Assembly (NCBI RefSeq): GCF_037975245.1
Contig: NC_092579.1
Coordinates: 11,270,678-11,334,677 of the forward strand
Source of the DNA: Apostichopus japonicus
Lineage: Eukaryota; Echinodermata; Holothuroidea; Aspidochirotida; Stichopodidae
Length of the DNA stretch: 64,000 bases
Direction: 5' to 3'
Of the stretch, positions 1-64,000 are shown piece by piece. The first letter of the stretch is position 1, and each line of letters starts with the position of its first letter. The translations under genes and the position numbers were made by a program. The notes beneath the pieces were generated by a model. That model had not been told where the DNA came from. It saw only the letters and a program-made list of their open reading frames with translations, and searched no databases.

Positions 1-819
1 AAATTGACTGAAGTGATTACAACATTGGGTATCAAACGTATGGTCAAGTCCGTCATTTGTGAACAATTGATATTTCAGCCAATTTAGGTATGAATTATAC
101 ATAGACACAGTCACAACTTACTTTGTATTTTATTTTATATATCAATTTTAGATAAATATCAGGAGGGAAAGACAAAGCATTTTATGTCATATACCATATA
201 TAGATAAATATATATTTACTTATTTTTGGGCTCCTGACCACGGGCCCTTTAGGCGATCACAGAGCACTTGCCTTAGCTGCACCCCATCCTCCTATAGCCG
301 TTGCACGTAAACCCTGTCCTCGCAACCCTTTGACCCGAATTAAAAATAACGAAACTTGAACGGAAAAGGGAAGGGAATGACGTTGCCATAAGGGGCGGCT
401 CCACCCTCTTCAGAAAGGATTGGCAAAAAGGGAATAAGAAATGAACAATAAATTAATAGTTATTCCATTGAAAAGTGACTCGCTGAACATCGGCCGTCAA
501 AGCAAAATACCTTTTTTTCTAAATCACGTCAGTTTATTGCTTTCCAGCGTACTGTACTCCAGAATTGACTTATTTGACTATCCTGCTTCTTGTTCCGAAC
601 GGCTCCCAACGAAATGCCAAAAAGTCGGCAACGGGGTTAGGGGGGGGGGGGTTACCCAGCCCTTCCATTTGCCGATTCATGACACTGGGAAGTAGGGGTG
701 GGGGGGGGAGGGGCTTTCCGTCTTGATCCGTAAGTATAGTGAACGGTCACCATAACAAGGGTGTATAGCTTGGGACTAGCACGGGGAAACTTGTCAACCT
801 TGTGAACATTTTGACATTT
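1..819. other. No gene seen
   Basis: AT-rich sequence with poly-G tracts near 642-652 and 700-710. Short open frames on both strands have no recognisable protein and no splice support. Confidence 0.6.
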
Positions 820-1510
820 TGTGTTGGTTTTGATTAGGGCCTTAAGGTGTTTTTGAGATCCCGTTACTTTCATTTAAGAAGTGATGATGTAGTGGTCATT
901 TTAATTGGTCAAGCACTCTTGGACCGGGCAAGACGCATTATGGTACCCTTCTTAAAATGTCTTTAGAATCCATATGATCCATTGGTTAGGTGGTCCGAGG
1001 CGTGCTGGTTGTGATTGGGTCATAAAGGGTTTTTTCAGGTCCAGTTACAATAATTTAAGAAATGATGATTTAGTGGTCAGTTTAATTCATTGGTCAAGCA
1101 CTCTTTGGACCGGGCAAGACGCATTATGGTACTCTTCTGCATCGTCATTAGAGTTCATATGACCCATTGGTTGGGTGGTCCAAGGCGTGTTGGTTTTGAT
1201 TAGAGCCTTAAGGAGTTTTACAGGACCCGTTACATTAATTTACGAAGTGATGATTTAGTGGTCATTTTAATTGGTCAAGCACTCTTTGGACCGGGCAAGA
1301 CGCATTATGGTACCCTTTTACAATATCTTTAGAATTCATATGACCCATTGGTTAGGTGGTCCAAGGCGTGCTGGTTTTGATTAGGGCCTAAAGTGATTTG
1401 TTCCAGGTACTGTTACATTAATTTAAGAAATGAGGAAGTAGTGGTCATTTGAAGATGCATTATGGTACCCTTCTTAATTGTCATAAGAGTTCATATGACC
1501 CATAGATAAA
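820..1510. repeat. Tandem repeat, about 181-186-bp unit, about 3.7 copies
   Basis: The segment CGGGCAAGACGCATTATGG recurs at about 925, 1111 and 1292, with a shortened fourth copy near 1450. The shared unit also contains GGTCAAGCACTCTT, CATATGACCCATTGGTT and GTGCTGGTTTTGATTAG. No coding potential. Confidence 0.9.
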
Positions 1511-2890
1511 CCTCTTTTCCACGACCAAATGTTGAACATCTTGTAAGAAAGTATTCGTCTTGCCATAGGTATACGTCGATACCATTGTCGAATAAGTAAC
1601 TGAGTAGGTAGCAGTTACTCATTCGCGCATGTCGAACGAGGAACGCGGAATAAGTATCTAACTTCACACCTGTATGGATAATAAGGCTACTGATTGGCTA
1701 CTGCATGACCGTGTTACTCTAATGAAAAAGTCCGTGCCTTACAACATAAAGTAATAAAGAATCAAGTTGGGTGATCGGTCTCTTGATTTTGAAATTAGCC
1801 AACTACAAATTTTTCAAGTTGTACTACATATCCGTGAGTCATACCCCCCCCCCCCTTTTACAAACCCGTGACATATTCTACGTGTTTGTAAAAACGTGGA
1901 AGGTGATATATAGCAGCTTCCAAGAAAGTCTAGCGTAATGGCCCCTCGCTATTGCGTAATCTTCGTCGCGCTCACATATGCAAGATTGCGGTATACTGAC
2001 CGAGAAACGTATGTATGAATTATCTCATCTAAATATGGTTCAAGTTCGAAAACTGTTATGTTGTAAACAAGCATGAAACGGAGGCTCACAACCGATGTAA
2101 ATTGTTGATAATTACTTTCCAATATGGATATTAACGTATGTAGTTCTACGTATGATAGGTGTAAACACACATGATAAAGACACGGCTACGGTTGGCCATG
2201 CCAGTGTATAAAATTAGGGAATTTATGACGACATAAATTCTGAGCCAATCAGGAGGCAGTTTTATATGTCTACATAAAATCGATTTTATGACCTCATAAA
2301 ATCGGTTTAATGATGGTATGTTTTCGATTAATGCTAGCAGCAGAACTAGTGTCACGAGTTTCTGTGATGCAACCACTTTGAGTTTGAATAGGTGTAACCA
2401 AACATGACAAAGTATCACAAGACGAACACACTGGGCAAGCTACGTAACTTGCCAGTGTGTGCGTCTGGTATACGTAAACAGTTCCATATATAAGTCAGAA
2501 GCATTGAACTTATTCACACAAATATCCCTATGGGTATCAGTAAGCTAGTGTTATTCCTATGTTAATCGCAGAAGTCAGAATCGAAGAACACCGGCACCAA
2601 GCGTACAGTAATAATCATTTGGGACGCAGCAGCAGTTTGTTTTGTGGCAGTGGAGCAGGGTGCATCTAGGCTACTAGTAGTACCCTACAGTACTATTCTT
2701 GGCCTTGTGTAAACTTTTTTGGGTAACGTATGTAAACTTCTCTCTAACGTAATCCTATGCTGCTACAGTACTTGCTATAGGCAGTATTACTGAAGGTGAA
2801 CTAGCTTCAGTTACAGTTCTGTTATAGGGAGTTGAGCTAAATTTTTAAATGGTTTTGCCTATAACTTGACAATTAATAAAGGCTTGGCTT
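1511..2890. other. No gene seen; small inverted repeats
   Basis: Contains a poly-C tract near 1843 and two loosely related segments around 2158 and 2390 (GTGTAAACACACATGA and GTGTAACCAAACATGA). A hairpin lies at about 2427-2462 (ACACACTGGGCAAG with CTTGCCAGTGTGT). Nothing coding is recognised. Confidence 0.5.
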
Positions 2891-2909
2891 GTAGTTATTA
2901 ATAACTACT

Positions 2910-3556
2910 CAAAATCCAGATATGGCCAATTATAGCAATTTGTATCTGGCCTGGTCATATCTGTGCCATATATGGAATTTATATCTGGCCATAACAAGAA
3001 TTGGGCATTTGGGCAGATATATATCTTGATATAAGATAAAGGCCATATCTGGCTCAGATAAACTTTATATAGGTCACTTTATCTGGACCAGATATCGTCT
3101 ATATATGGCAAATCCAAATAGCTATGGCCCAATTATGGCAATTTGTATCTGGCCTGGCCATATCTGTGGCATATATGGAATTTATATCTGGCCATAACAA
3201 GAATTGGGCAGATATAACTATATAAGATAAAGGCCATATCTGGCTCAGATAATTAAACTTTATATGGGTCACTTTTTATCTGGACCAGATATGGTCCATC
3301 TATGGCAAACTCAAATCCGGCCCATATATGGCAAATACATATCTGGCCCATGTATAGCAGATCCATATGTGGCTAATTAGGAAATCCATATCTGGCCCAT
3401 ATGGCAAATATCTGAGAAAATCATGTTTGGCTCATATATGGGAAATCCATATCTGGCTCATATATGGCACATCCATATCTGTCCCATTAATTAGAAATCC
3501 ATTATGGCAAATCCATAGCTGGCCCATTACTTAGAAATCCATATTTGGCTCATATA
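2910..3556. repeat. 'atctggccatat' satellite-like tandem repeat
   Basis: A ~200-bp segment (about 2920-3110) is repeated at about 3115-3310. It is followed by short ~30-bp units built on CATATATGGCAAATCCATATC. The words CCATATCTGG and TATCTGGCC recur throughout. Base content resembles the satellite at 48.6-51.4 kb, but I cannot show that they are the same family. Confidence 0.8.
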
Positions 3557-3865
3557 TATGCAGGCAAGGGGGGGCGAAGGGGGCAGCCGCCCCCCCCTTG
3601 AGCCTATTTTTTTTAAATGTTTTTATGATATCGCTAGTAGTTTCAAAAGAGAAAATGCTAAGATGCAACTTATACAATTAAGGCCTGGGAAGTGCCATTT
3701 CCAGCGAGGCATTTTCAGCCAATTTTTTTTTTTACTCTTTGCGCCAACCATGCTGGTGCTGCGCTTAGATAGTTTGCAATGCCGTATCTACGGCTCTGAT
3801 AGTTTGCCTACATTTTCGCCCCTCCCTTGGCAAATTCCTGGCTTCACGCCTGCATACAGTATATA
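3557..3865 (+). mobile_element. MITE copy, 'GGCGAAGGGGGCAGCCGCC' family
   Basis: It shares its head (GGGGCGAAGGGGGCAGCCGCC), middle (TTTATGATATCGCTAGTA) and right part (TTGGCAAATTCCTGGCT then CGCCTG) with the elements at 43036-43325 (+) and 19347-19616 (-). No clean target duplication is visible at this copy, so the ends are approximate. Confidence 0.7.
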
Positions 3866-3901
3866 TGCCACACCCATAAATTGCCTTGGCAAATCCAATT
3901 A

Positions 3902-5096
3902 TAGTAAGACGGGGTAAAAAAAAAACGTTTCCTTAAAGTTTAACATAAAACTCGTTAGGTAGATGCTTAGGTAGATATTTTAGCATTGTCAGTTGACAAG
4001 TGGGAATACCTTCCTAAATAGCCATAATAAAAATTTCAATCACAATGAGTAAAGGAGAAATTCCAGAAAAGGGGTGGTTTTTTTTTACCCCGGCTGTTAG
4101 TCATTTTTGGGGTAAAAAAAAACCCTGCTGGGGTAAAAAAAGTCCACACTGTTAAAACAACATACTACCACAGAAAATGTGCAAAACCACCAGAAATATT
4201 TTCAGCACACTTTAGAAAAGCTTTATTTGGGCATTTTCAATCAAGTTCTGCATGAATTAACCTATTGCCAAACGATAAACTCCGGGAAACAAACCCCACC
4301 TTCCGAGACTAAGCAAGATTCTATCAAGACTGTTTATTACCCCCTAAAACATTATTGACCATGTTTTATGAGTTTTATTCTATATATTAGTATCACATCC
4401 AGCTGTGGGGTTGGGACTTAGGGTAGAGAATATTTTAGGACTCTAAAAATAACAAGATAACCATATACAGCAGACATATTGTGTTAGGCTATAACACTAG
4501 GCTAACATAGAAATAACTTAGGTTAAGAACAGGCAACAGTTAGTTATAAAAAGGTAAATTATTATATTGGTAGAAATTAGAGGAGCATAGATGTACTCCC
4601 TGTGTCAATCATATAGCAATTCTAACATTCTGTGATAAATATAAACCATTTTGGGAGGAAATTAGGACTGGTCTTTTTTTACCCCAAACGGACACTAAAC
4701 CCTGGGGTAAAAAAAACCCACGTCATTCGAGAAAACGGGCAGATCGTGCGGGTAATTACATTACTGATTCATGTAGGTACACCTCTTGTTATCATAACCA
4801 AGAAACAAAAACCTCTATATCAGTTCTAATATTTTTGCAGGATAAAGTTAAAGGACAGTGTTCAGAACTTAAATATTTGCTATTTTTAGAGTATGGGAAA
4901 AATCGGCGCTAAAAGTATTGGTACACTGATGGAAAAGAATAGTAACAATCAATAAAGTATGTCAGAATTGACTTGGGCACCATGGTTTTCACATACACCA
5001 TACAAAAATGTGTTTCTATTTCTCACGACTTGTAGTTGGGGGGTGGTTTTTTTTTACCCCAACTACCCTGTGGTTTTTTTTTACCCCGTTTTACTA
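3902..5096. mobile_element. 1.2-kb non-autonomous TIR element with TA duplication
   Basis: The left end TAGTAAGACGGGGTAAAA is mirrored at the right end (TTTTACCCCGTTTTACTA), flanked by TA on both sides (3900-3901, 5097-5098). Internal copies of TTTTTTTTACCCC and its complement sit near 4080-4135, 4675-4715 and 5045-5060. There is no open frame of note. TA flanks would fit a Tc1/mariner-like or ISL2EU-like origin (inference). Confidence 0.72.
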
Positions 5097-5099
5097 TAC

Positions 5100-6840
5100 T
5101 GTCCTATATTATGATAAATTAATCCAGATTGAACTCGTTAAAAAGATGGCTACATATGTGCCAGAACATCATCTGGTGATGTAAAGAAATATAATTTGAA
5201 ACCAAATAAAGGCAATATATGGCGCAGATAAAGCAACTCTTTATTTACTGCTTAATTATCTGGCCATTAATTACATTTCCTGTTTGATCCATCAGCAGGT
5301 ATAAATTTTGTTTTTTTCTTAATTGTTTCACCTTATACCCACAGCATGTCCAAGCCATTACAAATAAAAAACTAATACTAGAAAAGGGTCTAATTCTGTT
5401 CAAACGTTTATTAAGGCAATATGACTGTCATACAAAAATACATGGTTAAGAGAATAAATTATCCCGGCATGATAAAATGTTCCACGAATAAATTGGCACT
5501 TGAAAGCCTGCATGCCTCATGACAAAATGCCATATATCACTCTGCGGTCTCTATAGGCTATCTTCAGTCTCTGCAAGGTCTGTGTTCTTTCATCGACCCA
5601 ATTCTCAAAATAATGACGAAGACATATAAAGTTGGGATTACTAATTATTTCCAACACATATTCCAAACACAATTGTGTACACAACTTTTTGTGACACATG
5701 TTTTATTTGTGACTCACAATGGTTCCAACTTTATAGAAATTTCAAAATCATTTCAAATTGTGTCTGAAAAAAAACCCAATGTCAGACAATTAAACCAAAA
5801 AAGCAAGGCTTAATTGGAGGTAAAAATCAACTTAACTTGGACTTACGAATCTGCAGTATTAATATGGCCTCAAACTTATCACTAAAAAAGCTCCTTGCTG
5901 TTACAGTACCTAATCCGACTGCTATGGGCATAAAATGATTGCTGTTCAAAAATTAGCCTGCACTCTCGAGTTACTGTACTGTACTAGCCAACGTTGACCT
6001 TGCATGAGCCTTGATTTATCCTACACTAGGCCTATAACCTACAGTCTATATTCTGTATAAAATATAGCCAAATATTCAATGAAAGTTTGATAGCTGGAAT
6101 GTAGATTGTGCAAGATTTCTGATGTCTTCTTAGGCCTATACTAATTGGGTACCATATTTTATCTGAATAAAAGAGCCAACTAGGGGAGGGGTACGTAATT
6201 GTGGTGACCGTCTTTCATATGTGGGGGAATACGATAACGCGTGCTTGAAAGGAAGTGAAATTGGGTAAATATCAAACTTCAACTCAACAAAGAAATTTCC
6301 ATATACATACATGCTAGCTGTGTATATAGGAATTCAACAGACCAGTTGAAAGAATGTTATTTTTGGCAGCTAGTATAATTGCCTTTCTCTGGTGAAATTG
6401 TAAGAAAAATTAACAAGAAGAAGAAACCTCCAGAGAAATTTGGATGTATGGTACGAGTTCTGTAAATATATGTTTGTTGAGATGGATGTCTAGTACGTTA
6501 ATTGTTAATTTTAACATTCGTATGTGAACATATATAATCAATTACATGTAGTGATGTAATGCGTGGAAAAGAAGCATTTCTGTAACTTTGTCAGAAGCAA
6601 ACCTGATAGTACAATATGTCTCTGTCAGACTCTGTGCTAAATAAAGTACTACTGGGTAACAGTTGCTTTACTTTCTTATCCATTTTAAGCCAAAATATGC
6701 CCTGGCAGATATCATATACTGTATGTGTACTGGAAATACAGTGCATGCATGCTGCAGTGAACAAGCTGTTGTGTGTGCGATATGGTAATTAGGTGGCATT
6801 AAATATGAATTCATCATTGTTCATGACACAAGTTGCATTT
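5100..6840. other. Upstream region of CYP gene 1, no gene seen
   Basis: AT-rich. A non-coding 5' UTR exon and the promoter of the P450 gene are expected here because an acceptor precedes its start codon, but I cannot place them. Confidence 0.4.
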
Positions 6841-6887
6841 TCTTTTCTTTTTAGTAAGTACAGTAACCCAGCTCAAACCTTGTCATT
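6841..6887 (+). promoter_or_regulatory. 5' UTR with splice acceptor upstream of CYP gene 1
   Basis: A long pyrimidine tract ending in TTTTTAG (to 6854) lies 33 bases before the start codon. The minus-strand paralogue has a similar acceptor 25 bases before its own start. Both genes therefore seem to have an intron in the 5' UTR, with the first exon and promoter further upstream. I cannot place the transcription start. Confidence 0.5.
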
Positions 6888-9800
6888 ATGACGTTTGACA
6901 GTGCAGTGGTGGCTAATTCCACATCTTTAGCTCTTGTAACCATAACAACAGCACTGGTTGGAATTTGGATATGGAGTCAACAGAAACCAACCAAGGACTT
7001 CCCACCTGGACCAAAAGGATGGCCTCTTGTTGGCAATATCATAGGTAAGGGCAGATAAATTAGTTGATATACTGTACGTGCAAGAATACTGTACATTAAT
7101 TCTTCAAGAAGAGCGAGAGCCGAGATGTAACGATTTCTGACAGAAGCTGTTCAAACAAATTTCCTCCGAGTTTTCTGCACAACAAAATGACATCCAAGCT
7201 TGTTTATTTGTGATTCAGTTCCAGGCCTATTTCATAGGTTCCTTAACTTTCAGTACTTTGTCTAACATATCTCACACCATTTGCTATTTTTTAATTAAGT
7301 TTGTTCGGTTTTCTCTTAGAGCTTGCACGTAATGAGAAGCCTGCCTTTGTTGTCTTCACCGAGTATGCTAAGGAGTATGGAAATATATTTTCCATAAGAG
7401 TAGGTAATAGGTGGGCTGTAGTCCTGAATGGTGCAGCTACAATCAAGGAAGCTCTCCTGAAGAAGGGTGTGGAGTTTGCTAACAGAACAACCAGTTATAC
7501 TAGTAAGTCTGTTTTTTAGTTCATAAAGTATAATCACTTTTTGCTTTTGATAATCAACTATAACCTATAGGCTAACATGCGGATGGACCTCGTACTTTGG
7601 GATATTTGGATAAGTCATATTCATTACTAGCTTCACCACTGTTGACCTAAGGGGTTGTTTGAGGTCAGCAGAAGAAAAAGAATGTAGAAACCCTGTAATG
7701 CAAACACAATCTTTCAAGTTAGGTGTCTTGTACTGATCTGACAAATGTTATTTTCAGTAGATTCATTTTATCTAAAATGGTAATGTATACGGTTACTTTA
7801 CGGTCACAACAGAGATCAAATGGTGAAAACATTATGCATCTCAAATGAGACTTCTTGGACTGCAGGTACAAATGCAAATAAAAAATAGATCAGAGATTAA
7901 ATGGTGAAATCATGCATATCAAATGAGACTTCTTGGACTGTAGGTACAAATGCAAATAAAATATAAAGCATTCATACTTTAACAGTAACTTCCTTTCCTG
8001 TTTAGCTGACTTATTCACTGAAGGTGGCCAGGATATTGCCTTTGGCCAATATTCTCCATCTTGGAAGCTACACAGAAAGCTTGCCTTTTCTGCTTTCAGG
8101 TAAATTTATTCAAAACCTACTTTTTTATAGCAAGAGATCAGCTCTCAACAGATCAAGTAATTATCTATTAACAAAGCAACCTTTTCATAGGGAAGTTTCA
8201 ACATTACATATGAGAATCTTGCCTTTGAGCAAACTCGATAAAATTATCTGTCAAACCTTCAGAGCTGGCTGCATGCTTATTTATGGATGCCTGAATAAAA
8301 CCCACAAGGGTACTAATTCTAAGCAGCATGTATTGAAGTTGGAAGGTGAATACTACAACAGCTCTAACACAGCGCAGGCTTTACACTGTAACTGAGTAAA
8401 TTGTGCACTCGTGGTTGCTTTGTTAATATTTTAGTTGTACATTTATACTGCCATCATGCAGGGACATGATACGTAATATGGGTTGCAACTTGCAATAGAG
8501 CATGGGAGGCTCCAATTGTCAGAAACCCACACACTTTGCTTAGAAACTTTGTTTGCTGGGTGCCGATTTGAGTAAAGAGGAGCAGCTGCCATATCTGTCC
8601 ATGTACAGCTGTATGAACATTAATGCTACTCAAGGTTATAATAGCTGGTGACATGTATCGCAATTATCAGTCGACACTATTGTAACGTCACAAACAGACA
8701 CAAACAGACACATAGACATCAGAAAGAGAGTTGCTAATTACTAGGTTGTTTCGGATACATACAGTACATATATATTCACAGGTGAGAAATCCGGCATAAG
8801 GGAAAATTTCCCTAGCCCTATGTCCCTTGTCCTTAAATAACTGAATGATGCAAGTACAACTTCTTACAGAATATCTGCCTGATGTATGAAAAACAGAAAC
8901 TGCTAAATCCAACAAATGGAAACAGTTAAAGGTATGCGCACTCGATGATAACGAGATGAAAAGTGGTAACACATGGGTGGAAGCAGACAATCCACGGGGT
9001 GGTGTATAAGAATTGTAAGAACTAATAAGGATCCTTGAAGGTTCAGCAAGAGAGCTTATAAACTTACCTGGATTGGCCTATCCAATACCAATGTCACACT
9101 ATGATTACTACTGTACCTCATAGTAAAGAAAAGTCTAATTGGTTTTACTTACTCTTTTATGTTCACTTTCAATGACCTTTTCAATGTTTCAGGAAGTTGG
9201 CTACTGGTGACAACAAGAGATTTGAGAAGCTGGTGTATTCCATCATTCCTGCCCTTACAGCGAATTTGGACTCCAAACTGTCGGAACCGTTTGACCCGCA
9301 TACATCCCTGTCATCATCCATCTATAATATTCTGGCGAGTTTGTGCTTTGGCAAACAGTAAGTTGAGAATGTACAATATTGGAAGTAATGTGGTACTGTA
9401 GTGTCATCTCTCACACCCAAAAATTCTTTATATCAGTGAGACAGATGTTGCAGGAGTGAATGGAGGATTTTGAAGAGGAGGATATGTGATTTCATTGAAG
9501 CTGACTCCGATGTGGGAGGTGCGCGGGTCCGATGCTGGAGGTACGTGCGCGGACCCGATGCGGGAGGTGCGCGGACCCGATGCGGGAGGTGCGCGGGCCC
9601 GATGCGGGAGGTGCGCGGGCCCGATGCGGGAGGTGCGCGGGCCCGATGCGGGAGGTGCGCGGGTCCGATGCGGGAGGAACTGAAAACTTAACATGTTAAG
9701 TGATACATTCTCAGGTATATTTAGGATATAAAAATTAGGAGTATAATTAGGGCTACACACACGGTTGTGCTAATAAATACTTTTAACTTTTTGTATGGGG

Positions 9801-12800
9801 AAAAAAAGGGTGTGGGGGTTTATACATGCACACCACCCCCTGGATCAGCATCTATGTTGGTAACACAGAATGATTCTTTTATGATAGTGTTGTAGCAATA
9901 TGTGACACCTGCTTGTTAACAAGATAAATCGAAAGTTCGGAGAGGATTAACTTCATACTGAGCAAATCATATATGTCAATGAATCACAACACTAACTGGC
10001 TTTCTGGATTATGTTCTGTGTCTTAATTGTTTCTGGTTTCTAGGTATGAATTTGATGATCCGCAACTTACTCGCTTGATATACCTGAGTAAAGAAGCGGA
10101 TAAACTTGCTGGAAGTGGTAGTCTTGCTGACTTCATACCAATCTTCAAATACGTTCCTACTCCTGGTCAGAGAAAACTGGAAGCTGTGTGGAAAGAATTC
10201 TTGGGCTTCATCAGCCAAGAATTGGAGGAACACCGTGAGAAGTATGATGGGGGTAGGTAGCTCTATGATGTATATGGCTGCAAATAGGAGGGGCTGGTAG
10301 TATGGTGCATATCTCTCTGTCGACAAAAGAGGTGGGATGGGATGGGATGGGGGGGGGGGAGGGCATAAGGGAAGTGTCAGGAGAATCACAGCATAACAGA
10401 TTGGAAGAGCCACACATTACTACACTGACCTTAATGTCGTCTCATAGATCATTGGACCTATTTAATGGGCACACTCTCCATTTGTGCCAACTAATATTAA
10501 TTAACTTGTCACAATCCCGTTGATTCTCTGATTTACACGGGCGAACCAACTAATATAAAACATTAATTAATTCGCACCATCCCATTAAATCTCTGATTTA
10601 CACCAGCAAACCAAACTAATATTAATTAATTTGCACAATCCCATTAAATTCTCTGATTTACACAGGCGAACCAAACTAATATTAATTAATTTGCATTCAT
10701 CCCATTTAATCTCTGATTTACACAGGCGAACCTAAGGATTTCATAGAGATGCTCTTACAGTCTCGACAAGAAATCAAAGACGAAGGCAAAGAAGATATGA
10801 ACTTGATAACAGAAACCCGTATCAGACAGACAGTGACGGATGTATTCACTGGTAAGGACATTCCCTAAACCAAAGTTTCCAATGGAGGGAACATATTTGT
10901 AAAGGTTGTAGGGTTTTGCATGATGGTGGTAAAAATATTCATGCAAATGACAACACTTAATCAATGAGCTATTAACATGCAAAACTGGATATAATTATGC
11001 AAACATAATCTTAAAGTAAAACCAGAAGAAAACAGGAAATAACAAAAACACAATTTGAAATTCAATCTTTCAATAATGGTTCATCATTTTCATGTTGACA
11101 GACACTTTTTAATGTACATTAAAAATTCTTATGCAGTGAAGTAACCAAGGGTTTCATTTAGACTTATCAGATAGATTTTTTTATTTTGTGTCTTGTAAAT
11201 CTTCTCAACGACTTTATTTCCTTGGTATTTCAGCTGGTACGGATACGTCCATATTTACCTTGCAGTGGTGTGTTGGACTGATGGTGCAATATCCAGAGGT
11301 GCAAGCCAAAGTAGCCGAAGAAGTGGATCGTGTCGTGGGAAGAGATAGGCTGCCCTCACTTGATGACCGTGGGGAGTTAGTATACACCACAGCAGCCCTG
11401 TACGAGGTTATGCGGTACAGTACCATAGCTCCTTTAGCCTTGCCACATGCTACGTCGACGGACGTAGAGTTTGGTAAGCACTTAACCTAGCTATGCTATA
11501 TGACACTGCAGCTGAATAGTGGTTTGGCCACCTATGACAACAGAAATTAGATTAAAGAAAGAACCACCAATCAACTGCAGTTTGTACTTTCACTAATTAA
11601 CAAAGACAACAGTGATGTATATGCTCAAATAAGCCTTATACTAGTTTTATTAAAATTAAAGGTATATATATGTTTTTAGAAGAGTATTGTTTAGAATATT
11701 GACATGCTTGATAAGCCTTTTTAATTCACATTCCTGCTTCACAGGTGTATAAATCTTTCTCTTTATATTAATTTCCAGGTGGTTATACCATCCCTAAAGA
11801 TACTTGGGTTTTAGTGAACATCTACTCCATGCACTTTGATGAAAAACTCTGGGATGAACCTAAAAAATTCACACCAGGTAAGGTTAGATTCAAAGTTCCT
11901 TTACTAGTGAGTATGGTGACATTAGATTAACAGATGGTGTCTCTAGGCATGTGACCTTTCCCTTTTATGGGTCTTGCCGAAGGCAGACGGAATCTATGCA
12001 ATGGTGATGGCCTGTATGTGTCTGTGTGTGTATGTGACACTTGCTCGTAAACAATCTTAACTTCAGAAAGATAACTGGGATACATTTGATGTTTGGTATG
12101 TAGGTTCCCCTTAGGTAGAACTGGTTTGGGAATGTTGTTGGTATCGGTCAAAGGTTATTCGTGGTCAGCATGGCTCACAGTCTGAAAACATTATTCACAC
12201 AATATCTTAAGAAGTAGAAGTTGCAGGAAGTTCAAACGTGGTGTGTTGCTTGCTGTTGGTGAGTAGATGATCTGTAGTGTTTATCATGATGTCAAAGGTC
12301 ATTTTAGGTCAGCAGAGGGAAAAAGTGTGAAAATCTTGTAAACATGATATCTCAAGGAAGGTCGCATATGCAGTTCTATTATTTGTCTAATTGATTTCCT
12401 CTAATTAGTTTAGCAAACTCTATTGATTGTAGTGGAGGTCAAAGGTCATTTGAATATATATTTGAATATATATGTGAATATATCAAAAGTGCTATATCTC
12501 CAGAACCAGAACATGAAAGGTTTTCATATGTGGTATGATAGTCTTTGATGTAGGTCAGAGTTCATTTAAGGTCACCAGGTGTCAAAACTTGAACACTATG
12601 TAACTACGATATTTCCAGATAGGAAACTGCAGTAGCTGCCGCTGTTATGTATGGCTATGGCATCTCTATAATGAGTACAAGAACCCCATTGTTTTGGTGG
12701 AGAGTACAGGTCATTTGGGTTCAGCAGAGGTTACACTCTGGAAATTTTAAACATGGCATCATAAGATATCATATTGGCATATGACTTTCCTAAAATGAGT

Positions 12801-13675
12801 ACAAAACTGCAGTAATTTTGTTGTGAAGGTGTAAGGTCTTTTGAGGTCAGCAAGGGGGAGAGTGTATATACCTTGGAGGCACTGTTGGTGGATAATTTTG
12901 TTTTCAAGTTGAAACTCCTAATTTGCTTCAAGTCAATGGTTAATCCTAGCAAAATTCAATCCCTCAATCGTTAATTGCTCTATCAATCAGGTGATTCCAT
13001 GTACAGTATAAACCTATAAGGCAAAAGAATCACTAAGCCTGCTAGTTCATGCTTAAGAAAATTGTGACAACACTAATAGAAGTTACTGTTGGTAAAGTCT
13101 TGATCAAATGGTATACATTTACATAGAAACTATACAGTCTATGCAGACTGGTGTATGGTACCAAGTTGCACTTAGGGCAATATTCTAAAAAAAACAAAAA
13201 TCGTGCTTGGTCTGCAAAGCAGAGTATTTGAAGAAAAACTATCATTGTATAAATAATAAAAAAGTTGTTAATGAATTTGATATCATTTCTGCAGCATCAG
13301 TTTACCAACTGGATATAAAGTCAACCGAAGTGTGCAGGAGAAGACTTTGCATATTTGCAACCTCAAGTTACTGTTGTATAGCAAAATATTGATGTGTTTA
13401 TTTCTCTCTTTGCGATGACAGGACATTTCCTGGATGAGAGCGGAAAGGTTCGTCTCCACCCAGAAGGTTTCATGCCCTTCTCTACCGGACGCCGTGTCTG
13501 CATCGGTGAATCGGTTGCCAAGGCTGAGCTCTTCCTTATCTTTGCGTGGTTATTCCAGCATTACAAGTTCAGCAAACCTATCGGGCAGGAAGAGAAAGAT
13601 TTTTCGGAAGGAAACCCCCAGCCTGCAGTGAATATGATGAAAGACATTGAGGTTGTTGTAGAGAAACGCTTTTAA
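6888..13675 (+). CDS. Cytochrome P450, clan 2 (CYP17/CYP1/CYP2-like), complete 9-exon gene
   Basis: Haem-thiolate monooxygenase, probably on the endoplasmic reticulum, oxidising a small lipophilic or steroid-like substrate (substrate inferred only). Exons: 6888-7044, 7320-7502, 8006-8099, 9193-9357, 10044-10252, 10726-10851, 11234-11473, 11779-11877, 13422-13675. All junctions are GT/AG and sum to 1527 nt, or 508 aa, the usual length for the clan. Visible landmarks: N-terminal anchor about residues 7-29; proline hinge FPPGPKGWPLVG (38-49); C-helix WKLHR (133-137); I-helix AGTDTS (312-317); K-helix EVMR (369-372); FTPGHF region; haem loop FSTGRRVCIG with Cys451. The start was chosen because the paralogue at 31668 begins at the same place relative to the shared VVANSTSL segment. 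Closest known families by eye are CYP17, CYP1 and CYP2; the exact subfamily is not resolved. Confidence 0.93.
7805..7968. repeat. Two-copy tandem duplication in intron 2 of CYP gene 1
   Basis: About 80 bp is repeated: ATCAAATGGTGAAA, CAAATGAGACTTCTTGGACT and GGTACAAATGCAAATAAA occur in each half with a few differences. Confidence 0.88.
9520..9684. repeat. GC-rich 21-bp minisatellite in intron 4 of CYP gene 1
   Basis: Seven to eight units of GATGCGGGAGGTGCGCGG plus three bases (A/GGG/CCC variants). The unit is a multiple of three, so several frames stay open (for example GPMREVR repeats). This is a repeat artefact, not a gene. It is strikingly GC-rich against the AT-rich surroundings. Confidence 0.92.
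10505..10735. repeat. Tandem repeat that duplicates the splice acceptor of exon 6 of CYP gene 1
   Basis: About four units of ~60 bp with the core CTCTGATTTACACAGGCGAACC and the linker AACTAATATTAATTAATT. The last unit holds the real acceptor (ACACAG, exon start 10726). The third unit has an identical CACAGGCGAACC; the first and second carry altered acceptors (CACGGG, CACCAG). Confidence 0.9.
12296..12311 (+). promoter_or_regulatory. DR4 motif (AGGTCA-TTTT-AGGTCA)
   Basis: Two perfect half-sites with four bases between them, the spacing used by LXR, TR and CAR-type receptors. It overlaps an imperfect DR1 (TGTCAAAGGTCA). Function is inferred only. Confidence 0.4.
12436..12448 (+). promoter_or_regulatory. 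DR1 motif (AGGTCAAAGGTCA)
   Basis: Two perfect AGGTCA half-sites with one base between them, the consensus bound by RXR/HNF4/PPAR-type nuclear receptors. It is intronic and lies inside a repeat, so occupancy is unknown. Confidence 0.4.
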
Positions 13676-13742
13676 ATGCACAAGAATGGTTCTGGGTTCC
13701 CTTCCTTTAATGAATATAGATAAACATTATAAACATCATAGA

Positions 13743-13882
13743 AAATAAACTAATGAACCTCGACCTGAAAAAAAAGCCACCAGTGTGGTTCTGAAGTTGC
13801 TTTATTTTTTAAATTCAATTTGGTTTGTTTTAGTAGCTATGTCATTGTGAAGGCCTGGGTGACTTTCATCTTTTTGAATAAA
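13743..13882 (+). terminator. Polyadenylation signals of CYP gene 1
   Basis: Two AATAAA hexamers lie downstream of the stop codon, at 13744-13749 and 13877-13882. Either could direct 3' end formation, giving a 3' UTR of roughly 90 to 230 bases. Confidence 0.55.
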
Positions 13883-13899
13883 CTATTTTTAATACTTGA

Positions 13900-16140
13900 G
13901 TAGCTCAACTAATAATTTAAGATAATAAATTGCATGACAAATAGTATGTAATGTTGAATGAAATCAATTAATTTAATTTTTAATTTTAAGTGTCATTTGT
14001 GTAATTATCTTCCGTTTCATTTTTTTAGGGTGGGGGGGAGGGGTGGTGGGGTTGGGGTGAGAATGTTGATGCATTACTTTGTACCAGATGGTTAGAATTT
14101 TGTGAGAAAATAGTTGTGCTACTTTTATACAACAACAGAACTATTTATTGATATGACATATTACTAACCTTGTTGATATTACATTAGTATCACATAAGTC
14201 TTCAAGTTTGTACAACTCAGTGAACCATGAATGAGCCGGTTACAATGTAAAATTTTCAAATATTTTTGAAAATTAACGTAGCAATATACTTTTCAGAAAT
14301 TGACTCAAAAAGTCCCCACCGTCCCAAACCTCAACCCGAAAAGAATTGAGTGCATCATTGGTAAATAAAATATTCCATATGACGTAACAGTGAGTGGGCT
14401 GTTACTGAGATCCACCTGCACAAGTTAATTCATAAGCATATGCAGATACCCTTTGTCTTTCATATGTGGTGAGTAACCACTGGGTGAGCTGTCATTCAGG
14501 TTTTATTTCCAGTTATTTAATGGATCATACCATAAATGAAAATATATCATCCATTCAAATATACTATTATGTTACCAATGAAGTATGAGGATCAGAATTG
14601 TTCAAATAAAGACAGGACTCTTCTATAAAGTCTCACAGAAATGTATTTGAAGTAAGCATTGGGAAGGCGGGCTGCCAACAGACCGGAGCTTTCATGTAAT
14701 GTGCAGTATATACATATCTAATGTGATGGTAATATTGGTATTTATGCGCTATAACATGTAGTTTAGTTGGACGTAGTTACGTACACATTTTTTAAAAGAT
14801 ATGTAATAAAAACTACCTCGAATTGATGTGCTACTTACATAGTGATCGCCGTCCTGGGGGAGGGACCTTTCTAAGGGGAGGGGGTTTCCCCCTCCCTATT
14901 GAAAGGTTTTTGAAGTTAACATGCAAAATGGTGCTATATTTCTCAATTTTGTAGGTTACAATAATGCTTTAAAAATGACCCAAAAATAATTTCCAGAAGC
15001 AACACTTGATTAAACTGAGGAAAAATTAAAAAGATGTAAACAAAAACAGACAAAATTAATGTTTTAGACTGGATTTTATTTAGTTTTTCAAGCATTTTGT
15101 GACAACATGCTTGAACAAATGGAAAAAAACCCAAAATAAAATCCATTAGCACGGACGGGGTTGCTAATAGCACGTTCTTTTGTTACGAACAAACAGACTA
15201 ACTAACATGGTGATTTCATGAGCTGATTCCCACAGTTAAAAATATATTTCTACACAGCCCGTCTTTATTCTATTAACTTTTGTAATGGGCTGTAATTTTT
15301 ACCAGACTCCCTGGTCCACAGGGGCATTGCCCAAATGCCTGTGTGGCCAGTCTGCCACTGGTCACACCACAACCTCCCCCCCACCCAGATCCCACCATGC
15401 AATTGTCTCCCAACTACATGCCCTGAGAACTGCTATGGAGTGTATTTTGATTTTCATCTCCATGTTAATTGTTTCTATGCAGAATCACCCAGTACAAAAC
15501 CATTTTTACAAAAGGTTAATACATTTTAATTATCATATCTTTATATTCTGATAAAATATTAATCAATTAAACGTATTATTTATTAATGCCTTTGTTTTAC
15601 TAAAGAATAAGAAAGACTTGATGGATTTACTCTAATCGCAAAGACTTGATACTGCAGGGAAAATGAAATACCTCAAAGGTTACACAAAATACATAATCAT
15701 AATAAAGACCACGATTCCCACAGAATGCAATGCAAGATCGTATATATCTTAAATACGATGTTTGATAAAGATAATGTTCCCACTTTTACAACTTGTCTGT
15801 GAATTCGCACCAAGAATATTTAAATTATGTAAAGATAAAATATTCAGCCTGATAAAGTTTGATGTTGGATAAGTTAACTAGGCAGGCAGTGTCTGTTGAG
15901 AAGTTTTTTTTTAAAAAGTCTACGGTTAGGAAAAAGTAAATTTATTTTCCTATATTTGAAGCAAAAGCTGACAAATATGAATCTCCATAACCATTTCATT
16001 TTTATTTTGTCTATACATAAGAACAATAGAACAAAGTGGTAGAGTATAAACAGTACACTAGAAAAACAATAGTTTATCGATCTAGCGACCAAAAAGTAAC
16101 AAATAACAATGAAAGAAGGTAACAATTACGAGTAGAGAAA
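13900..16140. other. Intergenic, no gene seen
   Basis: AT-rich spacer downstream of CYP gene 1. G-rich runs occur at 14028-14060 and 14857-14885. Short open frames carry no recognisable domains. Confidence 0.5.
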
Positions 16141-16144
16141 ATAA

Positions 16145-16735
16145 ACACGAGATAATCAATACTCAGTCAGTGTAGCTTTCAATTAGGTGGGCTTTTAGTT
16201 TGAGCTTAAACGTTACATAAGATTTAACAGTTTTTATATCATTCGGAAGCACTTTCCAGGTTTTATAGCAGTAGTTATGCAAGAGTAATTTACCCTGTTT
16301 CGAGTGATGTCTGCTAACTGAGAATGGGTATTATTCCTCATACTGTTAGGAATGTACGCGGAAGTACTGGGATTAACAATATCACTAAAGACACGGGGGA
16401 GAATATTGTTGATATACTTATAAATAAAAGAACACATCTTGAGAACATGAATGTCGCTGACCTTAAGAATGCCAAGGTTGATCGTGCTTTAAGCACGATA
16501 TTGGTACAGTTTTTGCCGTGGACAAAAACGTTTGCCATTGTGTCATCAGCAAAAAGTCTGGAGGACTCTTCAGGTACAACATTTTTAATATCGTTTACAT
16601 AGATAAAGAATAACAGCAGTCCTAAAACAGATCCCTGGGGCACACCGATATTAACATTGGAACACGTAGAATAAGTACTGTTAATAAACATCAATTGCTT
16701 CCTGTTAGAGAAGTAACTATGCATAACCACGATCC
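16145..16735 (-). pseudogene. LINE reverse transcriptase remnant, internally deleted
   Basis: The minus strand encodes the RT motif VPQGSVLG, then LFFIYVNDI and the catalytic FADDT box. After about 25 residues it jumps to a CR1/Jockey-like C-terminal tail (FIYKYINNILPRVFSD ... HSQLADITRNRVNY, then VLPNDIKTVKSYVTFK) with a frameshift near 16255. The palm-to-tail region is missing, so this is a dead, truncated non-LTR retrotransposon. Confidence 0.8.
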
Positions 16736-16949
16736 CTGCCCTTCACTTGAGTTCATAGCTCAGGGACAAGGAGGGCAAAAGGTGCCCTCCTTGTAGGGTG
16801 GCAGGAAGTGCCTAATTTCCTCTAAAGACTTGAGCTAAAAGTGTATTCATTTACCATAATATATTGGGCCACAGAAAGACCAGACAATGTCTGACGAACT
16901 TGCTTAATTGCAAGAGCTTACAGGGAATTCGTCCCCCGGACCCTATCGG

Positions 16950-17830
16950 AACGTCGCACCCTGGACCCAACGCAGCCCGTGCAAGATGCAGCCAGAGGTT
17001 GCACAGAACGCGCTAAACAAAATTCTGCCTATCAAAAATATTTCGCCCGTGCGCTTTTCACATGCAGGCGCCTCATGTAGGCTATAGTATTGATATTCCC
17101 TTTCCGTAACATTGTCATGATCACATTAGTCCAAGATTTAAGGGAACTGGGGCTGAGAGTGGATCAAGTTGTTTGGTGTTCGGGTTAATTCACTATTGGT
17201 ATAACATTTAACAAAAAAGTATCTATAGGAACTGCATTGGAACTATACAGCTACACTAGGCCTATACCGTGTGACACATAGGCTACTGCATGAAGTTTAG
17301 ATAACAATCGAAATATGAAGCTTAAGAAGTCGCAATTTTGTAATGAAAAAGTACAAATTTCGACATATTAATCAATTTAATTTTTCTTACAATGCCCTTT
17401 CTGAGCTACTGTACTGAAGAGGTCCTGTCAGCTATTTTTATTCTCGCTGTCCTTTACAGACATGCAACAAAACTTTACAAGTAGCAGATTTTAAGACATA
17501 TCTCTTTTCATATTTTACTTTAACTTAAGAATATTTTCACAATTGATATCGCCATTATGAAAAATCAATACTCAAGATCAATAATGTACATTGATTAGTA
17601 AAATTATATATTTATTAATAGAAAAGTTCATGAGACTAAACTAAATGCTGTACAGAAGTGCAAAGTTAATGTTTGACCAGACTCGGTTTAGACGTAGCCT
17701 ATCACAGTTTTATTGTTGAAATATAAAAGATTCATCTCAAATCGACTTACTATAGAGAAGGCCAAATCTAATTAATATTGACATCCTTATTCATTACTTG
17801 AAGTTTGAAAGTGAGTGTAAATCTTAAGAC
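16950..17830. repeat. Old long dispersed repeat, copy A
   Basis: Shares many blocks in the same order with 41600-44600: GCAGCCAGAGG..TGCACAGAAC, GGATCAAGTTGTTTG, GTGTGACACATA, AGGTCCTGTCAGCTA, ACAGACATGCAAC, GTGCAAAGTTAATRTTTGACCAG, CATCCTTATTCATTACTT. Copy A lacks the two MITEs found in copy B and so serves as a natural empty-site reference. Confidence 0.82.
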
Positions 17831-19300
17831 AATCTCAAGTCAGTCTTAAAACCAATGTGAAAGACTGGGTTCTTGCAACATATTAATGCGTCGTTGAGAT
17901 GGTTGCATCTTCAGTCTTGTTTGATAACTTTATTAGTTGCAAGTATATGTTACTGGTGTGGCCTAAGGCAGACGGCAACTGATTCGTACTACACAAACAT
18001 ATATTATACGGAGCTTTATACTGCTTCAAAGCAAAGAGATATTTCCATTTAGGTCCTTTTATCAAATTGTGTAATGAGGCACTGGAAGTAATGTATATAA
18101 AAAAAGTTCATAGGAGATAAGTTTAAAGTCAACATCTACGAAATGGCCATGAATGAACCTGTTCGAAATTATGGGAAAATTGCCAAGGTCAGAACTCCCA
18201 GGGGTAACTATATAAAAGGTGAGCAAACAGTCAACGTTACTCAAACTTAAAATGGCTTGACAGTATGAGAAACATCTTCCGTATCAATTCATGACATTCC
18301 GGTACAATATGTCATATACTACATCTATAAGAGGACTGCGGAACCCTGTTTATTTAAAAAAAGGGTGCCCTGTTTCGACAACCAAATGAACATATTCTCA
18401 TAACTGAAACCAAACAGATAGCTAGAATACCACTTATTATTAAACTAACCCATTCAATCTTAAAACATGCAGAACGAATATCATCAACTTGAAAATATCA
18501 TCAATACCAACTAGAACACGATCCATAGTGGAACCTTCCATCGACTCATTTTATATCACGTAACACCCTCAGCGTGAAAGCTACTAGAGAGTTGTACACC
18601 AGATTTAACATTCGGAAATAAAAACTTTGAATCTGAAATCTTTAGCACATCTGGAAGAGATAAATGCAAGCAATAAAAAAAAAGCACATTTAAACTGGCT
18701 TAAAGATACACTAGAGCAGATAGCACATCACAAAACATATAACGGTAACAACAGGTAATGAGGAAACAAATACAACTACAAAGCAAGAATTTTTTAGCTG
18801 CAAAACATGAGACCCCTGGTTCTGTGACATCTGTGTTAAGGTAAATATTGAACAATGCAATAAAAAACCATAATTGCATTTGAATAATTCTGTAAGTATT
18901 GTTACAGATATGATCCTCACAAAGGGTCTCACCCCCTCCCATTGGGTTGTTGGTGGGGGGGTCAGAGGAAGATACCCAATCTAAAACATCCACCAGATTG
19001 GCTTAACTTTAGTTGCCACATAGATAACAAATGGGACCAGAGGAGTCCCCTGACCCAAGTCTCCTCAATGTTTGACCATGATGACATCCCTAATATCACA
19101 TTTCAGCAGTATTAACCAATCCCCACATTGCTACAGGTAGGAATCCTGATGAATCCTTTTTGAACCACTTCCAAACTCTAAACATTTAATGGGAGCAAAG
19201 ACTTTGCACAGACAATAAGGAAGGATATACACACAGATCAAACATGAGCTAACTAAACACAGAAAACACTCGGAGGAAGATAGGAAACAATGTGATTAGA
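17831..19300. other. Intergenic between the convergent P450 genes
   Basis: No supported gene. A poly-C/G segment at 18920-18965 and short frames without domains are all I can see. Confidence 0.5.
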
Positions 19301-19346
19301 CTGCACCTTTGTACGGATTATAAACATTTAACAGGAACGTTCTTGG

Positions 19347-19616
19347 CAGGCGCATAGCCAGGAATTTGCCAAGGGAGGAGCGAACCTGTAGACAAACTAA
19401 CAGAGTCGTAGATTCTGCATTGAACACTATCTAAGCGTAGCGCCACCATGAGTTGGCACAACGCATACAAGAAAATTTTGGCTGAAAATGACTCCCAGAT
19501 TGCTGGAAATGGCACTTCCCAGGCCTTGTAAGTTGCATCTAAGCTTGAATTACTAGCGATATAAAAAAAAAACATACAAAAAGGGGGGCGGTCGCCCCTT
19601 CCGCCCCCCTCCATTG
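19347..19616 (-). mobile_element. hAT-type MITE with perfect 8-bp duplication, just downstream of CYP gene 2
   Basis: The element begins CAGGCGCATAGCCAGG and is flanked by GTTCTTGG on both sides (19339-19346 and 19617-19624). It is the reverse orientation of the family seen at 43036-43325; its GGGCGG..CGCCCC end is eroded. It lies 52 bases past the P450 stop codon, so it may lie in, or interrupt, that gene's 3' UTR. I see no AATAAA between stop and element. Confidence 0.8.
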
Positions 19617-19667
19617 GTTCTTGGTAATATATGATTCCATAACATATAACAATTTTACAACAGTTAC

Positions 19668-31668
<12,001 letters not shown>

Positions 31669-32149
31669 CTTGATATATATTTTAAACTTGTGTCTGTGAA
31701 GATTGAAAGAGGTCAATTTACCATTCTAAACTTTAACATGACGGTTAGAACTGTGTTTGATTAACATCAAAATTATGGAGGTATTAATTTTTGATCTTTT
31801 GCTTGCTCCTCAGAGTCTTCCTTTACATGGCTCTTTCTAAAATAGTTTTGATTTGTTTGAAGCACTATAGATACATGTGAGAAGTGATCCATTGCAAGAT
31901 TAACAGAGCTGCTTTGTGAAAAGGGCTTACTACAGTAAATTGACTGCGAGGGTCGAGTTATAAGTTATGATCAGCCTAAACTGCAGCTATTTAACAATGC
32001 TAATAAGCAGCCACATGTGCATGTGGGAGATGCCGAACGGCATTGTATTGTCACTTAATTCACATTGAGTGGCGCTCCAATTTACAGGTTTACAGTACCT
32101 CATTTGGGATATTTTTTCCACAGTTGAGATATTGGAGGTAAAATCAAAC

Positions 32150-32530
32150 TTAAAGGGTGTGAAGACTCACGCAAAATGAAACGTCTAATGCCAGTAATCT
32201 GACCTAGTTTCGAATGAGGTGTAACAGGAGTGTTAGACAACACCATCGATCTAATACACACACAGCTGGCTACCATCCGTATTTTGACACTAGTGTACAG
32301 TCAGTACAGTGCTTCAGTCAATACCCACAGTACAGTGCACAAACAATACAGCAATGGACATCTCAGGTCCAGCTAAAGATAAAAAGATATCACGTTTCAT
32401 TACTATCTGCATTTTGAAGCGACAAGAGAAAAACTTCATTTGCAAGCAATGGAAAACTAACTTTTTCACAAGACAGCACACGGTTGGGGCGAGTCTTCAA
32501 TGCCTTTAAGATAGATCGGTCATGAGCTGC
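32150..32530 (+). repeat. ~370-bp dispersed repeat, copy 1
   Basis: Resembles the reverse complement of 57090-57490 over the whole span: TCTGACCTAGTTT, GTGTAACAG.AGTGTTAGAC, CATCTCAGGTCCAG, TATCACGTTTCATTACT, TGCATTTTG.AGCGACAAGA. No stable coding frame is shared between the copies. Origin unknown. Confidence 0.8.
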
Positions 32531-32963
32531 TATATATGGAGAGACCATTACATGAACAAAAGTAAATAAATCTGGTATAGGCCTATGCAACTTAAAACCT
32601 TTTTATGCATTCAATCTCAATGGCCTAAAGTATCAATTTGTTATACTAATTGTGAAGTAAATAATCACAAGTCCATGAAGATGTACATGTACTTTATCAC
32701 CAAACCTTTGCTTCATTAATTACAGATCAAGGATAGAATATTGAAACCAAAATATCACATTTCTGTTTACAAGGCAGTCCAATACATTATAATCAAACCC
32801 ATGCGAAGGCAGCTGTTTAAGGTCTATCGCTGATCGCTGTCAAGAAAAACCGCAATGCATGATGGGAAGGCAAAGGGGGCAAGAACGCCACGCTATGTAT
32901 TGTCAAAAGTTTGCCAAGTTTGTTTACAAGTGCAATGGTCGCGGGGTGTTTAAAGAGCAAACT

Positions 32964-35900
32964 ATTGTACTATTGTTTTGTCGAAATAAACTAATTTCAA
33001 TGGGTGGTGGCGATCGCTATTCCGTGTATGGTTGTGATAATGATCGGAGGTATCCAGAAAGGTGAGAAATTTCTTCAAAAAATAGAAATTTGGGGTAATT
33101 TACGGCCATGGGAAAGCTAGGTTACCATAGTGTGAAACCCTATGGAGGGTTATTGGTGTGGCTTCACATGTGCGAATTGATCGATGTGGGATGGGGTCAT
33201 AATAGTAAATACAGTTTAAAGATAATGAAAACTTGGAAGCAATTTATTTTCAACAGAGTCAATGTACATACATAAAACGCAGTAACAATTAAAAATACAT
33301 GAAAAAACAAAAGAAGAAGGAAATGATAGAATTTAAAATACTTGGTCCTAAATGATAAGTTTGGTTTACTATGAGTATTCTTTTTTAACAGAGCTAAGGT
33401 TATATAGAGATGCTTACAGCGGTTTGATAATCCATTGGCTGGGGAAATGAGAAGAAAATGTTATATAAAATTATAGCTCATCGGCGTATGAGATGGGGTC
33501 CAAAAATTTGAAATTTTTTGGGAGACAGCAGCCAATATTTTGGGGCTAAAGTTTTGCTTTGTTAATTTTTTAATTTGAAAATGTTTTAGAAACTTTACAA
33601 ATAGACCTTTCATTTTTTTTCCATACAGGATGAAAATTATGCCCAATGCTGTCAATGGAATAAAATTCCACAAGTGCAAGAATCCCAAATATTACAGAAT
33701 TTGGACTCGGATTATCAAACGAGAGAGCTACAGTATACTGTGACAGCTAACACAAAAGTTTGCAGCAATCATTTTAAGTTGGCCAACCATCATCCAACAT
33801 TATATCTCACTGGTTATGATGAGACACCAAAGCCAGAGAGACGTGAGCTTAAACGAAGTTCAGAAACACCTATGAAGCAAACACCAAAGAGGCAGCGTAA
33901 AACATTAAGCGTACCAGGATTTGTTGACATTGGGGTACAAGTGGACCCTGTAGAATTGTTGACAGAATCACTCCGCATATCCACTGGAGATCATGATTAT
34001 TCGTGTCAGAATTGTGATTGTTCTTGCAGTTAAGTTACCTGTACTATGTGTTCAAAGAAAAAGGAAGCAGACCTCGAACATCAGCTTACCCAAATGGAGT
34101 ATGAACGTTTAGAGGTAGAGGCAAGGGAAGACGTTACTGAACTTGAAGAAAATTTGCTGCAACATAAGCGTTTTTCTATTCAACATATAGCACATTCCAA
34201 TGAGTTGGTAAAAATGTACACTGGCATACCAACGTTGCAAGTTTTTCAATGGCTTGCAGATCAAATTCGACCACATGCTCAGAATCTGCAGTACTTCCAC
34301 GGCAAGCAGTCAATGAACAATGAAAGTCTTACCAAATTAAGAATGTGACTAAGCCTGGAAAGAAGAGAATCTTGTCGATTGACGATGAATTGTTTATGAC
34401 TTTGATTAAGCTTCGTCTTAATTTAAGAGAGGATGACATCGCATTCTGATTTAAGCTTGCTCAGAGCACAGTGTCTCAGATTTTGTCAACATGGATCAGG
34501 CTTGGGGTAATCGTAACCGATTACATTTTTTGAGGTAATCGTAATCGTAATCGATTACTTTTGTGAAAATTACAAAGTAATCGTAATCGATTACAAGGGC
34601 AAAGTAATCGTAATCGTATTACATTTATGATTACAGTGAAATTTGAATGAGAAGGGCAAAATTAGTAGAAATGATTAAAACTAATTCTTACTATTGGCTT
34701 TTAATGTGACCAAAGAAGTGTTCCTGCTTCTAGAATTCTCTAGCACAATAAACATAAATTACTGGGGATTTGATTGCCATATTCAAGGATTTTTTATCAC
34801 CTGAATTATTCTGTTAAAAAAAAATCACTGCAAATTAAGTATTTTGGTGGATCAGAATTTGCTTTACCAGAGTTGACCACTTTTTGATGAAAATAATTTA
34901 CTTTTACTTTGGCCTTCCATGTCCCATGTACTGTGGAATGCCCCATTTCAAAGCTGTTTAGTTTTATTTTGGTGTTATAATGTAAAAGAGTTTTTAGTTT
35001 TGCTGCTATGCAGAAATTATTAGTTTACAAAATATAGTGTTGCATGAAAATCTTCATTTGTTTTACTTTAGTATTTGTCTGTTTACTCTTTGTCTGTTTA
35101 AACTGTATTTTTTACTGGACTTATGGGTTACACATCTTAAACGTGTTAAGGCATAAATGTGTAATGCCTGGTAGGAATTGTAGATATACTTCCACAATTT
35201 TGTCCGTATATACTGTAAATGCCCTTCCTTTGCCCTATTTCATTGCCCTATTTCCCGGCAGAGAGTTATATTAAACAGATATGCAGAGGATTGTGCAAGT
35301 AACCACAATGTAATTATGATTGTAATCGCGATTACATTACAATGTAATCGTAATCGATTACTTCAACTTTAGGCTGTAATCGTAATCGTAATCATACATT
35401 CTCAAGTAATCGTAATCGATTACATTCAGATGTAATCGCCCCAAGCCTGACATGGATACCTTTTCTAGCAAGGGAGCTTGAAGGATTTATTTCCTGGCCT
35501 ACCCAAGAAGAAACCTATCGATACAACCCACAGTCCTTTCACAAATATCATGGATGTGTTCGATGTATAATTGACTGCATAGATATACAAATAGACCGAC
35601 CATCGCTTGCAGCTTCCAACAACCAGGTGTACAGTCAATATAAATCCTGCCCAACCCTGAAGTGTTTGGTTGGAATTACACCAGGAGGAGCAATTTCTTT
35701 TGTTTCTAAACCAGTTGGTGGTTCAACATCAGACAAAAAGATTGTCAAAATGACAAACCTTGTAGACAAATTTGAGAAAGGGGATATCTGCATGGCTGAT
35801 AGGGTATTTAACACACAAGAACTATTCCTGCATAAACAAGTAACTGGTTATTCCCCCTTTTACACGAACAACAGCTTCTACAAAACAATTCACTTTCCCT
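32964..35900 (+). pseudogene. THAP-domain DDE_Tnp_4 transposase, broken
   Basis: A first exon (32999-33060) starts MGGGDRYSVYGCDNDRRYPE and splices by GTGAGA to ACAG at 33629. The THAP pattern continues as FHKCKNPKYYRIWTRIIK and TKVCSNHF. Decay is clear: the first zinc Cys is Tyr, a frameshift lies near 33735, and a TGA stands in the helix-turn-helix part (LRLNLREDDIAF-stop-FKLAQSTVSQILSTW, about 34449). A 953-bp element splits the next stretch. After it the DDE core resumes: IIDCIDIQIDRPS, VGITPGGAISFVSKPVGG, SDKKIV, CMADRVF, then it ends before the last acidic residue. A helical linker (34046-34348) joins THAP to DDE. Confidence 0.83.
34497..35449. mobile_element. 953-bp hAT-type MITE with perfect 8-bp duplication
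   Basis: Ends are CAGGCTTGGGG and CCCCAAGCCTG, exact inverted repeats, flanked by ACATGGAT on both sides (34489-34496, 35450-35457). Both subterminal regions are dense in GTAATCGTAATCGATTAC units. Removing it rejoins the transposase reading frame (LSTW followed by IPFLARELEG). Eight-base duplications are typical of hAT elements. Confidence 0.93.
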
Positions 35901-36501
35901 TTAACATCCTAATGACACTTTTCACATTTTTTTTCTTCATGCCTGCATGTAAAATTTTAACTTTAATATTGAAAAGAACCACTTAAACTGTTATAATATA
36001 AAAATAGAATAAAGTTATCAGTTTTGTTTCCTTGAACTATGACGGTTTATCTCTTGCGCTTTCATTGTTGTTTGTTGCATTTTCTACATTTCCAGGTGGA
36101 TTTCCGCTTAGTTAGAAAAGGTTCCAGGCCGGTAAGTCCAACGCATGAATAGTGATGCCACGTTTGACATTTATCACATCCAATACTTTGCTTGTCATGA
36201 TCCATTGGGTTGCCTTCACAGTACTCACCACCATTGCTGAATATTTAACACGAGGAACTATGAAATGTCAATGTTTATGTCGCAGTGTCTTAAGCAACAT
36301 TTATATAACACAATGCAATCGTTGATAAAAAATAAAAAGATGAATTCGACATGGTTCTGGCTGATTTCCATGTTGCTGATATTCACGATACTTCTCCTAC
36401 TAGAAAGGATGTGAAAAGTGTTAAAAAATAATTGGTTACATGGCTGTTGAGTTGGGATTGGGACGGTGTTTGGGCCTAGAAATATAAGCACTGAGACCTT
36501 A

Positions 36502-39500
36502 TAGGCCATCAGCTGAAGGTCGAAATTCGCTTGTTTCGTTCCAGCAACTGCGGGTCTAAAATTTCTCTACAGCATTGAATAAATAAATTAACTAAGATTA
36601 ATGATCCAAAAGTTCTCCATGTACTTTCCTGCAGTTTTTTGCAATTCCGCTCGAAAGATCGAACTATATTTTTTATTGCGTATGTTAAGAAACCTGCTGT
36701 TTTACGTTCAAAAGTTGTGCGCCAGTGAAATATCTGTACCATGTGATATGAATTGTCCAATGAGCCATGAGTTCTGTGTGCAATCTTTGTAGAAAACAAC
36801 AAACATGGCGGCTCCCACGGGCGCTAGTCAGTCTCCGACACACGGAAATATACAGTGCTCAGTGCACATTGAATCTGTAAAATTTGAAGCAGTCAGGGCA
36901 CTGACGAATAAACGATGGACTAAAGTTACTTCCTGCGCTAAAGATTGGCTTAATCTCAGCGGCGGAGACAGTGATATCGCCGTACTACTGATTACTCCAT
37001 GGCCTACTACGATCAAGCGTGTGTTCAACAGCATAGTATGATGGGGTTCCACGATAAGTGTTACAGGCGGTTCATTGATAGCAAGCACATTGCTGCAAGA
37101 AAACTGACAGTTCCAGAGGAGACCCCATATGATTTTAAACGAAGAATTGACGGAAAAGATCGAGGAAACCAAGCAGAAGCTCTGGTGTATTGCCTGTTCA
37201 ATTTATTATATGTGGGAAAAGGTACCACTCTCTATGTTGAAGAAACTAGATACAATTCTTGACAAGGAAGACATACAGATCTTGAAAGGTAAAGTACTCT
37301 CTTCAATGTGTGGTTCATTGAGTGTTCAGGGGTGGATCTAGGACTTTTGGAATATGGGGGTCCTCCCCCAAGGAAAATTAAAAAATTCTCTAAACGCTTT
37401 GAGATGCAATATCAGGTTAATCTTTCCATTGAAATTATTAAAGTAATTTGCAACATATTTCTAGCTGAATTGTAATTATATTGGTACCCCATCATAAAAT
37501 GTGAGACTCAAAAATATCCAATTTCATGGTACAAGGTGTTCTGTTCATCTCCTCCTCAGAGCAGAGTTTACCACCAACAAAAGATGCTCTGATCCAGCAT
37601 GTTAAGCGCTGCACCAACCAGGCTGCTATTCACAGTTGGGCATTGCAGCAAAGGATTGATGCACTCTCACCAGAGGGACATGGATGGAAACTTGAAAATG
37701 ATGACCTTATAATCACTTGGATGACGAAGCCACCTGACCCAGATGTTTTGCTTCAGTGTGTCAGCAGTAGCTGTAGAGTCGGCAAATGTCCTTAAGGAAG
37801 ATGTTCCTGAATGAATGCACAACTACCGTGTACAGACCTATGTAAATATAGAAATTGCAGCAACTTCCAAGAAGATGTTGAGATTGTTGATGCAGGGGAA
37901 GATGATTTGGAGGATGAACTGTGATGGTGTTAAATCTTGATATCTTAGTCTGAAATTTTAATCAAGTTTGAAGTTTGTGAAGAGGGTTAACTTTTTCAAA
38001 GTCATGTTGTCATTATTTTGTTCCCCAGAGTTTAAAGGAACCAGAAAACATGATCTTATTCATATATTCATTTTAGTTATTAGTAGTTTTACGTAGATTA
38101 CCCTACCTACCAGACACCTTATGATAAATATCCACATTTTCTTCAAATCACACTTTTTTTGCTGAGAGGGGAGGGGGAGGAGGGTGTTATGGGCATGCTT
38201 TACCTCTTGCATATTCACAACTACATTTACTGATGACGATGACGCAAATACCGCGTCCTGAAACCAGTCAGAGGTTTATATACTGTTGTTGGGGAACCAT
38301 CGCCCCTGACCCTGTTCCAATATCACGGTTCTTTATTGTTTTGCCGTAACATTTCGTTACCTGTTTTATTCATATTGTTAACACGTTTTGTGCATCTGTT
38401 CAAGGTTTGACTGAAGGATATTCAAGTCTTTAGTGACTTTTATTTCATCTAATTATCTTCACCTCTACTACGGAATGGACTTTCCTTTTTCCATACCATA
38501 TCTGACTTCCATGCAGTGAATTGAAGTGGATCCTGTTATAACTAGTACAACTGTCCTTGGATGAACTTTTAATCACTTATTAATTCCTCGTCGCGCCTTT
38601 TGATGAAGAACCTGTATCTTGAATCATTGCAAATTCCCAGCTCTACTACACCATTGAGTGTATCGACCCAGTCTTAATAGATACATTATTTCTTTCTATC
38701 TGGGGCTTAAGTTAACTGTCTTCGTTATTCACTTATTTGTACCATTCACCTTTATTATTCATATTATTTGTAGAATATAGAACTAGTATTATTCAAAATA
38801 CCATTCGAAACCTTGTCGATCTTTTCTTTTATACGTTAACTCCCTTGGAAACACTTTTTGCAGGAATACGAATTATAAACATGTCGTTTCTGTAACATGG
38901 AGAAAGTACCTAGTTTTGCAGAAGACTGTAGAAAGAGTACTAAGGTAACGGATATATACCGACTAACTTTATTTCACATCTACGATATGCCATGATGTCT
39001 TAGTGTGCCAACTTGATTTATACAAAAGAAATAACTCACTGGTCTTGGGGCATTGGCACATCTCACTGTAACTAGGGATTTAGCTACATGTATGTAAAGT
39101 AGAGGGGGAGGGGGTCACATGTGTAAAACAGTTTGGATGGGGAGTGTAACAATTATGGAGAGGAACTTTTCATTATATGTGTATATTTACGCATACATGC
39201 ACAGACGAAATTCATTCATAACATAGGGGGAAAATCTAAAAATATTTGATTTATTACAAAGCATTATATCTGAGTTTATTAAAAGTGGTATATTTTTATA
39301 ATTAAAACCCTTACTGTAAGTTATAATGTGCAAAAATTGTATTTCATATTTCAAAGTTGAAAATGTGATTTTTTACCACTTTGGCAAAAATGGAGGGGGG
39401 GGGGGGGGGAGGGCACAACTTGTAATGCCTGAAAACAACCCTCACTGACCCTTAGACCAGAATCCTCTTCCACCATTCTTGTAACCCTGACCCAATTATT

Positions 39501-39806
39501 ATACAAACAAAATATATCAGTCGTAATTAAACATATAAGAAAAGAGTGGTATGTATGCACCACTGTACCAAATCTAACGTTAGCACATGTGTTCCTAATA
39601 CATAGCATCATAGCACGTAATGTCTACATAACATACCCAATTTCAAGGGTGCGTTACAAAAATACTGCAGGAAATTTTTTGGAGAACTTTTGATATAATG
39701 TTTGTGATGCATTAAACTACCCAAAAATGCATTAAAAGTCTAGACCCGGTGTTGCTGGAACGAAACTGATTTTACAGCCACATTTTGAGCTTCAGCTGAT
39801 GGCCTA
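36502..39806. mobile_element. 3.3-kb TIR element nested in the THAP/DDE transposon
   Basis: The left end TAGGCCATCAGCTGAAG matches the complement of the right end CTTCAGCTGATGGCCTA (one base differs beyond). A second shared block (TTTCGTTCCAGCAAC..CGGGTCT) lies 40-60 bases in. The flanks allow a TTA or a TA duplication (36499-36501 and 39807-39809 both read TTA). It carries the broken ORF at 36805-37924 on +. Confidence 0.72.
36805..37924 (+). pseudogene. Broken element-encoded protein with Cys-rich tail
   Basis: It starts MAAPTGASQSPTHGNIQCSV and contains VKFEAVRALTNKRW and AKDWLNLSGGDSDIA. After a frameshift near 36990 it reads GFHDKCYRRFIDS, a Cys-based motif. A later block (37526-37924) reads TNQAAIHSWALQQRIDALSP, EGHGWKLENDDLIITWMT and CVSSSCRVGKCP. 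It then has TAA and TGA stops in frame, and ends LPCTDLCKYRNCSNFQED ... DDLEDEL. The Cys spacing recalls CXC (tesmin/TSO1-like) tails seen in element proteins of aquatic animals (recalled, not checked). Non-functional here. Confidence 0.6.
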
Positions 39807-40218
39807 TTACACCAGTAACAAAAATTACAAAATTTACCATCCGAATACACAAATATTATAACCAAATTATCAGTTATTTTGGTTAAAAATTAACATCTAA
39901 AAGTAGATGGGGTTCAAAATCACTTTTTTATATTTATAATATGTTAGACATATGAGGAAACATGGGGGTAAATAGGCCAACCAGAGGAAGCTACTACTAG
40001 GACCTAGGCCTATATAGTCTAATGTAACATATTTCTATTTTTTAACATATTTGTTCATTATAATTATTATTTTTATTACACCATCATGTTTATTAGCTCA
40101 CCAGTTCTAATGTAACTTTCGATATGGGCCCTTAATTGTTGTATCAGGTAAACTGACTGGGGATGCTTCCCAACCAATTGTTAGAGATTCTGGTCGAGGT
40201 AACCGTACCATACCACCG

Positions 40219-40449
40219 TCAAGTATATACAAGCTTCCTTTCTTTGGAATTCTCGATGTCATTCTCAGCGTCCTTGTCTGAAGGTTTCGCGATTAATCCA
40301 AGTTTTTCCGCCCAGTATGCTTTTTCAGCAAGTTCCTGGTGCCTTTCAACACCTACAACAACACCTCTGATCCTCAAAAAATGCTTTAAATCGTCATTTT
40401 TCATATCAAGAAACCTTTGTATTTTAGTAGCGTTCATAGTTGTTGACAA
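40219..40449 (-). CDS. SAP-like short ORF, probable first exon of a transposon's second gene
   Basis: 76 codons, starting MSTTMNATKIQRFLDMKNDD with LKHFLRIRGVVVG and LAEKAYWAEKLGLI. This is the two-helix pattern of SAP-type DNA-binding domains found at the N-terminus of second ORFs in ISL2EU-like elements. A possible GTATAT donor follows near 40231. No downstream exons are seen; they may have been lost. Confidence 0.4.
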   Translation of the reverse strand: MSTTMNATKIQRFLDMKNDDLKHFLRIRGVVVGVERHQELAEKAYWAEKLGLIAKPSDKDAENDIENSKERKLVYT

Positions 40450-42169
40450 TTATCTCTAAGGTGACGCTACGTGTATACCGATCGCGAACACGGAAGTGGT
40501 TTTTGCTCCCTTTGGTATATCCCAGCATGCCTCAGTGAAGTGCGCCGCCTATTGAAATTTGCCAATCAACGATATACCTTATTGACCATTTCGTGCATAA
40601 CCGTATCTTGGCTACTGTATAGTGGAAACAGTATATGTCAGATGAATAGCTCTGTCACTGTTCACACATGTCACTGACTGTATCAACTACTTTTGCTGTG
40701 ATCAGTTTCTACTCAAATCTGACAGATGCTGTACCACACTCACAATGTTTGTAGGCTACGGATGTGGCCTTAAGACTTTATTGTTGTTTCTTTTTTAATT
40801 GATAACGTGCCACAGTTAGATGTACTAATGCTGTAACGAAATCAGCCTATTCTAATGAGTAGTAATAGGCCTGGTGCAGAACTTTGTTTGGCACACTTCA
40901 TCCCGTTGAAAGATATATATAGTTTGGCTAACTTGAACTTGACCAGGGTAAAGCAACGTTAGGCCTATCATTTCTACACTAGTCTTACCTCGGCAGGCCT
41001 ACGACGTTGCTGGTTTGATGATTCTCAAACTCACTTTGGTCTGATGGTTAGCACAAACCTCAACTTCTCAAGAGACGCAAGCAGATCTTACACACAAAGG
41101 GATTATAAGCTAGGCAGAAAAGCCAATATAGTAAGCCCACAATAAGTAACTAGTTGTGACCTTAGAAACTTTCTTTCTATTCTCGATCCTATCAGCTATC
41201 TATTGCGTAATTCTATCTTATATTATAATTTGTGCATCGCCGAAGGTGGCATCCACCTATTAAAGTCTATATCAATCCGCCCAAAGTGTCCTCCTATTTC
41301 ACGAAAAGTGCCAAAAAGCAGCAGGAGGACATATTTTGTGATATCTTATCAATCAAGATATGACTTGCATGGTGTAGAGCATGAATGGATATACCTGTGG
41401 TGTAAAAATTTAGTCAATTGAGGCATTTTTAGACCCCGTTAAGACCTCCCAGAAGCAGCGTACAAAAATTGTTTACTACTGAGCAAGAGGTTTGTTTACA
41501 AGTTACGAAAACGCCATGAATGGCCAACTTGTCAGTTATCCAGTGATGGGAAGCGTTTATGTTAGTGAAAACTTGTATCTAGACATCGAACCTGCACTCA
41601 AGGCAGTTCGTGCGTGGTGCAGCCAGAGGCTGCACAGAACACGCTAAGCAAAATGCTATCCCCAAACATACAGTATTTGCATCCTGCCCATTACACGTGC
41701 AGGGGTCCCTGGTATTGCATATTCCCTTCACATAACTGGTCATATTTGTCCAAAATTTAAAGTTGGTCAGCATGGGACAAACTAAAACGAATGACAATTG
41801 ACTTTGTACAGGGTTAATTAGGCCTATCATTCGCGCATGAGAGCGAATGACAACGAAGGACGGTGGTGAGAAGAGATAATATGATGAATGATGAATGCCA
41901 GGGTGCGACCGCCCACTTGCCCTGGTGGGGGGGGGGGGGGGTAATTAAGACAAAAGCAATAATTTTTTTTAAAGCAACAATTTTTTTCTCAATTCCCCTA
42001 AGTTCACGGGGTAAAATCCCACAGGGCAAGTCAAAACACCGGTCACAGTCGCAAAATGTCTACTCGGATTTTTGCGATTTTAACCCAGATTTTCCGATTT
42101 TTGGGGGAAGATTTCTGCCAGGGGGCCGCCACCCTTGCCTCATTCCCTACGCCACTGATACAGAGTATA

Positions 42170-42390
42170 TATGTACCCTAATTTTACCGCGGTAAACTAT
42201 GGTAAATGTGTGGTAAATAGGGTAAATGTGTGGTAAAATTGTGGTAAAATCAACCGCGGTAAATTTACCGCAGTTTTACCATGATATTACCACTAAAACC
42301 CATTAAATTACCACAAATTTACCCCGGTTTAACCGGGGTAAAAGTGTGGTATATTACCGCGGTAAATTTGTGGTAAATTTTTTCCTGGGT
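42170..42390. repeat. Cluster of GGTAAA/TTTACC palindromic words
   Basis: GGTAAA or TTTACC occurs more than a dozen times in about 210 bases, in both orientations and often as CCGCGGTAAA or TTTACCGCGG. It looks like the inside of a hairpin-forming element rather than a simple tandem repeat. Confidence 0.8.
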
Positions 42391-43035
42391 AGCTCCATAA
42401 ATGGCGCAAATTTTCTCCTTTTCCAGTCCCTATAATTGCTAGAAGTTTTCAAAAAATACTTCTCTGGAGGTCTTTACTCTCCAAATTGTTCTCAGACATT
42501 TTCAAGGAACACCCAAGATGACTAAATGACCCAGTGATGAAAATTTCCTCGCAGGTTGTAATGAAACTAAAAATATGATAAACTGTGACCACGGTCACAT
42601 TTTTTGCAAAAAAGGTTGTAATGAAAACAGTTTAACAATATTGACCAAAGGTGACCATATTTTGAATATCTAGCATATTTGGGGCCAATATAGCATACCT
42701 TTAAGGGGGCTGAGGCTGGATCAAGTTGTTTGATGTTTGGGCTCATTCTCTATTTGCATGATATTTCTTAAAAATAAGTATCTACAGGATATACGTTGTT
42801 AACTCTACAGCTACAGGCCTAAAAGTACGTGTGACACATATAGGCTAGCCTACTGCATGACTTTTGAGATAAAAATCGAAATACCAAGTTAGAAAGTCGG
42901 AATTAATGAAAAGTCCAAATTACGACAGTACGTCAATTTCATTTTTTCTTGCAATGCCCTTACTGAGTTACATGCAATACTGGAGAGGTCCTGTCAGCTA
43001 CTTTGTATTCTATCCTGTACGTACAGACATGCAAC

Positions 43036-43325
43036 CAGGCGCGTAGCCAAGGGGGGGGGGGCGAAGGGGGCAGCCGCCCCCCTTGAGCAAATTTTTAATT
43101 TTTTTTTAATGTTTTTATGATATCGCTAGTATTTTCAAAAGAAAAAATGCTAAGATGCAACTTAAATGGCCTGGGAAATGCCATTTCCTGCAATCTGGGA
43201 GGCATTTTCAGCCAAAATTTTCTTGTACGCTTCGCGACAACCATAGTGGCGCTACGCTTAGATAGTTTGCAATGCCGAATCTACAGTTTCGCCCCTCCCT
43301 TGGCAAATTCCTGGCTACGCGCCTG
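43036..43325 (+). mobile_element. 290-bp hAT-type MITE
   Basis: Ends CAGGCGCGTAGCCA and TGGCTACGCGCCTG are exact inverted repeats. The flanks CATGCAAC (43028-43035) and CATGTAAC (43326-43333) form an 8-base duplication with one change. Copy A of the host repeat has a single ACATGCAAC at this point. Confidence 0.9.
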
Positions 43326-43670
43326 CATGTAACAAACATCCACAACAACTAGTGGATTACAAGACTTAGTGTTCATGTACGGACATATTATTTATCCATG
43401 TTTAAATAATTTAATACTTTGTTTGCATATCTGTAAAGAATATATAGCGAGAATAAAAAGTAGCTGACTAGGACCTCTCCAGTCCTGTAACTCAGCAAGG
43501 GCATTGCAAGAAAAATTAATTTCCACAAAATTAATTCTGTAAAATAGTGCAAAGTTAATATTTGACCAGGACCGGTTGAGTCTTAAAACATATTTTTAAT
43601 GGTTGAATTAAATAAAATTCATCTCAAAATGACTTACTAGAGAAGTCCTTGCACCTTTATCTAAAATAAG

Positions 43671-44507
43671 CAGGGGCGTAGCGAGCGGGGGGGGGTGGGT
43701 GTGGGGGGTGTCACAACCCCCAATAATTTGGTCGCTGTCGGCAAATTTTGGGTCTGTCGGCAAAAGGAGAAAAGGTGAAGAGAGCGGAAGGGGAAGAAAG
43801 AAGGAAAGCTGAATAGAAAAAGGAGAACGGGAGCTTCTTCCGTGCCAAATTTGACTTAAAATATGCACCAGATTGCATCTAAGGACGTTCAAACTAATTT
43901 TTCCAAAGGGGAGGGGTAGACCCCCTACCCTTAGACCCCTCCCCCATTTCAGTCACCACTTCCAGATTCGTCGGCAAATCAAATTTGACTTAAAATATGC
44001 ACCAGATTGCATCTAAGGACGTTTCAAAACTAAAAAATTGCCAAAGGGGAGGGGGACACCCCTCCCCCATTTCAGTCACCACTTCCAGATCCGTCGGCAA
44101 ATCAAATTTGACTTAAAATATACATCAGATTGCATCTAAGGGCATTTCAAAACTAAAAATTAGACCCCTCCCCCATTTCAGTCACCACTTCCAGATCCGT
44201 CGACAAATCAAATTTGACTTAAAATATACATCAGATTGCATCTAAGGGCGTTTCAAAACTAAAAATTAGACCCCTCCCCCATTTCAGTCACCACTTCCAG
44301 ATCCGTCGACAAATCAAATTTGACTTAAAATATACACCAGATTGCATCTAAGGACGTTTCAAAACTAAAAATTTTCCAAAGGGGAGGGGGACACCCCCTC
44401 CCCTTACACCCCTCCCCCATTTCAGTCACCACTTCCAGATCCGTCGGCAAATCAAATTCTCCACACCCCCCCCCCCCCCAACAACAACAAAATTCGCTAC
44501 GCCCCTG
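43671..44507. mobile_element. 837-bp hAT-type MITE with internal tandem repeats
   Basis: Ends CAGGGGCGTAGCGA and TTCGCTACGCCCCTG are inverted repeats, flanked by perfect AAAATAAG duplications (43663-43670, 44508-44515). The inside has five copies of a 106-138-bp unit containing TTTCAGTCACCACTTCCAGA and CAGATTGCATCTAAGG. Confidence 0.93.
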
Positions 44508-44599
44508 AAAATAAGCATAAAAAACTCTTGTTTAAGAACTATTTATTGCACACCGTTAGTTTAATATAAACATCCTTATTCATTACTTTAATTTAGCAA

Positions 44600-45840
44600 A
44601 TGCCTTGATAGCAATTATAACAAACGATGATAGGTTCATTTCGTTTTTTGCGAGAGAGTATTCTCGAGCTTAGATGTGGCTCTGAGCTCTGGAGGGGGAC
44701 AGAATTCCACGCCGTTTCGTTTATCTGTACATTATGTAACAATGTCGAATTTACTGAATCCTAAGAGCAGTGTCAAAAAATGAAGTTTAATAGCATATAA
44801 ACTTCAGTTTTACGTATATATTATACTCCAGATAATAATTATTTGTCGTAATTGGATCAAAATGTAAAGAAAATGACTGCAGTTTACATCATTTTTTGGC
44901 TAAGACTACGAGTTGTAGAAAAATGATGACGTCAAACCAAAAAGTTTGGCACGGAGCCATGGCCACAGAAAACGCTTCTGTGCGTATGCATCACGTATAA
45001 TTCATTGCCGAGTTGACTTTGTTGTGTACGTAATGTCGTATTGCATATACGAACCATCAACAGACAGCAATAGTACTGCATCAACAATACTATACATACT
45101 ATACCTTTCGATATTCGGTAAAACTACTTGATGTAAACTCTCACTAATATTTCTTATACATTCTTGAAGTATTTCGCTTGAATGTTAGGCGTAGGTTAAG
45201 AAAAGAAGTGGCTCTGCGGGACGAAAGCAGTTTTGCTTAAATCACGATATCTTGGCCTATCGGGGTCTGGAATTTAAGGCACAAGTTGTTCTCAATACCG
45301 TGCGAGATTCACGAAAGTAGCCTAGCCGTAGCGTTACGTAGTAAGACATAACATTAACCTTACATTGCAATGTGACATAGGCTAAGCTACATGCAACCAG
45401 TTCGTCTCCTAAAATGTTTTGGGCGGAACTGAGACAATTGCTCTGACCAGAATCTCCTTATAAAAATTTTGTTTGTCACCCCATTTGAAAACATTGGGTT
45501 ATGAATGAATATAAATGGACCACTGTCACAATTTATGCTAGGCACGTACCCCGGTAACTAATTCTTGGTCATAGGCCTACTCAGCATGTTACTTGTACCT
45601 GTTAGTGTTACTGCCTAGGCTATGAACAGGAAGTTCTAACTCTAAAAATTAAAAGTAATAAGCTCAGTGGCAGTTACGCAAAACCTAGCTAAGATTGGTT
45701 TGGGGTGCATCGTGTACACCTAGCAAAATAGCCTAACGTTAGGTAGCCTACAAATACATATGTGTATAACCTTTTTTTTTTAATTGCATGATTTGAATCT
45801 TGATTATGGCAGTTGTAAACCTGATGTAGACTATGCCTAA
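44600..45840. other. No gene seen
   Basis: AT-rich, unique-looking sequence. The short frame at 44946-45131 has no recognisable domain. Confidence 0.45.
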
Positions 45841-45914
45841 CAATATTGTTTAGTTTAGTAGAAAAAAGGGATCAGGAGGGACACTCAAGTCCCCATCAAG
45901 GACCCTATAGGAGA

Positions 45915-46375
45915 TAGAAAAATACTGAAGACACAAACCCTCAGACCCGATTACAATGCAAAAAGTGCTTATCCAAAGCATTCTTAAACCCATTGAAATT
46001 ACTTGCAAGTACAACTTTCGCAGGCAAACGGTTCCACTCATTCACAACCCTATTAGAAAAAAATTATGCCGAATATTAATCCTACTTTGTGACTTTTGGA
46101 GTTTAAGACAATGACCTCTGGTACAACTACTATTAGCAAACATGAAAAAGTCGGTAAAGGATAAATTGTCAAAACCATACACTATCTTGAAAACCTGAAT
46201 CAATTCCCCACGTAACCTCCTAAGCTCCAGTGTGGTGAGATTCAACAATTGTAACCGCCTATAATAAGGAACACTCTTTAAGGAACTAATCATTCTAGTA
46301 GCTCTCCTCTGGACCTTTTCAAGTACTTCCTTATCCTAAACAAAATATGGGTTACAAGCCTGCACAGCATATTTC
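45915..46375 (-). pseudogene. LINE C-terminal fragment (CR1-like)
   Basis: The minus strand reads EVLEKVQRRATRMISSLK, LRRLRGELIQVFKIVYGFD and FANSSCTRGHCLKLQ. After a frameshift near 46060 it reads FSNRVVNEWNRLPAKVVLAS and NGFKNALDKHF to a stop. This is the typical end of the reverse-transcriptase polyprotein of CR1-type LINEs. An upstream TAG and the frameshift make it dead. Confidence 0.83.
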
Positions 46376-46494
46376 TAAAAATTAGTGAAAATAAGGTAGC
46401 CACCCACCTACTACATTTTCCAAATTCTGTCCTGTATACATTGGTTAATTGAGATTTTGCCATCACCCCATGTTAGAGGCCCACCAGAATATAG

Positions 46495-46745
46495 CCCAGA
46501 CTAGGCCTTAAACAGCCACTGGTCCAATTTTGTATGTAGTATGTAATGTTGGTTCAATTTTACCTACTATGTGTACTGTATCACACAGTACTCTGCACCT
46601 GTACAATGCAGAATAAACCCCACGCTATGCCTTAAACAGCCACTGGTCCAATTATTATTTTGGTATGTAATTAATATTGGTTCTTTATTACCTACTGTGT
46701 TTACTGTATCAAACAGTACTCTACATCTATACACTGTGTACAGAC
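46495..46745. repeat. Two-copy tandem repeat, about 125 bp
   Basis: GCCTTAAACAGCCACTGGTC opens each copy and TACTGTATCA.ACAGTACTCT occurs near the end of each. Confidence 0.85.
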
Positions 46746-46839
46746 ACAATGCAATTTGCACATTGTATACATTTGGATGGGTTTTATGGGAGGGCATCTT
46801 TCGTACGCAGTTACCATAATTGACGTAAATCATCATAAT

Positions 46840-48560
46840 AGCGCCGTAGTGGAACTCATATGATCATACGAACGAGTGGGAGGACGTAGTCTTCTGGTTT
46901 GTAAGAGTTGCGGGATATGGGGTTCTTGACAGCAGCTAGCTGTCCAACAGGATTATTGGGAATCCCCCTAGTGGTCACGATGTGTGAAGACAGCTGACCA
47001 CTATATTACAAATACAACAGGCTAAAAACAAGAATAAGACTGGCTGTTAGGTAAATTAAGTAGCTATATTTGCTCGGTCACACATGACAGTGTGTAACAT
47101 AAGGAATCTTGGTTAAGTACTCCTTACCGTTACACAATTACACTTAATTGTGGGGTATCAACAATTAGAATTAAAGATATTGAATACAAACGACTAAAGG
47201 TGTCAAGTGGCCACAAGACTAATACATGTATGTGCACATTAATAAAAAAAGAGATAGAGCTTATCTGGCGGGCGGGTCTGTATACTCCAGCAGCACGGCA
47301 CAGCAATGTAGTTGACTGGTAGGCACGGTGAGGACAGGTTTAATGATAAATGTCCGATAACAGGAAGTTACGAAATAGAAGGTGAGTAGTAAGAGTTCCG
47401 TGAATATACTTGGACAGTGAGAATAGGTATGAGTGAGATTCCAGGAATACTCCAATAAATAATATATGTTCAAAGAAATGTTCTTCCCAAGGAGAGTAGG
47501 TATAAAGTCCAGGTACAAGATTGGTTAAGTCCAGGTAAAAGGTATGTAAATACAAAATGGCAACTAGCCGAACACAGCTCTCAGTTCCATTGAATCCAAT
47601 ATAACGATGAAATAATGTTCACAAACGTACAGCAAATCAATAATTAACAATAAAAACCTCCAGTAAGGTATATTTATGTATTCTTTAAGCACAAGATAGA
47701 CAACTTCTCTAACTATTTTTATATATATGTATACTGTAGTGTACAGACTATGATATCAAGGGTGGCTAATATACAAACATGCCCGGTTGACTGGCTGACA
47801 ACTAAACTGCCTCTCTCTCCTAAAACACCTTGGAGGAAACTCCTAAACCACAGGGTAACAACATGTGACCCTTTTACCACCTCTGATTGGCTATAAACAC
47901 CCTAGATACCAAGAGTAACACTTGGAACCAATCAGAGCTAAACATACAGACTAAATCTGCATACAAATGCTTACACTAAAACTGAAACAACCAAGACAAG
48001 GCATCCCTTATCTAAGAAAACAAAGTAAGAAGAGAAGATGTTTACTAAAACCAGCAACTTGGCAGAACAAAGAAAGTACTGTTGCCACTGGCTCACTACT
48101 AATTATACAAGGGAAAATGAGCACAGGTTGTGGAAGAGTATAGGCATACCTATTACATAACCACTAGGAAGGGAGAGAACAAGAAACAGAAATAGAGCTA
48201 TTTACATTTTGATTCCGGTAAAAACAAATTTGCTTTATACATTTAGGAAAATTCAAGATTTCCATGAAATACCCCACTGCATGTGATACCAAAAAGATCA
48301 ATACTGTAAATGTACCAGCTAAGAAATCAAACAAACCCCCCAAAAAATCACAAACTTTAGCCTTGACTGTTTTTATTGTTTGTAAAACATGCTAAATGTA
48401 TCACACTTTAAAAAGGGGAACAACAGAAAAGAAAGAGAAATAGCAGGAAATGTAGAAAATTAAAAAAAAAAAATGTAACAGTAACTTAATTATCACCATA
48501 TGTTTAGTACCCTTCCCCTTAAACGGTCACGATAGTGTTCGTTCTTGTGTTTTATTTAAA
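46840..48560. other. No gene seen; possible old LTR or other repeat
   Basis: Open frames on the minus strand (47261-47555) lack any recognisable domain. Repeated GTCCAGGTA words near 47510-47535 hint at a decayed repeat, but I find no matched termini. Confidence 0.35.
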
Positions 48561-49246
48561 GAAAATAGGCCAGAAAAAGCCAAATGTAATTGTAAGCCAG
48601 ATATGGCCATATAAAGCCAGATATATCTTTATATAACTGAAGCCGGATGTTCATTTACAGTTTGATATGGCCATATAAAGCCAGATATATTTTGATACAA
48701 TTGTAAGCCAGATATCCATATCAAGTTTGATATGGCCATGTAAAGCATCTTGATACAATTGTAAGCCAGATATCCAGTCATGTTTGATATGGCCATGTAA
48801 AGACAGATATAACTTGATGAAAATGTAATCCAAATAAGCATGTCAAGTTTGATATGGCCATATTAAGCCTGATATATCTTGATATCTTGTATATATACAG
48901 TTTGATATGGCCATATAAAGCCTGATATATCTTGATATAATTGTAAGCCAGATGTATATATACAGTTTGATATGGCCATATAAAGCCAGATATATTTTGA
49001 TATAATCGTAAGCCAGATATCCATATCAAGTTTGATATGGCCATGTAAAGCCAGATATATCTTGATAAAAATGTATCCAAATAGGCATATAAAGTTTGAG
49101 ATGGCCATATTAAGCCTGATATATCTTGATATCTTGTATATATACAGTTTGATATGGCCATATAAAGCCAGATATATTTTGATATAATCGTAAGCCAGAT
49201 ATCCATATCAAGTTTGATATGGCCATGAAAAGCAATATATATCTTC
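48560..49246. repeat. ~60-bp satellite array, left part
   Basis: Units of about 53-66 bp built on GTTTGATATGGCCATATAAA, GCCAGATATATCTTGATA and AATTGTAAGCCAGATATCCA. Because units average close to 60 bases, long minus-strand frames stay open by chance. Confidence 0.93.
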
Positions 49247-50329
49247 ATCCTGCGTTCTGAACTATGGCGTTCCCCAAGGGTCTGTACTTGGGCCTTTGCT
49301 GTTCTTAACCTATGTGCTTCCTCTTGGCGAACTGATTGATTCTCACTCAATACACCGCGGCCATAGTTTTGCTGATGACACTCAATTATATACGGTTATT
49401 AGAGAGATCAAAGATCCAGCACAGGTACATCAAGAATGCCTAAAGTTGGAATGCTGCTTAAATGAAATTCAGCACTGGCTCACTTACAACTTCCTGAAAG
49501 GAAATCCATCGAAAACTGAAATAATGCTATTTGGTACGCCTCAACGTCTCAAACTAGTGAACATTGATTCAATCACAGTAGCTGGGGTTGATGTTAAAAT
49601 CCCCGGAGCCACTGTACGTAACCTCGGTGTCCTGTTTGATCCTCAGCTGTCTATGAAGCCGTATGTCTACTCTGTCGTCAAGTCGGGCTATTTTCATCTC
49701 AGAAATATTGCCTTAGCCCGAAGGCAGCTCAGCAAAAGTGCGACACGATCGATCACGACAGGCACTTGTAATGTCTCGCCTGGATTATGGCAATAGCCTT
49801 CTGTACGGGATCACCAATGAGTTGATGAATAAATTACAAATGCTTCAAAACAATGCTGCTCGCCTTGTTTCGAAAACTCCCAAGCGAGCCCATATAACAC
49901 CTGTACTTCGTAAACTTCACTGGTTACCTGTACGTGCAAGAATAGATTTTAAAATTTTGTATCTCACCTTTATGGCACTCAACGGGGAAGCTCCATTGTA
50001 CTTAGCAGAATTAGTCCATCGTTACATTCCACCAAGATCGCTAAGGTCCCAAAATAAATATTTGTTTGCGGAGCCATCATTTCATTCAACTAACTTTGGC
50101 GGGCGAGCTTTCTCCGTGATTGCCCCACGACTGTGGAACAATCTCATAGCCAAACAAGAGGAACCTATTTCTCCATCCAGTAAAACGGATCTCAAAAAAA
50201 CAGTTAAAAACTATCCTTTTTGAGAAATATCACAGTTAGGCCCTTTATATTGGAGCGCTTTGAAAATTGCCTTGTGCTCTGGATACCTGCGCTATACAAA
50301 AAACAGTTATTATTATTATTATTATTATT
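49247..50329 (+). mobile_element. 5'-truncated LINE (CR1/L2-like) inserted in the satellite
   Basis: It starts in the RT palm (LNYGVPQGSVLGPLLFLTYV), includes SFADDTQLY, NPSKTEIMLFG and LGVLFD. After one frameshift near 49740 it reads MSRLDYGNSLLYGI, LQNNAARLVSKTPK, LHWLPVRARIDFKILYLTF and FGGRAFSVIAPRLWNNL, to a stop at 50223. The 3' UTR ends in (TTA)n at 50306-50329. Clean joins with satellite on both sides show insertion into the array. Confidence 0.92.
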
Positions 50330-51420
50330 ATCTTGATATCGCCATATAAAGCCTGATATATCTGGATATAATTGTAATCCAAATAAGCATAAAAAGTTTG
50401 ATATGGCCATATAAAGTCTGATATATCTTGATATAATTGTAAGCCAGATATCCATATACAGTTTGATGTGGCCAAATAAAGCCAGATATATCTTGATAAC
50501 ATAGTTAGCCAGATATCCATATAAAGTTTGATATGGCCATGCAAAGACAGATATATTTTGATAAAAATGTAATCCAAATAAGCATATAAAGTTTGATATG
50601 GCCATGTAAAGACAGATATATCTTGATATAATTGTAAGCCCGATATCCAATCAAGTTTGATATGGCCATGAAGAGACAGATATAATATTATAAAAACGTA
50701 ATCTAAATAAGCATATAAAGTTTGAGATGGCCATATTAAGCCTGATATATCTTGATATCTTGTATATATACAGTTTGATATGTCCATATAAAGCCAGATA
50801 TATTTCGATATAATTGTAAGCCAGATATCCATATCAAGTTTGATATGGACATATAAAGCCATATATATCTTGATATAGTTGTAAGCCAGATATCTAATCA
50901 AGTTTGATATTGCCATGAAAAGACAGATATGATTTGATATAATTGCAAGCCATATATCCATATAAAGTTTGATATGGCCATATAAGCCAGATATAATTTA
51001 ATAAAATTGTAATCCAGATACCCATATAGAGATTGATATGGCCATATAAATCCAGATATATCTTGATATTATTGTAAGCCAGATATCCATATCAAGTTTG
51101 ATATTGCCATATAAATCCAGATATATCTCGATATCATAGTTAGCCAGATATCTAATCAAGTTTGATATGGCCATGTAAAGACAGATATAACTTGATAAAA
51201 TTATAATCCAGATATCCATATATGTTTAATATGGCCATATAAAGGCAGATATTACTTGATAAAATTGTAATCCACATATTCATATAAAGTTTGATACGAC
51301 CATATAAGCCAGATACAACTTGATAAAATTGTAATCCATATAAAGTTTGATATGGCCGAATAAAGACATATAAACTTGGTAACTATGTATTACAGATATA
51401 TTTAGAAATTTTGATATGGA
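50330..51420. repeat. ~60-bp satellite array, right part
   Basis: Continuation of the array at 48560-49246 after the LINE, about 18 more units with the same TTTGATATGGCCAT and GCCAGATAT words. It fades out at the RT fragment that follows. Confidence 0.92.
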
Positions 51421-51424
51421 CATT

Positions 51425-51885
51425 TAACACCTTTAAGAATATGGGGTTAGAAGTGTTAAAAGCAGTAGAGAAATCAAAGAACGTAGCCCTGGCAAAGTTA
51501 CCCTTATTTGTGAGTTCCAAGTGAGAATAGAGCTTCTCGAGGCTGACAAGAACGGCGTCCTCGGTACTGCGTTTCGATCTGTACGCAAACTGCATCGGGT
51601 CAAGATAATCATTCACGAGAGGCTTCAGGGTCTTGAGTATCAAACGCTCGCATACTTTCATGACTACCTAGATTAATGCAATAAGTCTGAGGTCGTTCAT
51701 GGCACGTGATGTTAGCCTTTTTTTTGCGACTGGAATGATACGCGACTGCTTCCACATTGCCGGAAGCGTATGATACTTTAAAGGAGAGGTTATAAAGTAT
51801 TGTATATATGTTGGCAAGTTGGTGTGAACAAGTTTTGAGAACACGGGGTAGCATCCCATCTTGTGTTGGAACATGAGTCATAACT
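51425..51885 (-). pseudogene. LINE reverse transcriptase N-terminal fragment
   Basis: The minus strand reads LPRVLKTCSHQLANIYTILY, AMWKQSRIIPVAKKRLTS, MNDLRLIALI, VCERLILKTLKPLV, LDPMQFAYRSKRSTEDAVL and FFDFSTAFNT across three frames. These are RT fingers/palm motifs of CR1/Rex-type LINEs. Frameshifts make it inactive. It directly abuts the satellite, so its 3' half is missing. Confidence 0.82.
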
Positions 51886-51889
51886 AAAT

Positions 51890-52480
51890 TAATGTTTGTA
51901 TGTTTTATGATCTCTTGGTGGAAGTCCTACAACATGTCCTTGCAGATGATGAACCAATGCAAGCTTCATCAACAATGTTAATTCACGCACAATGTCGTCA
52001 TTTAGAGGAAGTATCAATCTGTAATCGTTTTTGCGGAAGTTACATGCTATGGTAGCCCTTAGTGTAAGGCTGGTAGTTGTCAACAGCTAACTTATTCTGA
52101 GGTGTTGCTTGGCCGGGGGAGAATTATTTACTCAAGAATAAAGATGCTCATTCCTCTATTTCAGTGATTCAGTGTATGTATTGTAAAAGGTGTCACTACA
52201 TTGTTAACAGCACTACTCTGGCTTTGTTATTCAATATCACCTTACAGGTGTCAACATCCCTTGGACTGTAAACCTGCCCTGGCATCCGTTAATGCTGAAG
52301 GGTGCTTGGATCTATTTCATCTCTAAACAGTAAGAACTGACATAATACTCACACATTTACTTACTGTATGATCAGGGAATGATTAAGTGTCAAAATTTAG
52401 TGTGTAAGTCAATATGGGGCATTTGTATGGAGCATGCACGCTGAGGGGCGGCGATTTGTTTCAAATATTGGGGGGATATT
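51890..52480. other. No gene seen
   Basis: No recognisable coding signal. A short minus-strand frame at 51889-52083 has no domain I know. Confidence 0.45.
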
Positions 52481-52489
52481 TGCTTGGGT

Positions 52490-52760
52490 GCAGGCGCGTA
52501 GCAACTTTCATCCCCCAAATTGTTCGCGCTCTTTGTGATATTTTGTATATACAGGCGCGTATCCAGGATTTTGAATTACTATCAAAGCGGAGCGCCACCA
52601 TTGGTTGGCGCGCAGCGTACATGAAAATTTCTGGTTTTGATAGCCCCCAAGATCACCGGAAATGGCACTTCTCAGGCTTGAAAATGACCATTGTTTTTCC
52701 CAATATTTTCGTTTCCATCCATAACCTTTTTCAAGATTGTCACCAGTCACAAATCATGTT
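52490..52760. repeat. Fragments of the CAGGCGCGTA MITE family
   Basis: CAGGCGCGTAGCAACT at about 52492 and CAGGCGCGTATCCAGGATTT at about 52552 are two left ends in a row. GCGGAGCGCCACCATTGGTT follows the second. No right end or duplication is found. Confidence 0.6.
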
Positions 52761-53579
52761 CGACCTCATCGCATCTCCTGTGGATAAGTGCTTTTGTAGG
52801 TAATTCTACGTAACGGCCCACAATACCCGTTAGCCCCACTTTTCAAGGTTTCGAGCCCATTATTTGTTCAGAATTTGAATAATAAATTCACTTAAAAAAC
52901 ATACCCATACTGTTGCACAAAATTTCATCTATGGACAACCAACATCGAAAAAAAACCCTTCAACCCCTAACAGACGTGCAAAATGGAAACCCAGTGTACC
53001 CATATCGATGTGGATCATATATACGATTGTACGTAATTACACTGATACACAAGAGATGTATGCTACAGACATTATGATAATAATCATGAGTGACAACATG
53101 CTATACGGTCACAGGTCACAGAAGCGACCACGAAGAGTCATTTAGCTCATGCAGCATGTTGGATGAAGTTTAGCCACCGCAAAGTATGATTTGGATAAAT
53201 AATCTCACGCATTATTTACTATTTATAGCAAAAAAACAAACTATGCCACCAAATATTGGGGGGGGGGGGTATTAGATACTATACCACCCCCACACCTAAA
53301 ATACTGAGGGGACATATCCCCCCCGTCCCTCATGATCGCCGCCCATGTGCACGCTTCATAAGAAGTCAGCCGTCCTCAAACATGACATTAATGGCCATGG
53401 TATATATATATATATATCTACATACGGTAATACAGGAGCAATTATACTACTGTACTCTTCCGTTATAATGACTCTTTCGTTACTTCGTCGTATAACATTG
53501 TGACGTGATGGTGAATCATAGTGGACTCCCTCTATTCGGTTCAATATTAGGCAGGGTAAACTCGCGATGAATCCATATT

Positions 53580-56522
53580 TCAAAGACGCCCTTCAAATTT
53601 CCCCTCGGTCTGCTTTCCCTTCGTTACTTCTTCGTAGGATGGAGGTAAATCAGAGGCCATAGAGGTACTAACATTTGAAGACTGAGATGTCTGGCTGTGA
53701 GAAAGAAAAACAAGTAAAACAAAAATATAAACATAAAATGCCCCGAAAAAGGAGGGCGAGAGAATGGTGGGTCGGACGCACCGGCAGTGGCATAGCCAGG
53801 ATTTTTTTTTGGGTGGTGGCGCTTGGGGGGGGGGGGGCTTGACCATTTCCTTGGAGGGCGTCTTGTTATTATCTAAGCGGCGCAGCGTACAAAAAGTTTT
53901 AGCTAAAAAGGCCTCCTAGATCGTAGAAAAATGGCACTTCTCAAGCCTTGTAAGCAAAGGCGTCAATCCGATTTGAAACGTGTGGGGGGGAGGGGGGGAC
54001 GTAATCCATTCGAGGTATCCGGCCGCAAGTACTATCTCAGTGGAGCGCCACCATCAGTTGGCGAGCAGCGTACCAAGAAAATTTCAGATATCAATATCTG
54101 AAAGATCGCTGGAGTTGGCACTTGCCAGGCTGGATAGCAGCCATCTAGTTGCGTGATTTCGGGAGAAAATTACAAATTCGCCACTCAGGAAATCTGCCAT
54201 AAAGTTCATACGGCCTTAGTTTTTGGTGGATTATTTCTGATATTAGTGATTCAAATTGACATCAACATTAGAACCAAGTGCAAGTTAAAAAATGATGCGG
54301 CGAACTGGAAACCCCAGCCCCATTTTACCCTATGTTTCAGGATAGAATACCCCTCATTTGTTCAAACCCATGGCAACTAACAATCTGTGAATACATTTAC
54401 TTCGAGGCACATTGTATTGCACCAAGTCGGTCAAGAAATGACCACAGGGCCTCAGATATAGGCCTATAGGAACGATGCCCCAAAATGTCTCCGGACATTC
54501 TATAGGTGAAGGAAGCTATCCGCCGCGACTGCATGTAAGTTTCTCGAAATGCCGTCCTGGGAGTCATATCACAAAATTGTGAGTTTGACACCGGCATTGA
54601 CATTTTTCGACAAACCTGCATATTGCGCGTGGAAAATAAGGAATGATTGACTGGGCTTTCAGCCAAGTAACATACTGAATGACCGAACTATATGTCAAAC
54701 TGACATGATCAAAGATTGCGTCTGGAACATTATTAGGGTGATAGACTGATTATCAGCGATAGTAGTGTCTCCTTTCTTGAAATTTGGTTTTTTAGCGGTT
54801 TTAAGAGCATTGGGGTACGTCCCAGAAGTAAAAACCCAGCCTATGCGTTATTTCACGTCCGGTTTTTCAGCAACTATAGCCTACTGCCGGTGCGGGCGAA
54901 GGTTCGTTCATGAGTGGTCATCATGGAGATTCGAAACCATTCAGACCAATGTTAAATTTTTCGCACATGTAAATTTTTGTCGACACCCAAAATCCCAGTG
55001 GGGGGGGGGGACGACAAGCTTTCTTATGGGGGGGCTGTCGTCCCCACGCCCCCTGGCTACGCCACTGCGTACGGGGGAGTACTGATAAAGCGCTGTCAAC
55101 TATTCTTGACCGGGATGTAGCGTGGTCCGCGAATCGTCAGTGTATGTATACATATACACTGGTATTGATCGGTATACGTTATCAGGGTGATTGTCAAAGT
55201 CACAGGGGCACGGGATAGTCCCTATACACCCTCCCCAATTCAAATGTAATATTACGTGACTGTATACGGGACTGCGTGTCACTGCTTCATTATAATGCAT
55301 GCACCGATTGCATGCATTATAATGAAGCAGTGACACGCAGTCCCGTATACAGTCATGTAATATTACATTTTAATTGGGGAGGGTGTACAGCGACTATCCC
55401 GTGCCCCTCTGGCTTTGACAATCACCCTGATAACGTATATCGATCAATACCAGTGTATCTGTATATAGGCCGAATGAGCTAAATTAATGATCGGGAGTTT
55501 TTTTGTGTGAAGGAAATGGAGGTAGGGTGCGGGGACGGCGGCTTATCCATACATTTATTGTATTGAATCATGATACTCTTATCACTACAGCTCTCTAATA
55601 TTGCAGAGGGTCGAATAATGGCCACTGATGCGTATTTGTCAACAACCGTTCCTGCCAGGAGCGTACGTAGCCAGACCGGGCACAGGGGATTCCCCCCCCC
55701 CTCCTCATCCACCCCTCCACCCGTGCCGACCACTATGCCTTCCCATGTTTGTTCCACCACTATCAAGTTACAAATAACATGACAAAAGCATTTTGCCCTT
55801 ATTAAATTGTTGCTACTCCTGCCTAGATAATCCCCCCCCCCCCCGTCATACGATACGGGCCTAGTCAAGACGTTGTCTCTATAATTAACTTACCCTGCTG
55901 ATTCTGTGGAGTATTGCATCCCTTTATTTATTGGGGTTTGTGTAGGATACAAGTTTACGGATGATGGATTCCCATACGTTTGATGATGATTGGTAGCATG
56001 AAATCCGTAATTTGTTGCAAAGTGCAATGATTGATCTTGAAATCCAAGAGGGACATTTGATGTCTGAGGTGGATGAGCTGAATGAGACGGCGAATGAGGG
56101 TTTATGTTGACGTTGATTCCTTCATTACGAGCTTGATTCCGAAGAGCATTTTGGTTTTGACGTATACAACGACAAACCGACACAAAAACAATACATATGA
56201 AAACAGGTAACGCAAGTGGTACAATTGCTAAAAATGGTGGTGCATTAAGGACCAAGAAGACAGACATAGCTACGCAAGCTCCACACCAAAAGAGAAAAAA
56301 TGATACAACTAGTATTAATCCGCATATGTTCGTGTTCGTATTCGTATTCGTGTCCATGTTCGTGTTAAGTCTACTCGATCCATTGTAGGTTTCACCAGAG
56401 CCGGCAATCACAATACTACTGTGAACGTTGTTTTGGTGATGGCTCGTATCAAATGTCGAACCAACAAACCCACCACTGTCAACGCCTCCTGCGGCCATAT
56501 TTGTTTTGTTTTCTGTTATCAA
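53580..56522 (-). CDS. Small two-helix membrane protein with C-terminal PPSY motif (paralogue A)
   Basis: Two exons: 56522-55894 and 53694-53580, joined in phase 2 by a consensus GTAAGT donor and a TTCTCACAG acceptor. The product is 247 aa. An Asn/Thr-rich N-terminal region is followed by two hydrophobic segments, about residues 67-91 and 96-118, with a short Pro-containing turn. A Cys/Arg cluster and a long Asn/His/Pro/Gln-rich tail end in LPPSYEEV (226-233). PPxY is the known ligand of WW domains such as those of Nedd4-type ubiquitin ligases, so trafficking or ubiquitylation control is possible but inferred. A second Met at residue 9, in a better context, may be the true start. It lies downstream of a tandem paralogue at 61348-59265. 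Its intron holds a hAT-like element and a foldback repeat. I do not recognise a named family. Confidence 0.78.
53785..55067. mobile_element. 1.28-kb hAT-like element in the intron of paralogue A
   Basis: CAGTGGCATAGCCAGG at the left mirrors CCTGGCTACGCCACTG at the right (one mismatch). The flanks CGCACCGG and CGTACGGG match at six of eight positions, consistent with an old 8-base duplication. The inside includes segments like the CAGGCGCGTA family (GGAGCGCCACCATCAGTTGG). No transposase frame. Confidence 0.75.
55157..55455. mobile_element. 299-bp near-perfect palindrome (foldback element)
   Basis: Arms of about 145 bases from CACTGGTATTGATCGGTATA meet at the centre near 55306 (GCATGCACCGATTGCATGC) with only scattered mismatches. 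TA flanks both ends. It lies in the intron of paralogue A and would form a long hairpin in RNA. Mirror open frames on both strands are a by-product of the symmetry. Confidence 0.93.
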
Positions 56523-57084
56523 TATATAAATATTGATTAATTTGTAAACTTATGGCGTGATCCCGGAAAGATCAGTGGCTAAACACTAACGTATATATAA
56601 CGATCGATCAAAGCTACAAACAAGAGTACCTAAAACTCACACAAATCCAAGCAGGGAATGAAATCACAAGTAGAAAGACTGCAGGCTATATGGCTGCAAT
56701 ACGATAATTGTTCTTTACTAGTCGAATTCCTCGCGTCGATATGCCAGGATATACTAGTATATTATTTGGAATTCATACATGACTATGATGACTGGCAACG
56801 GAAATATACAACACTATAACACAATATTAAAGGACCACAACATCTAAATGAATCACATTAGACAATGACAGTTAAGTTAGTATTACTCCGGCACTTTGCT
56901 TCGTATGCAGCTAACTACACTTTTTCTTGAAATGTAAACATTTCCCATGACGTGTTGACCATCCAAAGTTCATTCTGCCAATCTCGTTCTTATTTCATTG
57001 TCTGTAAGTGAATTCTTATTTTCGAACACGGAGCGAAACTTGCCGGATTCATGAAAAGGTTGAACATTACAGATTTATTCTTAA

Positions 57085-57490
57085 ACTCGGTCTGTTCATA
57101 GCCGTGTACATCTGCCTTTAAATGCATTAAACACTCGCCCAAAACCGCGTGCCACCCTCTGAAGAAAAGTTAATTTTCCGTTGCTTGCAAGTGACGTTGT
57201 TTTCTTGTCGCTACAAAATGCAGACAGTAATGAAACGTGATACCTTGTTCTCATTTGTCTGGACCTGAGATGGCCAGCGCTGCTGTGTACACTGTGTTGT
57301 GGGTATTGACCATAGCTGCATGTATTGGCTGTACACATGTGTCTACTTACCGATGGTAGCAAGCTGTGTATGAGTATTTTCTGGGATCGATGGTTGTGTC
57401 TAACACTTCTGTTACACTTCATTCAAAACTAGGTCAGATTACCGGCATCAAACGTTTATTTGTGCGCGAGTCTTCACTCACCCCTTTAAG
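57085..57490 (-). repeat. ~370-bp dispersed repeat, copy 2
   Basis: Reverse-strand relative of 32150-32530, about 550 bases upstream of the paralogue A start. Shared blocks include GAAGACTC, TCTGACCTAGTTT, CATCTCAGGTCCAG and TATCACGTTTCATTACT. Confidence 0.8.
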
Positions 57491-59260
57491 CTCGGTACTC
57501 GGTTATCCGGTTGAAATGTCTAGGAATAGAAATTAACGTGCGTCATAGTGAGTCGATAAATGTGTGGCTATAAATAGCAATGACTTCAATTCTTACCGGA
57601 AGTGCCGCTTCAACGTATAGGAACAAAGCATATGGTGAGTGTAACGATGATACGTATGTGTGCTGAAAGAGCGCCATCGTATGTGTTGTACCATAATACC
57701 CCGCAATTCGTGAATCTCACAGATTATAACAGGAAGTCAGTATAGGCTATAGCAAACAATGAATTGCCGTTCTCAAAAAGCCCCGTGTGTGATTGAGTTG
57801 TAGTTGTTGGGTATTCTGCAACTGCTCCACGTTAGAATAGTATCAGTTCTGCTGGGCCTATCGTATTACCAGTGTTAGCCTAGAGGCTACTGTTGATCAC
57901 GATGAATAATACTGTTCCGCTACCACCAACTTTGACTCTGTTAGAGCATGGAGGTAAAATCTGTTTTTACGTCCATGGTTAGAGCTATTGGCAGAGATGA
58001 ACGCAGAGACGTGATTTGTAGCCACAAAACGACTAGTTGACTGAACTTTGTAGCGTTAAAAGAAGTACAAAACGACTCCAGAAGAGATTAAATAGTCAAA
58101 CACACAACTGTAGTTTACTTCAAAAACAATAAAGGTGTTTATTTAATCACTGCTTCTTATCGGGAGGCTTTCAGTGTTCTAAACATGCAGATCGAAAAAA
58201 AAACATGACGATATATCAATATGATATTTCGCAATCGTACAGTAGCACGTAAACAAAATATCTCCTTATAGGTTAGAGGACTCGCTTACTGTACATTTGT
58301 ATATACGAGTTAAACAGTTAAACAAAGTAGGTACATAAAAGATAACAAGAAAAACCGTCCAGGCAAAATTGGACTTTACCAACAACAGCAACATAATTAA
58401 GAAAACCTGGGAGAAATTTAAGCAACTTATGAAACTGTCACACGTTAAGAGGACAAAATCGACAGGGTAACAACTTTAAACCTTGCATTATTCATCAAGA
58501 TCAATAATGTAAAATATACTGTTCTACCTTGTTTTGATATAAGTTATACTGTACTAGTTATACCCAACTTGCCTTTTTCCCATTGAGTACCGAAGTGTAT
58601 AAAATATTACACTTCTACCGCAAGATATATAGGTCTATATATATTTAACAGCGTAACTATATATATGTGAAATAGCATTCACACGGGCCTCATGTACAAT
58701 ATTTACTTTTAAAACAGACATATGTGTATACCAGCAATCAAAATAACTAAGAAGCACCTCATTTAAAAAAAAATATAAATGTTTATTTGATACATATGAA
58801 ATATTTTAGTGTTTCAGTGTGATAGGTGTTTCATATTCGAAAGAACACTTTTGTAACTGCGTGGTCCTTTCAGTAAAGTTTAGTTGGTTGCTTATATAGG
58901 CTTGGATGATATATATGAGATTTACTTAAGCTGTGACACAAAATACATGATTAAGTCCTGGATACTATTCGCACATCTCCAATTAGGGCCGTTTAGATTG
59001 AACATTATAAAGATGTCTTTAATTACTCTGAAAAGATGTTAAATTGAGTAACTATATAGTATGCTTTATAATATATTTAGAATATTGCTTTTTGTCAATA
59101 ATTGTTGATAGCTTGATCTTGAAATAGAGATGCAAATTATTCTATACGTAACTGCGTTTCTCGGATGTCAACGGTATGTTCTACTACGTTGCACGATTGC
59201 TCAGAATCACTGTAATGGAAACGGTATACACCAGAATTAGAAAAAATAGCAATTAAAAAT
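57491..59260. other. Spacer between tandem paralogues, no gene seen
   Basis: AT-rich, with no supported coding or RNA feature. It should hold the promoter of paralogue A and the 3' flank of paralogue B. Confidence 0.45.
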
Positions 59261-59264
59261 CCTT

Positions 59265-60268
59265 TCAAATTTTGCCCTGATGTTCTTTTCCTTTTGTTAC
59301 TTCTTCGTAAGATGGTAGTGAATCGGAGATTGTAGCACTAAAACCAATAGGAATAACATCAGAAGAGTGGCTGTGAATGGAAGAGAGGCAAAAAGGAGCA
59401 TCAATATTGTGTCAAATTATAATCATAATCAATCATATAATCAGGCAGTTATCTTTTTCGACGCTTAAGCGACCACGAATGTGGGAGAAGCCCGCGAGGG
59501 CTTATGGATTACAACTGGGTGGCTTCCAATTCAATATTTTAACTCCAAGTTGGAATCTTTTCAATTGAGAAAGGTATTTCAGATGGGAAAATCGTAGATT
59601 GCCTTGGATGAAAACCCACATCACCCGGCCCGGGATCGAACCCCAAACCTCCCGATTACTAAGCCTCGATCGTTGCTTCAAAAGCCACCGCCTTTATCCA
59701 CTCTGCCACAGCTGTTATTATGCTGTGTCTTAATATATAGGATGGATTTGGGAAGAGAACTAGAGTTGCGTGATTTTCATTACACCGGGTGCATACACAT
59801 TAGACCAGTGATTTGATATTGGGGTAATTAAGTTGTCACGAGACCCAATATGGGAGAAAATAAAATAACTCCACCTCATACCATTTTTTCTTGTTGAGAG
59901 TTTTAATTGTTGAACGCTCATCCAATATCTTTAAACTAAAATGATGATACTCTGAATCTTCAGTAGCCTGCCACAATAACCTAAACTTGCAACGCTAAAG
60001 TTGGGCTATTTCGCGGTTTCAACTGACGCCGATTAATTGTATAGGATATTGCTTGCCATATTATATATCATTCAATTTGTAACTGGAATAGTGTCATTCA
60101 TGTCCTGCCCTGCGGTCCCTTCGTCCGGTCACGATATTCGCTATATATATATATATATATATATAAATGAAAATCGTAATGAGTTGGAAAATCAAGAACA
60201 GTGATATATATATATATATATATATATATAAATGAAAATCGTAATGAGTTGGAAAATCAAGAACAGTG

Positions 60269-60312
<44 letters not shown>

Positions 60313-60456
60313 TTTCGAACCTCTGGACATACAATCATCGTCCACAGCCTAGTGGTTAGGGTGTCCGCGAACAGAGCGGGAGGCCCGGGTTAGAATCCCG
60401 GTGGAGGTTGGAAGTTTTTTCACTGTTCTGAATTTTCCTTCTCATTACGTACTCAC

Positions 60457-60525
<69 letters not shown>

Positions 60526-61348
60526 AATCAATCAATCAATACATATACGTTTGTACATGAGTGACTATTGTTGACTTTCTCGCATATTTAAGGTCAACTT
60601 ACAAATGACTGATAAAATGCCTTCAATGGTCACACAAAGACTGAAGCTACCAAAAACGTCCTACCCTGCTGACTCTGGGGTTTTCTTCCCTGAATCTTCT
60701 TGTGCTGCTTGCTCCTGTGTAGAAGATGGATTCTCATGCGGAGCCGGATGGCAACTAACGCCGTATCCTGAACTTGATTGAATGTTTGACGATTGAAATA
60801 GTGGAGGCGATTGAAATGGTGGAAGCGATTGAAATGGTGGAAGCGATTGAAATGGTGGAAGCGATTGAAACAGTGGAGGCGATTGAAATGGTGGAGCCGA
60901 TGGACATGGTGGAGGCGCAAGTGATGGCTGAGGCGAAGCTGCATGAGGGGGAGGAGGTACGTGGATATTGTTGATACTCTGATTCTGACCAGCTGGTTGA
61001 TCCTGAAAACGTGCTTTGTTCCCTCTGTTTGTCCTCAAGATCTGCAACGAAATCTGACAATGTGCAACAATGGAAATAGCGACAGGAGCGATTGCTATAT
61101 AAGGTGAAAGATAAATGCCGAACAGGATAGCCAAAAGTGCCGCAATACCAAACCAACACAAGGTGAACGTTATTATGAATACTTTGTAACAAACATGTCG
61201 ATACCTTGCTTTTAGTTTTAGGTCTGTGTGGCGGTCCGCGGTATTGTACACCAAATCCTATATATCGCTGACTGTAGTCAATGTTATTTTGCTCATTGGT
61301 CGTATCACAAGTGGAATCAATCCCGCAATTGTCACCACCATCCGTCAT
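59265..61348 (-). CDS. Two-helix membrane protein with proline-rich repeats and LPSY motif (paralogue B), frame break
   Basis: Tandem paralogue of the gene at 56522-53580. Exon 1 is 61348-60665 and exon 2 is 59370-59265; donor GTAGGA, acceptor TTCACAG and phase 2 all match paralogue A. Exon 1 starts MTDGGDNCGID, then changes frame by one base near 61230-61255. It continues with two hydrophobic segments and a Pro/Phe/Gln/Ser tail containing an 18-bp repeat that encodes six-residue units such as FQSLPP. Exon 1 ends ESAG like paralogue A, and exon 2 ends with LPSYEEVTKGK, again a PY-type motif. Total length is 790 nt, one more than a multiple of three, so a one-base insertion (mutation or assembly error) is likely. 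Function unknown. Confidence 0.72.
59400..59716 (-). mobile_element. SINE with tRNA-like head, in the intron of paralogue B
   Basis: The minus strand begins CAGCTGTGGCAGAGTGGATA and has a B-box-like GGGTTCGATCCCG, a tRNA-Ser/Leu-like arrangement. It is followed by a body to an AT-rich tail (GATTGATTATGATTATAA). One copy only in the window, so the body limits are tentative. Confidence 0.6.
60135..60315. repeat. (AT)n blocks alternating with two reversed SINE-tail fragments
   Basis: A ~42-base segment (AATGAAAATCGTAATGAGTT, then GGAAAATCAAGAACAGTGAT) occurs twice, each followed by an AT run. It resembles the reverse complement of the 3' tail of the SINE at 60311-60449. Confidence 0.8.
60311..60449 (+). 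mobile_element. SINE with tRNA-like head, copy 2 of a family
   Basis: Shares with 29445-29605 the 5' extension (TTCGAACCTCTGGACATACA), head (CCTAGTGGTTAGGGTGTCCG, CGGTGGAGG) and body (GGAAGTTTTTTCACTGTTCT, CCTTCTCATTACG). Its B-box is changed (GGTTAGAATCC). Confidence 0.78.
60459..60526. repeat. (CA)n and (AT)n microsatellite
   Basis: A CA run of about 20 bases, then AT runs with AAAT interruptions, directly after the SINE tail. Confidence 0.93.
60775..60910 (-). repeat. 18-bp coding minisatellite in paralogue B
   Basis: On the plus strand, GCGATTGAAATGGTGGAA-type units recur about six times. On the coding strand they give six-residue repeats rich in Pro, Phe and Gln. The repeat length is a multiple of three, so copy number can change without breaking the frame. 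The plus-strand open frame over the same bases (EIVEAIEMVEAIEM...) is a shadow. Confidence 0.8.
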
Positions 61349-61419
61349 TTTAATTTTTTTACTTAACTCCGCAAGGCAATCTACTTCAGTGAACCCACGG
61401 ATATGGAAACCATTCAAAT

Positions 61420-63115
61420 TTCACAAGTGACCTCTCCGAAATTGTAACTCATGTCTGCTTACGAAGAACGATATACCAGTGACTAATTTTTATCGGACAC
61501 GAAAAATCACAAAAAAAAAACATAACAGTGACAAGAAAGACAAGAAGCCAAACAAGGTATAATATTGAGTTTTTTTTTCTATAACTGTTTTAAAACAAAA
61601 CTTCTACTAAAAAATAATTTACATTATCTATTCAATGTCCTAAAAAAATTAGACGTTTCTCTGCAAGATACAACCATGGTATGTGTGTGTGCGTGATTTA
61701 CAATGAATATACGCGTATATACATAACCTGATTAATTGGTGTGAAAAACTGTAACAAAATAATGCCACGTCTTTTAAATCGTATAGGGCAGAAGGAGAGC
61801 AACAGCTATATGGCTGGGTCTATATCTGTCATATTTCCTAACTGTAAAATCACTTTAAACCTGAGCTTGGAAACTGCGGTCACATCAATCAGTTTAACAT
61901 TGGTGTCCTTCAATTTTCGAACACGGATAGATATGCGTCATATAGCCTAAGAACTGTATACGACCAAATCGAACTGCAAATATTAGAACATCCGATACAT
62001 TGATCCTCAGTATTTTTGGAGTGTACTACAACACTATACTGTTAGACTACATGACTCAGTTGAGTATAATCTGAACTGCTACCAGATATGTATGATATCT
62101 AATATTAGTAGGCTACGTACTTGTATATCAAATATTTATAAAAAAAAATAAGGTATTGTAGAAACAAGATGCCGAAGCTGGACAATATTGTTAAACAGTA
62201 CTATAGCCTACATGCCTCTAAACTGCATTTAGATGTTTTAGGAAAAGCCCATTAGTGCTTCACGAAACATATTTTTTTCAGCTCGTTGCTAGGAATTAAA
62301 AAACTATTTTGAATGGCTTTAATTTGCTTTCATATTACCGTGATATTTGTAACAAATAGAATATACATACATGTGCAAGGAAATCGTCATATGACATATT
62401 GCATGGTAAATGGTTGTTACATTTCTTGTTGCATGTACGTCTATCTAAGCCTTGTCTAGCTTTAGACTATATGTAGAAATCTTTCTACTTCTATGCTAAC
62501 ATGAGCATTGACTGAATAGATTTGAAAATGAAGATGATAGTGCTAGAGTCCGACTGCACATGACTCTGTACAGTATTTAGTGTCATTTAGTCAGTAACAA
62601 CATAAACCATTTATCTCTAAATGCTGATATTACTATAGAACGTGAAAATCGAAGCAAATCAGAGGTAAAGTTAGTGAAGTCAACTTGAAGATTGAACAGT
62701 GATAAAAACAAAATTAAAATGTTACCACCGAAAGAATAATTTGAAACAATAACTTCGATGGTAATTCTTACGGTATTGTACACGTAAATCCAATCCAAAG
62801 AAACGAACTTGGAATTCAATTCGAAGAAAGTCATTACTTTTCATGATGTGATAAAGCCACACGGAGTTATCACACCGACTTTCAGCGAGTTTCATCAATA
62901 TTTAGAAGGGGAAATCGAATAAAATTTGGAGCAAATTAGACGTGCGTCTCACGTTTTGTGTGTTGTGAATGTATGTATTTTAGATCCTCCTGTAAGCAGG
63001 AACTCTCAAAGAAGCATCATTGGCTTATCAAGGCCGCAAGCTGACCAAAGTCAGTCTCTTAGATTCGTATTTTAACGTCCATGATTATGAATTGTCAATT
63101 GTCAATAACTCTGTA
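61420..63115. other. No gene seen
   Basis: Upstream of paralogue B. AT-rich with short frames only; no repeat family is recognised. Confidence 0.45.
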
Positions 63116-63118
63116 ACT

Positions 63119-63460
63119 CAGCGGTGGGCAACCTTTTTGAATGAATGGGTCAGATATACAGAGTATAGACTGGGCCGCACCTAGCCAACGACCTGCTGTT
63201 GATTTGAAACCTTTGATTCCGAGGACTTTCAAGCAATAGGTGTGTGTACTTAATCTGTATTCACAATAACATAATGCTCATTACAGTACAGTTGATAATT
63301 AATGGGATAATAGACAGCATCATTAGTGCCGATAAATTCTAAGCAGCTAGCTCGTTTTTTGTGATGATGTTAAAAACAAAAATTCTTTTTCTTCAGACAT
63401 CTCACGGGCCGCAAAAAAATCACTGGCGGGCCTAAAAGTGGATCTAAAGGACAGCCCAGG
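63119..63460 (+). mobile_element. Possible hAT-like element end
   Basis: CAGCGGTGGGCAACCTTTTT at 63119 resembles known hAT terminal sequences, and CGGGCCGC near 63405 resembles their inner parts. No matching right end or duplication was found. Confidence 0.35.
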
Positions 63461-63642
63461 TCAGTCTGGAACTGTTTGCAGTATTGAAGTGACGTAAAAG
63501 GACTACAGACAAATGCTGGCATATAAGACATGAAATGGTGACAACAATTTTGTGATATTTCTACCAACAATTTGTCGTTCTAAGCAGAAGACATAGTTAG
63601 TCCATCCTCTATCCATGTTCTCGCAGAGTTACCCGGCTTCAT

Positions 63643-64000
63643 GGATTCGAATTGAATTGAATTGAATTGAATTGCATTTGAATTTATTGTTCACATTCGG
63701 AAATTTGGCTTACACAGGTCGTAAACAGAAAAAAGAGAAGCAATAGTAAGTATCAATAGACTGCGATACACATACAGTAATACAACATATATACAGCAAC
63801 TCCTACAAATAAGAAACTTATCTTCTCACTTGTGAATTACATATATGGATAGAATTGGGCACAAATGAGTACCTGTAGCGGCCCCTAAGTGTACGTGGTG
63901 GGCATAAACGCAGTCCAGAGCGGTTGTAATTGTAGTGTTCAAACAAAATTCTTCTACTTGAGTCATTTTGGAAATCTGGCATTTAGATATGGTATTAGAT
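63643..64000 (-). mobile_element. LINE 3' end with (AATTC)n tail, running off the window
   Basis: On the minus strand a frame reads RRILFEHYNYNRSGLRLCPP then RTLRGRYRYSFVPNSIH to a stop, resembling the C-terminus of LINE polyproteins. A short 3' UTR (GTGAACAATAAATTCAAATG) and a run of AATTC repeats (63645-63675) follow. The 5' part lies beyond 64000. Confidence 0.6.

Follow-up and report, generated by a model that had tools for sequence, protein, structure and literature searches.

Tandem copies of the exon 6 acceptor in three paralogous cytochrome P450 genes: a probable 'mirage'-type minisatellite from a probable echinoderm

In this study, we found that the end of intron 5 and the start of exon 6 of a cytochrome P450 gene have been copied in tandem, with an intact false acceptor lying beside the real one. 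The gene belongs to the window, the whole stretch of 64,000 nucleotides that was analysed. Tandem repeats lying over an exon–intron boundary in lancelet genes were named 'mirage' minisatellites (PMC3087553). We believe that the array described here is probably of this type, that is, a near-neutral duplicated acceptor with productive splicing through the real site. The gene, the two exons concerned and the four repeat units are as follows.

6888 to 13675, + strand: whole P450 gene, nine exons, 508 codons
10044 to 10252, + strand: P450 exon 5, donor after 10252
10489 to 10547, + strand: repeat unit 1, ends CACGGGCGAACC, AG lost
10548 to 10612, + strand: repeat unit 2, ends CACCAGCAAACC, AG shifted, junction 10607
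10613 to 10672, + strand: repeat unit 3, ends CACAGGCGAACC, intact decoy acceptor, junction 10666
10673 to 10732, + strand: repeat unit 4, ends CACAGGCGAACC, real acceptor at junction 10726, followed by 7 bases of exon 6
10726 to 10851, + strand: P450 exon 6, real acceptor junction 10726

The gene model of the window closes, the spliced frame being open across all 508 codons with GT-AG introns, and this nine-exon model bears out the donor at 10252 and the exon 6 acceptor at 10726 given in the preliminary description. Exons 5 to 8 matched the profile PF00067 (Cytochrome P450) with 210.3 bits against a curated cut-off of 22.8 (E 6.3e-62), and the solved chains matching the protein best were CYP1B1 and CYP1A1. 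Intron 4 of the same gene holds a GC-rich 22-bp minisatellite of 7.6 copies (window 9507-9677, TRF).

TRF placed the array at 10489-10732, with a 60-bp unit, 4.0 copies, 82% matches and a score of 302. Each unit consists of about 50-53 bases from the end of intron 5 and about 7 bases from the start of exon 6, and the right end of the array lies 7 bases inside exon 6, so the tandem unit spans the exon–intron boundary, as the definition of a mirage minisatellite asks. The tandem copying of the 3' splice site together with the first exon bases, which had been proposed before, is borne out by this anatomy; the position was also confirmed, with a left edge slightly further left than claimed. That there are several copies of the 3' splice site holds for the unit (4.0 copies), but the junction is identical only in copies 3 and 4, and an AG stands only in copies 2-4. 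Counting the real site, the AG is thus kept in three of the four window copies, and in two of three copies in each of the two paralogues described below, which is the retention of splice signals expected of a mirage.

Tandem arrays with periods from 20 to 300 make up 9% of the window and 5% of the surrounding 264 kb, so a boundary inside some array is not rare in itself. All splice boundaries of the three array genes were compared with their own introns. Among 48 boundaries (24 introns, three related genes), only at the three exon 6 acceptors did a copy further upstream in the intron match better than any of 20 shuffles, with 23, 22 and 22 of 24 bases against shuffle maxima of 15, 15 and 14; no boundary array was found in these genes beyond intron 5.

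The search of the genome to which the window belongs covered 671.6 Mb in 35 contigs. The array was present at two further loci among the best-scored candidates, C2:16.627 Mb and C19:23.087 Mb (C19b). Both genes are intact nine-exon paralogues with the exon lengths of the window gene and the array at the same acceptor. The number of units was 4 in the window, 3 in C2 and 3 in C19b, so the unit number is unstable across the three paralogues, another trait by which mirages are recognised. In all three genes, unit 1 is without its AG, and the unit adjoining the real site has an intact AG followed by an early stop. The decoy junction ATTTACACAGGCGAACCAAACTAAT occurred at three exact places in the genome and at two more with up to 3 mismatches, all five in the three array genes, and a reversed-pattern control at up to 3 mismatches gave 0 places.

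The claim that the third copy is the same as the real site and then runs into an early in-frame TAA was upheld: both end in CACAGGCGAACC, and splicing to 10666 is predicted to reach the TAA after residue 273. The intact decoy of each of the three genes gives the same predicted stop after residue 273, and splicing to the unit 2 junction at 10607 would stop after residue 276. An early stop lying more than about 50 nt before a later junction usually leads to decay of the message. In the three genes, 171-173 nt separate the decoy stop from the exon 6/7 junction and 510-512 nt separate it from the last junction, as would be expected of a poison acceptor. By the 50-nt rule, a message spliced to the decoy would stop early and would probably be degraded. 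Any protein made from it would be without exon 9 and its haem-binding motif, which we take to lie in that exon.

Local sequence gives no reason for the decoy being ignored, since it outscored the real site in two of the three genes. The decoy and real scores were 5.5 and 4.4 in the window, 11.2 and 8.6 in C2, and 5.5 and 11.2 in C19b, by a crude matrix built from 29 acceptors of the array and related genes, many of them homologous. The remaining AGs of intron 5 scored at most 1.9. In the window and C2, YTNAY motifs precede the AG by 35-53 nt in every unit that bears an AG, and no other AG intervenes. In C19b, an additional AG lies 28 nt before the decoy, and no YTNAY motif stands between the two. 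Scanning is described as running from the branch point to the first AG (PMC1431707), and under scanning the extra AG would handicap the C19b decoy. The real unit of the window also has YTNAY motifs 26 and 16 nt before its AG, nearer than those of the decoy; in C2, the real and decoy units are alike in this spacing. These nearer branch-point-like motifs at the window real site are a lead on acceptor choice, and in the window and C2 the choice of branch point would decide the choice of acceptor. No RNA structure hiding the decoy was apparent in the window array, whose folding is close to that of its shuffles (z -0.76).

We believe that the real site would be used often enough for protein to be made in the three genes, because the three frames are intact and constrained, with dN/dS values of 0.47 (window-C2), 0.29 (window-C19b) and 0.16 (C2-C19b). 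Use of the decoy is expected to be low and near-neutral.

It is unlikely that the real acceptor and the decoy alternate as a regulated switch in which the decoy product would go to nonsense-mediated decay and so set the level of P450 message. Selection for the decoy would also give what is seen, the decoy next to the real site being intact in 3/3 genes, and the position of the stop in each gene and the higher decoy score in two of three genes would suit such a switch. However, no conservation of the decoy beyond chance was seen. An invariant run of 32 columns (10656-10687), the longest in the intron alignment of the three genes, does lie over it, but column shuffles equalled that run in 54% of trials, in a comparison of three paralogues with low power. 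The decoy also lies at varying distances upstream of the real site (60, 59 and 61 nt in the three genes), and C19b carries the extra AG before it. Splicing is reported to be undisturbed by lancelet arrays of such kind, RT-PCR having suggested regular splicing (PMC3087553). The sequence tests, which have little power, thus give a productive/decay switch no support.

It is quite improbable that splicing leaks to the decoy without regulation, at a constant and appreciable rate, as a load tolerated by the genes. The near-equal local signals at the two sites and the frames that are still intact and constrained would fit such a leak, but if message were steadily lost, the decoy AG would be expected to decay, and that AG is intact in 3/3 genes, even though unit 1 did lose its own. 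We are very doubtful of a further possibility, in which a poison-acceptor module would have been kept through gene duplication, with unit turnover copying the real site into the adjoining decoy and unit number tuning the destruction of P450 message. One point within this possibility is that the acceptor of the second unit is altered in the window, where the extra unit provides the intact decoy.

The paralogues without the array were compared as well. A protein search of the genome gave 80 scored matches, and the exon 6 acceptor was read in 11 genes, a set that takes in neither the weaker matches nor those whose exons 5-7 lie in a single frame. All eight genes other than the three array genes have a single acceptor at the same place in the protein, and a second copy of the acceptor was absent upstream in these eight, where the best match was just 11-15 of 24 bases within 404-514 nt of intron (1160 nt for the second P450 of the window). 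They are listed here together with a separate repeat noted below.

C19:1.17-1.33 Mb: three array-less P450 genes, single exon 6 acceptor
C19:17.37-17.39 Mb: two array-less P450 genes, single exon 6 acceptor
C6:9.7 Mb: two array-less P450 genes, single exon 6 acceptor
Window, - strand: second P450 of the window, array-less, single exon 6 acceptor
L031 49-433 and L033 317-611: ~146-bp repeat in intron 5 of sister P450s

Exons 5 and 6 equalled the window's lengths in 5/5 aligned array-less paralogues and exon 7 in 4/5, the second P450 of the window being one base longer there in a rough alignment. The tree of exons 5-7, which took in eight of the 11 genes (the three array genes and five others), sets the array genes apart from the other five with a support of 82 (0.92 by FastTree) and joins C2 with C19b with a support of 97 (0.99 by FastTree).

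Several observations were made on these other genes. The second P450 of the window is more diverged and stands tail-to-tail with the first (19671-31656, - strand); its exon 6 starts at the corresponding place and the array is absent. Its 16 boundaries gave 13-17 of 26 bases, apart from one donor in TA-rich sequence with 20 of 26, by rough placement and without shuffles. At its exon 8 acceptor (window 21136-21184, - strand), a similar pyrimidine tract and CAG lie 26 nt upstream (TRF score 61), possibly a two-copy duplication of the acceptor, which may be chance. Within 200 kb of window-flanking DNA, no further P450 exons were found at E 1e-3. The sister P450s at C19:1.25 and 1.33 Mb carry the different, ~146-bp tandem repeat in intron 5, which ends short of the splice site, and the paralogue at C19:17.37 Mb (L034) has a ~22-bp minisatellite in intron 5, seen by eye. 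Many P450 matches cross exons 5-7 in one open frame of more than 300 codons, and intron-poor P450 genes seem to be numerous in this genome.

The single acceptor at C19:1.33 Mb, TTTCTCCGATTCACACAG/GTGAACC, agrees with that of the window, CTCTGATTTACACAG/GCGAACC, at 84% over 31 bases, and the two appear evidently homologous. Because a single acceptor stands at the same place in the eight other paralogues examined, we infer that the splice site was there before the repeat and gave rise to it, not the reverse. When the ten units were placed in a tree, the first units of the three genes clustered, as did their second units (supports 0.75-0.90, with the low power of sixty bases). The last units are basal, and the decoy of the window, which is its extra unit, joins the first units (0.82) with a branch of zero length. 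Since first units and second units each group across genes, we infer that an array of several units existed before the genes were copied; the window gene would have gained its extra unit, or the lineage of C2 and C19b would have lost it before these two separated. In the ancestor of the three P450 genes, the end of intron 5 and the start of exon 6 would have been copied upstream in tandem, as the comparison of paralogues suggests. The right-hand copy, which stands at the old position, would have remained the authentic acceptor, and the left copies would have turned into intronic decoys.

The preliminary description had suggested that the repeat brought the splice site to its present place, and the array does end on the splice site, but in 8/8 other paralogues examined the intron stands at this position with one acceptor, which contradicts such a move, and the array loci among the best search candidates and the decoy junction (up to 3 mismatches) are confined to the three array genes, so a mobile or dispersed element is hardly credible. 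Tandem arrays are prone to assembly errors, but diverged copies at three separate loci leave next to no chance of an assembly or collapse artefact.

The original paper on the lancelet Adh3 mirage is reportedly that of Canestro et al. 2002. Studies have shown mirages in the lancelet genes Adh3, the globins BflGb6 and BflGb9, PGBD5 and TnC (PMC3087553, PMC3902484). Splice signals are kept in many copies and the unit number varies in the former source, and the latter describes 60-bp and 108-bp repeats across splice boundaries in PGBD5. The window array shares the anatomical features described there, including the 60-bp unit of PGBD5. In contrast to the lancelet cases, the array here is common to three paralogous genes with an intact decoy leading to an early stop in each, and the host uses the echinoderm/flatworm mitochondrial code. 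Similarly, internal tandem repeats at exon–intron boundaries are reported from human segmental duplications (PMC2812944), and these likewise are minisatellites in gene duplicates with unit numbers differing between paralogues; they were associated with new introns and alternative transcripts there, whereas the intron position here is old and unchanged. For Drosophila, intron sliding or intron gain through tandem duplication is described in PMC2891723. There too a segment carrying splice signals is copied in tandem, but the P450 array here is without a new or moved intron.

The evidence on the host came from contig C35, which holds a full COX1 with 11 in-frame TGA and was taken as mitochondrial. 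The COX1 scored 504.9 bits with translation table 9, 483.3 with table 4, 474.1 with table 5 and 472.2 with table 13, and AAA falls at positions that we presume are usually Asn. Table 9 is the code of echinoderms and flatworms, and to our knowledge it is not used in lancelets. The host is thus probably an echinoderm and not a lancelet; occurrence in lancelets is a descriptive, not a mechanistic, trait of mirages. COX1 fragments also occur on a second contig, C29 (14745-31219), which would be explained by copies in the nucleus or by misassembly of a mitochondrial contig.

The new points of this case are the host group and the common descent of the array in three genes. The mirage arrays in the open-access literature searched are all from lancelets. 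A probable echinoderm case, in which paralogues that have or lack the array put its history in order, suggests that lancelets are not alone in this process. With nearly identical acceptors some 60 nt from each other, the three array genes offer a natural test of spliceosomal choice between such sites, and also of whether the length of a minisatellite at a splice site alters gene output.
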